Assembly: GCA_030447305.1 (NCBI GenBank)
Contig: JAUJPC010000002.1
Location: forward strand, 252,815 to 316,814
Source of the DNA: Actinomycetota bacterium
GTDB lineage: Bacteria; Actinomycetota; CADDZG01; JAHWKV01
DNA: 64,000 nt
Direction: 5' to 3'
The position numbers and the translations under genes are program-made. Positions 1 to 64,000 of the stretch are shown one piece after another. Positions within the stretch are counted from its first letter, which is position 1, and every line of letters begins with the position of its first letter. Under the pieces are notes generated by a model that was given only the letters and a program-made list of their open reading frames with translations, was not told the DNA's origin and did not search any database.

Positions 1-1
1 G

Positions 2-187
2 GTGAACCTTGCCCAACGCCTACAGCAGTGGGCCGCACCCGGCCAGATAGTGCTGTCGGACGCTACGTACAGGTGCCTGGAGACGCCGGTTCCGGCGCAG
101 GAGCTGGCGCCGGCTCCGGTCAAGGGGAGGAGTGCGCCGGTTCTGGCATACAAGTTGTCGGCGATGACCGAGAGGAGTGAGCTGTGA
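2..187 (+). CDS. C-terminal fragment of a class III adenylate/guanylate cyclase-type protein (truncated by window edge)
   Basis: Only the last 61 or so codons are inside the window; the frame is open through the left edge, so the true start lies upstream. The tail reads NLAQRLQQWAAPGQIVLSDA, then a VKGRSAPVLAYKL ending, which is the typical end of a class III nucleotidyl cyclase catalytic domain (the A(N)LAARL...PGQILVS segment and a terminal KG...PV.AY strand). The catalytic metal and substrate residues would lie upstream and cannot be checked. Its stop codon overlaps the GTG start of the following cupredoxin lipoprotein, so the two are probably co-translated. Confidence 0.65.
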   Translation: MNLAQRLQQWAAPGQIVLSDATYRCLETPVPAQELAPAPVKGRSAPVLAYKLSAMTERSEL

Positions 188-1464
188 TCGGGCGGGACAG
201 AAGAATCTTCACAACGACGACGGTGGCGGTGCTTCTCGGCTTCCTGGCGGTCGCCTGCGGAGGCGGAGATGACTCCGGTCCCCAGGAGCGGACGATCAGG
301 GTGGACTTCAGCCACGACGAGTTCGGAAGCTACTTCCTCGAGTACTACCCGAGGAAGGTAACCCTGCGGCCGGGCGACACTGCAGTGTTCAAGCAGACCT
401 GGACCGGTGAGCCGCACAGCGTAACGATGGGCTCCCTGGTGGACAACCTGGTGAAGCTGGTCGATCCCTACATCGAGCAGATGAAGGAGGGCAAGCCTCT
501 TCCCGAGGAGGAGCCACCCGAGGTCGAGGAGGCCACCAGGCCGCTTCCCTTCATGTTCGGCGACGACTTCGAGGATGTGAACCAGCTTGCCGCTCAACCA
601 TGCTACATCGAGACGGGCGACCTGCCCGCCGATATCAAGCAGCCCTGCGAGCAGCAGACCCAGCCCGATTTCAAGGGCACCGAGACCTACTACAACAGCG
701 GCTTCATCCCGTACGAGGGCCCCGGAGGTAACGAGTTCCGCGTGCCGCTGTCCGATGACATCAAGCCGGGTACCTACTACTATTACTGCAACTACCACGG
801 GTCACTCATGAGCGGTGCCATCAACGTGGTGGGCAAGGGCGCCTCCATTCCTTCTCAGGACGACATCAACAAGCAGGCCCGGGAGGAGATCGAGTTCGCC
901 GCCAAGCCTCTGCGCAGGGAGCTAGATAAAGCTCAAAAAGGTGAGCTGGACGTACCCGAGGAAGAGGCGACATTCCTGAAGCAGTCCGGCCACATCAAGC
1001 CGGGGACCAACTTCTTCCGGGGCAACCTCTCAGGCCTCTACGCGGAAGAGTCGTTCGTCGGCGGAATAGACGAGTTTATTCCCAAGGAGATCTCGGCCAG
1101 GGCCGGGCAGAAAGTCACCTGGATCAACCTTGGATTGCACACCATCAGCTTCAACGTTCCCCGCTACTTCCCGATCATCTCGGTGGAGGACGATGGGACG
1201 GTGGTTTACAACCCGCGTATCACTCCGGCCGCGGGAGGCCCACCTCAGCCGCCACCACCGTTCGGAGGTGAAGAGGAGCCTCAAGGCCCCCCGGAACCGG
1301 TGAAGATCGATGCGGGGACCTGGAGCGGGGAGGGGTTCTACTCCTCGGGCCTGATAGGGGCAGCCCCCTACCTGGAGTACAGCATCACCTTCTCCAGGCC
1401 CGGAACCTACAAGTATGCCTGCCTGATCCATCCGCCTATGACCGGCACCGTGGTCGTGAAGTAG
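184..1464 (+). CDS. Lipoprotein with two cupredoxin (type 1 copper) domains
   Basis: A 426-residue exported protein. Residues 8-25 form a lipoprotein signal with lipobox LAVAC, so Cys25 is the probable lipidated residue and the protein sits on the outer face of the membrane. Two plastocyanin-like modules follow. The first offers His78 and a Cys202-x2-His205-x3-Met209 loop; the second offers His319 and Cys413-x2-His416-x2-Met419. These are the ligand patterns of blue-copper sites, suggesting electron transfer or copper binding, though the partner is unknown. Proline- and acidic-rich linkers separate the domains. The GTG start overlaps the previous stop codon (GTGA), and a sensor kinase gene begins 17 bases downstream, so the genes are probably one operon. 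Confidence 0.8.
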   Translation: MIGRDRRIFTTTTVAVLLGFLAVACGGGDDSGPQERTIRVDFSHDEFGSYFLEYYPRKVTLRPGDTAVFKQTWTGEPHSVTMGSLVDNLVKLVDPYIEQMKEGKPLPEEEPPEVEEATRPLPFMFGDDFEDVNQLAAQPCYIETGDLPADIKQPCEQQTQPDFKGTETYYNSGFIPYEGPGGNEFRVPLSDDIKPGTYYYYCNYHGSLMSGAINVVGKGASIPSQDDINKQAREEIEFAAKPLRRELDKAQKGELDVPEEEATFLKQSGHIKPGTNFFRGNLSGLYAEESFVGGIDEFIPKEISARAGQKVTWINLGLHTISFNVPRYFPIISVEDDGTVVYNPRITPAAGGPPQPPPPFGGEEEPQGPPEPVKIDAGTWSGEGFYSSGLIGAAPYLEYSITFSRPGTYKYACLIHPPMTGTVVVK

Positions 1465-1481
1465 CGAACCAGGCCGGGAAG

Positions 1482-3713
1482 ATGACGATCGAAGTGACCG
1501 AGACCCAGCGGACCTCGAAGGAGGCCCCTGCCGGGGCGCCTTCGGGGCCGCGTCACCGGTTTTCCCCCTCCGACCTGCTGTTCACCGGATTCTTCGCCGG
1601 ACTGGTTCTTGCCTCCCTCCTCGTGATGAGCTTCGGAGTAACCGCGGTCGTCGCCGGGTATTCCGAGCCTCTTCACGAACGGTTGCATGACATCGGGTTC
1701 GGAGAGGGCATGGTGGCGCGGGTGGCGCAGGGCATGGCCGACGCCGCCCACGACCCCCATCCGCCGGCCGGCCTTGCGATCGACTACCTGTTCAGCGCCT
1801 TCAACCTGACGCTGGCGGCGGTCCTCCTGCGGCTGAGGCCTCGCGACTGGACCGCCCGGCTGCTGGCCATCGGCATGGTCGGTACCGCCGCGGTGTTCAA
1901 CCTCCAGGCGGCCGGCGTCTATCACGCCATGCCCAAGACCGTCCTGGAAAGCTCGCTGTTCTCCGCTCACAGGCTGATCGCCGGCGGCGCGTACTTTTGC
2001 GCCCTTCTGCTGTTTCCCGACGGAAGGCTCATCCCCAGGTGGCCTCGGTGGGCACAGTTCCTGCTCTACGCGCCGGTCGGAATCGGCTTGGCCTACGTCT
2101 CCTTCCGCCCCGAGAGCCTGGAGGAGGTAACCACAACCGTCTCTCTGATCGCGTTCTTCGGACTGCTAACTCCGATGGCGGCCGTCATAGCCCAGGCTTA
2201 CCGGGCCCGACGCTCCCAGACCCCCGAGGAACGTCAGCAGTCCAAGCTGCTGTTCTGGTCGCTGACGCCGGCCCTGATCATCGGGCTCTTCGTCCTGATC
2301 CAGGGGATTCGGTTCATCTCCCTGGACGAGTTCGCGGGGCGACCACAGGAGCTGCCGCTGGTGATCTTTCGCATCTTCCAACCGGTGTTCACGCTGATCC
2401 CTATAGCCCTGTTCGTCGGACTGCTCAAGTACAGGCTGTGGAACATCGACCGGATCATCAGCCGCACCCTCGCCTACGGAGTGCTGGCGGCATTCGTCGG
2501 TCTGGTTTACGTCGGCGTGGTCGTGGGAGTCGGCCGCCTGGTGGGCGCGGCAAGCGACAACCTGCTGCTGTCCATCGCCGCCACCGGCATCGTGGCGGTT
2601 GCTTTCCAGCCCGCGCGGGAGGGGGTTGAGCGACTGGCGAACCGGCTGGTGTACGGCAAAAGGGCCACTCCCTACGAGGTGCTTTCGGAGTTCAGTAGCA
2701 AGATGGCGGGTGCGGCGGCCCCCGAGGACCTGCTTAAGGACATCGCCCGCACCCTGGCGGACGGTACCGGCGCCGCATCGGCCCAGGTGTGGCTGAAGGT
2801 CTCAGATGTGATGAAGCTGGTCGCCGCGCATCCTGAGGAGGAAGCGGCGTCCGGAAACCCCGCGCCGGTGGAAGTCGACGGGCGCCTCAGCATCCCCGGC
2901 GTCGACCGGGTGGCCGAGGTCGTTCATCGCAACGAGCAGCTCGGAGCCCTGGCCATAACCAAGCGGGTGGGTGAGCCCGTCAGTCCCGCGGAGGCGAAGC
3001 TGTTGTCGGATCTCGCCTCCCAGGCAGGCGTCGTTTTCCGAAACGTTCGTCTGAACGAGGAGTTGCTCCGACGTCTGGAGGAGTTGAAGGCCTCCCGCCA
3101 GCGCCTGGTTGCGGCGCAGGATGAGGAGCGCAGGCGGCTGGAGAGGGACCTCCACGACGGAGCCCAGCAACAGCTGGTGGCCCTGAAGGTGAAGCTCTCG
3201 CTTGCCGAGCGGGTGGCAGACGAGGAGAAGGTGAAGGCCTTCCTCTCGCAGCTGCAGCATGAGGCGGACGACACCCTGCAAACACTTCGGGACCTGGCTC
3301 GCGGGATCTACCCGCCGCTGCTTGCCGACAAGGGTCTTTCGGTAGCACTGACGGCCCAGGCGAACAAGTCCCCATTGGACGTATCGGTTGAGGGCGACGT
3401 CGGCCGCTATTCCCAGGAGGTGGAGGCGGCGGTCTACTTCTGTTGCCTTGAGGCCCTGCAGAACATCGCGAAGTACGCAGGGAAGTGTGAGGTGGTCATC
3501 ACCCTGGCGGCCACCGACCGCACCCTGTCCTTCGAGGTCAGGGACAACGGTGCGGGGTTCGAAACGACGGGTGCGGTCCGGGGGCACGGCCTGGAGAACA
3601 TGTCCGACCGGATGGATGCCCTCGGCGGGGAGGTAACCATCACCTCGAAGGTAGGCGAGGGGACAACGGTTCGGGGCACGGCCCCGGTGCGAGCCAAGGA
3701 GCCGGTGGGGTGA
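1482..3713 (+). CDS. Membrane sensor histidine kinase, NarX/LiaS type (HisKA_3), paralogue 1
   Basis: A 743-residue two-component sensor. Residues about 30-370 contain roughly ten hydrophobic segments, so sensing is probably membrane-embedded. A GAF-like domain spans about 395-530, followed by a HisKA_3 dimerisation domain with RDLHDGAQQQLVAL; His558 is the expected phosphoacceptor. The C-terminal HATPase domain shows ALQNIAKYA (N box), DNGAGF (G1) and GHGLENMSDRMDALGG. The stop overlaps the GTG of the next kinase by 4 bases. It closely resembles that neighbour, so the pair looks like a tandem duplication. Cognate regulators are probably the two encoded just downstream on the opposite strand. 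The ligand is unknown. Confidence 0.9.
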   Translation: MTIEVTETQRTSKEAPAGAPSGPRHRFSPSDLLFTGFFAGLVLASLLVMSFGVTAVVAGYSEPLHERLHDIGFGEGMVARVAQGMADAAHDPHPPAGLAIDYLFSAFNLTLAAVLLRLRPRDWTARLLAIGMVGTAAVFNLQAAGVYHAMPKTVLESSLFSAHRLIAGGAYFCALLLFPDGRLIPRWPRWAQFLLYAPVGIGLAYVSFRPESLEEVTTTVSLIAFFGLLTPMAAVIAQAYRARRSQTPEERQQSKLLFWSLTPALIIGLFVLIQGIRFISLDEFAGRPQELPLVIFRIFQPVFTLIPIALFVGLLKYRLWNIDRIISRTLAYGVLAAFVGLVYVGVVVGVGRLVGAASDNLLLSIAATGIVAVAFQPAREGVERLANRLVYGKRATPYEVLSEFSSKMAGAAAPEDLLKDIARTLADGTGAASAQVWLKVSDVMKLVAAHPEEEAASGNPAPVEVDGRLSIPGVDRVAEVVHRNEQLGALAITKRVGEPVSPAEAKLLSDLASQAGVVFRNVRLNEELLRRLEELKASRQRLVAAQDEERRRLERDLHDGAQQQLVALKVKLSLAERVADEEKVKAFLSQLQHEADDTLQTLRDLARGIYPPLLADKGLSVALTAQANKSPLDVSVEGDVGRYSQEVEAAVYFCCLEALQNIAKYAGKCEVVITLAATDRTLSFEVRDNGAGFETTGAVRGHGLENMSDRMDALGGEVTITSKVGEGTTVRGTAPVRAKEPVG

Positions 3714-5776
3714 GCGCGGCAATACCACTCATCCGACGGGAAAAGTTGCCGCGGCTTCCGTGGGTGCTTCTGGCCGTCACCTGCGTGCTGGCCGTTGCTT
3801 CGGTCGTGCTTTCCCTGGGCCGGGAGCCGCTGTTTGATACGGTCATATTTGCGGTTCTCCCTTTAATGCTCGGGATCCCCGGGTCTTTGGTTGCCTCGCG
3901 CCATCCCGGCAATCCAATCGGGTGGATTTTGGCCGGCGATGGGGTCTGGGGGGCCTTAGCTGAGACCTTCGAGGGAGCCAGCTACCACGACGTTGCGGTA
4001 GCCGATTTCGGGGCCTGGTTGATCGGGTGGAGCTGGGTGGTGGACCTGGCCGTCTACTCGGTCATCCTCCTGCTCTTTCCCAACGGTCGGTTGCTGTCCC
4101 GAACCTGGCGAATCGCCGCCGGAACCCTGGTCTTTGGGCTGGTGCTGGCCGTACCCGGGCAAGCGTTCAGCGGCAACAATTCGGACAATCCGTTCGTTAT
4201 CGACAACCCGCTTCTGGAGGCGGCCTTCGCAATTGGGATCGCAATCCTGCTCGCAAGTCTCCTTGTTGCGGTCGTAAGCGTTTTGTTGCGATTCTGCCGG
4301 GCCGTCGGAGTCGAGCGTCAACAGCTGAAGCTGCTGCTCTTCGCCGGAGCAATCCTGGTTCCGACGGGATGTGTCGCAGTTCCGTTCTATTACGACTCGG
4401 TTTTGGTGCAGGTGGCCGTCTCCGTCGTCCTACTGTTGCTGCCCGTCGCCATTGGCCTGTCGATCCTCCACTATCGCCTCTACGATATCGATATCGTCAT
4501 TAACAAGGCGCTGGTCTACGGCACCCTGGGAGCCTTCATAACTGCGATCTACGTGGGCATCGTGGTCGGAGTCGGGAGCTTGATCGGAGTCGGCGAGGAG
4601 CCCAATTTGGGTTTGTCGATTGTCGCCACGGCGCTCATCGCAGTGGCATTCCAGCCGTTCAAGAGCAGGGTCCAGCGGCTGGCCAACCGGCTCGTCTACG
4701 GGAAACGTTCAACCCCCTATGAGGTCCTCGCCGAGTTCTCCACCAAGATGGCCGGGTCGTATGCCCAGGACGAGCTTCTCTCCCAGATGGCCGCAGCCCT
4801 TGCCGATGGCACGGGCGCCGCGTCGGCGCACGTGTGGCTCAAGGTGAGGGACCAGCTCCGGCTCGCGGCATCCTTTGGGCCCACGCCTGCTTCCGGGGAG
4901 TCCGACGAGGAGCACCACCTTCCGATTCCCATTGCCGGAGGTGAGTTTTCGATACCCGGGTCGGATCGCGTCGCGCCCGTGGTCCACAAGGGTGAGCTTC
5001 TCGGTGCGCTGGCGGTTACCAAGCGCCCGGGTGAGCAAATCACGCCGGTGGAGGACAAGTTGATGAGCGACCTGGCGGCACAGGCCGGCGTGGTCCTTCG
5101 CAACGTGCGTCTCACCGAGGAGCTGCTGCAGCGGCTGGAGGAGCTCAAGGCCTCGCGCCAACGTCTGGTGGCCGCGCAGGACAAGGCGAGACGCCGGCTG
5201 GAGAGAGACCTGCACGACGGTGCTCAGCAGCAGCTGGTGGCGCTGAAGGTGAAGCTCTCTCTGGCCCAGAGGCTGACGACCCAGGAGAAGGTCAAGACCT
5301 TCCTTACGCAGCTGCAGGCCGAAGCGGACGACACCCTTCAAACGCTGAGAGACCTGGCAAGAGGAATCTACCCGCCGCTTCTGGCAGACAAGGGGCTGCC
5401 GGTTGCGCTCGTCGCCCAGGCGAACAAGTCGGCTCTGGATGTGGAAGTGCGAGCCGAGGGGGTGGGCCGTTACTCGCAGGACGTGGAGGCTGCCGTGTAC
5501 TTCTGCTGCCTGGAGGCTCTGCAGAACGTGGCGAAGTACGCGGGTCCGTGTCAGGTTGTGTTAACGCTCGCTGCAGATCAAAAGACCCTTACCTTCGAGG
5601 TCGCCGACAACGGAAGCGGATTCGAGCGGTCGACCTCAAGGGTGGGTCACGGCCTCCAGAACATGTCGGACCGCCTGGATGCTCTGGGCGGCGAGCTGTC
5701 GGTAACCTCACAGCCAGGCGGAGGAACCACGGTGCGGGGCCGGATCCCGGCTCGGGCGCTGGAGCCGGCCTCCTGA
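3710..5776 (+). CDS. Membrane sensor histidine kinase, NarX/LiaS type (HisKA_3), paralogue 2
   Basis: A 688-residue paralogue of the preceding kinase, starting at a GTG that overlaps its stop (GTGA). It has a shorter N-terminal membrane region of about eight to ten hydrophobic segments, then a GAF-like domain (about 340-480), HisKA_3 with RDLHDGAQQQLVAL (phosphoacceptor His502) and a HATPase with ALQNVAKYA, DNGSGF and GHGLQNMSDRLDALGG. From the stretch RLANRLVYGKR onward the two proteins are strikingly alike, while the membrane parts differ more, which fits duplication followed by divergence of the sensed signal. Heterodimers are conceivable but this is inference. The gene ends 1 base from the convergent receiver gene. 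Confidence 0.9.
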   Translation: MSAAIPLIRREKLPRLPWVLLAVTCVLAVASVVLSLGREPLFDTVIFAVLPLMLGIPGSLVASRHPGNPIGWILAGDGVWGALAETFEGASYHDVAVADFGAWLIGWSWVVDLAVYSVILLLFPNGRLLSRTWRIAAGTLVFGLVLAVPGQAFSGNNSDNPFVIDNPLLEAAFAIGIAILLASLLVAVVSVLLRFCRAVGVERQQLKLLLFAGAILVPTGCVAVPFYYDSVLVQVAVSVVLLLLPVAIGLSILHYRLYDIDIVINKALVYGTLGAFITAIYVGIVVGVGSLIGVGEEPNLGLSIVATALIAVAFQPFKSRVQRLANRLVYGKRSTPYEVLAEFSTKMAGSYAQDELLSQMAAALADGTGAASAHVWLKVRDQLRLAASFGPTPASGESDEEHHLPIPIAGGEFSIPGSDRVAPVVHKGELLGALAVTKRPGEQITPVEDKLMSDLAAQAGVVLRNVRLTEELLQRLEELKASRQRLVAAQDKARRRLERDLHDGAQQQLVALKVKLSLAQRLTTQEKVKTFLTQLQAEADDTLQTLRDLARGIYPPLLADKGLPVALVAQANKSALDVEVRAEGVGRYSQDVEAAVYFCCLEALQNVAKYAGPCQVVLTLAADQKTLTFEVADNGSGFERSTSRVGHGLQNMSDRLDALGGELSVTSQPGGGTTVRGRIPARALEPAS

Positions 5777-5777
5777 G

Positions 5778-6173
5778 CTAAAGCGCCTCGGATCTCCTTT
5801 TCATGGCGTTGTGCCAGGCGGCCTCCAGGCGGTCTGGATCGAAAGCGGATTTGGGGATGTAGGCCGCGGCGCCCGCTTCGGCGGCCCGGGGCTCGTACTC
5901 CGCCGGCTCGTACGTGGAGAGCAGCAGGATCACGACGGCATCGGTCTCGGTCAGGATGATCTTGGTGGCCTCGGTGCCGTCGATCCCCGGCATATTGACG
6001 TCCATCAGAATCAAATCCGGCCTCAGGGATCGTGTGAGCTCGACCGCCTCTTCCCCGGTCTGGGCTTCTCCCGCCACCTGGAAGCCGTCGGTCAACTCGA
6101 CCACGAGACGGGCGACCTCGCGGAACGGGGCCTGGTCGTCAACTATGAGGACCCTGACACATTTCTGGCTCAT
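5778..6173 (-). CDS. Stand-alone receiver-domain response regulator
   Basis: A 131-residue protein that is a single CheY-like receiver with no output domain. The acidic pair Asp12-Asp13, phosphoacceptor Asp58 (in LILMDVNMPGIDG), Ser86/Thr87 and Lys108 are all in place, so phosphorylation is expected. Without a DNA-binding domain it may act through protein contacts or as a phosphate sink. It lies tail-to-tail with the second sensor kinase and 64 bases after the NarL-type regulator on the same strand, which suggests membership of the same signalling module. The C-terminus ends shortly after the last receiver helix, so this is not an obviously truncated NarL protein. Confidence 0.85.
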   Translation of the reverse strand: MSQKCVRVLIVDDQAPFREVARLVVELTDGFQVAGEAQTGEEAVELTRSLRPDLILMDVNMPGIDGTEATKIILTETDAVVILLLSTYEPAEYEPRAAEAGAAAYIPKSAFDPDRLEAAWHNAMKRRSEAL

Positions 6174-6237
6174 ACCTGAATTGTGAACCCCCCGCAGCCC
6201 GACCGCTATCGTACCCCCACGTGTATTGAGGGGTGTG

Positions 6238-6906
6238 TCAGCCCCCCTGTTCCGATAGGAACAGCAGCACGGCCTTCACTCGCCGGTGCAGGTCCATCTC
6301 GGGTGAGAGCTCCAGCTTGGAGAAAATCACATTGATGTACTTCTCAATTGCCCGGTCGGATAGCACGAGTGCTTCCGCGATGGCGTGGTTGTTCTTACCC
6401 TGCGCCATCTGAGCCAATACCTCGGTCTCGCGGGGGGTTAGATGGCGCAGAAGGGACTCCTTCTTGCCCGACCGCATCGTTACGAGCCCCTCTACCACCT
6501 TCGGGTCGATCACCGAGCCGCCGCCGGCGACTTCCTTGATGGCTCCCAGCAGATGGTCCAGGTCCGCAACCCGCTCCTTCAGCAGGTATGCCCGGCGCTC
6601 GGACCCACCTTCGAACAGGCTGAGTGCGTAAGCGGGATCTGCGTGCTGGCTGAGGACTACCACGCCTGCCTCCGGCCACCTCTTGCGGATCTCGGCTGCG
6701 GCCCGGATTCCCTCGTTCGTTCCGGTGGGGGGCATGCGGATGTCGGTTAGGACGACGTCGGGCAGGTGCTCGGAGACCGCGGCCATCAGCGAGTCGTAAT
6801 CCACACAGGTGGCCACGAGCTCGAGGTCGTCCACTGATTCCATGAGGCGTGCGACACCTTCGCGAACGATGAAGCTGTCTTCCGCAAGAACCACCCGAAT
6901 AGGCAC
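6238..6906 (-). CDS. NarL/FixJ-family response regulator (receiver plus LuxR-type HTH)
   Basis: A DNA-binding response regulator of about 222 residues. The receiver begins IRVVLAEDSF and carries the phosphoacceptor in VVLTDIRMPP; the C-terminal HTH has the LTPRETEVLAQMAQG motif of the LuxR/NarL family. I chose the GTG at 6906 because it gives the family's usual length; the frame stays open further upstream to 7062 but that would run into the divergent DUF427 gene. A good Shine-Dalgarno (GGAAGGAG) lies about 25 bases before 6906, just ahead of an in-frame CTG, so the exact start is uncertain. It is the likely output regulator for one or both adjacent sensor kinases. Confidence 0.85.
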   Translation of the reverse strand: MPIRVVLAEDSFIVREGVARLMESVDDLELVATCVDYDSLMAAVSEHLPDVVLTDIRMPPTGTNEGIRAAAEIRKRWPEAGVVVLSQHADPAYALSLFEGGSERRAYLLKERVADLDHLLGAIKEVAGGGSVIDPKVVEGLVTMRSGKKESLLRHLTPRETEVLAQMAQGKNNHAIAEALVLSDRAIEKYINVIFSKLELSPEMDLHRRVKAVLLFLSEQGG

Positions 6907-7049
6907 AGCGGGAGAATATCTCTTCAGGCATGCTCCTTCCCGACTGACTTGGCGGGGTTCCATGCCGCAGTCAACGCCCGGTATCGCCGAGTAAATTCGG
7001 GTTGGTCCTACCATCGGAATGTAATCCGTGCTTGAAGTTGGGAGGTTCG

Positions 7050-7334
7050 ATGCCCAAGGCAATCTGGAATGGTGAGGTGCTGGCTGAAAGCAACGACTGC
7101 GTCGTCGTCGAGGGAAACCAGTACTTTCCCAAAGAGGCCGTCAACATGGAGGTCCTTCGCCCCTCTGAAACTCACACGTTTTGCGGGTGGAAGGGGAAGG
7201 CCAGCTACTACGACGTGGTGGTTGGTTCGGACGTAAACAAGGACGCCGCCTGGTACTACCCCGAGCCCATGGACGGGGCCGGCCAGGTCAAGGACCGTAT
7301 CGCCTTCTGGAAAGGCGTGACGGTCAAGGCTTAG
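7050..7334 (+). CDS. DUF427 domain protein
   Basis: A 94-residue protein covering the whole DUF427 fold. Characteristic segments are AIWNGEVLAESN near the start, YFPKEAV, and the run FCGWKGKASYYDV followed by AAWYYPEP. Members are small, widespread in actinobacteria and of unknown biochemical role. The ATG at 7050 is preceded by GGGAGG at the right distance, which decides it over a longer in-frame option. The gene diverges from the response regulator and converges on the Rad50-like gene 9 bases downstream. Confidence 0.85.
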   Translation: MPKAIWNGEVLAESNDCVVVEGNQYFPKEAVNMEVLRPSETHTFCGWKGKASYYDVVVGSDVNKDAAWYYPEPMDGAGQVKDRIAFWKGVTVKA

Positions 7335-7342
7335 AAGGACCG

Positions 7343-9115
7343 CTACCCGGAGCCCCGGACGTATATCAGGGACGCCGACGGGACGTCCTCCATGAGCTGG
7401 CGGGCCAGCTCACTTTCATAGGTCGTTACCACAACCTGACGAAGACCGCCGGTCGAAGAGGCCCGTGCCAGCGTCCCGGCCACCACCCTCCTCAGCCGGG
7501 GGTCCAGGTGCTCCAGGGGCTCGTCCAGCCAGACGAACGGTGCATTGGTCGAGGCGCTGGTGACCAGAAGTCTGGTCAGCAGCAGCGCCCACACCTTTTC
7601 CCCGCCGCTAAGGGACCGGAAGGGCAGCACTCTGGTGCCCATCTGCCGGGTTACGTCGCCCTGAGGGCTGAGCCGCAGACCTTCGGCGCCGAAGATAAGC
7701 TTCCATCGCCTGGCGACCTCGTCGACCAGCGGCTCGATCTGTTCCTTCGTGATGGCGTCCGCCGTTGCCCGGAATGCATCTCCGGCCACCCGGGACACCG
7801 CCTCCTGGCGAAGCAGCGCAAGGATCTCGGTCGTCTGCCTCTGTGACTCCTCAAGCTCCGCCATCCGCGCCTCTGAGATTTTCTTGCCGGCCGCCAGCTC
7901 CGCCGTGAGCCGGTCCAGCTCCTGTACCCGGCTGCGCGCCTCTTCGTAGTCGAGCCTTGCCGCTTCGACTGCATCGGGTGACATCACCTCCCCCGGCGGG
8001 AGTACGGCCGCCGGCAGGGCTCGTATCTCAGAGAGGATCTCCCGAACCGCGGTCAGCTCAGATCGCCTGCTCCCGGCAAGAGCACCGGCGGATTCCAACT
8101 GAGTCCGCAGCTGCGCCAGGCGCTCGGAGTGCTGGCTCATCGCGGCATCCGAGTCGTGTTCGGAGAGAGGCCGAAGACAGGTCGGACAGACGGCGCCGGC
8201 TCCCTTCAGCTGATCCTGCGCCTCCCGGGTGAGGGTGAGCTGCGCGTCGGCTGCGGCCAGCTGGCTCATCGCAGATGACAGCTCCTCCTGAAGAGTCTCC
8301 TCGGCCGAGCTCAGCGCCTCCGGAAGGGCCGCGGCGGGCGTCGTGCCGGGCAAGAAGGCCCTCGCTTTTTCGGCCAGCTGCTCCAAGGCGGCCTCCCGCT
8401 CTGCCAGAGTGGACCGGTAGCGAGCCCACTCCTCGGCCAAGCGCCTCCGTTCGTCGGCGGAGTTCATCTCCTCCAATGCTACCCTGCGGCTCTCGGCCGT
8501 GCCGGCCAGCTGTTCGTCCACCCACGCGACCGCCGCGGCGAGCTTGTCCCCCTCTGCTTTGTCTACCTTCTGACCGGCTTTCAGCTTGCGAGCGGCCGAG
8601 GCCGTCTCACTCCCCAGCTTGTCGGCAACCTTCGCGGCCTCGAGAAGTGGAGTCACGCCGAAGACGCTCGCCAGATGCTCTCGCAGCTTGAACTCTCCGT
8701 GGGAGCTCTCCAGGCCGCCGTGGGCCAGAAAGGTCAGCCGGGCCAGCACCTGCAGGTCACCCCCCAGCTCGCCGGCGATGAGCGAACGGAGCTCGGTCTG
8801 GTCGGCGATCACCCGGTCGCCCAGCCGCGCATCGAGCTTGGTCTGTCCCTTCCGGTTGACCGTCCTGCCGATGGTGATGTTGCCGGACTTCGGGAGTCTT
8901 AAGACCACCTCTACGCCGGCCGACTGGGAGTCGCCTCTGATCTCCTCGGTGGCCTCCACCCCTGAGGCCTCCCCGAACACGCCCCAGGCCGCGGCCAGGA
9001 CCAGCGACGTCTTTCCGACTCCGTTCGACGCCACGATGAAGGTGGTCCCGGGCCCCAGCTCCAGGTCGAGGCTCTCGTACGCGCGCCAGTTGCGCAGGCG
9101 CAGCTGAAGGATCAC
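7343..9115 (-). CDS. Rad50/SbcC-like SMC-type ATPase with zinc-hook motif
   Basis: A 590-residue ABC-class ATPase with split nucleotide-binding halves around a coiled coil. The N-terminal half starts ILQLRLRNWRAYESLDLELG and has a Walker A ASNGVGKT (Lys35). A CPTC hook (Cys310, Cys313) sits in the middle of the Glu/Ala-rich coiled coil, as in Rad50/SbcC zinc hooks. The C-terminal half has LSGGEKVWALLLTRLL (signature) and FVWLDEPLEHLD (Walker B). At 590 residues it is much shorter than classical SbcC (about 1,000). The GTG at 9115 overlaps the upstream stop (GTGA), which strongly favours this start. No SbcD-type nuclease gene is adjacent; the coupled neighbours are an unknown protein and a sigma-like factor. 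A role in DNA end sensing is inference. Confidence 0.88.
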   Translation of the reverse strand: MILQLRLRNWRAYESLDLELGPGTTFIVASNGVGKTSLVLAAAWGVFGEASGVEATEEIRGDSQSAGVEVVLRLPKSGNITIGRTVNRKGQTKLDARLGDRVIADQTELRSLIAGELGGDLQVLARLTFLAHGGLESSHGEFKLREHLASVFGVTPLLEAAKVADKLGSETASAARKLKAGQKVDKAEGDKLAAAVAWVDEQLAGTAESRRVALEEMNSADERRRLAEEWARYRSTLAEREAALEQLAEKARAFLPGTTPAAALPEALSSAEETLQEELSSAMSQLAAADAQLTLTREAQDQLKGAGAVCPTCLRPLSEHDSDAAMSQHSERLAQLRTQLESAGALAGSRRSELTAVREILSEIRALPAAVLPPGEVMSPDAVEAARLDYEEARSRVQELDRLTAELAAGKKISEARMAELEESQRQTTEILALLRQEAVSRVAGDAFRATADAITKEQIEPLVDEVARRWKLIFGAEGLRLSPQGDVTRQMGTRVLPFRSLSGGEKVWALLLTRLLVTSASTNAPFVWLDEPLEHLDPRLRRVVAGTLARASSTGGLRQVVVTTYESELARQLMEDVPSASLIYVRGSG

Positions 9116-10035
9116 TGGGGGCCGGCCAGCTGTCGGAGTTGTGCCTCGACGTCCGCGGGAGAACGGCGCCCTTCGTAAAGCCCGATGGCCATCTGAGCCA
9201 ATGCGACTGTTTCCGCTTCCCCGAGACTGCTCAGTACTTCCTTCTTCGGATACCGAGCCCGTGTCCCAAGCTCCTTCTGGGTCCCCACCGAGTCCGCCGC
9301 CACCTTCCGGGCCAGCGCCGTCACGTCGATGGAGGAAGCGGTTCCTGCCTCGAAGCGCGGGAGCGCCTCCCACGGGGGGACCAGCTCGCGGAGGAATGCG
9401 GCGAGTGCCTCGCCGTCCGGCTGGACGGGCCGCCGGTACCGGCGGGGCATGACTCCTCCCGCCGGTACCTCAATGCCCGGCGCGCAGTCTTCTGGCTCCA
9501 ACAGGAGCGAGGTTCGATCACTGCAGACCAGGCAGATTGCCGCCGTCTCCGGGAAGGCCCGAAACACCCGGTCCAGACTCTCCAGGTGGGAGCTGACCTT
9601 CTCGAGCTCGAGGGCGGTCGCCACGTCCACCCTCCAGACGCGAACCCTTCCGCCCGGCGTTCCAACGGTCCAGCTTCCGGCCACCGGCAGGCCCGGCAGA
9701 GCGAAACCCACCGGAGCGCTGTCCAAATCCACCGGAGCGCCGGGCGGCAATGAGGCGGCCAGCTCGTTGAGCAGCGCCCTGTCCGGCTCGGAGGTGCTGG
9801 CCTCGGCAAGCTGTTGAGCGGTCCGGACGGTGTCCCGGCTCCCAATCCGGAAGCCCTTGGGGTCGGCGGTTCTGAGAGCGATGCCCTCGGTCAGCTCAAG
9901 AATCCCGATGATCTCCTCCACCTGCGCGCGGAGCTCCGGCGGCAGGGAGCTGAAGTCGGGAGCGGTCCCGCCGAGCTCGGCGTATTCCAGGTACTGGGCG
10001 ACGGCGTGTTGGACCTCATAGTTGGCTTCGCTCAT
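9112..10035 (-). CDS. Unknown protein coupled to sigma-like factor and Rad50-like ATPase
   Basis: A soluble 307-residue protein that I do not recognise. It begins at an ATG overlapping the sigma-like gene's stop (ATGA) and ends overlapping the ATPase start (GTGA), so it is tightly coupled on both sides. The N-terminal 50 residues are acidic and helical (VAQYLEYAELGG, LPPELRAQVEEIIGILEL), followed by a mixed alpha/beta region and a helical C-terminus (ETVALAQMAIGLYEGRRSP). No calcineurin-type phosphoesterase or other nuclease motif is visible. From its position it could be an anti-sigma factor or an ATPase partner, but nothing in the sequence decides between them. Confidence 0.75.
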   Translation of the reverse strand: MSEANYEVQHAVAQYLEYAELGGTAPDFSSLPPELRAQVEEIIGILELTEGIALRTADPKGFRIGSRDTVRTAQQLAEASTSEPDRALLNELAASLPPGAPVDLDSAPVGFALPGLPVAGSWTVGTPGGRVRVWRVDVATALELEKVSSHLESLDRVFRAFPETAAICLVCSDRTSLLLEPEDCAPGIEVPAGGVMPRRYRRPVQPDGEALAAFLRELVPPWEALPRFEAGTASSIDVTALARKVAADSVGTQKELGTRARYPKKEVLSSLGEAETVALAQMAIGLYEGRRSPADVEAQLRQLAGPQ

Positions 10036-10667
10036 GGGGTGGTCCTGCTTGCGGCTTCGGTATTCAGCCGCGCAAGCGCCTCCCCTTCGAGCTCGCTCAG
10101 CGAACCGTGAATCTTGACCACTGCTCCAGCCAGAATCTGGCCGACCCGCTGACCCGACAGGGGCGGGTTGAGCTCTCGTCCAACAGCCGCTCCGCTCTTG
10201 CGGTCGACGCGCACAGCTAAGAAAACCAGCTTCTCCAGCTTGGTGAGCGAGTAGTCGATGGCCTGGGTGATGCCGGCCAGCCTCTGGGCCTCGAAGAACT
10301 CGTCCTCGGCGCTGGCCGTGCTTGGCTGCATCGGCACGACCGGAACCTCGTTGCCCTCGGGGTCGGTCCGGGTGGCGTCGAGGGATGGTCCCAAGCGCCG
10401 GACCTCCGCTCGTTTGAGCGCATCGATAGCTTTGTTGCGGGCCACCCGGCATGCAAACACCGGAAACGGACCGCTGCACCGGAACTGCTGGGCCGCCATG
10501 GAGGCCCAGGCTTCATCGACAACGCTCCAAGGGTCCATTCCCGCTACGACCTCGTAATCCCCTCTCCAGACACGCTGAACCGAAGCCCACATAAGGCGCC
10601 GCAGCCTTTCGTACTCGGTCTGGTCTACTCCGACGGGGAGATCGGGTGCTCCGTGCACTTGATTCAC
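10032..10667 (-). CDS. Sigma-70-like (ECF-type) factor
   Basis: A protein of about 211 residues resembling extracytoplasmic-function sigma factors. The segment DPWSVVDEAWASMAAQ, then FPVFACRVARNKAIDALKRA matches sigma region 2, and a C-terminal helical part (LTKLEKLVFLAVR through GQRVGQILAGAVVKI) fits a diverged region 4. Divergence of region 4 means it may not act as an ordinary sigma factor. The GTG at 10667 is a guess; a GTG at 10658 with weak GGGTGA upstream is equally possible, and the frame is open farther upstream. Its stop overlaps the ATG of the next gene, linking it with the unknown protein and Rad50-like ATPase. Confidence 0.65.
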   Translation of the reverse strand: MNQVHGAPDLPVGVDQTEYERLRRLMWASVQRVWRGDYEVVAGMDPWSVVDEAWASMAAQQFRCSGPFPVFACRVARNKAIDALKRAEVRRLGPSLDATRTDPEGNEVPVVPMQPSTASAEDEFFEAQRLAGITQAIDYSLTKLEKLVFLAVRVDRKSGAAVGRELNPPLSGQRVGQILAGAVVKIHGSLSELEGEALARLNTEAASRTTP

Positions 10668-10746
10668 CCTTTGATCGTTATCGAAATACTGGTCGGAATC
10701 GAAAAAGGTGCTCCGAGGAGCCACTTTGCGCGGCGGTACCCGAGCT

Positions 10747-11381
10747 TCAGTCGCTTGCGACCTGTCGGGCAATGACCAGGCTGCCTGCCAGCACGAGCAA
10801 GGATCCAGCCGTCTGGAAGGGACCAAAGATAAAGCCGGCAATGCCGATCAGCGGGCCCCCTAAGGCAAGGCCGATTCCCGCCCAAGTTGGTATGCGCCCG
10901 GACGCCGCTGCCGACCATCCCAGAAGAATAAATGCCGCGGAGAAAAGCAGAACTCCCGTGCCCGCGAGCCCCAGGACGGGAGCTCTGTATATCTCGCTGT
11001 ACAGCGCCTGAGCAACCGACTCTCCCGCCAGGAAGGCCTTCCCAACGCGGGTTGTGCACCTGCGGCGATGCCGAAGACGGCGGTGATCAGCACGTGGCCG
11101 AGGACACCGGCCACCAGTCCGGCAGCCGCCAGACCCGATCGGTGGGTACCGGCAAGGAAGGCGGCCAAGGCAGCCATGCCCAGGATGCCGAATGCTGCGC
11201 CGGTGATGCTTCCAAAGATGTGGCTGAGCAGAAATACCCGGGTTGTGACGTAACGGCTCCAGCTTTCGAACTGCGTGGTGGGGTCGGGCTGGTGCGTGAG
11301 CGTGGCAAGGAGGGTGAGGAGTCCGTACACAGGGAGAGTCCAGATCCCGGCGCGCACCCACCGACCCAGGGTGTCCACCAA
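10747..11381 (-). pseudogene. Multi-pass membrane protein gene broken by a 1-base frameshift
   Basis: Two overlapping frames together make one membrane protein of about 211 residues. The first part starts MVDTLGRWVRAGIWTLPVYG and runs through several hydrophobic helices to AAGAQPAL; the second part continues in another frame from GKAFLAGESVAQALY to LVIARQVASD, again with clear transmembrane helices. The switch falls at the GGG run on the minus strand at 11041-11043, where one extra G would restore a single frame. Past that point the first frame becomes charged low-quality sequence. The start (TTG at 11381 or GTG at 11378) lies just after the ABC transporter stop. Either a recent null mutation or a sequencing/assembly error. 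Confidence 0.75.
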
Positions 11382-11382
11382 C

Positions 11383-13272
11383 TCAAGCCACCTCGGGCGT
11401 GTCGGCCTGCTGTTTGGGTGTGAACTGCGTCTCGTAAAGCTCGGCGTAGCGACCGTGCCGGGCCAGCAAAGCCTCGTGGGTACCCCGCTCCTCTATCCGG
11501 CCATCCTCCATCACCAGGATCAGGTCGGCGTTGCGTATGGTGGAGAGGCGGTGGGCAATCACCAGAGCGGTCCGGCCGGAGAGCGCAGAGGCCAAGACCT
11601 CTTGGACCGCTGCTTCGGACGTCGAGTCGAGGTGGGCGGTGGCTTCATCGAGAATCACCACCCTCGGGCGGGCAAGAAGCAGGCGAGCGATGGTCAGCCG
11701 CTGCCGCTCCCCTCCGGAGAGCCGGTACCCACGCTCCCCGATGACGGTGTCCAGCTTGTCCGGCAGAGCATCGATCAGATCGGACAGATGAGCCTGCCGG
11801 AGCGCGTCCCACAGCTCCTCCTCCGAGGCGTCCGGCCGGGCGAACAGAAGATTTCCCCGGATGGTGTCGTGGAACAGATGGCCGTCCTGCGTCACCATCC
11901 CCAGAGTCTCCCGTAGGGAGGCAAAGGTCAGGTCCCGGACGTCGACGCCGCCGAGGCGCACCGCGCCTTCGTCCACGTCGTAGAGCCTCGGCGCCAGCAC
12001 CGCAATTGTGGACTTGCCGGCACCGGATGAGCCGACCAGCGCAACCACCTGTCCCGGCTCGACCCGGAAGGAGACGCCCTTGAGCACCTCCTCGCCTCCT
12101 CGGTTATCTAGAACCGCCACTTCCTCCAGCGAGGCGAGCGATACCTTATCGGCGGACGGATAGGCGAACCGGACGTTGTCGAACTCCAGAGAAACCGGAC
12201 CGTCGGGAACCGTGACCGCGTCGGGCTTCTCGGTGATGAAGGGCTTCACGTCGAGAACCTCGAACACCCGCTCGAAGCTGACCATCGCGGCCATGATGTC
12301 AACCCGGGCGCTGGCCAGGCCGGTCAGGGGACCGTAGAGCCGGGTCAGCAACAGGGCCAGCGTCACCACCCTGCCGGCATCCAGGCCGCCGCGTAGGGCA
12401 AGCAGGCCGCCCAACCCGTAAACCAGCGCGAGCGCCAGCGCCGATACGAGGCTCAGGGCACTCAGGAATACCCACTGGGCCATGGCGGTCTTGATGCCGA
12501 TGTCGCGCACCCTCGTTGCCCGGTCGCCGAACTCCTTTGCCTCGGTCGCCGGCCGTCCGAAGAGCTTGACGAGGGTGGCGCCGGGAGCCGAGAACCGCTC
12601 GGTCATCTGGGTGGTCATCGCCGAGTTATGATCGGCCGCCTCACGCTCCAGGCCGGCAATCCGCTTTCCGAAGCGGCGAGCCGGAATCACGAAAACGGGG
12701 AGAAGGATGAGCGCCAGCGCGGTGATCTGCCAGGAGAGCCGCAGCATGACCACCAGGGTCAGAACCAGAGAGATGGCGTTGCTCACCACGGCCGACAGGG
12801 TCCAGGTGAACGCCTGCTGGGCACCGATGACATCGTTGTTCAGCCGGCTCACCAGCGCCCCGGTTCTGGTTCGGGTGAAGAATGCCAGAGGCATCTGCTG
12901 TACGTGTTTGAAGACCGCCTGGCGCAGGTCCAGGATCAGTCCCTCGCCTATCTGGGCCGACTGCTTGCGGCTGGCGATCCCTATGACGGCATCCAGGACC
13001 GCCAGCACGGCGATCACCACTGTGAGGGTGACCACGGTGCCGACGCTCCCGCCCTCCACTATGGCGTCGACCACCCGCCCGGCCAGCACCGGCGTCGCCA
13101 CCGTGAGCACGGCTGCTATGGTGCTGAGGATCACGAAGATGGTGAGCTTGCGACGATGCGGCCGGGCAAACTCGCCCACTCGCCGAAGAGTGGCGCGGCT
13201 GACGTTCTTTTGCGCCCGTTCGGCCTTCATGGCGCTGTCCAGGGCCATCCAGCCGGTCATGTCGACGTCCAT
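11383..13272 (-). CDS. ABC exporter, fused permease and ATPase
   Basis: A 629-residue half-transporter of the MsbA/lipid-drug exporter type that should work as a dimer in the membrane. Residues about 40-340 carry the six-helix transmembrane domain; the ATPase domain has Walker A LVGSSGAGKST, signature LSGGERQRLTIARLLLARP, Walker B VVILDEA and the H-loop VIAHRLSTI. An insert rich in charged residues precedes the ATPase. The ATG at 13272 is preceded by AAAGGTGA at 5 bases. The frameshifted membrane gene follows at once, so the two are likely one transcript. Substrate cannot be deduced. Confidence 0.92.
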   Translation of the reverse strand: MDVDMTGWMALDSAMKAERAQKNVSRATLRRVGEFARPHRRKLTIFVILSTIAAVLTVATPVLAGRVVDAIVEGGSVGTVVTLTVVIAVLAVLDAVIGIASRKQSAQIGEGLILDLRQAVFKHVQQMPLAFFTRTRTGALVSRLNNDVIGAQQAFTWTLSAVVSNAISLVLTLVVMLRLSWQITALALILLPVFVIPARRFGKRIAGLEREAADHNSAMTTQMTERFSAPGATLVKLFGRPATEAKEFGDRATRVRDIGIKTAMAQWVFLSALSLVSALALALVYGLGGLLALRGGLDAGRVVTLALLLTRLYGPLTGLASARVDIMAAMVSFERVFEVLDVKPFITEKPDAVTVPDGPVSLEFDNVRFAYPSADKVSLASLEEVAVLDNRGGEEVLKGVSFRVEPGQVVALVGSSGAGKSTIAVLAPRLYDVDEGAVRLGGVDVRDLTFASLRETLGMVTQDGHLFHDTIRGNLLFARPDASEEELWDALRQAHLSDLIDALPDKLDTVIGERGYRLSGGERQRLTIARLLLARPRVVILDEATAHLDSTSEAAVQEVLASALSGRTALVIAHRLSTIRNADLILVMEDGRIEERGTHEALLARHGRYAELYETQFTPKQQADTPEVA

Positions 13273-13389
13273 CAGTCACCTTTCGTTGCCGCGCCCAAGC
13301 TTAAGAGCTCAAGTGAGCTCGAGGTCAAGAAAGTATGCCCTTCCGGCAAAGGAACCGGAGACAGAGTCCCGTATTGGATGTCGTTGTTG

Positions 13390-15048
13390 CTAAGAGCAGT
13401 TAACTCCCTCGGCGGGGCGATAAAGCGCGTTCACCCGGTCAACCTTCGTGGTGCGGTCGGCCAGGTAGGTGATGGTTCGCTCGGTTCGCACCAGCTTGCA
13501 CGGACCCCTTGACTCCACGCTCTGGCCCGTCTGTTGGGCATCCACCCACTTGGTCGAGTAGAGGCTGACCGTAATGCTCGAGCGCGTGTAGGTGGGCCAG
13601 ATCAGGATCGGGTGCGGGCTTGGGTTCTTGATCTGAAGGTCGGGCCGCGGATAGGACAGGGTGGCTTCCCGGCCATAAGGATACCGGGAGATGTACAGGC
13701 TGTGGGACTGGTACTCGGGGAACTCCAATCCTGCGAAGAAGGCGGCGTTGAACATCGTTGTAGCGAACTGAGATATGCCTCCCCCGACCGATTCCTCGAA
13801 CTTGCCGTCCTGGATCACCGCGTCGACGACGAAACCCTTTTCCCTGGTTCGCTCGCCGATGAACTTGTTGATTGAGAAGGTCTTGCCCGGCTTGATGATC
13901 TGGCCCCGAAGCATGTCGGCCATCAAGTGGATGTTCCGGACCCGCGGCTGCCCTGCGGCGTGGTTCGTGGTGAAGGTGCCCACCTGTTCCTTGATTCCCG
14001 CCAGCGAAAGCTCGTCTGCAGTCACCTTCGGCGGGATCTCGACTACCGGTAGGTCCACCGGCCGGCCGGTCGGCACCAACACTGCGCCTTCGACGATGCC
14101 GCCCGCCGTCTCGGCACAGCATCCTATCCCCGGCCGACCCGGCACAATGGTGACCGCTCCATTCACCACGTCGTAGGCGGCGTCCTTGGGCGGAGGATTC
14201 GGCTTGTCCAGCAGCCGGCGGAGTCCCGCCGTGGCGGCCTTGTGATCCACCTTGAGGATGAGGCCGTCCTCGGTTGGTTGTGAGCGCAGCCAGGAACGCA
14301 CTGTTTCCGGTGGAACGGTGGCTGCCTGGTCGCCTGCCTTAACGGGCACCCCCCCGGCGGTGAGCAACTCGGCTTCCCTGATGAGCTTGCGCGCGTCGTC
14401 AACGGTGAAGCGCGGCGCCACCTCACCCCGATCGACCCGGACCTTGATCGGGAGGCCGTTGCCGGCAGCATCCGGAAGCCGCTCTATGAGCTGGGCGGCG
14501 TCGATTCCTTTCCCAGCAGAGCCTCCCACGGTCTGCAGGCGTCCCTCCTGTGCGCGTATCCCCGGTTCGGTCGGAGGCGTGCGAGGTCCGGGATCCTGGG
14601 CGTCCACTACCCGGTATACGGATTTGCGGTCGACGCTGATACGGACCGGAGCTTTTCTCGCAGTGAAGAAGGACTGAAACCATCCCCAGATCCGCTTAAC
14701 CACGGTGCCGGACTGCTCGAGAGCGAGGGTGTCGGCGACGGTAGGCTCCACCTGAACCGTCAGGCCGAGTGCCTGAGCGTCGGTGCGGAATCCCCCTTGC
14801 GGGGCATCCACCTCAACTGATGCCTGGGTGTACTCCTGCGCCACTTGTCCGGCGACCGCCCTCAACTCGTCTGCGGACATGCCGCCGACCGGCTTGCCGG
14901 CCAGGCTCACATTGCGCGCGACTCTGCCGTTCTGCCCGCCGTCCAGAGACCAGGCAACGACCACCGCCACGAATATCAGGATCGGTAGGAGCAGAAAAAA
15001 GCGCAGGGCTGTGCGCTTCTTGTGGTGGCGTCCGCGGCTTCGTTGCAT
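13390..15048 (-). CDS. VanW-family exported protein with peptidoglycan-binding-like repeats
   Basis: About 552 residues. A basic N-terminus (RSRGRHHKKRT) precedes one transmembrane anchor (FFLLLPILIFVAVVVAW), so the bulk is extracellular. The middle holds YoaR-like PG-binding_4 modules, and the C-terminal third is a VanW domain with FSINKFIGERTREKGF, VGGGISQFATTMFNAAF and PNPSPHPILI-like segments. VanW proteins are linked to cell-wall and vancomycin-resistance loci but have no settled activity. A long stretch of about 80 residues between modules is Pro/Gly rich. The ATG at 15048 places the basic tract directly before the anchor; a GTG at 15105 is possible. Divergent from the small membrane gene at 15179. 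Confidence 0.87.
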   Translation of the reverse strand: MQRSRGRHHKKRTALRFFLLLPILIFVAVVVAWSLDGGQNGRVARNVSLAGKPVGGMSADELRAVAGQVAQEYTQASVEVDAPQGGFRTDAQALGLTVQVEPTVADTLALEQSGTVVKRIWGWFQSFFTARKAPVRISVDRKSVYRVVDAQDPGPRTPPTEPGIRAQEGRLQTVGGSAGKGIDAAQLIERLPDAAGNGLPIKVRVDRGEVAPRFTVDDARKLIREAELLTAGGVPVKAGDQAATVPPETVRSWLRSQPTEDGLILKVDHKAATAGLRRLLDKPNPPPKDAAYDVVNGAVTIVPGRPGIGCCAETAGGIVEGAVLVPTGRPVDLPVVEIPPKVTADELSLAGIKEQVGTFTTNHAAGQPRVRNIHLMADMLRGQIIKPGKTFSINKFIGERTREKGFVVDAVIQDGKFEESVGGGISQFATTMFNAAFFAGLEFPEYQSHSLYISRYPYGREATLSYPRPDLQIKNPSPHPILIWPTYTRSSITVSLYSTKWVDAQQTGQSVESRGPCKLVRTERTITYLADRTTKVDRVNALYRPAEGVNCS

Positions 15049-15178
15049 GGCAGTCTTGGTAGTCCGGCAGTTCAGTGGTTGGTTCGCCGAAGTCCAAAAG
15101 TACACCGTTTGGAGCGTGCTTCATGCTGCGGGTCCGCAGCTCATTCGCCCGCCGGTTTCCTTGTAGGGTTTGGCCAAC

Positions 15179-15442
15179 ATGTCTCCTCGTTTCTTCGCCG
15201 TTGGTTCGCTGGTCTCGGCAGTTCTGGCTTTGGTCATCCTCATCGCCCCGTTCGTGGGCGTGTACACGTCGGCGGTGCTTGGCCCGGTCGCGGTCGCCCT
15301 CGGCGCAGTCGCGGTATCCCGAACCAAGGACGGCGGACCAAACCGCAAGGTGGCCTTCGCGGGTCTCACCCTGGGACTGGTTGCCCTTCTGGTGCTGGTG
15401 GTCTTCCTCGCCACGGGAGCGTACTCGGAGCGAGCTCGGTAA
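15179..15442 (+). CDS. Small two-helix membrane protein, DUF4190-like
   Basis: An 87-residue protein with two transmembrane helices, FFAVGSLVSAVLALVILIAP and GLTLGLVALLVLVVFLATG, separated by a loop containing VAVSRTKDGGPNRKVAFAG. The pattern of hydrophobic helix, small Gly/Ala helix, basic loop and second helix resembles DUF4190 proteins. I prefer the ATG at 15179; a TTG at 15170 lies too close to the TAGGG ribosome site. Function unknown. Diverges from the VanW gene. Confidence 0.65.
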   Translation: MSPRFFAVGSLVSAVLALVILIAPFVGVYTSAVLGPVAVALGAVAVSRTKDGGPNRKVAFAGLTLGLVALLVLVVFLATGAYSERAR

Positions 15443-15578
15443 AGCCCGACTCGGTCATGAATGCCGATGGCCCTCGTAGAGCAAGCCGGACATTGGCCTC
15501 CCTAAGGGGAAGGTGTACGGTGTCAATGACATTTTGTTAGGATTACCTAATACTTGGTTTGGTCGAACGGGAGATAGC

Positions 15579-15794
15579 ATGGCGGCTCCAGTCCTCTGGC
15601 TCGCGATTTACCTGACCGTTGGCGCACTGGTTCTTTGTGCCTGCTACAACTCGTCGGCATGCCTGCTTCGTGCCCGTATGGAGCGCAACACAAGGATCAC
15701 CTCCATGCTGAGCTCGCTCTTCAGTTCCAAGACCATCCACCATCCTTCTGTTCCCCCGACGGGAGCGCCGACCAAGGCTGCCGTCCGTCGTTAG
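15579..15794 (+). CDS. Small single-helix membrane protein, unknown
   Basis: A 71-residue predicted protein starting MAAPVLWLAIYLTVGALVL, an N-terminal transmembrane helix that ends in a Cys-rich stretch (CACYNSSACLL), then a polar, Pro/Ser-rich tail. The ATG at 15579 has GGGAGA 7 bases upstream, which supports it over the longer in-frame reading. I recognise no family, and conservation would be needed to be sure it is real. Confidence 0.42.
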   Translation: MAAPVLWLAIYLTVGALVLCACYNSSACLLRARMERNTRITSMLSSLFSSKTIHHPSVPPTGAPTKAAVRR

Positions 15795-15857
15795 CTCCCC
15801 TTCGCTCGTCTCCTCGAACCTTTAGAGTTGACCCATTAGCCTTAAGGAGGGCAGAGC

Positions 15858-16388
15858 TTGCCATTTTCGGAACGCACGCAGGAAGCGATGAATCAGCAGT
15901 TGAATCTCGAGATCCAGGCGTTCTACACGTATCTCGCCATGTCCGACTACTTCGACTCCGTCAGCCTTCCTGGTTTTTCGCAGTGGATGTTCAACCAGTC
16001 GCAGGAGGAGTGGACCCACGCCATGAAGTTCCGAACCTTCATTCAGGACCGCGGTGGACGAGTGCGGTTAGGTCAGATATCGGAGCCGGTGGCTGAGTAC
16101 GGCTCCTCGCTCGAGGCCTTCCGGCAGGCGCTCGACAATGAGCAGCAGGTCAGTCGGTCCATCTCCAACATCTACGCCCTGGCCGTGGAGGAGAAGGACT
16201 TCGCCACGCAGGCTTTCCTCAACTGGTTCGTCACCGAGCAGGTCGAGGAAGAGAAGACGATGAATGACATCATCGACTGGCTGAAGCGCATCGGTGACTC
16301 CCCGAATGGGCTTTTTATGCTCGATGAGAAGCTGGGTCAGGGCGGATTGACGGGCCCGTCGAGCCCAGACAACGGGATCCCCGCATAA
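15858..16388 (+). CDS. ftnA: Ferritin (non-haem iron storage)
   Basis: A 176-residue ferritin. Ferroxidase ligands are visible: Glu18 in LNLEIQAFYTYLAM, Glu51 and His54 in QEEWTHAMKF, a Glu in the third helix (LDNEQQVSRS) and Gln/Glu in WFVTEQVEEEK. It should form 24-subunit cages that oxidise and store iron. No Met-rich haem site as in bacterioferritin is seen. The start is a TTG at 15858 with a near-perfect AAGGAGG 7 bases upstream; no ATG lies near. Single gene, probably its own transcript. Confidence 0.93.
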   Translation: MPFSERTQEAMNQQLNLEIQAFYTYLAMSDYFDSVSLPGFSQWMFNQSQEEWTHAMKFRTFIQDRGGRVRLGQISEPVAEYGSSLEAFRQALDNEQQVSRSISNIYALAVEEKDFATQAFLNWFVTEQVEEEKTMNDIIDWLKRIGDSPNGLFMLDEKLGQGGLTGPSSPDNGIPA

Positions 16389-16449
16389 CGCTCAGGCCGT
16401 CCCGGCCCTTGCCATGCAGGAAATATTCCCCAAGTACGCTCCTTTTCTC

Positions 16450-16672
16450 TGAATACGGGGTAGTCTGAAGCCGACCTACCCGGCTGACCACGTTGAAAAG
16501 ACCAGCCTCCGTCATTACGGCCGACGGAAAATCACCAAATTCCGAACACGGGTAATGGTCACGGTTTCGTTCTCCCGAAACCAACCGGAAAGCCATCCGG
16601 TAACTCCGCCGGCGCATAGGCGGTTCAGGGAAGATCCCGGTTTTTTTGCTGCTCCGAAGTGGAACTTCGGAG
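16450..16672 (+). promoter_or_regulatory. Hairpin-rich 5' leader of the 3D-domain gene, possible riboswitch or attenuator
   Basis: The 354-base gap between ferritin and the 3D-domain gene has no credible ORF but holds a string of short perfect stems: GGGTAG/CTACCC (16458-16463 with 16476-16481), CCGTC/GACGG (16509-16513 with 16523-16527), GGTTTCG/CGAAACC (16563-16569 with 16576-16582), CCGGA/TCCGG (16585-16589 with 16596-16600), CCGCC/GGCGG (16606-16610 with 16619-16623) and CTCCGAAG/CTTCGGAG (16652-16659 with 16665-16672). A run of seven T at 16641-16647 follows a short GGGA/TCCC stem, resembling an attenuator. I could not match a known riboswitch core; c-di-AMP (ydaO) elements are known before actinobacterial cell-wall hydrolases, but the conserved core was not found. 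Confidence 0.45.
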
Positions 16673-16742
16673 GGCACTGTTGCTGCATCAAAACGCGAGA
16701 GAAAGGAGCTTGTTTGCAGTTTCTTCTACCTGGAGGTTCATT

Positions 16743-17402
16743 TTGAGACGTGTATTAACCGTTTGTTTTTTCGGCATGGCCGCCCCCGTAGGCTTGGTTT
16801 CAGCGGCTCACGCGGCTGAGGGGTCCACCGCCAGCGATGAAGTAGAACGCATCTTTGCCGAAAGTCTCCCCGGCAACCGAGCTGAGCCTCAGTCTGCGGC
16901 TCCACCGGCACAATCGGAGATCAGGGCCCCCGCTGGATCCATTTCGGAGGGCTCGTTTTCAGCTCCACGGGAGGCTCCATCTCGCCCTGCACCACAAACT
17001 CGGGTACCGGTTGCGGCGCCTCCGGTCGTGCAAGCTAGGTTTGCTCCACCTGCGCCGGCCTCTGTCGTTCAGACTAGGCAGGCTAGGCGGGCTCCATTTG
17101 CGCCGGCACCACAGCCGGCTCGGGCTGTGGCTTCATCCGGTCCCGTGCGGCAGGTGTCCAGCACCGCCTACTGCCTGACGGGCCGGATGGCTTCGGGAAA
17201 GAGCACCTACTCGGGAGCTGCGGCAATGAACGGGGTTCCACTCGGGTCCAGGTACCGAGTGCTCAGTGGGCCTCGGGCCGGTTCCACCTTCGTGGTCGAA
17301 GACCGGATCGGACACGGCAGCGGGTTCGACATTGCCTATCCCGGCAACTGCCGGGCGGCCAGGCAATACGGCCGTCGCACCATCTCAATCCGGCAAGCTT
17401 AG
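16743..17402 (+). CDS. Exported protein with C-terminal 3D-like (double-psi barrel) domain
   Basis: A 219-residue secreted protein. A signal peptide (LTVCFFGMAAPVGLVSAAHA) is followed by about 100 residues of Pro/Ala/Arg-rich linker (repeated APP, APA and VVQ-R motifs) and a C-terminal domain from SSTAYCLTGRMASG to GRRTISIRQA. The pattern TAYC.TG..ASG, PLGSRYRV, VVEDRIG, FDIAYPG fits the 3D/RlpA-like fold of cell-wall lytic or Rpf-associated proteins. The TTG at 16743 with GGAGG 6 bases upstream is chosen because it places the signal peptide at the N-terminus. It is behind a structured leader and followed by a terminator, so it is its own transcription unit. Confidence 0.72.
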   Translation: MRRVLTVCFFGMAAPVGLVSAAHAAEGSTASDEVERIFAESLPGNRAEPQSAAPPAQSEIRAPAGSISEGSFSAPREAPSRPAPQTRVPVAAPPVVQARFAPPAPASVVQTRQARRAPFAPAPQPARAVASSGPVRQVSSTAYCLTGRMASGKSTYSGAAAMNGVPLGSRYRVLSGPRAGSTFVVEDRIGHGSGFDIAYPGNCRAARQYGRRTISIRQA

Positions 17403-17419
17403 AGTCGCTACCTCTCAAT

Positions 17420-17458
17420 GGCGTCCCGGGAGCTAAAGATCTCGGGGCGCCTTTGTTT
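17420..17458 (+). terminator. Rho-independent terminator after the 3D-domain gene
   Basis: GGCGTCCC (17420-17427) pairs with GGGGCGCC (17444-17451), one G-U pair included, followed by TTTGTTT. It lies 18 bases after the stop codon of the plus-strand gene. Confidence 0.75.
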
Positions 17459-17575
17459 GGGGTTGGGCCGATATCTCGGTCAAGCCGGCAGGACTGAGGC
17501 GTGATCCGTAAAGCTCCAAGCCGTTCCGGCTACGCCCGACCTCTCCCGAGGGATTCAAGCGACTCCCGGATTGCC

Positions 17576-17685
17576 CGGCGGCCACGCGGCGTCGCACCGC
17601 TCACTCGCCTTCTGGCCCGCCGGCCACGGGGCGTCGCACCGCTCACTCGCCTTCTGGCCCGGCGGCCACGCGGCGTCGCATAGCG
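17576..17685. repeat. 42-bp tandem repeat covering the GNAT gene's 3' end
   Basis: Two full 42-bp units (17576-17617 and 17618-17659) and a partial third (from 17660, about 21 bp plus) that differ at only a few bases. Read on the minus strand, each unit encodes the last codons of the GNAT protein including the stop (about MRRRVAAGPEGE then TGA). The copy at 17643-17685 is the real gene end; the other copies lie downstream of the stop. The unit length is a multiple of three. Confidence 0.85.
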
Positions 17686-18272
17686 ATATGCGGGGGGCCG
17701 TTCGGGATCAACGGCACATCGGCCAGGACCCGGAAGCCAAATCTGGTGTAAAAGGCGATGTTGGCGGGGTTCGAAGTCTCCAGGTAGCACTCGACTCCCT
17801 CGGAGTCGGCGCGTTCTAGAATCGGCCGGACCAGCCGGCTCCCGAGTCCTTGTCGCTGAGCGTCCGGCCGAATACCCAGGGCCTCCAGCGACCAATGGGA
17901 GTCGGATGGGTGATTGAGCTCGGAGTTGATTCCCAGTTGGGTGAAGGTGCGGAACCCCTTGGGGTCGGCCGCCCACACCTTCATGAACGCCCCGGTCGCA
18001 CGAAGCTTGCGAGGTCCCGACCACGGAAACGCACCGGGCGGCAACCAAACTGCGATTCCCAGGACCGTACCTGCCTCGACCGCGGCGTAGACGGCGCAGA
18101 AGGGAATGGCATCGCGAACTGTCGCCTCGAAAAAGGCAGACAGCACTCTGGCTCGCCGCTGAGCGTCGGGATAGATGTGGGCGAACGCCGGATAGTCGGC
18201 ATGGCTGGCCGCCAGTGCGGCGGCGCCGGCGGCGGCTTGACCCTTGCCCAGCACGACGATCTGTGGACCCAT
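17643..18272 (-). CDS. GNAT-family N-acetyltransferase
   Basis: A 209-residue acetyl-CoA-dependent acetyltransferase. The GNAT core is clear: GTVLGIAVWLPPG (strand 4), SLEALGIRPDAQRQGLGSRL (acetyl-CoA binding motif A, Q-R-Q-G-L-G) and CYLETSNPANIAFYTRFGF (motif B). Acceptor unknown. ATG at 18272 with AAGGAG 4 bases upstream. The 3' end of the gene lies in a tandem repeat that duplicates the last codons and stop beyond the gene. Confidence 0.88.
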   Translation of the reverse strand: MGPQIVVLGKGQAAAGAAALAASHADYPAFAHIYPDAQRRARVLSAFFEATVRDAIPFCAVYAAVEAGTVLGIAVWLPPGAFPWSGPRKLRATGAFMKVWAADPKGFRTFTQLGINSELNHPSDSHWSLEALGIRPDAQRQGLGSRLVRPILERADSEGVECYLETSNPANIAFYTRFGFRVLADVPLIPNGPPHIAMRRRVAAGPEGE

Positions 18273-18338
18273 CCAGCTCCTTAGCTTTCACTGGAGATTA
18301 GTCGGGAATTACTGACGACGGGCGTTAAGCTCGATCAG

Positions 18339-18917
18339 ATGAGGATCCTGCTAAAACTTGTCGCTTTGGTGATCCTTGCCCCGTTCGTCTACTTGGGTTG
18401 GACGGCGGCGGAAATATGGATAACCTCGAGGGAAGATCAGCGCCCGAGCTCGGATGCCATTGTGGTGCTGGGAGCGGCGCAGTACGACGGGCAGCCGTCA
18501 CCGGTGTTCAAAGCCCGCCTCGACCACGCTCGCAAGCTCCACGAAGCCCGGGTCGCCCCGCTGATCGTTGTGTTGGGCGGCAAGCAGGAAGGCGATCGGT
18601 TCACCGAAGCCCAGGCTGGAGCGGCATATCTCGAGAGGACCATTCCGGCCAATCAGGTGACCGGCGTGAAGGCCGGACAGGACACGCTGGACAGCCTTCA
18701 AAAGTTCACCGGGCTCGCCAGGGAGCGCCAGATCAACAAGATCGTCATCGTGAGCGATCCCTTGCACCTCGGCCGTGCCCGGGTAATGGCCGAGGACCTT
18801 GGTTTCGAGGCCGCCGTCTCACCGTCCGAGATCCCTGAGAGCCAGGAAACCAAGCGTGACGGCTTGATCCGGGAAACGCTGAACCTCACTTTCTACCGGA
18901 TCTTCTCGGTCTCCTAG
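18339..18917 (+). CDS. YdcF/SanA-like DUF218 membrane-anchored protein
   Basis: A 192-residue protein with one N-terminal transmembrane helix (LVALVILAPFVYLGWTAA) and a DUF218 domain: AIVVLGAAQYDGQPSPVFKA, PLIVVLGGKQEGD, LERTIPANQV, DTLDSLQKF and VIVSDPLHLGRARVMAEDLG. Family members such as SanA, ElyC and YdcF are linked to envelope integrity; the reaction is unsettled. Start ATG 18339; divergent from the GNAT gene. Confidence 0.85.
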   Translation: MRILLKLVALVILAPFVYLGWTAAEIWITSREDQRPSSDAIVVLGAAQYDGQPSPVFKARLDHARKLHEARVAPLIVVLGGKQEGDRFTEAQAGAAYLERTIPANQVTGVKAGQDTLDSLQKFTGLARERQINKIVIVSDPLHLGRARVMAEDLGFEAAVSPSEIPESQETKRDGLIRETLNLTFYRIFSVS

Positions 18918-19124
18918 ACGCTGCTTTCGCGCTCCGGAACGTCCTACAGAGTGATCCACAACCGGTCGGGACTCATGGTTCAAGTTAGCTCGCGCGGTTT
19001 CGGTGCCCTGCGACCACAAGCGGGAGTCGTCCTTGCAGCGCTCACGAACGCACAGCTTTGGCACCGGGCACATGCCCGGCACAAATCGGGACAAATCCGG
19101 CCGGCAGTCCCTTATCGTTTAGGA

Positions 19125-19970
19125 ATGCCGGAACTACCGGAAGTCGAGATCATGTCGCGTCTGCTAGGCAGGGCGGTTGCCGGGTCGCAGGTGGACTCCG
19201 CTCTGGTCACCGGCATCAGTACCTTGAAGAGCTTCGATCCTCCGCTAACGGCTCTCACCGGCCGGCAGATATCGGGGATGAGACGCCGGGGCAAGCACCT
19301 GATAGTCGAGTTCGAGGGAGAGCTATTCCTGTTGATCCACCTGATGTCGGCGGGGCGCTTCCAGCTTTTCGAAAAGCGAGGCTCGATAAGGGACAAGACG
19401 TCCCGGCTGCTTGTTCGCCTCTCGGACGGACGGGAGCTACGGCTTCGTGAGTTCGGCACCCGCCAGTCTTGCTGGGCGAAGCTGCTGGCCTCCGACGGCC
19501 TGGAGTCCGAAGCCGCGGTGGCTACTCTCGGCCCGGAAGCGTGGCCTGATCCTCCGCCGTTTCGCCCGCTGCTGGAGCATCCCCGCCCTTTGCACAGCCT
19601 GCTGCGCGACCAGCGGGTGATCGCCGGCATCGGCCGGTCCTGGGCCGACGAGATCCTCCATCAAGCCATGCTCTCACCCTTCAAGAGGGGAGACGATCTG
19701 ACCGAGGACGAGGCCGAGCGCCTGCGGGACGTCACGGTAGCGGTCCTGGGTGAAACCATCGGCCTCTACGAACGGGTCCTGAAAGTGCCGATACCGGACA
19801 AGCTGCCCCTGCCGCTGAAAGTACACCACCATATCGGTCAGCCGTGCCCCCGCTGCGGGACGCCGATCCAGGCAGTCCACTTCGAGGATCACGACATGTG
19901 CTACTGCCCTCAGTGCCAAACGGGAGGAAAGCCGCTGAAGGACCGCCGGCTGTCCCGACTGCTGAAGTAG
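19125..19970 (+). CDS. Fpg/Nei-family DNA glycosylase
   Basis: A 281-residue base-excision repair enzyme that removes oxidised bases and cuts the abasic site. The start must be the ATG at 19125, since family chemistry uses the N-terminal Pro2 (MPELPEVE) with Glu3; an in-frame ATG farther upstream would abolish this. Lys in RRGKHLIVEF, the H2TH region (IAGIGRSWADEILHQAMLSP) and a C-terminal zinc finger (CPRCGTPI, YCPQCQTGG) are present. In the finger, the position usually held by a DNA-phosphate-binding Arg (GR.T in Fpg) reads EDHDMCY with no Arg, as in some actinobacterial Nei/Fpg paralogues. Substrate preference is therefore uncertain. Confidence 0.9.
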   Translation: MPELPEVEIMSRLLGRAVAGSQVDSALVTGISTLKSFDPPLTALTGRQISGMRRRGKHLIVEFEGELFLLIHLMSAGRFQLFEKRGSIRDKTSRLLVRLSDGRELRLREFGTRQSCWAKLLASDGLESEAAVATLGPEAWPDPPPFRPLLEHPRPLHSLLRDQRVIAGIGRSWADEILHQAMLSPFKRGDDLTEDEAERLRDVTVAVLGETIGLYERVLKVPIPDKLPLPLKVHHHIGQPCPRCGTPIQAVHFEDHDMCYCPQCQTGGKPLKDRRLSRLLK

Positions 19971-19980
19971 TCATTGCCGG

Positions 19981-21153
19981 CTAGGCCGTTCCAACCTGCG
20001 ACTTTTGCCTCAGGGCCGTGCTAAGCACCGTCAGGCCCAACAGGGCGAGCGCCGCCGAGACCCAGAAAACGCTGCGAAGTCCGGCCAGCTCGGCCACCAT
20101 CCCCAGGCTCAACGGCCCGAGACCGAAGGCCACGTCGATGAATGCCGTGAAGCTGCCGATTACCGAGCTGCGTTCCGAGGATGGAGCCCCCGCCAGAGCG
20201 AGGCTCAGCAGAGCCGGGAAGCACAGGGCCTGGCCAACCGCGAAGACGGAAGCGCTAACAAACAGCCACAGCTCGGCGCCGGAGAACCCGATGAGGACGA
20301 GTCCGGCGGCCGACAGAACTGTGGACGCAGTGGCCGTTCGGCGAGAGCCCAGTCGGTCGGGGATTCGGGCGCCCAGGCTCCGGATGAGGATGATCACCAG
20401 TGCATAACAGAGGAAGACAAACCGCGACCCACCCATCCCGATCTCCAAGGCGAAAAGGGGGACGAACGAGGAGAACCCGGCGAAGCCCCACACCGTCAGT
20501 GCCAGCACGCTGCCGGGGAGCACGGCTCGTGGGTGCAGCCCCCGAAAACTGCCGGCGCCTGCATCCTTCTCCGGCTGGGTGTTGGGCATTTTCAAGGCGA
20601 CCAGCACCGCTATCCCGGCCATCAGGCCGGAGGCCGTCCAAACGGTGGAGAAGTCCGTTGCATAAAGCATGGACTCCCCGATCAGTGGGCCGAGGCCGAT
20701 GCCGGTGAACAGGGCGAGCGAGAAGAAGCTGACAGCCTCACCCCGGCGGGCCTCTGGAGCGATGTCGGCAATGGCTGTTGCGGCCCCGGTGAAAAAGAAT
20801 GCCTCGCCCACTCCGTTGAGCATCCTCAAGGCGGCGATGGTGAACAGGCTCGAGGCCAGGACGTACCCTACGATGGAGACAGCGGCGATGGCTCCTCCCC
20901 CCAGAACCAGCACCTTCCGGCCGCGCCGGTCGCCCAGCCTTCCGGCCAGCGGCCGCAGGATGATCGCCGAGACGCTGAAGACTCCGGAGACAAGTCCGAC
21001 GTGGAACTCGCTGCCTCCCATCGGCCCGGTGACGAACCGCGGCAGCACCGGGAGGATCATCCCGATCGAAATGAAGTAGGCGAGGCATGCGAAAGTGACG
21101 ACAAGGAAGGCTGGGGTTACGAGGGTCTCCCGGTGGGTGCTAGCCCTCTGCAA
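19981..21153 (-). CDS. MFS transporter
   Basis: A 390-residue secondary transporter with about 12 membrane helices. Between helices 2 and 3 is the family motif GRLGDRRGRKVLVLGGGAI; a second copy-like loop ARIPDRLGSRRTATA lies after helix 8. Arabinose/drug-efflux type MFS proteins look like this, but no substrate can be named. The TTG at 21153 overlaps thiI by 14 bases; downstream starts are possible, so the first few residues are uncertain. Confidence 0.88.
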   Translation of the reverse strand: MQRASTHRETLVTPAFLVVTFACLAYFISIGMILPVLPRFVTGPMGGSEFHVGLVSGVFSVSAIILRPLAGRLGDRRGRKVLVLGGGAIAAVSIVGYVLASSLFTIAALRMLNGVGEAFFFTGAATAIADIAPEARRGEAVSFFSLALFTGIGLGPLIGESMLYATDFSTVWTASGLMAGIAVLVALKMPNTQPEKDAGAGSFRGLHPRAVLPGSVLALTVWGFAGFSSFVPLFALEIGMGGSRFVFLCYALVIILIRSLGARIPDRLGSRRTATASTVLSAAGLVLIGFSGAELWLFVSASVFAVGQALCFPALLSLALAGAPSSERSSVIGSFTAFIDVAFGLGPLSLGMVAELAGLRSVFWVSAALALLGLTVLSTALRQKSQVGTA

Positions 21154-22381
21154 TGCCGGAAGCTGCCTTGGCCGGCTTCAAGCCGACGTCCAGGACCTCG
21201 GCGTTGGCGACCGCCTTGTGGACGAGGGCGTGGATGTCCAGAGCCGACTCGGCCTCGGCGATGTCAACCGATCGTGCCGCGGTGGTGACCCGGCGCGGAA
21301 TGAACAGAACGCAGCAGTCCTGATGCGGCTGGATGGAGATGTCATAGGTCCCGATCCGTTTTCCGGTTGCCTCGATCTCGAGCTTGTCGAATCCTACAAG
21401 TGGGCGGAGCACGGGAACCGTTTCTACCACCTCGCCGATGGCCGTCAGGTTGGGCAACGTCTGTGAAGCAACCTGGCCCAGACACTCGCCGGTGACCAGA
21501 CCATGAGCCCCCTCCCGCTGCGCCAGTGCCTCGGAGATCCGCATCATCATCCGGCGGTACAGCACGATGCGAAGCTCCTGGGGAGCCGAGGTGACTATCT
21601 CCGACTGGACGTCGCCGAACTGGATTATCCACAACTTGGATCTCAGGGTCCATGGCGCCAGGTGCCGGGCCAACCGGGTAGCCTGCCGGATGCTGGACGG
21701 ATCGGCGAAAGGCTGACCGGAGAAGTGCACAAAGTCGACCGCGGCTCCTCGGCGAGCCATCCGCCACGCGGCCACCGGCGAGTCGATGCCGCCCGAAAGC
21801 AGCGTCAGCACCTTTCCGGAGGTGCCAACCGGCAATCCGCCGGGGCCGGGGATCTTCCGAGTGTAGAAGTACGCTCGGTTCGACGTCAGCTCGATGTAGC
21901 AGGTCCAGTCCGGCTTGCCGAGCTCCACCCTGGCCCCGGTGTGGTCCTTGATGGCCTGTCCTACCGTGACGTTGATCTGCATGGAGCTAGTCTCGAACGA
22001 AGAGTTGCCCCGTCGGGCCCTGACCTTGAAGCTGGAAAACTCGGCTTCATCGGCCATTTCCAGCGCGGTGCGGGTGAGCGACTCCATATCGGGACCTACC
22101 AGCTCGAGGGCCGGCGAGAAGCTGGACAGGCCGAAGGTCCTGCTCAGGCTGTCGATTACCTGCGGCTCGCAGGACCGATCATCCATCCGCACGATCAAGC
22201 GGCCGGGAATTGGCTTTGCCCGGGCCCCCGGCACCCCGTCCAGCTGAAGGGCGATATTGGAGGCGAGCGTGCGCTCGAAGAACGAGCGGTTGCGGCCCTT
22301 CAGCCCCAGTTCCTGATAGTGCGCAATAACGAGGCCGGGAGATCCCCCCGGCCTTGTTTGCTTGGTTTCTGCTGCGTTCAC
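21140..22381 (-). CDS. thiI: tRNA 4-thiouridine synthase ThiI (no rhodanese domain)
   Basis: A protein of about 413 residues that adenylates U8 of tRNA for sulfur transfer and may also serve thiazole synthesis. It begins near VIAHYQELGLKGRNRSFFE (ferredoxin-like domain), followed by a THUMP domain and a PP-loop TLLSGGIDSPVAAWRMARRG. The E. coli C-terminal rhodanese extension is absent, as in most bacteria, so sulfur must come directly from a desulfurase. The GTG at 22381 lies 10 bases after the sigma-factor stop and is chosen because upstream sequence in frame is the end of that gene. Confidence 0.92.
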   Translation of the reverse strand: MNAAETKQTRPGGSPGLVIAHYQELGLKGRNRSFFERTLASNIALQLDGVPGARAKPIPGRLIVRMDDRSCEPQVIDSLSRTFGLSSFSPALELVGPDMESLTRTALEMADEAEFSSFKVRARRGNSSFETSSMQINVTVGQAIKDHTGARVELGKPDWTCYIELTSNRAYFYTRKIPGPGGLPVGTSGKVLTLLSGGIDSPVAAWRMARRGAAVDFVHFSGQPFADPSSIRQATRLARHLAPWTLRSKLWIIQFGDVQSEIVTSAPQELRIVLYRRMMMRISEALAQREGAHGLVTGECLGQVASQTLPNLTAIGEVVETVPVLRPLVGFDKLEIEATGKRIGTYDISIQPHQDCCVLFIPRRVTTAARSVDIAEAESALDIHALVHKAVANAEVLDVGLKPAKAASGIAEG

Positions 22382-22391
22382 CCCATCTACA

Positions 22392-23360
22392 TTACAGAGT
22401 GACCATGTCCCGAAGCTTGCCCGGGCTGGACGGGTGGCGCAGCTTAGAAAGCGCCTTGGCCTCGATCTGACGAATCCGCTCTCGAGTGAGAGTGAACTCA
22501 CGTCCAACCTCCTCGAGGGTTCTCGGCTCGCCGGTCACCAGGCCGAACCGCAAGGCAAGAACCTTCTTCTCACGGTCGGACAGTGTGCCGAGCATGCTCC
22601 ACAGGTCCTCCTGACGCAGCGCCAGCGCTGCTGCCTCAAACGGCCCCTCGGCGTCCTCGTCCTGGATGAAGTCGCCCAGCTCCGCATCCTCTTCCCCGAC
22701 CGGCTCGTGAATGGAAACCGGCTCGGGAAGAACCCGGAATGCCTCCCGGACCTTCTCAGGCGTCATCTCCGCAGCAGTCGCGATCTCTTCGATGGTAGCC
22801 TCACGGCCCATCTGCTCCAACAGCTCGGACTGCACCTTGCGCACCCGGTAGAGGGTCTCGACCATGTGCACAGGGATACGAATGGTCCGGGCCTTGTCCG
22901 CGATGGCTCGCGTGATGGCCTGGCGGATCCACCAGGTCGCGTAGGTGGAGAACTTGAAGCCTCTGCGGTAGTCGAACTTCTCGACTGCACGCATCAGACC
23001 CAGGTTGCCCTCCTGAATAAGGTCCAGCAGAGGGAGTCCGGCCGCCGAGTACCGCTTTGCAATGGAAACGACCAGCCGTAGGTTCGACTGAATGAACCGC
23101 CGCTTGGCGGCCAGCCCGGCCTGTACGACCCTGCCGAGCTCCTCCTTGCGCTTGGGGCCCAGCCGTGGCTTGGCCTCCAGCGTGGCGGCAGCTTCCTGTC
23201 CGGCCTCGTAGGCCTTGGCGAGCTCTACCTCGTTGACATCTGTAAGTAGGGGATACTGACCGATCTCGCGCAGGTATTGCCGGACCAGGTCTTCGTGAGG
23301 AGCCTCCTCCCGAACCTCGACTCGGGTGGGCTCGTAATCCCGGTACTGCTCTCGTCTCAC
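22392..23360 (-). CDS. RNA polymerase sigma factor, RpoD/SigA (HrdB) family
   Basis: A 322-residue primary-type sigma factor. Region 1.2 ([17 protein letters not shown]), region 2 ([27 protein letters not shown] and [19 protein letters not shown]), region 3 and region 4 ([34 protein letters not shown]) are all present. The N-terminal region 1.1 is missing and the protein is short for a housekeeping SigA, so it may be the group 2/SigB-like paralogue; the window does not settle it. GTG at 23360 has AAGGA 5 bases upstream. It is followed directly by thiI and then the MFS gene. Confidence 0.92.
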
Positions 23361-23463
23361 AGCGTTCCTTCCTAAAAAACCGCTTACAGTGGCCTTACCC
23401 CCGACAGCACGCAGTGCAAAGCTACTATTTGAGGACTCCTGAGTGGGCCTTAGAGTTTAAGGT

Positions 23464-23528
23464 GTCGTTTGACAATTTGACAAGATGAGCAAGGGGTTCT
23501 TTACAAATACTTCACATTGTCAAACGAC
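23464..23528. repeat. 13-bp perfect inverted repeat around the cspA promoter
   Basis: GTCGTTTGACAAT at 23464-23476 and its exact reverse complement at 23516-23528, centres 52 bp apart (about five helical turns). The left arm overlaps a TTGACA. It encloses the predicted cold-shock gene promoter and could be a looped operator or a long RNA stem. Confidence 0.6.
23477..23505 (+). promoter_or_regulatory. Predicted cold-shock gene promoter
   Basis: A perfect -35 TTGACA at 23477-23482 is followed after 17 bases by TTTACA (23500-23505), a weak -10. Transcription from about 23512 would give a 5' leader of about 245 bases before the cspA ATG, as is usual for cspA-type genes. The rest of 23361-23755 has no convincing ORF on either strand. 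Confidence 0.5.
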
Positions 23529-23755
23529 AAGCGGCCGCTGTTCATTCCCGAATTACGAAAGCCACATGACGCCGGCTCAAAATCTTGGGCTGTTACACTA
23601 AGAAGCGGTTGTAGGTTTCGGTTTTCGGTTCTCTCAAATGCCGCGGAGCTCAAACAGGCCGTGGCTAGTTGTTTTTCTGGGCCCGAACTGCACCACAGTG
23701 CCGCATGGGTGGCACTTGAAGAAGCCGCAAAGTGCGGCTGAAAGGGAGGGTACAG

Positions 23756-23959
23756 ATGAGTGAGCGTGGAACCGTAAAGTGGTTCAGCGACGAGAAGGGC
23801 TTTGGCTTTATCTCACAGGAGAGCGGTGAGGATGTCTTCGTGCACCACAGCGGCATCCTTGGAACCGGTTTCAAGTCGCTGAACGAGGGTCAAATCGTCG
23901 AGTTCGACGTCACCCAGGGTCAGAAGGGACTGCAGGCCAGCAACGTTCGTCCCGCATAA
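23756..23959 (+). CDS. cspA: Cold-shock protein (CspA family)
   Basis: A 67-residue single cold-shock domain that binds single-stranded nucleic acid. RNP1 is KGFGFI and RNP2 is VFVHHS, both intact; the domain starts [14 protein letters not shown] and ends [17 protein letters not shown] at 23756 has AGGGAGGG 6 bases before it. Long leader and a strong terminator flank it, so it is monocistronic. Confidence 0.95.
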
Positions 23960-23978
23960 CCTGCGCCACTCGAGTTTT

Positions 23979-24009
23979 GAAGAGGCCGGCTAGCCGGCCT
24001 CTTCTTTTA
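23979..24009 (+). terminator. Rho-independent terminator of cspA
   Basis: AAGAGGCCGGC (23980-23990) and GCCGGCCTCTT (23993-24003) form an 11-bp perfect stem with almost no spacer, followed by CTTTTAT. It lies 20 bases after the cspA stop. The symmetry also allows action from the minus strand. Confidence 0.85.
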
Positions 24010-24171
24010 TGGTGCGGGTTTCCGCCGGGACAGATTTAAGCCGCTACCCCTGAGCTGAATGGTGGATCCGGGGCCATCAGAGGTTCCGGGCCGTCGTTCA
24101 CCACCACGCACAACCCGTTACCTCTCAGGGCTGTCCGCAACAAAAGTGTCCACAATGCAGTAGCGCACTTT

Positions 24172-24699
24172 TCAGACCTCCAGATCGATCAGAAACTCGG
24201 AGAACCCGCGGTCCAGCATCGCCGGGTCCTTTCGGTTGCTGGTCGACCTAAGCTCCACCGGCGGTTCCTGCCTCACGGGAATCGCCAGGTAGACGGTGAC
24301 CGGCTGGTAGAGCAGCCGTATTCCTCGAATCCGGCGCACGATTCCTCGCCACTCCAGCCCCGGGACGTTCTGATACTCGGGATGCTCATGGGCATCCAGC
24401 CAAAGACGTCCCCGCACCGAGACGGTGCCATTACCGGTGACCCCCGGGACGATGACCCGCACTCCGCCCAGGTCCACGATGGCGGACCTGGCGTGCAGGG
24501 TCGTCGAGGCCGCGGCGCCCTCCAGTTCCACCACCCCCAGAGAACGAACGGAATCCGGGACGGGGTCGGGGGAGTGCTGGGCCCACCACGGATCCGCGGG
24601 TTTCAATCCGACGACCGAAGCCACCCACGGATCGCCGACGGTCGCGTCCGGCTGGCAGCATTCCAGCTCAAACGCCGACACCCAGATAGGAAGCTGCAT
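24172..24699 (-). CDS. Unknown protein, DUF6578-like
   Basis: A soluble 175-residue protein. It opens IWVSAFELECCQPDATVGDP, resembling DUF6578 proteins (a WxxxxxxxCC...VGD start), and has repeated beta-strand-like segments (GGVRVIVPGVTGNGTVSV, LYQPVTVYLAIPV). No catalytic motif is apparent. Divergent from acylphosphatase; ATG 24699 with no strong ribosome site. Confidence 0.6.
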   Translation of the reverse strand: MQLPIWVSAFELECCQPDATVGDPWVASVVGLKPADPWWAQHSPDPVPDSVRSLGVVELEGAAASTTLHARSAIVDLGGVRVIVPGVTGNGTVSVRGRLWLDAHEHPEYQNVPGLEWRGIVRRIRGIRLLYQPVTVYLAIPVRQEPPVELRSTSNRKDPAMLDRGFSEFLIDLEV

Positions 24700-24762
24700 C
24701 GTGTTGCGAGGGTACCGGTTACCGCGGGGCTATAGAGCGCGGTTCGGCAATAGGGTTCGAAT

Positions 24763-25047
24763 ATGTCGCAAGAGCGATTGGTTCGAGCCCACGTTTGGAT
24801 CTCGGGGCGGGTTCAGGGAGTGTTCTTCCGGCAGGAAACCGCCCGTGCAGCGCGGGCGCGGGACGTGGCCGGCTGGGTGCGAAACCTGCCGGATGGTCGG
24901 GTGGAAGCTGCCTTCGAGGGCAACGCGGAGGCAGTCGAGGCTATGGTCGCCTGGGTCAAGACCGGACCCCCAATGGCGGGCGTCGCAGAGGTGCAGGTCC
25001 TTTGGGAGCCGCCAGATGGCCGGACCGACTTCAGGGTTCGGTTGTAG
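24763..25047 (+). CDS. acyP: Acylphosphatase
   Basis: A 94-residue complete acylphosphatase that hydrolyses acyl phosphates. The catalytic Arg23 lies in GRVQGVFFR and catalytic Asn41 in GWVRNLPDGRVE. Length matches the family (about 90). Monomeric cytoplasmic protein. It is probably a separate unit from the kinase gene downstream. Confidence 0.94.
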   Translation: MSQERLVRAHVWISGRVQGVFFRQETARAARARDVAGWVRNLPDGRVEAAFEGNAEAVEAMVAWVKTGPPMAGVAEVQVLWEPPDGRTDFRVRL

Positions 25048-25258
25048 CTACCGACCCACGTGACGGGTCCACCCTCATCGATCCCACGATGTCCTTTGTC
25101 AGCCAGCCATGGACCCGCCGGGCTGCGCACGGACGGAGACTGCCGGCCCGCAGAAAATAGTGGGTACAGTAAAGCTGCGGCCGGTCTTCGAGCGCACCCG
25201 GTCATCGTAGCCGCAGCCGCGAGCTATGCACCGCGGGAACGAAAGGCTACGGAGGCTC

Positions 25259-26596
25259 ATGCCGGCTGAGTTCAGCAGAATAAATGAGCGGTTTGAGATC
25301 GAATCCCTCATCGCTCGCGGCGGCATGGCGACGGTCTACAAAGGCACAGACCTGACCCTCGGCCGCACCGTGGCCATCAAGATCCTGTCCAAGGAGCTCG
25401 CCTCAGACCCAAGCTTTGTTAAGCGATTTCGGTTGGAGGCGCAGGCCGCCGCATCCCTGACGCACCCCAACATCGTTGCTGTCTACGACACGGGCTCCGA
25501 CGGTGACATTCATTACATCGTCATGGAGTACCTTGACGGCCGCACCCTTCACCAGATCCTGAATGAGGATGGCCCGCTGCCTCCCAATGAGGCGGCTTCC
25601 ATCGGGGCTGAGGTCGCGCACGCACTCGCCGAGGCGCATCAGAAGGGCATCGTGCACCGGGATGTGAAGCCGGGCAACATCATGATCGGTCCGGCCGGCG
25701 GTGCGAAGGTGATGGACTTCGGCATCGCAAAGGCCGCCACCGCAGGCGCGCTCACCCAAGTTGGTTCGATTCTGGGCACCGTGGCATATCTGTCGCCCGA
25801 GCAGGCTCGCGGCGAGCCGGTGGACGGCCGCTCCGACATCTATTCGCTTGGATGTCTGCTGTACCAGATGCTCACCGGCCAGCTGCCTCTCAAGGGCGAC
25901 ACCTATGTCGAGATGGTGCACAAGCTCAACACCCAGGACCCCCCCAGGCCCTCCGAGCTCAATCCGGACGTACCGAGACATCTCGATGCAGTGGTCATGC
26001 GGGCGCTGGCGAAGGACCCGCAGGACCGCTACCAGACCGGTACGGAGATGGCAGCCCATCTCATGGCCAGTACCCGGCCGGACCTGGCGCAGCGTACGGC
26101 CGCATACGCTCCGTTTCCCGCCGAGAGCGAGAAGACGATGGTTGCGCCTGCCCATAGTGAGAAGACGATGATTGCGCCGGCGCCCCGGTTGGGCCGCGAC
26201 GAGGCCACCCGGGTCATCCCCGCCGCCACAGCCCCGAGACGCCCTCCGGATAACACGGGCAAGACTCTGGTGGGCATCGCGGTGATAATCGCCCTGCTCG
26301 CCATCGCTTTCGTCATGTTCAACAGTTTGGGCAATACACCGACGCCGGAGGTTGATCCCACTCCTTCGCTAGAGATCACCATAGAGCCCCCGCCCCCGCC
26401 GCCCCCGCCGCCCCCACCGCCTCGGGCTCCGATCAGAAGGCCCCCACCCCCACCTCCGGAACCCCCACCCCCGCCTCCAGAACCCCCGCCCCCGCCTCCG
26501 GAGCCCCCACCCCCGCCTCCGGAGCCCCCGCCTGCCCCGGTGGAGCCTCCGCCTGACCCCGCGCCGGTTCCTCCGCCGGTGGTGATCGTGCCCTGA
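25259..26596 (+). CDS. Ser/Thr protein kinase, one transmembrane helix, proline-rich extracellular tail
   Basis: A 445-residue Hanks-type kinase. Using the ATG at 25259 (GGAGG 3 bases upstream), the ATP loop is ARGGMATVYKG, Lys41 the ATP-binding Lys, catalytic loop HRDVKPGN (Asp135), DFG Asp153 and APE-like SPEQARG. The juxtamembrane linker carries two near-identical copies of SEKTM(V/I)APA, likely autophosphorylation and FHA-docking sites. One transmembrane helix (about 335-357) leads to a tail of Pro tracts and repeats of PPPPPPEP. Classical PknB has PASTA repeats there; none are present. It may sense something other than muropeptides. Proline tail suggests contact with the wall. Confidence 0.92.
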   Translation: MPAEFSRINERFEIESLIARGGMATVYKGTDLTLGRTVAIKILSKELASDPSFVKRFRLEAQAAASLTHPNIVAVYDTGSDGDIHYIVMEYLDGRTLHQILNEDGPLPPNEAASIGAEVAHALAEAHQKGIVHRDVKPGNIMIGPAGGAKVMDFGIAKAATAGALTQVGSILGTVAYLSPEQARGEPVDGRSDIYSLGCLLYQMLTGQLPLKGDTYVEMVHKLNTQDPPRPSELNPDVPRHLDAVVMRALAKDPQDRYQTGTEMAAHLMASTRPDLAQRTAAYAPFPAESEKTMVAPAHSEKTMIAPAPRLGRDEATRVIPAATAPRRPPDNTGKTLVGIAVIIALLAIAFVMFNSLGNTPTPEVDPTPSLEITIEPPPPPPPPPPPPRAPIRRPPPPPPEPPPPPPEPPPPPPEPPPPPPEPPPAPVEPPPDPAPVPPPVVIVP

Positions 26597-26888
26597 TGCT
26601 TCGGCGTGTCGCGTCTTTGGCGTCGGTAAGTGCTCCGCGACGTTTCTGGCGCGGTTTGATTACCAGCGTATTTGTGTATCTCTTTGGCATAGGAAATTCG
26701 GCAATTTAGGGAAGATACCTACGCCGAGAAGCGTTGATGACAACGTAGCGAAGCACCGTAGCGCCCTCTGAGGCGATATCGAACGGGCCTCGCTAAACTG
26801 TTAAGCTGGCTGGGCAGCGGGTACTCAAAGGCGCGAGTTTCCAGATGCTCCTCAGGCGCAACCTATCCCCGGGAAAGGGTATCCAATC
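26597..26888. other. Intergenic region before the suf operon
   Basis: This 292-base gap separates the kinase from sufB. I see no ORF of note. No good -10/-35 pair was found, although it must hold the suf promoter. AAAGGG about 10 bases before the sufB ATG is the probable ribosome site. An IscR/SufR-type operator could be here but cannot be called by eye. Confidence 0.4.
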
Positions 26889-28319
26889 ATGGCGATAGAA
26901 CAATTCGATCCGGTTCTCGCGGAAAACGAAGCGGTCCGTAAGATTCAGGAAGCCTACAAGTACGGCTGGCACGACGCCACGTCGTACGACGAGGCACCTT
27001 CACGCGGTCTTTCGCACGAGGTTATCGACATGATTTCCGACCGCAAGAACGAGCCGGATTGGATGCGCAAGAACCGACACAAGGCGCTCGACTACTTCTA
27101 CCGCCGCCCGATGCCCACCTGGGGCGCCGACCTGTCCGCCATCGACTTTGACAACATCTTTTACTACATCAAGCCCACCAACAAGGTGAGCAAGTGGGAG
27201 GACATGCCGGAGTCCATCAAGGACACGTGGGACAAGCTCGGCATTCCGGAGGCAGAGAAGAACTTCCTCGGCGGCGTGACCGCTCAGTACGAGTCTGAGG
27301 TCGTCTACCACTCCACGCAGAAGCACCTCGAGGAGATGGGTGTGATCTTCACCGACATGGACTCGGCGCTTCGGGATCACCCGGACCTGGTGAAGGAGTA
27401 CTTCGGGACCATCATTCCCGCCAACGACAACAAGTTTGCTGCTCTGAACACCGCAGTGTGGTCCGGTGGATCGTTCATCTGGGTTCCCAAAGGTGTGTCC
27501 GTTGAGGTGCCCCTGCAGGCGTACTTCCGGATCAACCAGGAAAACATGGGCCAGTTCGAGCGGACTCTGATCATCTGCGAGGACGAGTCGTGGGTTCACT
27601 ACGTGGAGGGCTGCTCCGCTCCCGTCTACTCCAGTGACTCCCTCCACTCCGCGGTGGTCGAGATCGTCGTCAAGGACAAGGCGCGCTGCCGCTACACCAC
27701 CATCCAGAACTGGTCGAACAACGTATACAACCTGGTGACCAAGCGGGCGGTTGCCCACAAGGACGCCACCATGGAGTGGATCGACGGCAATCTCGGCTCT
27801 AAGGTGACCATGAAGTACCCGGCGGTCATCCTGGCCGGAGAAGGCGCCAAGGCCGAGATCCTGTCCGTGGCCTACGCGGGCACCGGTATGCACCTGGACG
27901 CAGGCGCCAAGGTGACCCACGTTGCCCCCAATACCCAGTCCACCATTGTGTCCAAGTCCATCTCCAAGGATGGCGGGCGCGCTGGTTACCGGGGACTGGT
28001 CAGGATAGACGATGGAGCTACCAACGCCCGTTCCACCGTCAGGTGTGATGCACTGATCCTGGACGAGGACTCCCGCTCCGACACCTACCCCTACAACGAG
28101 ATCGAGGAAGAGACCGGGTCGGTTGGCCACGAGGCCACCGTATCGAAGGTCGGCGACGAGCAGTTGTTCTACCTGCAGAGTCGCGGCATCGACGAGACCG
28201 AGGCCATGAGCCTTATCGTTCGGGGCTTCATCGAGCCGATCACCAAGGAACTGCCACTTGAGTACTCCGTTGAGCTCAACCGGCTGATCCAACTTCAGAT
28301 GGAGGGGTCCATAGGCTAG
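26889..28319 (+). CDS. sufB: Fe-S cluster scaffold protein SufB
   Basis: A 476-residue SufB, the main Fe-S scaffold subunit of the SufBC2D complex. Typical segments include [55 protein letters not shown] and the C-terminal [20 protein letters not shown], with a [18 protein letters not shown] end found in both SufB and SufD. First gene of the SUF operon; 155 bases separate it from sufD. Expected in the cytoplasm. Regulation by iron or redox is likely but not visible. Confidence 0.96.
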
Positions 28320-28474
28320 GCAGCTCTGCAGGAGACGTCCGGCCGTTCAAGGCGGCGCCCGAAACGCCCGCCCAGATCACATCTCTCGATGAATGCGACC
28401 CTCCACCATGAGGCCCTTACCCTGCGGCGTCGGCAGTTGGAGGAGCAGGTCGGAAGAATTGACGCGAGGTTCCA

Positions 28475-29776
28475 ATGGGATTTGCCCGAAGTGACGTAGA
28501 GGCACTCAGTGCTTCGCTGAATGAGCCCGACTGGGTTCTGGAACGCCGGCTGGAGGCCTGGACCTGGTTCGAAAAGATGGAGCTTCCCGGTGAGAAGGAA
28601 GAGCCGTGGAGGTATACGAATCTTGCCCGCCTGAAGTTCAAGCTGGATGACTTCTCGGTGGTTCCCGCGGTCGGCAAGGAGTCCGTCGTGCCGAGTTCGG
28701 CTGGCTCCAGCTGGGTCGAGCTTTCGCCTGATCGCAGTGGTGAAGGTCACCAGTACGGAAGCACTGTGAGCATGACCCGCCCCGACATGGAGCTCGATTC
28801 GGGCGGTGTGATCGTCGCCGACATCCATACTGCCATCGAGCAACACCCGGAGCTGGTCAAGCCTCACCTGTTCTCACAGTTCGACTCTGCCACCCATATC
28901 TTCAGCGCCCTTCACGGCGCTCTCTTCTTCGGCGGCGCGTTCATCTATGTGCCCCGGGGGAAGACGCTTTCGCTGCCGGTTGAGTACGGATGCCACATTA
29001 CAAAGGCCGGAACGTCGATATTTCCGCACACCCTCGTCGTGGTCGAGGAGAATGCCGAGGTCTGCTATCTGGAGCGATTCAGTTCCTCCGGTTTGGGAGG
29101 GTCCGGACTCTCCGACGCGGCGATCGAGGTCGTTGCCGGACAGGCGTCTCGCGTATTCGTCGCCACCATCCAGGATTACGAGAAGGGTGTCTGGCATTTC
29201 CACAACCACCGCTACCGCACCGGTCGGGATGCTAGCTTCAAGTCCCTGGTGGTCACCCTGGGGGGCAAGTTCTCCAGGACCGAGGTGACCACTGAGATCC
29301 TGGGCGAAGGCAACAGTGTCGACATGATGGGCATTTACCTGGCCGGCGAGGGTCAGCACTTCGACTTCCGCACCCTTCAGGACCACGCGGCTCCCCACTC
29401 AACGTCCGACCTCCTCTACAAAGGTGCGCTCAAGGACAACGCCAGAACGGTTTACTCGGGGCAGATTCGAGTCAGGCCCGAAGGCAGGGAAACCGATGCT
29501 TACCAGACCAACCGCAACCTGATCCTGTCCGACAACGCCATGGCCAACTCCAAGCCGGAGCTCGAGATTGAGAACAACGACGTGCGGTGCAGTCACGCGG
29601 CATCGGTAGGCCAGATGGACGAGAACGAGGTCTTTTACCTGCAGAGTCGCGGCATCGACCGGATCTCGGCCGAAAGGTTGATCGTCAAGGGATTCCTGGA
29701 GGAGGTTCTCGGCAAGGTGGGCCGCAAGGACATCCGGGGAATGGTCGAGCACCTGCTCGAGGAGAAGCTCTCCTAA
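28475..29776 (+). CDS. sufD: Fe-S cluster assembly protein SufD
   Basis: A 433-residue SufD, partner of SufB in the scaffold. It starts MGFARSDVEALSASLNEPDW and has the family segments EPWRYTNLARLKF, GGAFIYVPRGKTLSLPVEYG, YLERFSSSG and QSRGIDRISAERLIVKGFLEEVL, with FKSLVVTLGGKFSRTEV in the beta-helix. The ATG at 28475 has GAGG 5 bases upstream. SufD follows SufB after 155 bases and ends against the Rieske gene with no gap, so the operon continues. Confidence 0.95.
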   Translation: MGFARSDVEALSASLNEPDWVLERRLEAWTWFEKMELPGEKEEPWRYTNLARLKFKLDDFSVVPAVGKESVVPSSAGSSWVELSPDRSGEGHQYGSTVSMTRPDMELDSGGVIVADIHTAIEQHPELVKPHLFSQFDSATHIFSALHGALFFGGAFIYVPRGKTLSLPVEYGCHITKAGTSIFPHTLVVVEENAEVCYLERFSSSGLGGSGLSDAAIEVVAGQASRVFVATIQDYEKGVWHFHNHRYRTGRDASFKSLVVTLGGKFSRTEVTTEILGEGNSVDMMGIYLAGEGQHFDFRTLQDHAAPHSTSDLLYKGALKDNARTVYSGQIRVRPEGRETDAYQTNRNLILSDNAMANSKPELEIENNDVRCSHAASVGQMDENEVFYLQSRGIDRISAERLIVKGFLEEVLGKVGRKDIRGMVEHLLEEKLS

Positions 29777-30106
29777 ATGCACGACTGGGTAAAGGTAGCC
29801 CGCGTTGAGGACGTCAAGCCCGGAAGCGTGATCCAGGTGGAGGTCGACGGTGAGCCGGTCGCCCTTGCAAACACGGGGGAGGAATTCCTGGCCACCACCG
29901 ACATCTGCTCGCACGACTACGTTCTGCTCCACGACGGCTGGCTGGAGGACGATGAGATCGAGTGTCCCCAGCATGGCTCGCGCTTCAACATGCGCACCGG
30001 CAAGGTGCTGAACCCCCCTGCCACCCAGCCCATAGCCCCGTACGAAACCAGGGTCGAGGGGCATGACGTGTACGTTAGAGGAACCGGAGAAAAGCCAAAT
30101 GACTGA
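29777..30106 (+). CDS. Rieske-type [2Fe-2S] ferredoxin of the SUF operon
   Basis: A 109-residue small Rieske protein. The cluster ligands are Cys44-x-His46 and, 16 residues on, Cys63-x2-His66 (in IECPQHGSRFNMRTGKVLNPPA). This is the same family as non-haem dioxygenase ferredoxins, which pass single electrons. It begins at the base after the sufD stop and overlaps the sufC start by 8 bases, so it belongs to the Suf operon. It could supply electrons for cluster assembly. No reductase is encoded nearby. Confidence 0.93.
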   Translation: MHDWVKVARVEDVKPGSVIQVEVDGEPVALANTGEEFLATTDICSHDYVLLHDGWLEDDEIECPQHGSRFNMRTGKVLNPPATQPIAPYETRVEGHDVYVRGTGEKPND

Positions 30107-30893
30107 GCCACTGCTTGTAATCGAGAACCTTCATGTCTCCGTAGGGGAAGGTGACGACGCCAAGGAGATCCTCCGAGGAGTCGACCTGAAGATCTTTCCG
30201 GGCGAGATTCACGCCATCATGGGACCGAACGGTTCCGGCAAGTCCACCCTGGCAAGCGTTCTGATGGGCAAGCCGGGCTACGAGGTGACCGGCGGCCGAA
30301 TTCTTTACAAAGGTGAGGATCTGGCCGACCTGTCACCCGACGAGCGGGCCCGCCGCCGGATCTTCCTGGCATTCCAGTACCCCACTGAGATCCCCGGTGT
30401 CTCGGTGGTCAACTTCCTTCGCACTGCGTACAACGCGGTGCATTCGGACAGGCAGTTGGGGCCCCTGGAGTTTCGCAAGTACCTTCAGACCAAGATGGAT
30501 CTGCTGGAGGTTCCCAACTCGATCATCAACCGCTACGTGAATGCCGGTTTCTCCGGCGGTGAGCGAAAGCGGGCCGAGGTGCTGCAGATGGCGGTTCTGG
30601 ACCCGGATCTCGCGGTGCTGGACGAAACGGACACCGGCCTGGACATCGACGCGCTCAAAGAGGTCTCCGCAGGCGTCTTGAAGGTTCACAACGAGAGCCG
30701 AGGCATGCTGGTCATCACCCACTACCAGCGCCTGCTGAACTACATTCAGCCCGGATTCATCCATGTTCTGATCAGCGGCAGGATCGTCCGCTCCGGGGGT
30801 AAGGACCTTGCAGTGGACCTCGAGGCCAAGGGGTACGACCAGTTCCGGGTGGAGCTCGGCCTTCCGGAGGGCGAAGGGACCACGGAGGAGTAA
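30099..30893 (+). CDS. sufC: Fe-S cluster assembly ATPase SufC
   Basis: A 264-residue ABC-type ATPase without a membrane domain. Walker A is MGPNGSGKST (Lys48), the signature FSGGERKRAEVLQMA and Walker B DLAVLDETDTGLDID (the Glu-Thr-Asp of SufC). It drives SufBD rearrangement. The ATG at 30099 overlaps the Rieske stop by 8 bases; a longer in-frame start at 30063 lies inside the Rieske gene and is not credible. The operon lacks sufS and sufU within this window, so the desulfurase must be elsewhere. A promoter follows at once for the ergothioneine genes. Confidence 0.95.
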   Translation: MTEPLLVIENLHVSVGEGDDAKEILRGVDLKIFPGEIHAIMGPNGSGKSTLASVLMGKPGYEVTGGRILYKGEDLADLSPDERARRRIFLAFQYPTEIPGVSVVNFLRTAYNAVHSDRQLGPLEFRKYLQTKMDLLEVPNSIINRYVNAGFSGGERKRAEVLQMAVLDPDLAVLDETDTGLDIDALKEVSAGVLKVHNESRGMLVITHYQRLLNYIQPGFIHVLISGRIVRSGGKDLAVDLEAKGYDQFRVELGLPEGEGTTEE

Positions 30894-30900
30894 CTAAAGA

Positions 30901-30929
30901 TTGATGAAATGATGTTGGGCTAGTATTAC
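30901..30929 (+). promoter_or_regulatory. Predicted promoter of the egt operon
   Basis: TTGATG (30901-30906) and TATTAC (30924-30929) are 17 bases apart and lie 7 bases after the sufC stop. A transcript from about 30936 would have a leader of about 107 bases before the egtA TTG. Within it an AAGGAGGT at 30948-30955 has no ATG, GTG or TTG at a usable distance. Confidence 0.55.
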
Positions 30930-31042
30930 GAACCGCGCTGATAGTCCAAGGAGGTCCCCAAACGAGAACGCACCTGCTGAGTACCCGCATGCTCCACCGG
31001 AACCGGTTTCAGGTCCTCCACCTCCCTCTGGGGCCCTAATTT

Positions 31043-32284
31043 TTGGTTGCCCCAAAGCCGTCGCTTACTCCCTCGGATGTATCCGATTACATCCGTTCTA
31101 CGATTTTCACCTCGTCGATTGAGGGTAGGGTGGGTGCGGAGATCGAATGGTTTCCGGTTTATGAGGATGACCCCGGCGCCTACGTCCCCCTCGATCGGCT
31201 AAAGCAGCTTCTCGACATCTCCCGCCCCCTGCCATGCGGGGGGACGCTGACCTTTGAACCCGGCGGCCAGGTCGAGATCTCCTCCGTTCCCGGCCAGTCC
31301 GTGGCCGCGACCTGCACGGCCATGGCATCGGATCTGAAGTTCGTTCGCAATAAGCTAGGCGGCCACGGCATCAAGCTGATTGGAGTCGGTCTCGACCCCG
31401 TGCGCCCAGGCCGCCGGGTACTGGACCTGGCCCGGTATGAGGCGATGGAGGCCTACTTCGATGCCGGATGGCCTGAAGGCCGCTCCATGATGAGAGCCAC
31501 AGCCTCGATTCACGTAAACCTGGACGTGAACGGCATAGACGACGGAGCCGAGCGCTGGCGTTTGGTGCACGCCATGGGTCCGACCTTCTGCGCAGCCTTC
31601 GCCAACTCCGCCATAGCCAGCGGCAACCCGACCGGCTGGAAGTCTTCTCGGTTGGCCCTCTGGCAGGCAATTGACCCCTCCCGCACTCTTCCCACACCTC
31701 CTGTAGGCCATCCGGTTGAGGTCTGGACCCGTTATGCGCTCCAGGCACGGGTGATGTTTATCCGAAACCGCGGCCACGCGGAGGCAGTTTCTGAGCAGCT
31801 AACTTTCGGGCGGTGGTTGGAAGAGGGACACGCATTGGGATTTCCCGAACTGGATGATCTGGCTGTTCACCTGACCACGCTGTTTCCACCAATCCGGCCA
31901 AGGGGCTGGCTCGAATTAAGGATGATCGACTCCCTGCCGGACCCCTGGTGGCGAGTCCCGATTGTTGTGGCGTCGATGGTGTACGACCCCAAGGCGGTGC
32001 GGCAGATCGACCAGCTGGTCGAGCCCACCGCTGATCTGTGGGAGGTGGCGGCCAGGCAGGGGATGGAGAACGCGCTGCTATCCCAGACCGCTCAGGCGGT
32101 CTTCAGCGCGGCACTCGACGCCATGGAACGGCTGAATGTCGACCACGAAACCGCATCGGTGGTCGAGGCCTTCAACCGCAGGTTCGTGCAGAAGGGCCGG
32201 TGTCCTGCCGATGAGCAGCTGGAGGCCTGGGGGAGGGGGAGGAGCCCGTTGGAGGAGGACTCAATGGAGGACACTTGGACGTAA
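31043..32284 (+). CDS. egtA: Glutamate-cysteine ligase EgtA (ergothioneine pathway)
   Basis: A 413-residue member of the GCS2-type ATP-dependent glutamate-cysteine ligase family. EgtA makes gamma-glutamylcysteine for hercynine sulfoxide ligation. The fold shows GAEIEWFPVYE, LTFEPGGQVEISSVPGQS, DLARYEAMEAYFD and RATASIHVNLDV, and the gene is first in egtABCD. The start is a TTG at 31043: an in-frame TAA at 31037-31039 blocks anything upstream. The ribosome site before it is weak. EgtA overlaps EgtB by 10 bases. Confidence 0.93.
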   Translation: MVAPKPSLTPSDVSDYIRSTIFTSSIEGRVGAEIEWFPVYEDDPGAYVPLDRLKQLLDISRPLPCGGTLTFEPGGQVEISSVPGQSVAATCTAMASDLKFVRNKLGGHGIKLIGVGLDPVRPGRRVLDLARYEAMEAYFDAGWPEGRSMMRATASIHVNLDVNGIDDGAERWRLVHAMGPTFCAAFANSAIASGNPTGWKSSRLALWQAIDPSRTLPTPPVGHPVEVWTRYALQARVMFIRNRGHAEAVSEQLTFGRWLEEGHALGFPELDDLAVHLTTLFPPIRPRGWLELRMIDSLPDPWWRVPIVVASMVYDPKAVRQIDQLVEPTADLWEVAARQGMENALLSQTAQAVFSAALDAMERLNVDHETASVVEAFNRRFVQKGRCPADEQLEAWGRGRSPLEEDSMEDTWT

Positions 32285-33561
32285 AGGAGCTTGCAGCCCG
32301 GCATCTGGAGGCGGCGCGGCAAAGGTCCCTCGGCCTTCTCGACCCGGTCCCCGAGCAGGACCTGATGGCGCAGCACTCCCCGTTGATGTCTCCGCTGGTC
32401 TGGGATCTCGCCCATGTGGGGAATTTCGAGGAGATCTGGCTGCTCCGGACGATCGCCGGATTGCCGGCGAAGGACCCTCAGCTGGACGACATCTACGACG
32501 CCTTTCGCCACGCCCGCAAGGAGCGAACCAGGCTGAAACTGTTGGATCCGGCTCAGTCCCGCGTTTACATCTCCGACGTGCGGGGCCGCGTGCTGGACAC
32601 GCTCGACCGTATCGAGCTTAATCCCGCCAACCCACTGCTGGCGGACGGTTACGTGTACGGCATGGTGATCCAGCACGAGCACCAGCACGACGAGACGATG
32701 CTTGCCACGCTGCAGCTGCGGCCGGGGGAGTACCCATTCGTTGAGCCGGAACCCGGATCTGTAGAGCCAATCGCCGCCAAAGAGGTCCTCGTTCACGGCG
32801 GATCCTTTCTGATGGGGACGAACACGGAGCCGTGGTCATACGACAACGAACGCCCGGCGCACGAGGTGACCGTCGACTCCTTTTGGATAGACACCGTGCC
32901 TGTGTCCAACCGCGATTATCTTCACTTCATCGAGGCCGGCGGCTACGAGGAGGGGCGTTGGTGGAGCAAGCGGGGGTGGGCGCACCGTCGGGAACAAGGC
33001 CTGGAACACCCTCAGTTCTGGGTTCGGGAGGGATCCGGTTGGTCCCGGACCCGATTCGGCCGCCGTGAGGTGCTGCCGTTGGACGAGCCGGTCCAGCACG
33101 TTTGCTGGTTCGAGGCGGAGGCCTACGCACGATGGGCCGGCAAGCGCCTCCCCACCGAGGCAGAGTGGGAGAAGGCAGCCTCCTGGGATCCCCAATCGTC
33201 CGTCAAGCGAAGGTATCCGTGGGGTGACTCAGATCCCACGGCGGAGCTGGCCAACCTCGGGCAGCGCCTCTTTCATCCCGCCCCGGCGGGATCGTATGCG
33301 GAGGCAGCCAGTCCCTGCGGATGCCGGCAGATGATCGGCGACGTTTGGGAGTGGACCTCCTCAGACTTTGTATCCTATCCCGGGTCGGTCAGCTTCCCGT
33401 ACCGGGAATACTCCGAGGTCTTCTACGGCAAGGACTACAAAGTCCTCAGAGGTGGTTCCTGGGCCACCCATCCGACTGCAGTCCGCAATAGCTTCCGCAA
33501 CTGGGACCACCCCATCCGGCGCCAGATCTTCAGCGGTTTTCGCTGTGCTCGAGACGGTTAG
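32275..33561 (+). CDS. egtB: Hercynine oxygenase EgtB (iron, sulfoxide synthase)
   Basis: A 428-residue enzyme that joins gamma-glutamylcysteine to hercynine through a non-haem iron centre. The N-terminal DinB-like domain provides His47 (WDLAHVGNFE), His134 and His138 (HEHQHDE), in line with the family's three-His iron site. The C-terminal half is an FGE-sulfatase-like domain (HGGSFLMGTNTEPWSYDNER through NWDHPIRRQIFSGFRCA). The TTG at 32275 with GGAGG 4 bases upstream overlaps the end of egtA. Confidence 0.95.
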   Translation: MDVKELAARHLEAARQRSLGLLDPVPEQDLMAQHSPLMSPLVWDLAHVGNFEEIWLLRTIAGLPAKDPQLDDIYDAFRHARKERTRLKLLDPAQSRVYISDVRGRVLDTLDRIELNPANPLLADGYVYGMVIQHEHQHDETMLATLQLRPGEYPFVEPEPGSVEPIAAKEVLVHGGSFLMGTNTEPWSYDNERPAHEVTVDSFWIDTVPVSNRDYLHFIEAGGYEEGRWWSKRGWAHRREQGLEHPQFWVREGSGWSRTRFGRREVLPLDEPVQHVCWFEAEAYARWAGKRLPTEAEWEKAASWDPQSSVKRRYPWGDSDPTAELANLGQRLFHPAPAGSYAEAASPCGCRQMIGDVWEWTSSDFVSYPGSVSFPYREYSEVFYGKDYKVLRGGSWATHPTAVRNSFRNWDHPIRRQIFSGFRCARDG

Positions 33562-33573
33562 AGTGCACTGACC

Positions 33574-34338
33574 GTGTGCCGGCACATGGCCTATATCGGG
33601 CCGCCCCTCTGTCTGGAGAGCCTGGTGCTCACCCCGGACCACTCTTTGCTGCACCAGTCCTACCAGCCGAAGTTCCAGCGCCACGGCACCGTCAACGCCG
33701 ACGGCTTCGGGTGCGGCTGGTTCGCGCCGAGCGTGCGTGGAGAGCCGGCGGTTTACCGCAAAGACAAGCCGATCTGGAGCGATCGAACGTTTGCCAGCAT
33801 CGCCGGCGTTATCTCCTCCGGCGCCATCCTGGCTGCGGTGCGGGATGCCACCACCGGCAGCGCAGTGGAGGAAAGCAGCACAGCCCCGTTCGCTCACTCC
33901 AGCTGGCTGTTTTCTCACAATGGGATGTTTAAGGGTTTCGATGGTCCCGCGGGCGTGGATCTTCGCCGGATGGTCTCGGAGGTCCGCATGGCGTCGGTTC
34001 GTGGAACCAGTGACTCACAGGTGCTGTTTGCCCTGCTGCTCGACCGACTTCAGGACGGAATGGGTCCCGCTCAAGCTCTCGCCTGGTGCGTCGACAAGTG
34101 CCTGGAGCTGTCCCGCGGAGCTTTCAACTTCTTGTTGATGAACGGCGAGTCGGTCTACGGCACTGCCTGTGGGGACTCCCTCTTTGTTCTGGAGGACGGA
34201 AGGCGAATCCCCGGAGGGGTGGTTGTTGCATCGGAGCCGTTTGACGACGACCCGGGCTGGAAGCGGGTGCCGGACTCATCGGCGGTAGAGGCAGTTGGTG
34301 GTGAGGTGGCGCTCAGGCCCCTCAGGGAGGGTGAATGA
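33574..34338 (+). CDS. egtC: Amidohydrolase EgtC (class II glutamine amidotransferase fold)
   Basis: A 254-residue Ntn-type hydrolase that removes glutamate from hercynyl-gamma-glutamylcysteine sulfoxide. The catalytic Cys2 follows the initiator Met (MCRHMAYIG), requiring Met removal; other hallmarks are NADGFGCGWFA and FAHSSWLFSHNGMF. GTG start 12 bases after egtB; the stop overlaps egtD (ATGA). Confidence 0.94.
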   Translation: MCRHMAYIGPPLCLESLVLTPDHSLLHQSYQPKFQRHGTVNADGFGCGWFAPSVRGEPAVYRKDKPIWSDRTFASIAGVISSGAILAAVRDATTGSAVEESSTAPFAHSSWLFSHNGMFKGFDGPAGVDLRRMVSEVRMASVRGTSDSQVLFALLLDRLQDGMGPAQALAWCVDKCLELSRGAFNFLLMNGESVYGTACGDSLFVLEDGRRIPGGVVVASEPFDDDPGWKRVPDSSAVEAVGGEVALRPLREGE

Positions 34339-35345
34339 GCTTGCATCACGGTGTGTCCGTCTCCGAACGACAGCGGCAAGCCCCCGGCCTCATCTCATAT
34401 CTGGGTCCCGCAGACCTGGAGGCTCAGTTCCGCCGCGACGCGCTCGAGGGTCTGTCTGCGGTCCACAAGAGCATTCCGTCGAAGTGGTTCTACGACTACA
34501 CCGGGTCGATGCTGTTCGATGAGATCACCCGCCTTCCCGAGTACTACCTCACCCGGTCTGAGCGCCAGATCCTCAGCCGGCGGGCGGCCACCATCGTTCA
34601 ACTTACCCGGGCTGAAGCAATGGTGGAGCTGGGCTGCGGCCTGTCGGAGAAAACGAGAGTTCTTTTAGACGCCTTCCGGCGGCGGGGGAATTTGAAGCGG
34701 TTCCTCCCGTTCGACGTTGACTCCGAGGTCCTGAAGATGGCTGCGACAGAGTTGCTTGACCGCTATCCGGACCTCGAGGTACAGGGCATAGTCGGTGACT
34801 TCGAGAGGCACCTTTCAGCGATCGACGTGCCCGAGCGATCTCTGGTCATCTTTCTCGGAAGCACCATCGGCAACCTGAACCCGCTTCAAAGAAATGCGCT
34901 GCTGACAGAGCTATCCGGAAGCTTGAAACCCGGCGACTGCTTGCTCCTTGGAGTAGACCTCATCAAGGAGGTGGAGCTCATCAAGGCGGCCTACAACGAC
35001 TCCGCCGGCATCTCGGCCGCCTTCAACCTGAACATGCTGAATGTTCTAAACACCCGGCTCGGGGGCAACATCGACGTAGACGCCTTCACCCACATCGCCC
35101 GGTTCAACCCCCAGACCGAGCAGATGGAGATGTTTCTGCGATCGGCTCGGCCGCAGAGAGCCCGGCTGGAGGCAATAGATCTGGATGTCGAGTTTGCGCG
35201 TGGGGAGCAAATCCACACCGAGATAAGCGCGAAGTTCCGCAAGCAGGGGATCGAAGCCGAGCTCCGCGACGCGTCATTGGAGCCCCGGCGGTGGTGGACC
35301 GACAAAGACCAGTATTTTGCGCTCAGCCTCTCTGTAAGGATCTAA
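34335..35345 (+). CDS. egtD: Histidine N-alpha-methyltransferase EgtD
   Basis: A 336-residue SAM-dependent enzyme that trimethylates histidine to hercynine. The SAM-binding motif is VELGCGLSEKTRVLLDAF, with FDVDSEVL and FLGSTIGNLNP further on. ATG 34335 overlaps the egtC stop. Final egt gene: no egtE (PLP beta-lyase) follows in the window, so the last step must come from elsewhere. Confidence 0.95.
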   Translation: MSLHHGVSVSERQRQAPGLISYLGPADLEAQFRRDALEGLSAVHKSIPSKWFYDYTGSMLFDEITRLPEYYLTRSERQILSRRAATIVQLTRAEAMVELGCGLSEKTRVLLDAFRRRGNLKRFLPFDVDSEVLKMAATELLDRYPDLEVQGIVGDFERHLSAIDVPERSLVIFLGSTIGNLNPLQRNALLTELSGSLKPGDCLLLGVDLIKEVELIKAAYNDSAGISAAFNLNMLNVLNTRLGGNIDVDAFTHIARFNPQTEQMEMFLRSARPQRARLEAIDLDVEFARGEQIHTEISAKFRKQGIEAELRDASLEPRRWWTDKDQYFALSLSVRI

Positions 35346-35347
35346 CG

Positions 35348-35384
35348 CCCGGCTGGTAACGCCGGGATGCGCCGCACCGTCGTA
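35348..35384 (+). terminator. Hairpins after egtD, possible terminator
   Basis: CCCGGC/GCCGGG around a 7-base loop starts 3 bases after the egtD stop and is followed by GCCGC/GCGGC. No T run follows, so rho-independent termination is doubtful. Confidence 0.35.
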
Positions 35385-35519
35385 GCGGCACAACACTTAG
35401 CTTTCTTTGAGTGCAACTAACCGGCACTCTAACTTTCGATGAAACTTTTTCCGATTCTTGCCGATTACTTAACCGGCAAGAGATGGGCTCCCCTAGCCCC
35501 CAAGCGGGAAGGTTTCTCA

Positions 35520-36224
35520 ATGTTCAAGGCGGTTTTCGGCTCTCTTTTCGGCAAGTTCAATGCCGTAGCGCTCTTGGTGGTTGGTGCCACCGGAGGCTTG
35601 GCGGTCACAGGAGACATTTCGGGACTGGGTACAGTTTCCAGTTACAACGTGTCTGCATCAGCCGCTGCGGGGGGGCCGCACCGCACCGGCGTAACGCTCG
35701 ATTTCCCCACCTCCGTGCTAAAACACCGTCAGGTGGAATCCGCACCGGCAGTGGAGCTTGTCGAGGAGGTCGTTGTTGTCCCGGCAGCTCGGACTTCGAT
35801 AGCGGGATCCCCAGCAACCGTACCGGCGCCCCAATGCGTTGCAGATGTCACAGAAGCTTTGAACGCCATCGCCGGCGCGATCCCGTCCATCACCACGGGT
35901 GAACAGGGTCAGGCGCTGCTTGCCCAGGCGAACGCCGTCGGAGTGGTGGCCAACAACTGCCTTGCCGAGGCCAAGAAGGCCGGCTTCCCGGGGATCGAAG
36001 GAGTGACCCAACTGGTCAACCAGGCCGGCGCCGCCATCGCTCAGATATCGGCCATACCTGTTGTCGCTGCAGCACCCACCCACCCGGGAACTCAGCCGAA
36101 CGTGGTCGGGGGAGTGGTTGGAGGCGTGGGAGCAGTTGTCGGAGGCGCTGTGAATCTTGCCGGTGAAGGCCTCGGTCTTCTGGGCACCGGACTCAATATG
36201 CTCACCAGCCCACTTAACAAGTAG
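35520..36224 (+). CDS. Exported protein, unknown
   Basis: A 234-residue protein with an N-terminal signal anchor (FNAVALLVVGATGGLAVTG) followed by an Ala/Val-rich extracellular part. It has two Cys in the middle (CVADVTEAL and NNCLAEAK), which may form a disulfide, and a Gly-rich C-terminal stretch with repeated GVVGGVG. I recognise no family. The ATG at 35520 has GGAAGG 7 bases upstream; a longer reading from 35439 lacks a site. It is 42 bases upstream of a second exported gene, so the two are likely paired. Confidence 0.68.
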   Translation: MFKAVFGSLFGKFNAVALLVVGATGGLAVTGDISGLGTVSSYNVSASAAAGGPHRTGVTLDFPTSVLKHRQVESAPAVELVEEVVVVPAARTSIAGSPATVPAPQCVADVTEALNAIAGAIPSITTGEQGQALLAQANAVGVVANNCLAEAKKAGFPGIEGVTQLVNQAGAAIAQISAIPVVAAAPTHPGTQPNVVGGVVGGVGAVVGGAVNLAGEGLGLLGTGLNMLTSPLNK

Positions 36225-36265
36225 TTTCCGTTCGCCCTTCAGGGGCTTGAAATCAAGGAGAAACC

Positions 36266-36925
36266 ATGCAGCCTGGATCAGTCGCGAGCTCCGCGGTGTT
36301 GAACGTAGCGCTTTCACTCGCTTTGCTGGGTGCCGGAGTTGGAGGAGGGGCCGCCTTCGGGTTGCTCAACGGCTCCAGCGCACCCGCCACATCGGTGCCG
36401 GATGCGACCAATCACATTGCCGCTTTCACTCAGACGGATCAGTTCGATGCAGGCGGCCTGAGGGTCGAGGAAGCGCCCCCTGCGCGAGCTGCAGTGCGCA
36501 AGACGGTCCGGCGGATGGTTACCCAATCGGGAGGCGCCGAGAGCGCCGCCGGCGCTGCAGGAGGCGCCGGCGCCGGCACCTCGATGGCGCTTTCCGGTTC
36601 CCTGGACACCGCGGGGTCGGCCAACTGCGCCAGGCTGGACGACGCCAAGATCCAGTGGCTTCTGAACCTCGTCGGCAAGGCCAGGAGCTCCAATCCTGAT
36701 CAGGCCGGCGTGGCCGCCGGGGTGGAGCGGCAGCTCCACGATGCGCTCGGCAAGAACATGTGCGCCGAAGAAGCTCAAATCTATATCGGGAACATGTGCG
36801 CCGACCGCGCCGTAAAGAACTTTATGGGACTCATGGTCAAAGAGCTTCCGTTCTTCGTCCGGCCTCTCGTGGGAGACCCCTGCAAGCAAGACCTGGTGGC
36901 GGCAGCAGAGAAGTACCTTCGGTAG
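36266..36925 (+). CDS. Exported protein with conserved-looking Cys, unknown
   Basis: A 219-residue protein with a signal peptide or anchor (VLNVALSLALLGAGVGGGAA) followed by a disordered Ala/Gly-rich middle and a helical C-terminal 100 residues from ANCARLDDAKIQWLLNL. Four Cys in the C-terminal half (ANCARL, KNMCAEEA, NMCADRA, GDPCKQD) suggest two disulfides. ATG 36266 has AAGGAG about 5 bases upstream. No known family recognised. Probably operonic with the preceding exported gene. Confidence 0.68.
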   Translation: MQPGSVASSAVLNVALSLALLGAGVGGGAAFGLLNGSSAPATSVPDATNHIAAFTQTDQFDAGGLRVEEAPPARAAVRKTVRRMVTQSGGAESAAGAAGGAGAGTSMALSGSLDTAGSANCARLDDAKIQWLLNLVGKARSSNPDQAGVAAGVERQLHDALGKNMCAEEAQIYIGNMCADRAVKNFMGLMVKELPFFVRPLVGDPCKQDLVAAAEKYLR

Positions 36926-36989
36926 ACAAGCCGTCGCACGCCCGGGTCGGCAGAGCCTCTGGGAGGCTGCGGGCCTGGCATCCCCGCAG

Positions 36990-37141
36990 ATCCCTTCCGT
37001 CGGGTAATCTAACGTGTCTCGCAACTTGCCCGCTGAGTCCGATTCAGCGGACGCGGTAGGTTGCCCGGCCGGTGTGTCCGGCCAAGCCGCAGCCCCAATA
37101 GGCCGGCCACGACGGGAACTGAGCTGGAGGAGCAGATCCGA
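36990..37141 (+). promoter_or_regulatory. Hairpin leader of metE
   Basis: Before metE lie CCGCTGA/TCAGCGG (37030-37036 with 37044-37050), enclosed by GCAAC/GTTGC (37021-37025 with 37060-37064), and GGCCGG/CCGGCC (37067-37072 with 37078-37083). metE is commonly riboswitch controlled, but I see neither the B12 box nor a SAM riboswitch core. Confidence 0.35.
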
Positions 37142-39460
37142 ATGGCACGTTCAAGCGTTTCAGGATTTCCAAGAATTGGTCCTCGCCGTGAGCTGAAGTT
37201 CGCCACCGAGAGCTACTGGAAGGAAAAGACCTCGGCGGAAGAGCTTAACCAGGTGGCGGCCGACCTGCGCCGCCGCAACTGGACGCTCATGCGGGAGGCC
37301 GGCGTCGACCTCATTCCGTCCGGCGATTTTTCACTTTACGATCAAGTTCTGGATGCAATAGCCCTGGTCGGTGCCGTTCCGGTGCGCTATGGGCACGCCG
37401 GAGGCCCGGTCGACCTGGACACCTACTTCGCGATGGCCCGAGGACGCCAGACGGCCGGCCAGGACGTGGTGGCGATGGAAATGACCAAGTGGTTCAACAC
37501 CAATTACCACTACATCGTCCCAGAGCTCGGCCCCGACACGCAGTTCATGCTCTGCAGTGACAAGCCGGTTGCGGAGTACCTCGAGGCGAAGGGCCAGGGC
37601 ATCGAGACCGTCCCGGTACTGGTGGGTCCGGTCACCTTCCTTCTTTTGGGCAAGCCGGCGCCGGATATCGATGAGGATTTCGATCCGCTCACCCTGTTGC
37701 CCGCCATACTGCCGGTTTACGAGGAAGTCCTCGGCAGACTCGGGGCCGAAGGGGCCGATTGGGTTCAGCTCGATGAGCCGGCATTCGTCCAGGATCGAAG
37801 CGCTACCGAGCTTGATGCCCTCAGGGCGGCTTACGAGCAGCTCTCGAAGGTGCGGGGAAGGCCGAAGATTCTGGTGAAAACCTACTTCGACCACGCCGGC
37901 GAGGCCTATCCCGTCCTGCGCGACTTGCCGGTTGAGGGAATCGGCTTGGACTTCGTGGCCGGGGGGGATAATGAGCGGCTCATTGCCGAGCACGACGGCC
38001 TGGGCGACAAGACGCTGTTTGCAGGCGTGGTCAACGGCCGCAACATCTGGATCAACGACTTTGCGGAGTCCCTGGCCCTTCTGGATCGACTGAAGAACGC
38101 GGCTGCAGAGATAGTGGTCGCAACGTCGTCGTCCCTGCAGCACGTCCCCGTGGACCTCAGCCTGGAGACCGATCTCGACCCGGAGATCGCCGGCTGGCTG
38201 GCGTTTGCGGTTCAAAAGGTGAGGGAGCTGGTAACTCTCACGAAGGGATTTTCAGAGGGGCCCGAATCCATCGCCTCCGAGGTGGCCGCCAACCAGGCCA
38301 CCCTACAAGGAAGGCGTACCTCTTCTCGTTCGGTCAATCCCGAAGTTCGTAACCGGCTCAGGGGATTGAGTGACCGGGACTTCGCGCGCTCCTCTGGCTA
38401 TTCCGACCGTTCGACCGTGCAGCAGGCCGAGCTGAAACTGCCGCTGTTCCCAACCACCACGATCGGCTCCTACCCGCAGACCGACGACATTCGCCGTGCA
38501 CGAGCGCTGCTGCGATCCGGCTCCATCACGCCGGAGGAGTACACGGAGGAGATGAAGCGAGAAGTCGAGCGGGTGATCCGCTTCCAGGAGAAGCTGGACA
38601 TCGATGTGCTGGTGCACGGTGAACCGGAGCGCAACGACATGGTTCAGTACTTCGCCGAGCAGATGGACGGCTACCTTTTCACGACGAACGGGTGGGTTCA
38701 GTCATACGGCAGCCGGTACGTCCGCCCGCCGGTCATCTACGGCGACATCTCTCGGCCGCACCCCATGACCGTGGAGTGGGCCAAGTACGCGCAGTCCCTC
38801 ACCGACCGTCCGGTGAAAGGCATGCTCACCGGGCCGGTCACCATGCTGGTGTGGTCCTTTGTGCGTGACGACCAGCCTTGGGAGGATACCTGCATCCAAC
38901 TGGCACTCGCCATCCGGGATGAGGTCAACGACCTCGAGGCGGCCGGATTTCGCGTCATTCAGGTAGACGAGGCGGCCCTGCGTGAGGGCATGCCGCTGCG
39001 CTCCGAGCGCGCTCGGGAGTATCTTGACTGGGCGGTGAGGTGCTTCAGGCTGACCACCTCGGGAGTTGCCGACAAGACTAACATCCAGATGCACATGTGC
39101 TACTCGGAGTTCGGCGACATCATGGAGGCGATCGATAAGCTGGATGCCGACGTGGCCCTCATCGAGGCTGCACGCTCAAACATGGAGCTGCTGGACGACT
39201 TCGCGAGCGCAGGCTACGTTCGGGCCGTAGGGCCTGGTGTGTACGACATCCACTCGCCCCGGGTGCCGTCGGCTGATGAGATGGCCGAGAAGCTGCGAGT
39301 CGCTGCCAGCAAGCTTGACCGACGCTGGATCTGGGTAAACCCCGACTGTGGCCTCAAGACCAGGGGATGGGCCGAGACGGAGCCGAGTCTCAAGAACATG
39401 GTCCAAGCTGCGGCGCAGCTCCGCAAGGAGTTCGCAGCTCTGGAGGGTTCTTCGGTCTGA
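37142..39460 (+). CDS. metE: Cobalamin-independent methionine synthase MetE
   Basis: A 772-residue enzyme that methylates homocysteine using methyltetrahydropteroyl-triglutamate. The N-terminal barrel starts SSVSGFPRIGPRRELKFA, and the C-terminal barrel starts LPLFPTTTIGSYPQTDDIRR. Zinc ligands are seen: His651 and Cys653 in IQMHMCYSE and Cys736 in VNPDCGLKTRGW. ATG 37142 with GGAGGAG about 10 bases upstream; the longer in-frame extension lacks homology. Confidence 0.96.
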   Translation: MARSSVSGFPRIGPRRELKFATESYWKEKTSAEELNQVAADLRRRNWTLMREAGVDLIPSGDFSLYDQVLDAIALVGAVPVRYGHAGGPVDLDTYFAMARGRQTAGQDVVAMEMTKWFNTNYHYIVPELGPDTQFMLCSDKPVAEYLEAKGQGIETVPVLVGPVTFLLLGKPAPDIDEDFDPLTLLPAILPVYEEVLGRLGAEGADWVQLDEPAFVQDRSATELDALRAAYEQLSKVRGRPKILVKTYFDHAGEAYPVLRDLPVEGIGLDFVAGGDNERLIAEHDGLGDKTLFAGVVNGRNIWINDFAESLALLDRLKNAAAEIVVATSSSLQHVPVDLSLETDLDPEIAGWLAFAVQKVRELVTLTKGFSEGPESIASEVAANQATLQGRRTSSRSVNPEVRNRLRGLSDRDFARSSGYSDRSTVQQAELKLPLFPTTTIGSYPQTDDIRRARALLRSGSITPEEYTEEMKREVERVIRFQEKLDIDVLVHGEPERNDMVQYFAEQMDGYLFTTNGWVQSYGSRYVRPPVIYGDISRPHPMTVEWAKYAQSLTDRPVKGMLTGPVTMLVWSFVRDDQPWEDTCIQLALAIRDEVNDLEAAGFRVIQVDEAALREGMPLRSERAREYLDWAVRCFRLTTSGVADKTNIQMHMCYSEFGDIMEAIDKLDADVALIEAARSNMELLDDFASAGYVRAVGPGVYDIHSPRVPSADEMAEKLRVAASKLDRRWIWVNPDCGLKTRGWAETEPSLKNMVQAAAQLRKEFAALEGSSV

Positions 39461-39501
39461 TCTTCTCGCGAAAATCCTCAGGAAGGGTTTAGTCTAAGTC
39501 A

Positions 39502-40515
39502 ATGATGGACCCGGGCGGGAAGGCCGTCACTCTTTGGATTCTCGGCATTCTGATCGCCGTCAGCGCGCCGCTGGCGCTCGTTCTGACGGCGGTGAACGAG
39601 ACGGAGCCCCCAGCCGCGCCCGTACCTGCAAAGGGTGTGACCTCACTCCAGGCTCTGACCGCGGGTACCGCATCCACGCTTGCGAAGTCCGTACCTCCGC
39701 CCCCGCCACCACCTCCGCCACCTCCCCCGCCTGCCCCCGTCGCCCCTCTGCCGGCCAACCCCTCGGGGCCCGAGGTGATGACCATGGAACAGAGACTGGC
39801 TGATATGGGCTATCTGGTGGGCAAGGTGGACGGAGTTCTGGACGGCGCGACGAAGCATGGAATCACTGCGTTCCAAAAGGTTGAGGGGCTGCCCCTCAAC
39901 GGAACGGCCGACGGGCCGACATTGAACCGACTGTCGACGGCCCGGAAGCCGACTCCGAAGTTCGCCACCCCACCCGACCACTTCGAGGTGGATATCCCGC
40001 GACAGGTCGTGTTCATGGTGCGCGGGGGCCAGGTCGCCGCCATCTCGCCCACCTCGACCGGCAACAACAAGATGTTTCGGTCGGAGGGCTACAGCCGGCG
40101 GGCAGTGACTCCAAACGGCCAGTTCCAGATCAACTACAAACGCAACGGCTGGCGCATCGCACCCCTCGGACGCCTGTACCGTCCCGCTTACTTCAATGGA
40201 GGCATCGCGCTTCACGGAGCCACGTCGGTGCCCATGTCGCCGGCCTCCCACGGCTGTGTCAGGCTGCCGATGGCTTTCGCCAACTACATACTGGACAACG
40301 CGCCGGTCGGAATGGTGGTTTACGTCTACGGCGGGCCGAACGGCGAGAACCCCCAGCCGGTCCTGGACCAGCCGCCCATGGCTGCGCCCGCTCCGGCGCC
40401 CGCCCCTGTTCCGGTTCCCGAACCGGTGCCAGAACCCGTTCCGAATCCGGCGGTGCCGCAACCGGCTTTGCCTCCGCCTGACGGGCTGCTCGATGGCATA
40501 GTGCCTCAGGCTTAG
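39502..40515 (+). CDS. L,D-transpeptidase (YkuD) with polyproline linker and PG-binding domain
   Basis: A 337-residue wall cross-linking enzyme. One N-terminal transmembrane segment (VTLWILGILIAVSAPLALVL) anchors it; about 13 consecutive prolines follow as a linker. A peptidoglycan-binding domain (MEQRLADMGYLVGKVDGVLD) precedes the YkuD domain with LHGATSVPMSPASHGCVRLP; Cys252 is the nucleophile. After the catalytic domain comes an APAPAPAPVPVPEPVPEP repeat. ATG 39502 (next codon is also ATG). Confidence 0.92.
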   Translation: MMDPGGKAVTLWILGILIAVSAPLALVLTAVNETEPPAAPVPAKGVTSLQALTAGTASTLAKSVPPPPPPPPPPPPPAPVAPLPANPSGPEVMTMEQRLADMGYLVGKVDGVLDGATKHGITAFQKVEGLPLNGTADGPTLNRLSTARKPTPKFATPPDHFEVDIPRQVVFMVRGGQVAAISPTSTGNNKMFRSEGYSRRAVTPNGQFQINYKRNGWRIAPLGRLYRPAYFNGGIALHGATSVPMSPASHGCVRLPMAFANYILDNAPVGMVVYVYGGPNGENPQPVLDQPPMAAPAPAPAPVPVPEPVPEPVPNPAVPQPALPPPDGLLDGIVPQA

Positions 40516-40541
40516 ACCCTGAGGGGGTTCCGCACCCTTAC

Positions 40542-40670
40542 CCCGTCGCACAGATCCGGGGGTTCAGAACATCACTGCCGGGAACCTATGTCCTGTACTG
40601 CCGGTCCCTCACCTCGAACCCGCGGCAGCCCGGTGAGGACGACATGGCCGTGACCATCATTGTTACCTGA
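40542..40670 (+). pseudogene. C-terminal remnant of a cupredoxin-like gene
   Basis: An open frame with no start codon ends at the TGA 40668-40670 and reads FRTSLPGTYVLYCRSLT then a GEDDMAVTIIVT end, the typical last strands of a cupredoxin domain (Tyr-x-x-Tyr-Cys). The rest of the domain is missing; upstream the frame runs into the L,D-transpeptidase gene. This looks like a fragment left by a deletion rather than an expressed gene. Confidence 0.5.
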
Positions 40671-40786
40671 CCAGCGCCCCCTCCACGCCGCCCGGCTTTC
40701 GGTGAGCTCGGGTGAACCGGATCACCCGAGTGGGTAGGCTAAGAGGCCGCAGCAGGGGCCTTTTCGAATTAAGGAGGTTCAACGAC

Positions 40787-41023
40787 GTGGGTGACGGAAC
40801 CTGGATCGATGTGCAAGAGGCAGCACAGACCGCGTTTGATGCGGCCAAGGAAGAAATCGACAACCCCGTCTACGAGGTTGAACGTGCCTGGAAAAGCGGC
40901 TTCAACAACGGATTTAAGCTGGCTCTGCGGGCGCTCGACATTCCGCAGCAGGATGCGCTGGACAAGATGCACCAGTGGGTGCAGGACCAGGCCGCAGGAG
41001 GTGGTCCCGGCCTGGGAGGCTAG
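40787..41023 (+). CDS. Small unknown protein
   Basis: A 78-residue soluble protein starting with GTG 40787 and preceded by AAGGAGG at 9 bases, one of the best ribosome sites in the window. It reads GDGTWIDVQEAAQTAFDAAKEEI then an amphipathic WKSGFNNGFKLALRALDI and ends in a Gly-rich AAGGGPGLGG. No family recognised. Ends 4 bases inside the convergent PH-domain gene. Confidence 0.65.
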   Translation: MGDGTWIDVQEAAQTAFDAAKEEIDNPVYEVERAWKSGFNNGFKLALRALDIPQQDALDKMHQWVQDQAAGGGPGLGG

Positions 41024-42510
41024 CTCTCAGAGCCTTGCTCGCCGAGATGCCGGAACCAATGGCGGGCGTCCTGGCTTTTCAGGTCGGAGGCTCGCCGGTG
41101 CGTCCCCGGTATGTGGACCTTCACGGTTGCCAGCCGCAAGGCCCTTTGAAGGATGGACCAGGTGAGTTGGAGGTGCTGAATATTGGCCTCCGGAACGACG
41201 GACGTCCTCCGGACCAAGAATCCCGATCGGATCAGCACGTAGCCCGGAACAAGGCCGTGTTCCCGGCAACGCCACAACAACCAGCCAAACGTCCAGGACA
41301 ACGGCACCACGAGGTATACGGCAGCGCCGGGTCCGCCAAGAAAAAGCCGGGCCACTGTGCCGGCCGTGAGCCCCAGCAGGCCGGGAAGCACGCCCGCGCG
41401 GAACACTGCTCTCGAGGGAGATCTCTCCAAGGTGTCCGAGGCCAGGTTCGGCGCTCCAAGAATCTCGCCGGCCACCCGCCACGCCTTTTCCCGGCGCCCG
41501 AGAGGCAGGAGTACGCTGCTCTCCTCGTTCTCCTGTCCCTCCGAGCTGTAACCAGCCACCACGACAGTCAAGCTGGCCAGCCCCAGCCATCTGCGGACGA
41601 TGTTCTCGTCCACCTGGATCGCTTGAACTCGCCGGAGCGGGATTTGAGCCCGGCGGCGCTCCAGCAGGCCCCTGGTGATCACGAGCCGGTTGTCCTCGAG
41701 TCGCAGGGTAAAGTCCCAGTAGATCAAGATTGTCAGAGCGATGCTGAAAAGGAGCGACAGGGCCAGAGTCAGCGCCACCAGTAGGGATATCACCACGACG
41801 AGGGAAGCTCCGGGCAACAAGCGCCCGGCGAAGGTGGTGACGGCGTCGAACGAGTTTTCGCCGATTACCTCCTGGCCGTATCCGATGAGCGCCGCAAGTA
41901 CGGCCACCCGTCCTCCCGTGATGCCGGCCAGCAGCAGGTCACTGCCGGTCAGGCGCGCCAGAGTGGGCGATGTGTCCTGGGCTGCGGCGTCCCGGGACAG
42001 GTCCTGGATGCCACCAGACGCCCAGTGACGAATCCGATCCGCCTCGTCGGGCAGCAGCGCCACGAGGGCCGCTTCAGTCTGCTTTCCGCCCACCGCCTCG
42101 ATCCGCAGCTCCACCACTCCGAATGCGCGGTGTCGCAGCTTCTCGACAACGTCGATGCTCTGCACCCGCTCCCGGGGAATCACCCGTCGCCACCTGCTGA
42201 TGAAGCCGCCCTCGACAACCAGCGTGTTGCCGAGGATGTCGTACCGAAACCGCGAATACTTGATGGCCGGGGAGATCAACATGAACAGTCCCACGAGCAA
42301 GAGGACCGGTGAAAGTCCGCCGCCCACCACGAGCAGGGGGATCAGTCCTAGGATCAGTCGTCCAGTGTCGTAGAGGAACCAGATCGGCACTGCGGAGGGC
42401 CGCAGCCGCCGGGCCCCGGTGGGCAGGGCCTTGGGTTCAGACGGCTCAGACGCTGGTGGTGCCGGCAACTTTAGAGAGATCTTCTCGAATCGACTCAGCA
42501 GTGCGCTCAT
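41020..42510 (-). CDS. Membrane protein with bPH2 domains, YdbT-like
   Basis: A 496-residue protein with several membrane helices and three bacterial PH-like (bPH2) modules: FRYDILGNTLVVEGGFISRW and RVIPRERVQSIDVVEKLRHR in the first, VITRGLLERRRAQIPLRRVQ in the second and LIRSGFLVRRTSVVPEANIQH in the third. This matches the YdbT family. It overlaps the YdbS-like gene by 65 bases if the ATG at 42510 (AGGA 5 bases upstream) is right. Confidence 0.85.
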   Translation of the reverse strand: MSALLSRFEKISLKLPAPPASEPSEPKALPTGARRLRPSAVPIWFLYDTGRLILGLIPLLVVGGGLSPVLLLVGLFMLISPAIKYSRFRYDILGNTLVVEGGFISRWRRVIPRERVQSIDVVEKLRHRAFGVVELRIEAVGGKQTEAALVALLPDEADRIRHWASGGIQDLSRDAAAQDTSPTLARLTGSDLLLAGITGGRVAVLAALIGYGQEVIGENSFDAVTTFAGRLLPGASLVVVISLLVALTLALSLLFSIALTILIYWDFTLRLEDNRLVITRGLLERRRAQIPLRRVQAIQVDENIVRRWLGLASLTVVVAGYSSEGQENEESSVLLPLGRREKAWRVAGEILGAPNLASDTLERSPSRAVFRAGVLPGLLGLTAGTVARLFLGGPGAAVYLVVPLSWTFGWLLWRCREHGLVPGYVLIRSGFLVRRTSVVPEANIQHLQLTWSILQRALRLATVKVHIPGTHRRASDLKSQDARHWFRHLGEQGSES

Positions 42511-42892
42511 CCAATCCTGGGATGTTGGAAGCCCTGCCTGCTGCGGTGTAGACGATCACCTGCGTCAGTTGGAAGGCCCTGTCAAGGGGACCCTGGCGGG
42601 ATTCCACAAATTGAATCCTGTCGAAGGGGACCAGGGTCTCCACGTGCCAGACAGCTCCCCTGGATGTGTACAGGTCCAATTCGCGAATGGCGTATCGCCA
42701 GCGCCGGTATGCCAGCCTGGGAACGACCGTAGCCCCAATGAGCAAAGCCAGTGCAAGAAACGCCGGAACCAATACCGGGAGCTGCAGCAGCGATCCGGCG
42801 ACCAGGACGGCAATGACCATCGGAAGCGCGATGACCAGAGCCAGCACCCGCCAAAGCTTGATGACGTTGGGGTTTAGGGGCTTGAGCTCCAC
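42446..42892 (-). CDS. Membrane protein with bPH2 domain, YdbS-like
   Basis: A 148-residue protein with two N-terminal membrane helices (VLALVIALPMVIAVLVAGSL and LVPAFLALALLIGATVVP) and one PH-like module (RRWRYAIRELDLYTSRGAVW with PFDRIQFVESRQGPLDRAF). YdbS and YdbT are usually neighbours and believed to act together. Their partner gene overlaps it. Confidence 0.85.
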   Translation of the reverse strand: MELKPLNPNVIKLWRVLALVIALPMVIAVLVAGSLLQLPVLVPAFLALALLIGATVVPRLAYRRWRYAIRELDLYTSRGAVWHVETLVPFDRIQFVESRQGPLDRAFQLTQVIVYTAAGRASNIPGLDERTAESIREDLSKVAGTTSV

Positions 42893-42977
42893 CTGACGAG
42901 GTTACTCCTAGTACCTCGGATTGCATCGGCCTGACTTCGTTGTAAGGTCGCTGGGGACTGTGTGAGGAAGGGGAGTC

Positions 42978-43144
42978 ATGCCTGGCTTGACCTTGGAGGC
43001 CATCGCCCGCCAGATGACGTACGTCTCCAATTGGGGGCGGAGCACTGGCGGCTGGCGTTCCAGCGCAACCTGCACGAGATCCCGGAGGAGGATTTCGACC
43101 GTATCCAGCCGGCGCCGCAGCAGACGGCGGTCGCTCCCGTCTAG
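42978..43144 (+). pseudogene. Small gene broken by a 1-base frameshift
   Basis: The ATG at 42978 has GGAAGGGGAG immediately upstream and reads MPGLTLEAIARQMTYVS. Near 43026-43030 the frame must shift to continue LGAEHWRLAFQRNLHEIPEE and end QQTAVAPV. One extra C at the CC at 43027-43028 would give a sensible 56-residue protein. Past the switch the first frame becomes Arg/Ser-rich. It sits just before DUF3052. Confidence 0.6.
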
Positions 43145-43152
43145 TTCAGCGG

Positions 43153-43590
43153 ATGGTCACTCAGCGTAAGACCGACTACTCCGGTACCCCGCTCTACCGA
43201 AAGCTCGGAATCAAGGAGCAGGCGCTGGTGCTGCTGGTCTCCGCGCCTCTCGGCTTCCGTACGTTTCTGGGCCCGTTGCCGGAGGGTGCCGAGATCGTGG
43301 AGGGACCAGAGGATCCTCTGGATGTCATTGTGCTGTTCGTCACCGAGCTCGACGACCTGGCCGGCAAGTTTCGCGAGCTTTCGCAGATGCTTGCCACGGA
43401 CGGCGGCATGTGGGTCGCCTGGCCGAAGAAGGCTTCGAAGATCGAAAGTGACCTGACATTCGAACTGGTGCAGGAAGTGGGCCTGGCTGCCGGACTGGTC
43501 GACAACAAGTCTTGCGCGATCGACCAGGACTGGCAGGCCCTGAGGTTCGTCTACCGCAAGAAGGACCGCATCGTGCGGCCGCCCCTTTGA
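43153..43590 (+). CDS. DUF3052 domain protein
   Basis: A 145-residue protein of an actinobacteria-enriched family. It reads YSGTPLYRKLGIKEQALVLL, LDVIVLFVTEL, DGGMWVAWPKKASK and DQDWQALRFVYRKKDR. No catalytic motif is known. ATG 43153 follows the frameshifted small gene by 8 bases; converges on transketolase 9 bases away. Confidence 0.9.
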   Translation: MVTQRKTDYSGTPLYRKLGIKEQALVLLVSAPLGFRTFLGPLPEGAEIVEGPEDPLDVIVLFVTELDDLAGKFRELSQMLATDGGMWVAWPKKASKIESDLTFELVQEVGLAAGLVDNKSCAIDQDWQALRFVYRKKDRIVRPPL

Positions 43591-43599
43591 TCCTGACGC

Positions 43600-45453
43600 T
43601 TACGCCAGCAGTTCCCGGACCGCCTTGGCGATGTGCTCGGCATCGATCTTCGCCGCCTTCAGCAACTCCATCGGCTCACCGGATCCGGGCATCTCTCGCA
43701 CCGCCAGGTGGCGCAGCGTAAAGTCCTTGAAGCCGAGCTCGGCAAAGGCGGCCAGCACCGCGTCGGCGATTCCGCCCTCCGGCCAGTGGTCCTCGGCGAT
43801 AACCAGGTTTCCACCGGTTGCCCGAACCGCATCTGCGATCCCCTGGCCGTCGACGGGCTTAACCGAGTAGGCATCCACCAGGCGGATGTTGATGCCTTCG
43901 CCCGCCAACTCATCGGCCGCCTTGACGCCCTCGTGGATCGTGATTCCGGCTCCCACGACGGTGACACCGTCGCTGTCGGAGGATCGAACCACCTTAGAGC
44001 CGCCGATGGGGAAGGTCTCGCTCGCTTCGTACACGAGCATGGTCTTCTCCCGGGTGGTCCGCATGTAGCTGATGCCGTCCAAATCAGCCATGGCCGCCAC
44101 CAGCTGCGCGGTCTGGTTGGCGTCCGAGGGGTAGAGGACCGTGCTTCCGAACACCGCCCGCATCATCGCTAGGTCCTCCAGGGCCATCTGCGACGGGCCA
44201 TCGGCACCGATTGAAACCCCGGCGTGCGATCCCGCGAGGCGGATGTTTGCCTGCGAGATTGCCCCCATTCGGATGAAGTCGTATGCCCTGGTCAGAAAAG
44301 CCGCGAAGGTGGAGGAGAAGGGAACCAGGTCCACCACCTGCATGCCGACTGCGGCAGCAACCATCTGTTGCTCGGCGATGTACATCTCGAAAAAGCGCTC
44401 GGGATGAGCCTTTTTGAAGTCCTCGGAGTAGGTGGAGTTGGACACCTCGGCATCCAGAACCACGACATCTTCCCGGGCGTCACCCAGAGCCACCAGGGCC
44501 TCGCCGTAGGCTTTGCGCGTAGCCACGCCCTCGGAGTACGTCTTCAGCTTCACCGGGTCCTTTCGGAAGGGGGGCCGGGTCCACTCCCTAGGGCCCTGCA
44601 CCTCAAAGGTGCGCGACGGCTCATCGCCGATCTCCTCCAGGGCCTTCTTGGCGTCTTCGTCCTTCAGAGGCTTGCCGTGCCATCCGGGCTGGTCGGCGAG
44701 AAAGGACACGCCCTGACCCTTGAGCGTCTTGGCGACGATCGCGGTGGGCAGTCCGTCGTTGACCGCCTCGGTCATCGCCGCGTCGATCTCCTCCAGGTTG
44801 TGACCGTCCACCACGATGGCCCGCCAGCCGAACGCTTCTATGCGCCGGGCGTAGGTCTCCATGTCCCACTCGAGCTCGGTGGGGCCGCGCTGGCCCAGGC
44901 GGTTGACGTCGATGATGGCCGTGATGTTGTCGAGCTTTTCGAATCCTGCGCGGGCAAAGCCCTCCCAGATGGAGCCCTCGGCGCTCTCGCTGTCCCCTAC
45001 GACGGTCCAGACGTGGTAAGGGGCACCCAGTGGCCGCTTGGCGGCCATGGCGACTCCCACTCCAATGGGCAGGCCCTGGCCCAGAGACCCTGTTGCGACG
45101 TCGATCCAAGGAATGATGGGTGTGGGGTGTCCCTGGAGGCGGCTGCCGAACTTGCGGTTGGTGAGGAGCTCGGCGTCGTCGATCGCGCCGGCGGCTCGGA
45201 AGAGTGCGTAGATCAGCGGTGAGGCGTGGCCCTTGGAGAAAATCAGGTGGTCGCCTGCGGGGTTATCGGGCTCATCGAAGCTGTAGCGCAGGTGCCCCGC
45301 GAGAAGTACCGCCATAAGGTCGGCTGCCGACAGTGAGGAAGTGGGATGACCAGACCCGGCAGCGGTGGACGTGCGGATGATGTCTGCCCGTAATTGACGT
45401 GCGAGATCTTTGTAAAGGTCCAGCTTGGAGGGTGATTCAGTTCTCATAGCCAT
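43600..45453 (-). CDS. tkt: Transketolase (single-chain, 617 residues)
   Basis: Thiamine-diphosphate enzyme of the pentose phosphate pathway. The cofactor region reads GSGHPTSSLSAADLMAVLLAG and GDSESAEGSIWEGFARAG, the central pyrimidine-domain is VVVLDAEVSNSTYSEDFKKA and GVSIGADGPSQMALEDLAMM, and a C-terminal domain follows. It lacks the extra insertions of E. coli TktA (about 660), so it looks like the shorter human-type. ATG 45453; an ATG two codons on is possible. Confidence 0.93.
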   Translation of the reverse strand: MAMRTESPSKLDLYKDLARQLRADIIRTSTAAGSGHPTSSLSAADLMAVLLAGHLRYSFDEPDNPAGDHLIFSKGHASPLIYALFRAAGAIDDAELLTNRKFGSRLQGHPTPIIPWIDVATGSLGQGLPIGVGVAMAAKRPLGAPYHVWTVVGDSESAEGSIWEGFARAGFEKLDNITAIIDVNRLGQRGPTELEWDMETYARRIEAFGWRAIVVDGHNLEEIDAAMTEAVNDGLPTAIVAKTLKGQGVSFLADQPGWHGKPLKDEDAKKALEEIGDEPSRTFEVQGPREWTRPPFRKDPVKLKTYSEGVATRKAYGEALVALGDAREDVVVLDAEVSNSTYSEDFKKAHPERFFEMYIAEQQMVAAAVGMQVVDLVPFSSTFAAFLTRAYDFIRMGAISQANIRLAGSHAGVSIGADGPSQMALEDLAMMRAVFGSTVLYPSDANQTAQLVAAMADLDGISYMRTTREKTMLVYEASETFPIGGSKVVRSSDSDGVTVVGAGITIHEGVKAADELAGEGINIRLVDAYSVKPVDGQGIADAVRATGGNLVIAEDHWPEGGIADAVLAAFAELGFKDFTLRHLAVREMPGSGEPMELLKAAKIDAEHIAKAVRELLA

Positions 45454-45517
45454 AGTTAACCCACACTTTACACTGCCGCGGAGCCCCGTGATGAGCTCCT
45501 ACCAGTTGGACAAAAAC

Positions 45518-45549
45518 AAAAGAGGGAACCGAAGCCGGTTCCCTCTTTT
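45518..45549 (-). terminator. Strong bidirectional terminator
   Basis: AAAAGAGGGAACCG (45518-45531) and CGGTTCCCTCTTTT (45536-45549) form a 14-bp perfect stem with a 4-base loop and T runs on both strands. It lies about 48 bases after the stop of the small minus-strand gene at 45597 and before the transketolase start region, so it likely ends that transcript. Confidence 0.9.
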
Positions 45550-45596
45550 GGCTTCGAATCTTCGGCATGCCGAACTCGAAACCTGTAAATCAACAG

Positions 45597-45752
45597 CTAC
45601 ATGTTGTTGGGGCGCTGCCTGACATTACCGGGACGACCGGTAACCCAGTAGTGAATCTCCCCGGGACGCCACTTGCCGCCCTTCATCTGCTCGTCAAACG
45701 GCATGTGATCGGCTACTTCGCCAATCCCAGATTTTTCTCCTTGGTACCCCAC
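45597..45752 (-). CDS. Small 51-residue unknown protein
   Basis: A short minus-strand gene starting with GTG at 45752. GAAGGAGGG lies 4 bases upstream, a near-ideal ribosome site. The protein begins GYQGEKSGIGEVADHMPFD, continues EQMKGGKWRPGEIHYWVTG and ends RPGNVRQRPNNM, with the aromatic pair His-Tyr-Trp in the middle. It is soluble and basic. I recognise no family. A perfect terminator just downstream and a coding-like composition support it. Confidence 0.68.
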   Translation of the reverse strand: MGYQGEKSGIGEVADHMPFDEQMKGGKWRPGEIHYWVTGRPGNVRQRPNNM

Positions 45753-45908
45753 TCAACCCTCCTTCTTTCAGAACAACAAACGCTTTCCACTGCTGGGCCA
45801 GTGCCCTTAAGAACGTGGTCATACATTAGCTCACGCAGTTTCTTTTTGCACTGTGAGGCTGGCGTATGGGTCCGGCTCATCCTCATACCAACGCTTCAGG
45901 CGCGGCAG

Positions 45909-46457
45909 TCAAGTTGCGGGGCCCAGCCACAGGCTCATTTCGACGAGATCCTCATAACCGTACGACATCTTTGCGTGTCGGTGACGCTGTCCTTCGACAA
46001 TGAATCCCATCCTTTGATAGAACCCTATGGCTCTCGAGTTCTGTGGAACGACGTTCAGGACCAGCTTCTCGACGCCGAAAGCCCGGGACCAGTCCCTGGC
46101 ACCATCTATCAGGGCCGCTCCGACCCCCTTCCCCCGATAGCGTTTCTGAACCGACATTCCGATCTCCGCCGTGTGCGCATAGATGTTGCGGTTGCGGGTA
46201 GTGGTGAGCTGACCGATCACCTCGGAGCCGTCGACGGCCACGATGGCGGCCGTCTGGTCGCACCATGCGCCGAACCTGAAGACGCGGGCAAGCTCCCTCC
46301 GCGTTGTATTCACCGATTCCAGCAATATGAAGCGGTCTTCTGTGGATACCTCGACCAACAGGCTGATCCATCCACCGGCGTCGCCCCCACGGGCAGGCCG
46401 CACCCTGACCTGCTGGCCGTCTGCCAGGTCGAGAACCCGCGGGTCGGGCAGGGGCAT
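45909..46457 (-). CDS. GNAT-family N-acetyltransferase
   Basis: A 182-residue GNAT protein. Motif A reads EIGMSVQKRYRGKGVGAALI and motif B LVLNVVPQNSRAIGFYQRMG. The N-terminus VRVRPARGGDAGGWISLL is usual. Substrate unknown. ATG 46457. 60 bases downstream of the aquaporin gene on the same strand. Confidence 0.88.
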   Translation of the reverse strand: MPLPDPRVLDLADGQQVRVRPARGGDAGGWISLLVEVSTEDRFILLESVNTTRRELARVFRFGAWCDQTAAIVAVDGSEVIGQLTTTRNRNIYAHTAEIGMSVQKRYRGKGVGAALIDGARDWSRAFGVEKLVLNVVPQNSRAIGFYQRMGFIVEGQRHRHAKMSYGYEDLVEMSLWLGPAT

Positions 46458-46517
46458 CAGGTCGGGAAAACGGCTTCGGTCGTCGCGAGGGGGCCCTGTA
46501 CCCTCTTGTGCCGACTG

Positions 46518-47411
46518 CTAACCCGGCTTCTCTGACGTGTCCTCGGCCGCCGCAGCATCCTCGGCCGCCGCAGCGTCCTCGGCCCCAGCAGCATCTTCGG
46601 GCTCGGCAGCAACTTGGGCCCCAGCAGCATCTTGGGCCTCAGCAGCATCCTCCGCCGCAGACTCCTCGGGGGCCGGAGGAAGGATCTCTGGTGCCCTTGG
46701 AGCAAGGTCCACAGCATCGACCGGCTTGTCTTCGGTGTCCAGGAAGAACAGCTCGTATGCCGTCGATGCTATCAGCGCCCCAACAATGGGACCAAGTACC
46801 CACACCGGCCAGTTGGCGTCCAGGGCACCGCCCATGACGGCCGGCCCGAACCACCGGGCAGGGTTCATCGCCGCGCCGGTGAAGGGGCCCCCCACAATGA
46901 CGTCGAAGGTTATGGTCAGTCCGATTGCCAGCGGAGCAATGATCTTTGGTCCCCTGGGGTCGACCGCCACACCCCAGATGACGAACACCAGAAAGAACGT
47001 GAGCACCACCTCGATCAAACCGCCCTGCAGCAATGAGGTGCCTTCGGCCAGTGCGGGGGCTCCCGCTCCTACCGATCTGACGATCTCCTCGGCAAATACC
47101 TGCCTCACGACTACCGCCGCGACCAGGCCGCCCAGCAGTTGGCCCGCGACGTAACCTCCCAGGTCCTTGAGCGACAGGCGCCTGGCGATGTAAAAAGCAA
47201 CGCTGACCGCAGGGTTGGCATGGCCACCGGATATCCGTCCCACTGCGGCAATCGCGACCGCCAGCGCAAGGCCTTGGGCCAGTGCGATGCCGAGGATGCC
47301 AAAGGTGCCCTGCAGGTTGACCACCGCCAACTGCTGATCAGCTACGATCGCAGCCGTCCCGGCGAACACAAAAAAGAAAGCGGCGATGAATTCGGCGACG
47401 TACCTCTTCAA
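46518..47411 (-). CDS. Aquaporin/MIP-family channel with acidic Ala-rich tail
   Basis: A protein of about 297 residues with six membrane helices and both NPA boxes (HANPAVSVAF and AMNPARWFGP), so a water or small-solute pore. Selectivity-filter residues cannot be assigned by eye. After the last helix, about 70 residues are hydrophilic, ending in repeats of AEDAA and AGAEDAAAA, unusual for a MIP. The TTG at 47411 with GGAAGGAG 6 bases before is preferred; an ATG at 47459 lies against the divergent glycosyltransferase start. Confidence 0.88.
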   Translation of the reverse strand: MKRYVAEFIAAFFFVFAGTAAIVADQQLAVVNLQGTFGILGIALAQGLALAVAIAAVGRISGGHANPAVSVAFYIARRLSLKDLGGYVAGQLLGGLVAAVVVRQVFAEEIVRSVGAGAPALAEGTSLLQGGLIEVVLTFFLVFVIWGVAVDPRGPKIIAPLAIGLTITFDVIVGGPFTGAAMNPARWFGPAVMGGALDANWPVWVLGPIVGALIASTAYELFFLDTEDKPVDAVDLAPRAPEILPPAPEESAAEDAAEAQDAAGAQVAAEPEDAAGAEDAAAAEDAAAAEDTSEKPG

Positions 47412-47459
47412 GTAACTCTCCTTCCTTGCGACACAAGAGCCGGGTGGCTTCCAGATCAT

Positions 47460-48566
47460 ATGCGCCTTCTAGTCGTCACCAATGATTTCCCCCCCAATCC
47501 GGGAGGGATCGAAAACTACGTCTACTCGCTGGTCAGGCGGTGGCCTGCAGGGGATGTCACGGTCATCACCCGAACCATGCCCGGCAGCGAGGAGTTCGAT
47601 GCCCTCCAGGACTTCGAGATTCTCAGGGAGCCGGCGGGGACCTTGCTGCCGAAGCCGGGGCTGGTCCGGCGGCTCAGCTCGCTGATCGCCGATCGTGGCA
47701 CAGACATCGTTCACTTTCCCTCAGCGCTTCCGCTCGGGCTCATGGGGAGCGGCCTCGGACGCCCCTACGCCCTCAGCGTGCATGGGGGAGAGTTCCTTCT
47801 GGCGTCGAGCATTCCGATCGCCAGGTCCGTGCTGAAGGCCGTTTGCAGGGAGGCGGCGGTGATCATGCCGGAGTCTTCGTTCGCGGAGTCAATGGTCGGG
47901 CGCCTTATCGGTCCTCGGGTCCCCATGACCAGGGTCACATGTGGAGTAGACGTAGATCTCTACGGGCCCGGGACGTCCCAGCCGGTAAGCCTGGGCGTCG
48001 ACGGCCCGGTGGTGGTTTCGGTGAGCCGCCTCGTTGCCCGAAAGGGAGCACGAACTCTCATCGAAGCGTTGCCCGTGGTGCTGCGTAAGCATCCGGACGC
48101 CCACCTTCTGATCGTCGGAGGAGGACCGGATTTCGATCACCTCCGGAAGATGGCCTGCGACGCGGAGGTGACCGATTCGGTCACCATGGCGGGGCCGCAG
48201 CCGTGGGACCGGATCCCTTCATTTCTGGCAGCGGGGGACATATTTGCCCTTCCCACAAGAACGAGATTTTTCGGAACCGAAACCGAAGGCCTGCCGCTGG
48301 TGTACGTGGAGGCGGCGGCGGCGGGACTGCCGCTCATCGGAGGCGACGTCGGCGGAGTGCGGGATGCGGTGCGGGACGGCGAGACCGGGATTCTGGTCGA
48401 TGGGGGGAGTGTGACGGAGACCACACAGGCAATCCTCCGCCTGCTTGACGATCCCGAGGAAGCTCGCAGGCTCGCATCAGGTGCAAGGCAGATGGTCCTC
48501 CAGGATTTCAACTGGGACTCGCTCTACAGGCTTTATCGGAATGCCCTGGAGAGTAGCTTGCATTAG
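47460..48566 (+). CDS. Glycosyltransferase family 4, PimB-like
   Basis: A 368-residue GT-B glycosyltransferase. The N-terminal domain opens RLLVVTNDFPPNPGGIENYV, and the C-terminal NDP-sugar domain has VVSVSRLVARKGARTLIEAL, HLLIVGGGPDFDHLRKMA and the acid motif TETEGLPLVYVEAAAAGLPL. This resembles PimB, which adds mannose to phosphatidyl-inositol mannosides in actinobacteria, but acceptor specificity cannot be seen. ATG 47460 right at the divergent aquaporin region. Confidence 0.88.
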   Translation: MRLLVVTNDFPPNPGGIENYVYSLVRRWPAGDVTVITRTMPGSEEFDALQDFEILREPAGTLLPKPGLVRRLSSLIADRGTDIVHFPSALPLGLMGSGLGRPYALSVHGGEFLLASSIPIARSVLKAVCREAAVIMPESSFAESMVGRLIGPRVPMTRVTCGVDVDLYGPGTSQPVSLGVDGPVVVSVSRLVARKGARTLIEALPVVLRKHPDAHLLIVGGGPDFDHLRKMACDAEVTDSVTMAGPQPWDRIPSFLAAGDIFALPTRTRFFGTETEGLPLVYVEAAAAGLPLIGGDVGGVRDAVRDGETGILVDGGSVTETTQAILRLLDDPEEARRLASGARQMVLQDFNWDSLYRLYRNALESSLH

Positions 48567-48584
48567 AGCTGTCGTACCCTGGCC

Positions 48585-48821
48585 TTGAAGCTCACGACCG
48601 AGGAGGCAGCTATCTTTCCCAGAACGTTCGGCACGGTTTCAATCATCGTCGGCGCAATCTGGCTGATTCAGGGCCTGGGCTTTGCCGACACGGGATCCTT
48701 TATGGACCGTCAGCCTGCCTGGGCGGTTGCCGGAGTGATTCTTATTCTGATTGGGCTTATCTCGACCCTGGCGCACCGCCGAAAGCGCAAGGAAGACAAA
48801 CCTGTTCAGCCCCGCAGCTGA
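48585..48821 (+). CDS. Small two-helix membrane protein, unknown
   Basis: A 78-residue protein with two membrane helices (FGTVSIIVGAIWLIQGLGFA and WAVAGVILILIGLISTLA) and a highly basic C-terminus (HRRKRKEDKP). The start TTG at 48585 has no visible ribosome site; it may be leaderless or start slightly later. The gene end overlaps the convergent RidA gene end by 16 bases. Confidence 0.6.
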   Translation: MKLTTEEAAIFPRTFGTVSIIVGAIWLIQGLGFADTGSFMDRQPAWAVAGVILILIGLISTLAHRRKRKEDKPVQPRS

Positions 48822-49186
48822 GCGATTGCCTCTATCTCGAACAGGGCGTTCTTCGGCAAAGTCCTGACGGCTACGGTGCTTCTAGCCGGCGGCTGCTCGT
48901 CGAAGTAGCCGGCGTAGATTTCGTTCATCGGTGCAAAGTCCTCCATCGCCGCCAGGAAGACGGTCGTCTTGACGACCTGGGACCGACCGGCCCCTGCCGC
49001 CTTGAGCACCCCGTCAAGGTTCCTAAGGGCTTGGGTAACCTGAGCCTCGAGGCCTTCGGCGAGCTGTGCCGTCACCGGATCAAGCCCGATCTGACCCGAG
49101 CAGAAAAGCAAACCGGCAGCAGCGATGGCCTGCGAGTAAGGTCCGATTGTGGCCGGGGCCTCCTTGGTGGATACAACTTGTTTCAT
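48806..49186 (-). CDS. ridA: RidA/YjgF family enamine/imine deaminase
   Basis: A 126-residue protein that hydrolyses reactive enamine intermediates. It reads APATIGPYSQAIAAAGLLFC, SGQIGLDPVTAQL and ends RSTVAVRTLPKNALFEIEAI, with the family Arg in ARSTV and Tyr in GPYSQA. ATG 49186 places the start at the family's usual length; the frame extends farther upstream without similarity. Confidence 0.92.
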   Translation of the reverse strand: MKQVVSTKEAPATIGPYSQAIAAAGLLFCSGQIGLDPVTAQLAEGLEAQVTQALRNLDGVLKAAGAGRSQVVKTTVFLAAMEDFAPMNEIYAGYFDEQPPARSTVAVRTLPKNALFEIEAIAQLRG

Positions 49187-49388
49187 AGCGGAATACTCCT
49201 TGCTGGTAGGTGCGCTCGTGAACGGCGAGTACACCACAGCACATGGGCTGAATCCAGGCCGGCGGGTCTGGTAAAGCCGTCTGCAGGAGTTCACATATCC
49301 CCGGGCTGCGCGTGAGCCTGTGCTAGCGTGAAGGCTCATTTGTGCGTAATCAAGGGCGTTAAGCCTTGGATGATGAGAGGAGCCTTGG

Positions 49389-49544
49389 ATGGCTGAAGAG
49401 TACGAAGGTTACTGTGTGAAGTGCAGGACCAAGCGGAAGTTCGAGGGCGAGAAGAAGGACCTTCCCAACGGCCGCAAGGCAGCCCAGGGAACATGTCCGG
49501 AATGTGGGACCAAGGTCACCCGCATGCTGGGGAAGTCTGCTTAA
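49389..49544 (+). CDS. Small zinc-ribbon protein, DUF5679-like
   Basis: A 51-residue protein starting ATG 49389 with GAGAGGAG 6 bases upstream. It has two Cys pairs, CVKCRTKRKF and CPECGTKVTR, a zinc-ribbon arrangement typical of DUF5679 proteins. Too short for routine ORF calling. Confidence 0.82.
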   Translation: MAEEYEGYCVKCRTKRKFEGEKKDLPNGRKAAQGTCPECGTKVTRMLGKSA

Positions 49545-49547
49545 GCC

Positions 49548-50477
49548 CTAGACGTACCGGCGCGCCAGCGATCTGGCGGTGGCTTTGAGCCGTTGCCTCA
49601 GCGACTCCGGCTCGATGACTCGAGCCTCGGGTCCCAGTCGCAGGAGCAACCTCTCCAGCCAGGCCATTCCCCCCGCTTTCAGGCGGATCCTTATCCACCC
49701 ATCCTCTAGAGGTTCCTGGGACAAAAGCGGGTAATAATCGCACACCCAGTTGGCCCGGGGAGCTATGTCCAGAGTCACGGTCATGGCTTCGTCGCTCTCG
49801 AAGTACACGGACTCGTACTGGGACAGATCGAAGTCATCCGGGATATGCGCGGTTTCGTCCAGTTGGACGACCGACCGTATGCGGTCGACTCGAAAGATCC
49901 GTTCGTCGGTCACGCGGTGGCAGTATCCCAACAGATACCAGCGACCGTCCGAGAGCAGGAGCGCCCACGGGTCGACGTCCCTCTCTGTGACCTCGTCCTT
50001 GGATTGCGACTGGTAGACCAGGTGTAGCCGGCGGCGGTCCTCCAACGCCTGCTTTACGACGGTCAGCTCTTCCGGTGCCTCCAGGCCGACGCTTACCCTC
50101 TCCAGCGCTCCAGGCGTCAGGGCGTTCGAGAGATGTTCCATCGCCCGCTCCAGAGCCGGGTCGGGACCGGATACCGCTGCCAGCGCCTGTCCTCCGGCGT
50201 ACAGCATCAGACCCTCGGCCGGAGTGAGTCGCATGGGTCGGGAGAAGTAGTCGGCCATCCGGATCCAAACCTGATCCCCATCGATATACGCCTCGATCAG
50301 GTCACCGGGACCGTATCCGGGAAGGCCGCACATGAAAAGAAGATTCAGGTCGGCCACCAGTTCGGTGCGGGTTATGGCGAAGCGTTCGCAGACCTCTTCA
50401 ACCGTGGCGCCGTTGTTCCGCAGCACGTACGGAACCAAAAGCAGCAGCCGGCGGAAGCGGTCCTCGAGCTCAGCCAA
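49548..50477 (-). CDS. pafC: WYL-domain transcription regulator PafC
   Basis: A 309-residue protein with N-terminal HTH (VEEVCERFAITRTELVADLN) and C-terminal WYL domain (DPWALLLSDGRWYLLGYCHR, FRVDRIRSV). PafB and PafC form the heterodimeric DNA-damage regulator PafBC in mycobacteria, activating many repair genes. It overlaps pafB by 8 bases. It is on the same strand as the rest of the pupylation region. Confidence 0.92.
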   Translation of the reverse strand: MAELEDRFRRLLLLVPYVLRNNGATVEEVCERFAITRTELVADLNLLFMCGLPGYGPGDLIEAYIDGDQVWIRMADYFSRPMRLTPAEGLMLYAGGQALAAVSGPDPALERAMEHLSNALTPGALERVSVGLEAPEELTVVKQALEDRRRLHLVYQSQSKDEVTERDVDPWALLLSDGRWYLLGYCHRVTDERIFRVDRIRSVVQLDETAHIPDDFDLSQYESVYFESDEAMTVTLDIAPRANWVCDYYPLLSQEPLEDGWIRIRLKAGGMAWLERLLLRLGPEARVIEPESLRQRLKATARSLARRYV

Positions 50478-51432
50478 AGATCTCCTCGAGACGAAGCCGG
50501 GCGAGGTCTCTCAGCCTTTGGGGCTCCAACACTTCGGCGCCCTCACCAAAACCTAGCAGCCATGAGATGAATCCCGAGTCGTCGGTCACCTCCACCGCGG
50601 CGGTAGCGCTCATATCCTCGTTGCGCTCCAGACGCAGCCAGGGTGAGCTGCGCTCCACCCACCAGGCAGTCGACTGATCAAACCGCACCGTCGCCCGGTC
50701 CGGCACGGCTCCCTGAACGAATGGAGGCCTCTCCATGTACCCGTGAAGGGTGAACCCGTCAGGGATCTCGAACTCGGGACCCGGCCGGCTCGGATGTGTC
50801 AGGCGGATCGCTCCTTCCACACGGTCCAGCCGGAAGGATCGGATCTGGTCGTTGCTCAGGTCTTGCCCGATCAGGTACCACTTGCCCCGGCGTTGCATGA
50901 GGCCGTAAGGGTCCACCGACCTCGTCCGGGTCGCTTCCTTGCTGCGGTAGGGGAAGGTGACCTTCTTCTTTGCCGCAACACTCTCAAGGGCAACTGAAAG
51001 GTTAGGAGCCGCCAGGCCAAGATCGGCCGTCAGCCAGGAAAGGTTCCCCGCGGTCTTCGGGGGGGCACCCTCCGTCAGCTTCATCAGTGCGCTGCGAGCG
51101 GGTCCCGGGTCGCTCATACGCAGCAGCCCTGCAGCAAGCCAGAGCGCAGCCACCTCGTCGGGTGCCAGGTTCAACTCTGGAAGATAGTAGCGATCCTTCG
51201 GAATCCGGTAGCCGTGCTCGGTGTCCCAGGCGTCGACCGAGCTCAACTCCACCGGGATCCCCATCTCACGGAGCTCCTCTTTGTCACGCTCGAACATTCG
51301 CTTGAAGGTGTCCCAGCTGTCCTGTCCGTAGCCCGGGATGGTCCGATGAATCTGCTCGGCGGTGACCGGCTGAGAGGTCTCCAGCAGCATGACTATGAGG
51401 TTGAGGAGTCTCTCCGATTTACGAACGGCCAA
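50470..51432 (-). CDS. pafB: WYL-domain transcription regulator PafB
   Basis: A 320-residue partner of PafC. HTH VTAEQIHRTIPGYGQD at the N-terminus, and a WYL domain YGLMQRRGKWYLIGQDLSND with FRLDRVEGAI. ATG 51432; overlaps pafC. The pair follows DUF3866 by 69 bases, on the same strand. Confidence 0.92.
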   Translation of the reverse strand: MAVRKSERLLNLIVMLLETSQPVTAEQIHRTIPGYGQDSWDTFKRMFERDKEELREMGIPVELSSVDAWDTEHGYRIPKDRYYLPELNLAPDEVAALWLAAGLLRMSDPGPARSALMKLTEGAPPKTAGNLSWLTADLGLAAPNLSVALESVAAKKKVTFPYRSKEATRTRSVDPYGLMQRRGKWYLIGQDLSNDQIRSFRLDRVEGAIRLTHPSRPGPEFEIPDGFTLHGYMERPPFVQGAVPDRATVRFDQSTAWWVERSSPWLRLERNEDMSATAAVEVTDDSGFISWLLGFGEGAEVLEPQRLRDLARLRLEEIFG

Positions 51433-51501
51433 TTACTACCCCCTCCTCAGACGACCGGCCGCAGGTGGTGCCGAACTCCCGGAAGGCCGTCTTCGCAGCC
51501 T

Positions 51502-52587
51502 CTAGTCGGTTTGGTAGAGAAGCTGGCCGGCGAACAGGCCGGCGGCCCCGGCCGCCTCGAAGAAGGCGGGGTCGTCCTTTAAAGTGCGGCCCATCGATCT
51601 GATCGACTCCAGACCGTACTTCTCCAGAGCGGGCACCGTTTCCCAGGCATCGACGATACGTACGTCGTGCATCTCGGTGAGGCCGGTGTCGATCAGGCTG
51701 TCCATAACGACGGTCAGCTGCTCCACCGGCAAATCCGGCACCGCCATCGTGCACCGGGCGAGAGCCCCGAACCGCAGCGCCGACAGCGTTTGCCGGCTGA
51801 CCGCCCGATGGCGGGCCCGGGGATCGGCGAAGGAGACCCGCAGGGCCGCTACCGGTCTTCCGCCGAGCGACCCGGCAGCCGAGATGACCTGACCCTGCTC
51901 CATGGCGCTGTGGCCCAGCGACGTCTGGGTACCGGTCACGCCGGGCCCCATTGCAACAATCGCGATGTCTGCAGACGCTACCTCGTTTGCGGTGACAAGG
52001 CCGCTGAATATGTTCACGCTTTCGTAGTCCCCGCCGAAGGCGTGGCCGCAGGTGACGGTCGCGTCGACCAGTCCCTTCTCCTTTAGCAGCCGTACCATGT
52101 TGCTCTGGATCAGGGGCAGAGACCCGCCGTCGGTCATGACGTATGCGATGCGCAGGTCGGGATCGAGCAGCTTGAGCATGGCCGCTGCTGGGGCGATCTG
52201 GGAGTGCAGCCCGCATGCTACAATCGGCATTCCGTCCAATGACTCCGCTAGCTCCAGGGCCTTGTGGTGCTCACTTTCGGGGGCTTCGGCAGTTAGCACG
52301 TCCAGCTGGCATGGGCTGTAGCGAAGCTTCATGATATGACCGCCGGAGCTGACGCTGTGATCTTCCCGCTCGAGGTTCCATAGGACGAAGTCCTGCCCGC
52401 CCGTTCCAAGGTTCATGTCGACCGCCGTGGTGTTGAGCACCACGCGATCTCCAACCGAAACTTCACCGGTTAGGCCGTTCAGATTGATTGCGTTGCGTAT
52501 CTCGTCGCCGATCCGGACGGAGACTCTCATGAGGCCGTCGAGCGATTCAGCTATGTCGGAGATCACTCCAGTACGAAAGGTCGGCAT
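51502..52587 (-). CDS. DUF3866 protein
   Basis: A 361-residue protein of a family common next to pafBC in actinobacteria. It begins PTFRTGVISDIAESLDGLMR and contains VVLNTTAVDMNLGTGGQDFV, GHIMKLRYSPCQLDVLTAEA and GPGVTGTQTSLGHSAMEQGQ. Function unknown. The ATG at 52587 is chosen since the family starts here; a very long upstream extension is in-frame noise. Confidence 0.88.
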   Translation of the reverse strand: MPTFRTGVISDIAESLDGLMRVSVRIGDEIRNAINLNGLTGEVSVGDRVVLNTTAVDMNLGTGGQDFVLWNLEREDHSVSSGGHIMKLRYSPCQLDVLTAEAPESEHHKALELAESLDGMPIVACGLHSQIAPAAAMLKLLDPDLRIAYVMTDGGSLPLIQSNMVRLLKEKGLVDATVTCGHAFGGDYESVNIFSGLVTANEVASADIAIVAMGPGVTGTQTSLGHSAMEQGQVISAAGSLGGRPVAALRVSFADPRARHRAVSRQTLSALRFGALARCTMAVPDLPVEQLTVVMDSLIDTGLTEMHDVRIVDAWETVPALEKYGLESIRSMGRTLKDDPAFFEAAGAAGLFAGQLLYQTD

Positions 52588-52658
52588 TCCCCGATTGTAG
52601 TGGCCAGCCTGCGAGGCGTGCGAGCCCCGCAAAACGAGCGGCTTAAGGCCGGTCTGGC

Positions 52659-54989
52659 TCAGGAGGTTGCACAGCCGCCGGAGTCGTCCGGACCGAGAAT
52701 CAACGCCCGGAAGCGATGGTAGCCCAGCGAGCAGAGCAACATAACCATTCCGAGACCCATAAGTGAAGCAATCCGCAGGGGCGTCTGCAAAAGCCACACG
52801 TCGGCCATTACCAGCTTGAGGATCACCAGAATGAAGAGGCACACCGACATAAGCCGGGCCCACTTCGCCCGGAGGCCGATGCCGAACGCCAGAAGGCCGG
52901 CGGCGTAGAGGGTCCACGCAGCCGACAGGGTGAAGGTAAACGTGGCCAGGTTCCAGGTAACCGCCGGGCGGTCGTAGTGAGCCCACAGTTCGATCGTCAG
53001 CCACAGAAGAGCCAGCAGGTTGCCCAGCACGGCGGCCGAGTCGGCTGCCTTAAATTCGGCCGAGGTGCCGGCGGTACGACGGATCTTCACGCCCGCCGTA
53101 CCAAGGATCCCGACCTGCAGGATAAACGCCAGGGATTCAACGGAGAGCAGCGGTCGAGCAGGCTCATACGCGACTCCTAAACCGCTGCTGAGAACACTGG
53201 TCGCCACCGAAAGGCCTAGGATCGACGCGGCCAGCGGCTTGGTCCAGGCAGCTCCCCGGGTTATGCCGAAAGCGCCGGCGCCCGCTGCGTAAGCTGCCCA
53301 GAAGGCGGCAACGGCGAAGGGTAGGGTTCTTACCGGCCATTGGGCTCTGTGATACTGAGCCGCCAGCTCGAAGGTCAGCCAGATGCCGGTCAGGACGATG
53401 GCCAGAACCTCAGCCGACTCCGCCCCACGTCGTTCCGGGGCCGAATCGCCTTGCCGGCGAAGAAGGATCGCGGTGCCCGAAAGAGCGGCAATCTGCGTCA
53501 TGAAGGGCAGGGCCTCCATCGAGACAACCAGCCGAGGGGGATCGTAGAACGCCCCAAGGCCGCTGCCAAACAGCGACAGTCCACCGATAGTGCAAACACC
53601 ATCAAACCGGCAATTCGCAGCTTCGAAAGCTTGGTCTGAACGGCGGCCAACATGATGACCACAGCCTCCACCGCCCAAACAGTGGCGAGCAGCGAGCCCT
53701 CGAACTGCATCGCCACTGCAGCCGTGGCGGCTCCTATCCCCAGGCCGAGGAATGTGAGAACCCCGTTGGTGTCGTGCCGCCGGATGGTCCGCCACACCAG
53801 CCCCATGCCGATATGAACGAGGCCCACCACCAGGGCGAACACCGGTTGGCCTGAGTCGCCCAGTGCCGACATTCCGAAGGCGAAGACGGCCAGCGAGTTG
53901 AGGCAAGTTAGCAACAGGTCGTCGGCGTGGGCCGACTCTTCGAGGCTCAGGTACCGCTGCAGGAGAGCGGCGTGGAACAGCAGGAAGAAGACCGCTGCAA
54001 AGCCCAATGCCATCACCGTCTGGGAGGGCTCGAAGGTCCAAAGTCCGGCGAATTCCAGCAGCCAGGTTGACCCCATTGACAGGACCGCAAGCCCGCGCCA
54101 GCTCTTGTAGATCGCCAGCCCCAGGATTCCGAAGTTCAGGAACAACAGGTACAGGTTCAGGGCAGCCAGGGAGCCCCGGCCGGTGCTCACGATCGCCGGA
54201 TTCATAAATCCGCCGAGCGCCGCCATGACGGCCAGCGCCATCGAGTTGTGTCGCACCGCCAAAGCTCCGCCCAGCACCACCACCAGCGCCAGAAACGCCA
54301 GTGCCAGTGTGGGAGACATCAGGTCGTACAGCTGATAGCCGGCCCACACCGCCAAGTACATGATCGCCACACCGCCGCCGGCAACCGCTTGAGCAAACCG
54401 AGGCCAGGTCCTGCGGCGTGCCCACTCGCCCCAGCCGATGAAAGGCAAGGCCCACGAGGATGCCGATGGCAATCCGCCCGGCGGGAGTGATCAGGTTACG
54501 GTCGACTGCGTACTTGAACGCAAACGCGGCGCCCAGAAAGATCGCAAAGATCCCGATGCGAGCAAACCAGCTTCCGAGAAGGTTGGCCTCGAGCTCCCCG
54601 CTGCGGAGGGTCTTTTAGACTGCGGGAGGGCCGGCAGGTCGTCCGGCACCTGGGGGAGCGGTCGTCGTGGGCGGGGACGGACCTGATGGAGAGGTAGGGG
54701 GACGGAGGGGGAGCCGGCCTCCAGGTGATGGAGGGCTCTGCCAGATCTGTTGAGCCGGAGTCGGCGATGCCGGAGGGCGGGCTGGGATGTCACCGTGTGA
54801 CCAGAGGAGGGCTCCCAGAAGGGATCGGCGTGGTGGCGGGATGGGAGCCGGATCGGGCGGGGACGCCTGGCGAAGGGGTGGGGGACCTGCAGCCTGGCTA
54901 TTCTGAGCCCGCTGGACTATCTCCTTGACTTCGGCCAGGCCGGACTCGAGCTCTGCGATACGATGTTGGATGTCATTCAGATCGTCCAT
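52659..54989 (-). pseudogene. DUF2339 multi-helix membrane protein gene, broken
   Basis: Pieces of one long DUF2339-type protein read in order: an N-terminal coiled coil (DDLNDIQHRIAELESGLAEV), a Pro-rich linker, an in-frame TAA at 54615-54617, then ELEANLLGSWFARIGIFA to GLAFHRLG in the same frame. Near 54428-54432 (G4 run) the frame changes to EWARRRTWPRFAQAVAGGG, and near 53581-53582 (GG) it returns to SLFGSGLGAFYDPPRL and many helices to the end at 52659. A +1 and a -1 shift plus a stop make translation of a full protein impossible. Looks like a decaying gene or a low-quality region. Confidence 0.8.
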
Positions 54990-55112
54990 GGTTATTGAAA
55001 CGACTTCGGGCGGCCGAGGATTACGTGCGGGCGCAAACTAGTTTCCGTTGGCGACAAACGACGCTGGCTTTAGGCCGATCTCCTGCCCGTGGCCGTATCG
55101 ACTTGGCGTTCC

Positions 55113-56465
55113 CTAGAGGGAGGCAATGAGCCGGGCCACCCGATCATCGGTGTGCTTGAACGGGTCTTTGCACAGCAACGTTCGCTGAGCCTGGTCGTTG
55201 AGCTTGAGGTGCACCCAGTCGACTGTGAAGTCGCGCCTGCGGCGCTTCGCAGTTTTGATGAACTCGCCCCGGAGCTTGGCTCTGGTGGTCTGGGGCGGCT
55301 CGAGCTTGGCGGTGTCTATCTCGGCGTCGGTGACGTACCGCTCCGCTAGCCCGTTGCGCTCCAGAAGATAATAGAGGCCCCTGCGCCGGCTGACATCGTG
55401 GTACGCAAGGTCCATCAGAGCCAGCTTGGGGTGCCCCAGTCCAAGCCCGTGCTTGGCCCGGTAGCTCTGAAGCATCGTGTACTTCATGACCCAGTCGATC
55501 TTGGTGTCCAGCTTGGTGAAGTCATCCTCCAGCAGGAGCAGGCACTCCTCCCAGGCTCGCACGGTTTCCTTCATCTCCGGGTCGTCCCGCCGGTCGACGT
55601 AATCGGCGGCCCGGCTGAGGTACTCCCACTGCAGCTCGATGGCCGAGGCCTCCCGCCCGTTCGCCAATCTGACCTGGCGCCGGCACGTGATGTCGTGCGA
55701 AATCTCACGGATTGCCCGGATGGGGTTCTCCAGGGAGAGATCTCGCATGACGATTCCTTCCTCCAGCATGCGCAGCAGCACCGCAGTGGTGGCGATCTTG
55801 ATCCACGCGGAGTACTCGCTCATGGAGGAGTCTCCGACGATGACGTGCAGCCGGCGAAACTTCTCGGCATCGGCGTGGGGTTCGTCGCGGGTATTGATGA
55901 TGGGGCGGGACCGGGTGGTGGCAGAGGAGACCCCCTCCCAGATGTGCTCCGCCCGCTGCGAGATGCAGTAACGGGCCCCTCTGGCGGTTTGCAGAACCTT
56001 GCCGGCGCCGGTGAAAATCTGGCGGGAGACAAAGAACGGGATCAGGTGCTCGGCGAGCTTACCGAACTCTCCGTAACGGCTGACCAGGTAGTTTTCGTGG
56101 CATCCGTACGAGTTTCCGGCCGAGTCGGTGTTGTTCTTGAACAGGTAAACCTGGCCGGCAATGCCCTCTTCCCTGAGACGCATCTCCGCGGCGTTGACCA
56201 GGGCTTCCAGAATGCGCTCACCCGCCTTGTCGTGGGCGATCAGCTGGCGGATGTCATCGCACTCGGGAGTCGCGTACTCGGGGTGGGATCCGACGTCGAG
56301 GTACAGCCGGGCGCCGTTCTCGAGGAAGACGTTGGAGGATCGGCCCCAGGAAACTACCCGCCGGAACAGATAGCGGGCTACCTCATCGGGTGACAGTCGG
56401 CGTTGCCCTCGGAACGTGCAGGTGACCCCGTACTCGTTCTCCAGCCCGAAGATCCGGCGTTCCAT
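55113..56465 (-). CDS. pafA: Pup-protein ligase PafA
   Basis: A 450-residue enzyme that joins the C-terminal Glu of Pup to substrate Lys using ATP. It starts [20 protein letters not shown], with the catalytic Glu in the ENEYG motif; also [32 protein letters not shown] and [20 protein letters not shown]. The ATG 56465 gives the family's usual start. Paralogous with Dop, further upstream on the strand. Confidence 0.95.
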
Positions 56466-56650
56466 CAGGAGGTTCCCGGCGAAGCAAGGCCGGCCAAGCC
56501 CGGAAAATGGCGACCATCTCCGCACTCTGCGCTGCCGCTGCCATTCAGGCTCACGAAGCCAGTGTAAGGGTATCGAGCGCCTGCCGTCTGTGGTGGCGAC
56601 CATACCTCCGCAAGCTTCATGCAAGCCGGTCTGCGGATGGAAACGCTACC

Positions 56651-57346
56651 TCAGGGAGTTTCGGCCCCAGCGGTCATTGCCTCGACTTCGGAGGCCGTCA
56701 GGCGGGCAAACTTGCGCCGTTCCCTGGTGCGGTCCAGAACCGCCACCTCGAGATTTCCATTCGGAAGGGAGCGGTTTTCCACCTCTTTCAACGCCGCAAC
56801 TCCCTGCTTCACGGCTTCGTTCAAAGGCTGGGCGGGCCGGAAGTTCTTCTCCAGATAGGCGGACAGATCCTCGGACTGGCCTCCCATGGCGACATAGTTC
56901 GTCTCGTCTGCCACCGACCCGTCGTACAAGATGTGGTACAGCTCGTTAGGCTGTCCCTCCTCGCCGACGGCCGCCACCAGGATCTCGACCTCAAACGGCT
57001 TCATCGCCTCGGTGAAGATCTGCCCGAGAATCTGCGAGTAGGAATTGGCCAGACCTCGGGCAGAGACGTCATCCCGGGAGTACGAGTACCCCCTGACATC
57101 CGCCTGCCGGATGCCGTGCATGCGCAGGCTCTCGAACTCATTGAACTTTCCGACTCCGGCGAACGCCATGCGGTCGTAGATCTCAGAGATCTTGTGGAGG
57201 GTGCTGGATGGGTTCTCCGCCACGAACAGGACACCGTCGGCATAGTCCATGGCCATCACCGACTTGCCGCGCTTGATGCCTTTGCGGGCGTAGTCGGATT
57301 TGTCCTTCATGAACTGCTCGGGTGAGACGTAGAACGGCAGGCTCAT
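56651..57346 (-). CDS. prcA: 20S proteasome alpha subunit PrcA
   Basis: A 231-residue alpha subunit. It reads MSLPFYVSPEQFMKDKSDYA, KGIKRGKSVMAMDYADGVLF and HKISEIYDRMAFAGVGKFNE, typical of actinobacterial PrcA, forming the outer gated rings. ATG overlaps the prcB stop by 4 bases. Confidence 0.95.
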   Translation of the reverse strand: MSLPFYVSPEQFMKDKSDYARKGIKRGKSVMAMDYADGVLFVAENPSSTLHKISEIYDRMAFAGVGKFNEFESLRMHGIRQADVRGYSYSRDDVSARGLANSYSQILGQIFTEAMKPFEVEILVAAVGEEGQPNELYHILYDGSVADETNYVAMGGQSEDLSAYLEKNFRPAQPLNEAVKQGVAALKEVENRSLPNGNLEVAVLDRTRERRKFARLTASEVEAMTAGAETP

Positions 57347-58194
57347 TCGATCACCGGCCGCTCGGCGCCGGGCACGTGCTCCTCCGTCGAGGCAACCTTT
57401 GAGCGCTCATGAATCAGCTCCTGGAACAGCTCGGCTATGCGGTCGTCCCCATACTTCAGGAATCCGTCCTCGGTGATCGAAGCAATGTTGGGGTAGATGC
57501 GCCGCAGGACATCAGGCCCGCCTGTGCCCACATCTTCCTCGGAGGCGTCGAAAAGTGCCTCCAGGGCAACCTTGAGAGCATCATCAGCGGTGATCCCGGG
57601 CCGGTAGCGTTTCTTGATGGTGGCACGGGCATCGCGTCCACCGGAGCCGGTTGCCCAGTAGTCACTCTCCTCGTACCGGCCCCCGGTGACGTCGTACTTG
57701 AAGATGCGGCCGAGCTCTGCTCGATCGTCGTAGCCGGCGAAGAGGGGCACAACTATCAGGCCGGCCTGAATCGCCAGTCCCAGGTTGCCTCGAATCATCT
57801 GGCCGAGCTTATTGGCCTGGCCCTCCAGGCTCAGTCGCTCGCCCTCTATCTTCTCGTAGTGCTCGAGCTCAGTCTGGAACAGTTTCGTCATCTCGATGGC
57901 CGGGCCGGCGGACCCGGCGATGGCCACAGCCGACCAGCGGTCGGTTCGAAAGACTTTCTCGATGGAGCGGTGGGCAATCGAGTATCCCTCGGTGGCCCTT
58001 CGGTCGCCAGCAATCATCACACCGGTGGCGTGCTTGATGGCCAGAATGGTGGTGGCGTGAGGACCCTCAAGCGGTGTCGAACCACTCAGTTCCGGCATCG
58101 CGTCGCCGTTCAATTTTCTGAGCAGGCTGCTGAAGGATGACGAGTCCAAGCTGGCGCCCGGAGCGAGTTCAAAGGGGAGGTGCGGTGTGTCCAT
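57343..58194 (-). CDS. prcB: 20S proteasome beta subunit PrcB (catalytic)
   Basis: A 283-residue precursor; a propeptide of about 47 residues is cut before Thr48 (in PHATTILAIKHATGV), leaving the catalytic N-terminal Thr. The P1 residue is Ala rather than the usual Gly (Mycobacterium GTTIVALK). Lys in AGDRRATEGYSIAHR-region, GSAGPAIEM and RAEL/EESDYWATGSGG are present. ATG at 58194 fits family N-termini (MDTPHLPF...SSF); a GTG at 58242 has no ribosome site. Confidence 0.94.
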   Translation of the reverse strand: MDTPHLPFELAPGASLDSSSFSSLLRKLNGDAMPELSGSTPLEGPHATTILAIKHATGVMIAGDRRATEGYSIAHRSIEKVFRTDRWSAVAIAGSAGPAIEMTKLFQTELEHYEKIEGERLSLEGQANKLGQMIRGNLGLAIQAGLIVVPLFAGYDDRAELGRIFKYDVTGGRYEESDYWATGSGGRDARATIKKRYRPGITADDALKVALEALFDASEEDVGTGGPDVLRRIYPNIASITEDGFLKYGDDRIAELFQELIHERSKVASTEEHVPGAERPVIE

Positions 58195-58296
58195 CCATTG
58201 GCATTCTATGCGGCCTTGCGCCAGATGGTGGACCCAGGTCACCAGCCGAATAAAGGGAGGGAGCTAGATAAAGGCCGAGTTAGCTCGAGAAGGGGC

Positions 58297-58373
58297 GGAC
58301 CGTTGGCGGGCGACTCCAGCACTCGGAGCCCCCCAATGGTCCACCCGCTTCCTAAGTGGGGCGGGCGACTCCA
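58297..58373. repeat. Hairpin and 14-bp direct repeat in the pup-prcB gap
   Basis: GGCGGGCGACTCCA occurs at 58305-58318 and 58360-58373. GGACCGTTGG (58297-58306) and CCAATGGTCC (58333-58342) are inverted with a single G-T pairing. No ORF or T run. Possibly an RNA stem between pup and prcB. Confidence 0.5.
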
Positions 58374-58393
58374 TGCGATGGGAAATTGAGCTT

Positions 58394-58582
58394 CTACTCG
58401 CCGCCCTTTTGCACGTAGCTGCGCACGAACTCCTCGGCGTTCTCCTCGAGGACCTCGTCGATCTCGGAGATCAGCTTGTCGACCTCCTCGGCGCTGCGAC
58501 TCTCGGCTTTGGGCGGGGCCTCCACTTCGGCTTCCTCGCTCCGCTCAGGCCTGCGCCTTACGCGTTTCTGTTCGTCTGCCAT
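58394..58582 (-). CDS. pup: Prokaryotic ubiquitin-like protein Pup
   Basis: A 62-residue Pup with the acidic, disordered-then-helical sequence and an ending VRSYVQKGGE. Most actinobacteria end GGQ and need deamidation; GGE is already the ligatable form. Helical ARC-binding part is ESRSAEEVDKLISEIDEVLE. The reading is short for ORF callers but unmistakable. Confidence 0.96.
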   Translation of the reverse strand: MADEQKRVRRRPERSEEAEVEAPPKAESRSAEEVDKLISEIDEVLEENAEEFVRSYVQKGGE

Positions 58583-58626
58583 CAGCTTTTCACCTTGTCT
58601 CGATTGTAGCCCTCGCGCCGGTCGCT

Positions 58627-60114
58627 TCAGGACTGAAGGCGACGAAGCAGATCGGCGGCATCCTCCGCAGCATCAAATAGCGAACCAACGGAGGCTTTTG
58701 TACCTTTCAACGGCTCCATCATAGGCACTTTTTGCAGTGAATCGGCACCCGTGTCGAAAATCACCGCATCCCACGAGGCGGCGGTTACCTGGGAGGAGAA
58801 CCGCCCGAGCGCCCTACCCCGAAAGTACGCCCGCGTGTCCTCGGGAGGATTGGAGACGGCTTTCTGCACCTCCTCCTCGGTAACCAGGGTCTCAATCTGG
58901 CCGGTATCGACCATCCTGTAGTACACACTGCGATCCATTCTTATGTCGTGGTACTGCAGGTCGACCAGAGAAAGCTTTGGATGGTCCCAGCTCAACCCAT
59001 GACGCTCCCGATACGCTTCGATGGTTCTCAGCTTGGCCACCCAGTCCAACTGGCGATCGAGCGACATCGGATCGGTCTCGAGCGCCGCCAGGGTTTGCTC
59101 CCAGCGGCTGACCACCTCGGCTGTCACCGGGTCGACGTCCTGGTCGGCCAGGTACTTGCGAGCCCAGTCGAGGTACTCCCACTGAAGGTCGACGGCCGTT
59201 ACGCTTCGCCCGTCTGCGAGGGTGACCTTGGCACGGCAGGTGGGGTCCCTGGAGATCGTACGGAGGGCTGCGACCGGCTCGGCGATGCGGAGGTCCGATG
59301 TGATGAAGTTGTCCTCGATCATTGAAAGCACGAGCGCGGTGGTTCCTACCTTCAAGAACGTGGAGATCTCACTCATGTTGGCGTCCCCGATGATCACGTG
59401 CAGGCGCCGGTACTTGTCCGGGTCGGCGTGCGGCTCATCTCGCGTGTTGATCAGCGGCCGCCGGAAGGTGGTTTCCAGTCCCACCTCCACCTCGAAGAAG
59501 TCCGCTCGCTGAGAGATCTGATAGGGGGTGTCCTTTGAGGCGGCCGCTCCCTCCGAGCCGACCTTTCCGGCGCCGGTGAAGATCTGACGGGTGACGAAGA
59601 AGGGCGTCAGCATCGTGACGATGCTGGGAAACGGGGTCGACCGCGACATCAGGTAGTTCTCGTGGCAGCCGTAGGAATTGCCCTTGCCATCGGAGTTGTT
59701 CTTGTAAACTAGGATCCGGCTGCGGCCGGGCAGCGAGCGGCTGGCCGCCTCCAGGCTTCCGGCGAGAACCCTTTCACCGGCTTTGTCATGAATCACCAGA
59801 TTCCGGGCGTTGCTGCACTCAGGGGTAGAGTACTCGGGGTGCGCATGGTCCACGTAGTACCGGGCGCCGTTTTCGAGGATCACCGACACCAGCCCCCCCT
59901 CGTCCTCGAAGAGCTCCAGACCTGTCCGCTCGAACGCGCCCCGTGCATCCCGCAGCGGGGTCTCCTCCTCGTAGTCCCAGCGAACACGCTTCAGCCGGGG
60001 GGAGACGAACGAGTTGATCAGAAGCGATGAAGCGAAGATCGGATTGTGGTCCTCATCGCCTTTGCTGATGACCCCATATTCGGTTTCGATGCCCATGACT
60101 TTCGGTATTGCCAC
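58627..60114 (-). CDS. dop: Depupylase/deamidase Dop
   Basis: A 495-residue paralogue of PafA that removes Pup. It begins AIPKVMGIETEYGVISKG and contains YVDHAHPEYSTPECSNARNL and [20 protein letters not shown]. The ATP/Mg Glu in IETEYG is intact. Since Pup here ends in Glu, deamidase activity appears unneeded. ATG 60114; 44 bases upstream of pup. Confidence 0.95.
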   Translation of the reverse strand: MAIPKVMGIETEYGVISKGDEDHNPIFASSLLINSFVSPRLKRVRWDYEEETPLRDARGAFERTGLELFEDEGGLVSVILENGARYYVDHAHPEYSTPECSNARNLVIHDKAGERVLAGSLEAASRSLPGRSRILVYKNNSDGKGNSYGCHENYLMSRSTPFPSIVTMLTPFFVTRQIFTGAGKVGSEGAAASKDTPYQISQRADFFEVEVGLETTFRRPLINTRDEPHADPDKYRRLHVIIGDANMSEISTFLKVGTTALVLSMIEDNFITSDLRIAEPVAALRTISRDPTCRAKVTLADGRSVTAVDLQWEYLDWARKYLADQDVDPVTAEVVSRWEQTLAALETDPMSLDRQLDWVAKLRTIEAYRERHGLSWDHPKLSLVDLQYHDIRMDRSVYYRMVDTGQIETLVTEEEVQKAVSNPPEDTRAYFRGRALGRFSSQVTAASWDAVIFDTGADSLQKVPMMEPLKGTKASVGSLFDAAEDAADLLRRLQS

Positions 60115-60234
60115 GGCTACTCCACGCCCGATGTGCGATCTGGTCGGTAGACCTTACCCAGACCCGCAACGGAAGGAATCAAGATGTGTGTCCCGGGCAT
60201 TCGAATCCTCACAGTGGGGGGCGGAGCCCCCGCA

Positions 60235-61989
60235 CTAGAGGTACTGCCCGGTCTGGATTTGCTCGATCGAGCGGGATTCAGCCTTCTTCTGCTCACTGAC
60301 CAGTGTCCGGACAAATACGATCCGTTCACCCTTCTTGCCGGAGATGCGGGCCCAGTCATCAGGGTTCGTCGTGTTCGGAAGGTCCTCGTTCTCGTGGTAC
60401 TCCTGATGAATCGATTCAATGAGGTCCGCAGTGCGGACTCCGCCCTCGCCGCTGGCAATAAGTCGCTTGATGGCAATCTTCTTTGCCCGCCGCACGATGT
60501 TCTCGATCATGGCTCCGGACGAGAAGTCCTTGAAGTACAGGATCTCCTTGTCGCCGTTGGCGTAGGTCACCTCGAGGAACCGGTTGGCGTCGGCCACCGA
60601 GTACATCTCCTCCACGGTTGCGTCGATCATCGCGTCGATCGCTTTGTGGACATCGCCGTAACGCTCGAGCTCGCCCTGGCTGATGGGGACCTCCGAGACG
60701 AGGTACTTGGAGAAGATGGCCTTGGCGGAGTCGACGTCCGGCCGTTCCACCTTGATCTTCACGTCCAGCCGGCCGGGCCGGAGGATGGCTGGGTCGATCA
60801 GGTCCTCCCGGTTGGAGGCGCCGATGACGATGACGTTCTTGAGCTGTTCCACACCGTCGAGCTCTGAGAGGAGCTGAGGGACGATCGTCGTCTCAATGTC
60901 GCTGGAGATGCCGGATCCTCGGGTACGGAATAGCGACTCCATCTCGTCGAAGAAGACAATCACGGGCACCCCCTCCACCGACTTCTCCTTGGCTCGCTGG
61001 AAGATCATGCGAATCTGCCGCTCGGTCTCGCCGACGTACTTGTTCAGCAGCTCCGGGCCCTTGACGTTCAGGAAGTAGGCCCGCACGTCGTCCCGGCCGG
61101 TGACCTCCTGGGTTCGCCTGGCCAAGGAGTTTGCGACCGCCTTGGCGATGAGGGTCTTCCCACATCCCGGAGGACCGTAGAGCAGCACCCCCTTAGGCGG
61201 AGGCAGCTTGTAGTCGGCGAAAAGTCCGGCGTAGAGGAAGGGAAGCTCCACCGCATCCCGAAGATCTTCGATTTGCTGGTCGAGGCCGCCGATGGCGTCG
61301 TAATCGATATCTGGAACCTCTTCGAGCACCAGTTCTTCGACCTCCGGCTTCGGCAGCTTCTCCATCAGGTAGCCGGACCTTGTATCCAGCAGGAGCGAGT
61401 CACCAGCATGCAGCGGCTCGCCGGCCAGCTGGGCCGACAGGGAAACCACTCTCTCATCGTCGGCGTGTGTGATGACGATGGCGCGGTCCCGGCTTATCAG
61501 CTCCTTGAGGAGGGCGACCTCGCCCTGGATCTCATATCCGAGGGCTTGCACGACGTTGAGGGCCTCGTTCAGCCGCACTTCCTGGCCCTTGACCAGAGTG
61601 GCCAGCTCCACACTCGGCGAGACGTTGACTCGCAGCTTCCGGCCGCCGGTGAAGATGTCGGCCGTCCCGTCGTCGTACGAACAAAGGAATACGCCGTAAC
61701 CGGAAGGCGGAGAGGACAGCTTGTCTATCTCCTGCTGGAGAGTGACGAGCTGTTCGCGGGCTTGAGTGAGAAGGGTGGCCATGCGCTCGCTCTGGGTACG
61801 GGAGCGGCTCGCCTCGTGACGGACCTCTTGAAGCTGGCTTTCAAGTTTGCGGATCTTCAGCGGAGCGTCCAAGAGCTTGCTCCGCAGAACTGCAGACTCC
61901 TCTTCCAGTTCTTTGATGTGCATCTGCAGCTCGCCGACTTCTTGCTCGAATGCGGCGATCCTGCGATCGAACTCAGATGATCCGCGCAT
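60235..61989 (-). CDS. arc: Proteasome-activating AAA ATPase ARC/Mpa
   Basis: A 584-residue unfoldase. A coiled coil (about 1-95) binds Pup, followed by two OB-type beta barrels (about 100-230) and a AAA domain with Walker [17 protein letters not shown], Walker [15 protein letters not shown], and sensor regions [15 protein letters not shown] and RPGRLDVKI. The final residues GQYL dock into the alpha rings and open the gate. ATG 61989. 120 bases separate it from dop. Confidence 0.95.
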
Positions 61990-62073
61990 AGGTTAGGACT
62001 GTTCCTTGATCAAAGGCATTGAACACCGAAGCAACCGCACCTTCCCAAGTATAGGGGTCTGGCCAAATGTTCC

Positions 62074-62994
62074 TCAGCTTTGCCCTCCTCCACAAGGGGG
62101 CAAACCCCCCGAAGGTCCGGTCAGCCTCGCGAAGGTGAGAAAACCGGTGTGGGCGATCATCCGATGGTCGGGGCGCACCGACTGCCCGTCGATGTGCCAG
62201 GTCCGGGTGAGGGTTTCCTGGCTCCACACGGAAGTCCAGCGCTCGTCCAGCTCCAACTCCAGGGTGAGCTTTTGGACCTGCAGGATAGTGGGGAGGAAGC
62301 ACGCCAGGATGCCCCCCGGCCTGAGGGACCCCTTTATCTGTGGCAGGGCCCGCCACGGTTCCGGAAGATCCAACACCGCCCGGTCCACCTCCGTCTCGTC
62401 GATAGTTTCGTAGATGCTTGCCATCCGGACCTGCAGGTTCTCGACCTTTCCCAGGAACTCCGCGATGTTGGTCAGCGCCCGCTCGGCGAAGTCCTCACGC
62501 TGCTCGTAGGCGATCACCTCACCTTCGGGTCCTACGGCTCTAAGCAGTGCCATGGTCATGGCCCCTGAACCGATTCCCGCCTCCAGGACTCGAGCCCCGG
62601 GGTAGAGGTCGGCCTGCATCAGAAGTATGGCCACGTCCTTGGGGTAGATGACCTGAGCGCCCCGGGGCATCTTTAGGACGTAGTCGGCGTAGGTTGGGCG
62701 GAACACAGTCATCGTCTCGGCGCCGGTGGAGACCACCCGGCTGCCGTCGGGCAGGCCGATTATGGCGTCGTGGCGAACGATCCCGCGGTGGAAGTGGAAC
62801 GATGCGCCCGAGCGCAAGGTCACCAGGTACCGCCGGCCGCGGCGGTCCGTCAGCAGGGCCTTGTCGCCGGGCTGGAAGATCACGGGACCAAGCGGTTCAC
62901 GGATATCATGTCGGGCGATCTTAGCCGGAGGTTCCGGCACCCGCGACGCTGGCATTCCGGAGCGGCTACCAAGGCCCTCCACGTAGGGGTCCAT
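62074..62994 (-). CDS. trmI: tRNA (adenine-58-N1)-methyltransferase TrmI
   Basis: A protein of about 306 residues that methylates A58 in the T-loop. It shows GDKALLTDRRGRRYLVTLRS, the SAM motif ARVLEAGIGSGAMTMALLRA and a later LDLPEPWRALPQIKGSLRPG. This family is generally adjacent to the ARC gene in actinobacteria. The start is uncertain; ATG 62994 is chosen but ATG 62955 or GTG 63054 upstream are possible. Confidence 0.9.
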   Translation of the reverse strand: MDPYVEGLGSRSGMPASRVPEPPAKIARHDIREPLGPVIFQPGDKALLTDRRGRRYLVTLRSGASFHFHRGIVRHDAIIGLPDGSRVVSTGAETMTVFRPTYADYVLKMPRGAQVIYPKDVAILLMQADLYPGARVLEAGIGSGAMTMALLRAVGPEGEVIAYEQREDFAERALTNIAEFLGKVENLQVRMASIYETIDETEVDRAVLDLPEPWRALPQIKGSLRPGGILACFLPTILQVQKLTLELELDERWTSVWSQETLTRTWHIDGQSVRPDHRMIAHTGFLTFARLTGPSGGLPPCGGGQS

Positions 62995-63140
62995 GTGGCC
63001 GGGGAAGCTTATTCGTTTACTGAGCTGCGCCGTTCTGTAACTCGGTCTTAACAATTAGGCAAAGGGGTCGAAACATTGTGCTTTTAAGGTCAGATTCGGC
63101 TGGAGACTTTGTTAGCGTTGGCCCACGACGCGACAGTGCG

Positions 63141-63156
63141 ATAACACTTTAGAAAC
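63141..63156 (+). promoter_or_regulatory. Putative GlnR box upstream of glnA
   Basis: ATAAC-ACTTTA-GAAAC matches the GlnR a/b half-site pattern gTnAC-n6-GAAAC except for the first base, and lies 36 bases before the glnA ATG. GlnR is the main nitrogen regulator in actinobacteria. No second half-site was seen. Confidence 0.5.
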
Positions 63157-63191
63157 ACTTTTCCAATTTCTCAAAAGAGGAGGACGCATAG

Positions 63192-64000
63192 ATGCCGCAT
63201 GTGGACATGCAAGACGCCAAGCAGGTTCTTGAGCTCATCGGAAGGGAAGGCATCGAGCTGGTCGACATCCGTTTCTGCGACCTTCCTGGGCTCATGCAGC
63301 ACTTCACCATGACCTCCGAGGGCCTCGACGAGGACACCTTCAAGGAGGGGTTCGGCTTCGACGGATCGTCCATCCGGGGTTTTCAGAAGATTCACGAGTC
63401 CGACATGATCCTGTTCCCCGACCCTACGACCGCCTTCATCGACCCATTTATGAAGGAAAGGACGCTGGTGATGAACTGCTTCATCGGTGACCCGGTTACC
63501 CGCGAGTCCTACTCCCGGGATCCCCGCTACGTCGCCAAGAAGGCGGAGGACTACCTCACCGCGAGCGGTGTCGCCGACCAGTCGTTTTGGGGGCCCGAGG
63601 CTGAGTTTTACATCTTCGACGATGTCCGGTTCGACCAGACGCAGAATTCCGGTTACTACTTCTTGGACTCCGTCGAGGGCATCTGGAACTCGGGTGCCAT
63701 CACCGAGGGCGGCAACAAGGGGTACAAGCCCCGTTACAAGGAGGGTTACTTCCCGGTGCCCCCGATGGACCAGTACCAGGACCTCCGCTCCGACATGGTC
63801 CTGAACCTCCGTAAGGTCGGACTTGACATCGAGGTTCACCACCACGAGGTCGGTACGGCCGGGCAGGCGGAGATCGACCTGGGGTTCGCTCCGCTGCTCA
63901 AGATGGCGGATGCGCTGATGCTCTACAAGTACATCGTCAAGGGCACGGGTATGGCGGCCGGCAAGACCATCACCTTTATGCCCAAGCCGATCTTCCAGGA
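63192..64000 (+). CDS. glnA: Glutamine synthetase type I, GlnA (cut by right edge)
   Basis: The first 269 codons of glutamine synthetase, which makes glutamine from glutamate and ammonia using ATP. Typical segments are EGIELVDIRFCDLPGLMQHF, GFDGSSIRGFQKIHESDMIL, FWGPEAEFYIFDDVRFD and EVHHHEVGTAGQAEIDLGF. The gene continues beyond the window; the adenylylation Tyr site and catalytic end are not seen. ATG 63192 with GAGGAGGA about 9 bases upstream. Divergent from trmI and the proteasome operon; a GlnR-like site lies in between. Confidence 0.95.
   Translation, partial: MPHVDMQDAKQVLELIGREGIELVDIRFCDLPGLMQHFTMTSEGLDEDTFKEGFGFDGSSIRGFQKIHESDMILFPDPTTAFIDPFMKERTLVMNCFIGDPVTRESYSRDPRYVAKKAEDYLTASGVADQSFWGPEAEFYIFDDVRFDQTQNSGYYFLDSVEGIWNSGAITEGGNKGYKPRYKEGYFPVPPMDQYQDLRSDMVLNLRKVGLDIEVHHHEVGTAGQAEIDLGFAPLLKMADALMLYKYIVKGTGMAAGKTITFMPKPIFQ

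Follow-up and report, generated by a model that had tools for sequence, protein, structure and literature searches.

CapH+CapP, CapW/BrxR and CapK+CapS are small DNA-damage-responsive regulatory units that stand beside Bub, Bil and CBASS operons, and for CapH+CapP and its relatives the control of Bub/CBASS operons upon DNA damage is established (PMC13373217). Outside its home genus, the three-gene operon (triplet) described here can occupy the same place beside ubiquitin-like cassettes. However, the Cap controllers are built from repressors (HTH, WYL, STAS-wHTH) paired with a peptidase or a kinase, whereas the triplet combines a predicted sigma factor with a new partner protein and a Rad50-like ATPase and has a further link to Ku.

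With ECF sigma/anti-sigma pairs, the triplet has in common a sigma2-sigma4 protein, an overlapping partner gene and a predicted autoregulatory bipartite promoter, but its partner lies outside the known anti-sigma families and its third gene encodes an SMC-like ATPase. ECF257 is reported to occur close to AAA ATPases and to lack an anti-sigma factor (PMC8999054), and was compared with the triplet by description only. The ATPase resembles Rad50/SbcC in its Walker A and B motifs, signature, coiled coil and CxxC hook; it differs in being 590 aa long (about 900-1000 in Rad50/SbcC), in having no adjoining SbcD/Mre11 and in scoring far below the Rad50 equivalog cut-offs. The same sigma - adaptor arrangement is found in the sigma + adaptor + ImmA/IrrE operons of Nocardioides pCHL, a Prescottella equi plasmid and genome G373, and on pCHL this operon stands before a ubiquitin-like cassette. 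In these operons, however, the third gene encodes an M78 metallopeptidase, not an ATPase, and the adaptor continues differently. No published description of sigma + adaptor + ATPase or sigma + adaptor + M78 operons was found, and the triplet appears to be a previously undescribed genetic switch.

Results

The triplet is on the minus strand of the window, the whole stretch of 64,000 nucleotides from an uncultured actinobacterium that was analysed, where its neighbours are a DUF427-like gene and a membrane protein gene. The genes follow in the order sigma-like, middle protein and ATPase, joined by exact 4-nt overlaps:

10677..10704, minus strand: predicted autoregulatory ECF-type promoter TTTCGATTCCGACCAGTATTTCGATAAC (-35 TTTCG, 16-nt spacer, -10 CGAT), at fixed spacing in G000-G003
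10032..10658, minus strand: ECF-like sigma factor, 208 aa (TIGR02937, Sigma70_r2, Foldseek; start by orthologue alignment)
10032..10035, minus strand: ATGA stop/start overlap of the sigma and middle genes (sequence reading)
9112..10035, minus strand: middle protein, 307 aa, putative anti-sigma factor/adaptor (alignments, AF2 model, shared modules)
9112..9115, minus strand: GTGA stop/start overlap of the middle and ATPase genes (sequence reading)
7343..9115, minus strand: short Rad50/SMC-like ATPase with zinc hook, 590 aa (Pfam matches; six aligned triplet homologues)
9005..9025, minus strand: Walker A NGVGKTS, invariant in six aligned triplet ATPases
8177..8188, minus strand: zinc-hook CPTC, residues 310-313, invariant in six aligned triplet ATPases
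7595..7612, minus strand: ABC signature LSGGEK, small variation in six aligned triplet ATPases
7517..7537, minus strand: Walker B FVWLDEP, running on as DEPLEHLDP (six aligned triplet ATPases)

An earlier note on this DNA had proposed that the three genes are coupled by ATGA and GTGA overlaps, which was confirmed at 10032-10035 and 9112-9115, and had suggested examining synteny. The order of sigma, middle protein and ~590-aa Rad50-like ATPase was found to be kept in the home genus, in other actinobacterial lineages and on a Mycobacterium avium plasmid. Because gene order and overlaps are both retained where middle-protein orthologues are 64-67% identical, and also in distant lineages where identity falls to 20-43%, the triplet is not a chance arrangement.

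The first protein, as modelled, has a sigma fold. Foldseek comparison of the model with the PDB gave SigH, SigL, SigB and AlgU as top matches at a probability of ~1.0, with no E-value <0.001, and the TIGR02937 sigma70-ECF match (NCBIfam, E=4e-6, under the curated cut-off) agrees with its earlier reading as an ECF-like sigma factor. The Pfam Sigma70_r2 match was also below cut-off (E=0.005), and the M. avium orthologue carries a sigma-70 family annotation. The start given earlier, GTG 10667, was replaced by GTG 10658, which lies 9 nt inside it and is conserved in the genus, because G001-G003 begin at an aligned TTG. From these comparisons and the promoter patterns below, the sigma identity and predicted regulon of the first gene are well supported at the sequence level.

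The predicted promoter before the sigma gene is kept in G000-G003, where the remaining upstream region does not align, and no other such site occurs in the window when up to 1 mismatch is allowed. The pattern TTTCRNTT-N12-TCGATR had 14 exact sites in the four triplet genomes versus 1 in five triplet-less relatives, and 0 sites when reversed as a control. All four triplet genomes have such a site upstream of the sigma gene and upstream of Ku, and at least 3/4 have one upstream of an orthologous DrrAB-type exporter operon; one of the 14 lacks a sensible target. The home genome has exactly three, before sigma, Ku and DrrAB. No site was found at the Ku genes of G004-G006, genomes where no triplet was found. 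On sequence evidence, the triplet has a predicted autoregulatory bipartite promoter like those of ECF sigma factors.

Two other lineages have an additional Ku gene, placed within the triplet operon or divergent from it. In G385, the operon has Ku as its fourth gene and a ubiquitin-like gene is divergent, and TTTCRRW-N14-CGACW has two sites genome-wide, both being the two divergent promoters; in G007, a second Ku gene is divergent from the triplet and the motif is in both promoters. The sigma and ubiquitin-like promoters of G042 share a different motif, TTCCGGTC-N7-GCAACGTA, in both directions. In G010, the site upstream of sigma is of variant spacing and both Ku genes lack one, the M. avium sigma promoter is a near match only, and the G475 and G481 triplet loci have no such motif. 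The relaxation of the -10 element from CGAT to CGAY was made after those loci had been seen. When promoters were compared by pairwise window matching, G042 and the home genus gave significant results and G385, G007 and M. avium did not; for the latter three the promoter evidence rests on the fixed-pattern test. In G007, G385, G010 and G042 the main Ku genes are without a site, so that a link to all Ku genes was rejected.

It could be argued that the bipartite site is the operator of another regulator common to these genes, with the sigma-like protein only an HTH partner without sigma activity. This would be in keeping with the Pfam and NCBIfam sigma matches below cut-offs and with a site-to-start distance that varies from about 20 to 140 nt. 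However, the spacing suits ECF -35/-10 geometry, the sites point at genes and are nearly absent from triplet-less relatives, the divergent G042 sigma is accompanied by a different motif, and the protein is predicted to fold like a sigma factor; we regard an operator as very improbable. The reading preferred here is that the sigma factor would itself read the shared predicted promoters.

The middle protein consists of an N-terminal helical module of ~60 aa, a central alpha/beta domain and C-terminal helices (AF2 model, pLDDT 75, pTM 0.51). It had been said to match nothing known, and searches of Pfam, NCBIfam, PADLOC and the PDB gave no convincing match, while domain and structure searches identified it neither as SbcD nor as a member of a known anti-sigma family (zf-HC2, RskA, RseA and others in Pfam/NCBIfam), results that would have spoken against the earlier proposal, as would a triplet not conserved in relatives. 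Foldseek matches to pyrophosphatase/DHH, Hjc and restriction-type nucleases were below significance and were not used, and no nuclease motif is conserved in the alignment. Nothing was found when the window protein was searched against phages and plasmids; a profile search (alignment A2) recovered near relatives only, none in viral contigs, and weak matches of the N-terminal module (E ~1e-3) were taken as noise.

The middle gene occupies the position of an anti-sigma gene, downstream of the sigma gene with the ATGA overlap across lineages. Its N-terminal module is common to the adaptor of the G373 sigma/HTH/IrrE operon (E=8e-12), and its C-terminal half to a distant homologue bearing an HxxxCxxC anti-sigma-like zinc motif. 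This homologue has a zf-HC2-like N-terminus (E=0.016, below cut-off) and is encoded behind a sigma-like gene whose product matched no Pfam model. This position, shared module and zinc-motif homologue make an anti-sigma factor of a new family the probable identity of the middle protein. Another, improbable, explanation is that sigma activity depends on it as a co-activator or scaffold, with the ATPase loading the sigma complex at DNA ends or moving the complex along DNA. Translational coupling, implying a stoichiometric complex, and the absence of the protein from known anti-sigma families favour this possibility, but both the order sigma - partner and the zf-HC2-like homologue are what is typically seen for anti-sigma factors, the role we prefer for the middle protein.

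The third protein had been described as a 590-residue ATPase with Walker A, signature, Walker B and CPTC and no adjoining SbcD, and each of these features was verified; no adjoining SbcD/Mre11 gene was recognised, either in the window or at the other triplet loci inspected. It matched SMC_N (E=4e-13), AAA_23 (E=6e-12) and Rad50_zn_hook (E=1e-4) in Pfam. The Walker A and B residues and CPTC are invariant in 6/6 aligned triplet ATPases and the signature ranges from LSGGEK to FSDGER; hook variants are CPVC in M. avium and CPIC in G018. In PADLOC the ATPase matched mad3 (E=3e-20) and LmuB (E=4e-14), and the middle and sigma proteins matched nothing. Membership of MADS or Lamassu was rejected, because the ATPase alone matches and no partner genes are present. 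The ATPase probably recognises DNA ends or aberrant DNA, and its links to DNA ends are its family and the Ku and ubiquitin-like targets only.

The triplet adjoins ubiquitin-like/E2/E1 genes in M. avium pP7a, G042, G475 and G481, often with paired promoters; promoters are shared between the triplet and the ubiquitin-like operon in G042 and partly in M. avium, where the triplet ATPase is near a ubiquitin-like cassette and a helicase. In the window's genus the triplet is not adjacent to a ubiquitin-like operon, and the predicted targets are Ku and DrrAB. On other plasmids, M78 (IrrE/ImmA) genes were beside the ubiquitin-like cassette in 8/8 records examined, and the position of the triplet is otherwise occupied by IrrE/ImmA-type (HTH + IrrE) regulators. 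An HTH repressor with an M78 metallopeptidase (CapH+CapP type) is absent from the triplet and present at the equivalent plasmid position.

These neighbourhoods, together with the resemblance of the ATPase to the defence ATPases mad3 and LmuB and the weak Foldseek matches of the middle domain to Hjc and restriction-type nucleases, raise the possibility that the triplet is itself a defence effector. The ATPase and middle protein would then act on invading or damaged DNA, with the sigma factor mainly for its own expression and Ku and the conjugation cassettes as co-regulated helpers. This is unlikely, however, given that the triplet has no further MADS or Lamassu genes beside it, no nuclease motif is conserved in the middle protein, HTH + IrrE regulators otherwise take the plasmid position, and the promoter is common to chromosomal Ku and the exporter.

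Discussion

The reading we favour, and consider reasonably probable, is that the three genes form a self-contained switch responding to DNA damage (DNA ends), made up of sigma factor, anti-sigma/adaptor and Rad50-like sensor and serving end-joining and conjugation genes. The conservation and coupling of the triplet, its shared promoter motifs, its neighbourhoods and its exchange with IrrE/ImmA regulators are read directly from sequence, as is the sigma fold by way of the model. The first gene would provide an ECF-type sigma factor, probably held by the N-terminal helical module of the adaptor encoded by the second, and the third a short zinc-hook ATPase probably recognising DNA ends or aberrant DNA. 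As to signal and release, we infer that the ATPase, upon binding ATP and DNA, would act on the adaptor and free the sigma factor. Free sigma factor would direct RNA polymerase to TTTCG-N16-CGAT/C promoters. In the home genus it would act on its own operon as positive feedback and on Ku, for non-homologous end joining, as well as on the DrrAB-type exporter; in other lineages, on accessory Ku genes or ubiquitin-like conjugation operons.

The earlier suggestion that a sigma factor coupled to a DNA-end-type ATPase is a DNA-damage regulator is partly supported. The comparative side of it stands strongly (sigma fold, a promoter shared with Ku and the exporter, Ku and ubiquitin-like neighbours, IrrE/ImmA exchange), while the anti-sigma role of the middle protein and DNA-end sensing by the ATPase are what we infer from these relationships. 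A wider proposal, on which our judgement is evenly balanced, is that the Rad50-like ATPase senses DNA ends and frees an ECF sigma factor bound by a member of a new anti-sigma family, turning on non-homologous end joining and, in mobile elements, ubiquitin-like conjugation operons, as a damage response independent of the LexA/RecA, PafBC, IrrE, WYL and CapK routes.

If true, this would be a new class of bacterial DNA-break signalling. What triggers bacterial Ku and end joining, and ubiquitin-like conjugation operons, are open or only partly answered questions, and in this module an ATPase of the DNA-end type would be tied directly to a sigma factor whose regulon is small and readable (three home-genome sites). 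DNA-break sensing by sigma release would become testable with simple reporters, and the triplet would be a new marker for locating ubiquitin-like and end-joining operons.

Results

The earlier note had described three coupled genes, and this coupling proved to be real: the genes for an ECF-like sigma factor, a 307-aa protein (the middle protein) and a 590-aa SMC/Rad50-like ATPase lie on the minus strand and are joined by ATGA and GTGA overlaps. The start of the sigma gene had been placed at 10667, which did not hold, as the relatives place it at GTG 10658.

7343-9115, minus strand, ATPase gene
9112-10035, minus strand, middle protein gene
10032-10658, minus strand, sigma gene
10747-11381, minus strand, membrane-protein gene immediately ahead of the sigma gene, in two frames split near 11040

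The apparent orthologue of the membrane-protein gene in a genus relative (G002) is a single 219-aa frame, and the split is either a frameshift or an assembly error.

The ATPase contains the full ABC/SMC motif set and the CPTC hook, as had been claimed, and the CPTC and Walker residues are invariant across six aligned homologues. The sigma-like protein gave weak sequence scores (Sigma70_r2, E=0.005; TIGR02937, E=4e-6; both under the cut-offs). The best structural matches of its AF2 model (pLDDT 73) were sigma factors throughout (SigH, SigL, SigB, AlgU), with probability near 1 for the top ones and no E-value <0.001. The middle protein was said to resemble nothing known, and searches of Pfam, NCBIfam, PADLOC and PDB returned no convincing match, nor was a significant fold match found for its AF2 model (pLDDT 75).

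The home genome (G000; 2.9 Mb, actinobacterial) shares the triplet with its genus relatives, two of which are MAGs titled 'Actinomycetes bacterium' found in genome_contigs, at identities of 64-67% (middle), 72-74% (ATPase) and ~80% (sigma). More distant carriers are the genomes G010, G007, G042 and G385, and the Mycobacterium avium plasmid pP7a, where the order sigma, middle, ATPase is kept with ATGA overlaps. Models built from the other carriers also detected the triplet in G475 and G481 (sigma, E ~1e-15 to 1e-17; middle, 1e-12 to 1e-16; ATPase, 1e-113). The middle protein is rare, being found in 9 of 396 genomes of the phylum, including G373 via the N-terminal module only. Downstream of the M. 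avium triplet are DEAD/DEAH helicase and Tn7-like transposition genes (L056 10949-18673), suggesting that the whole block is mobile.

Promoters and the link with Ku

Across the four genus genomes, the region preceding the sigma gene has a single well-aligned block, TTTCG-N-TT-N4-CC-N6-TCGAT-NN-C, with constant spacing. We take this to be a -35 element (TTTCG), a 16-nt spacer and a -10 element (CGAT), the geometry of an ECF promoter. With at most one mismatch the block recurs in the triplet genomes, and its reversed pattern gave no matches. A relaxed pattern, TTTCRNTT-N12-TCGATR, which was loosened after the Ku sites were seen, gave 14 exact matches across the four triplet genomes (3, 4, 4 and 3) and one in five triplet-less relatives; its reverse gave none. 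These sites lie upstream of the sigma operon and of Ku in all four genus genomes, and before an orthologous DrrA-like ATPase/permease operon in three (G000, G001, G003). One in G001 precedes an ABC exporter whose orthologue lies at window 11383-13272, one in G002 precedes the gene following the ATPase gene, and one has no clear target. The home genome has exactly three, at sigma, Ku and the DrrAB-like operon. The site is absent from the Ku genes of G004, G005 and G006, genomes in which no triplet was found. A second, opposite-direction motif copy with no obvious gene behind it lies beside the sigma promoter in G002 (L019 4913-4940, plus strand) and G001 (L104 6692-6719, minus strand).

A second Ku gene (PF02735, E=4e-47) stands fourth in the triplet operon of G385, and a ubiquitin-like gene is divergent from this operon. 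TTTCRRW-N14-CGACW matches the G385 genome at only two places, the two divergent promoters of this locus. G007 also has a second Ku gene, which follows a small Cys-rich ORF and is divergent from the triplet; both divergent promoters contain TTTCAGA-N14-CGAC, accounting for two of its four matches genome-wide. By chance, the core pattern would occur in a given 200-nt upstream region with a probability of mostly 0.2-1.6%; the final Y of CGAY was chosen after the G385 and G007 loci were seen. Ku is quite likely part of the regulon of the triplet sigma factor.

Ubiquitin-like neighbours and IrrE-type regulators

Ubiquitin-like, E2-like and E1 genes adjoin the triplet in pP7a, G042, G475 and G481. 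In G481, Multi_ubiq, Prok-E2_E and ThiF were each above the Pfam cut-off; the E2-like assignment in the other three was made by eye. The sigma and ubiquitin-like promoters of G042 share TTCCGGTC-N7-GCAACGTA, oppositely oriented and a short distance ahead of the respective starts; this match is greater than in all 500 shuffles. At a contig end of G018, the ATPase gene is immediately followed by a ubiquitin-like gene. The cassette was not found in the home genome. A ubiquitin-like cassette in G160 (L071 3146-8159) has an E1 gene that an IS element seems to disrupt; HTH and IrrE-like genes are divergent there.

With the M. avium E1 protein as query, ten plasmids were matched, including its own. 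An M78 (IrrE/ImmA-type) metallopeptidase gene, usually HTH-fused, adjoins the cassette in all eight examined of the nine others; the assignment was checked with Pfam in six (in L076 and L077 the score was under the cut-off with HE-x-x-H visible) and follows the HigA-family annotation of L076 in L078 and L082. Multiubiquitin, E2-like and JAB-E1 cassettes occur on diverse actinobacterial plasmids (L076, L077, L078, L079, L080, L081, L082), in every case with an M78 peptidase gene alongside.

Nocardioides pCHL carries sigma, adaptor and ImmA/IrrE genes. Such operons (L075 4819-7054, L057 3788-6000, L026 6645-8886) are on actinobacterial plasmids and one chromosome, and one precedes a ubiquitin-like cassette; they look like a second, peptidase-based sigma switch, apparently an undescribed one.

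Discussion

The triplet is very likely a regulatory unit. Coupling, conservation, a predicted sigma fold, common promoter motifs, linkage to Ku and ubiquitin-like genes, and exchange with IrrE-type regulators are all visible at the sequence level.

From gene order and homologues, we lean towards the middle protein being an anti-sigma factor or adaptor that would inhibit sigma. Its N-terminal module (~60 aa) is also in the G373 adaptor of a sigma/HTH/IrrE operon (E=8e-12), and its C-terminal half in a G399 protein adjoining a DUF6527-type ubiquitin-like operon. The G399 protein has at its start an HxxxCxxC motif, a zinc motif of the kind usual in anti-sigma factors (zf-HC2, E=0.016, under the cut-off), and the gene ahead encodes a sigma-like C-terminal HTH, seen by eye and not recognised by Pfam. 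At L074 1-5162, which ends at a contig end, a DUF6527-type ubiquitin-like operon is divergent from a sigma-like gene and an HxxxCxxC protein with this C-terminal domain.

Judging from its family, the Rad50-like ATPase may bind DNA ends; whether the triplet senses DNA ends is about evenly balanced. More speculatively, engagement of the ATPase could free the sigma factor.

No published unit of sigma factor, partner and Rad50-like ATPase was found in the literature searched, the coverage of which was incomplete. For ECF257, AAA ATPases are reported nearby, without an anti-sigma factor (PMC8999054).

HTH and IrrE-type pairs (CapH and CapP) are known to control Bub and CBASS operons in response to DNA damage (PMC13373217). 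Together with the M78 genes beside the plasmid cassettes, this indicates that the triplet occupies the place of damage-responsive regulators. We classify it as having the design of known ECF sigma switching and, probably, the role of known damage-responsive control of adjacent pathways, with a new putative sensor and a new partner.
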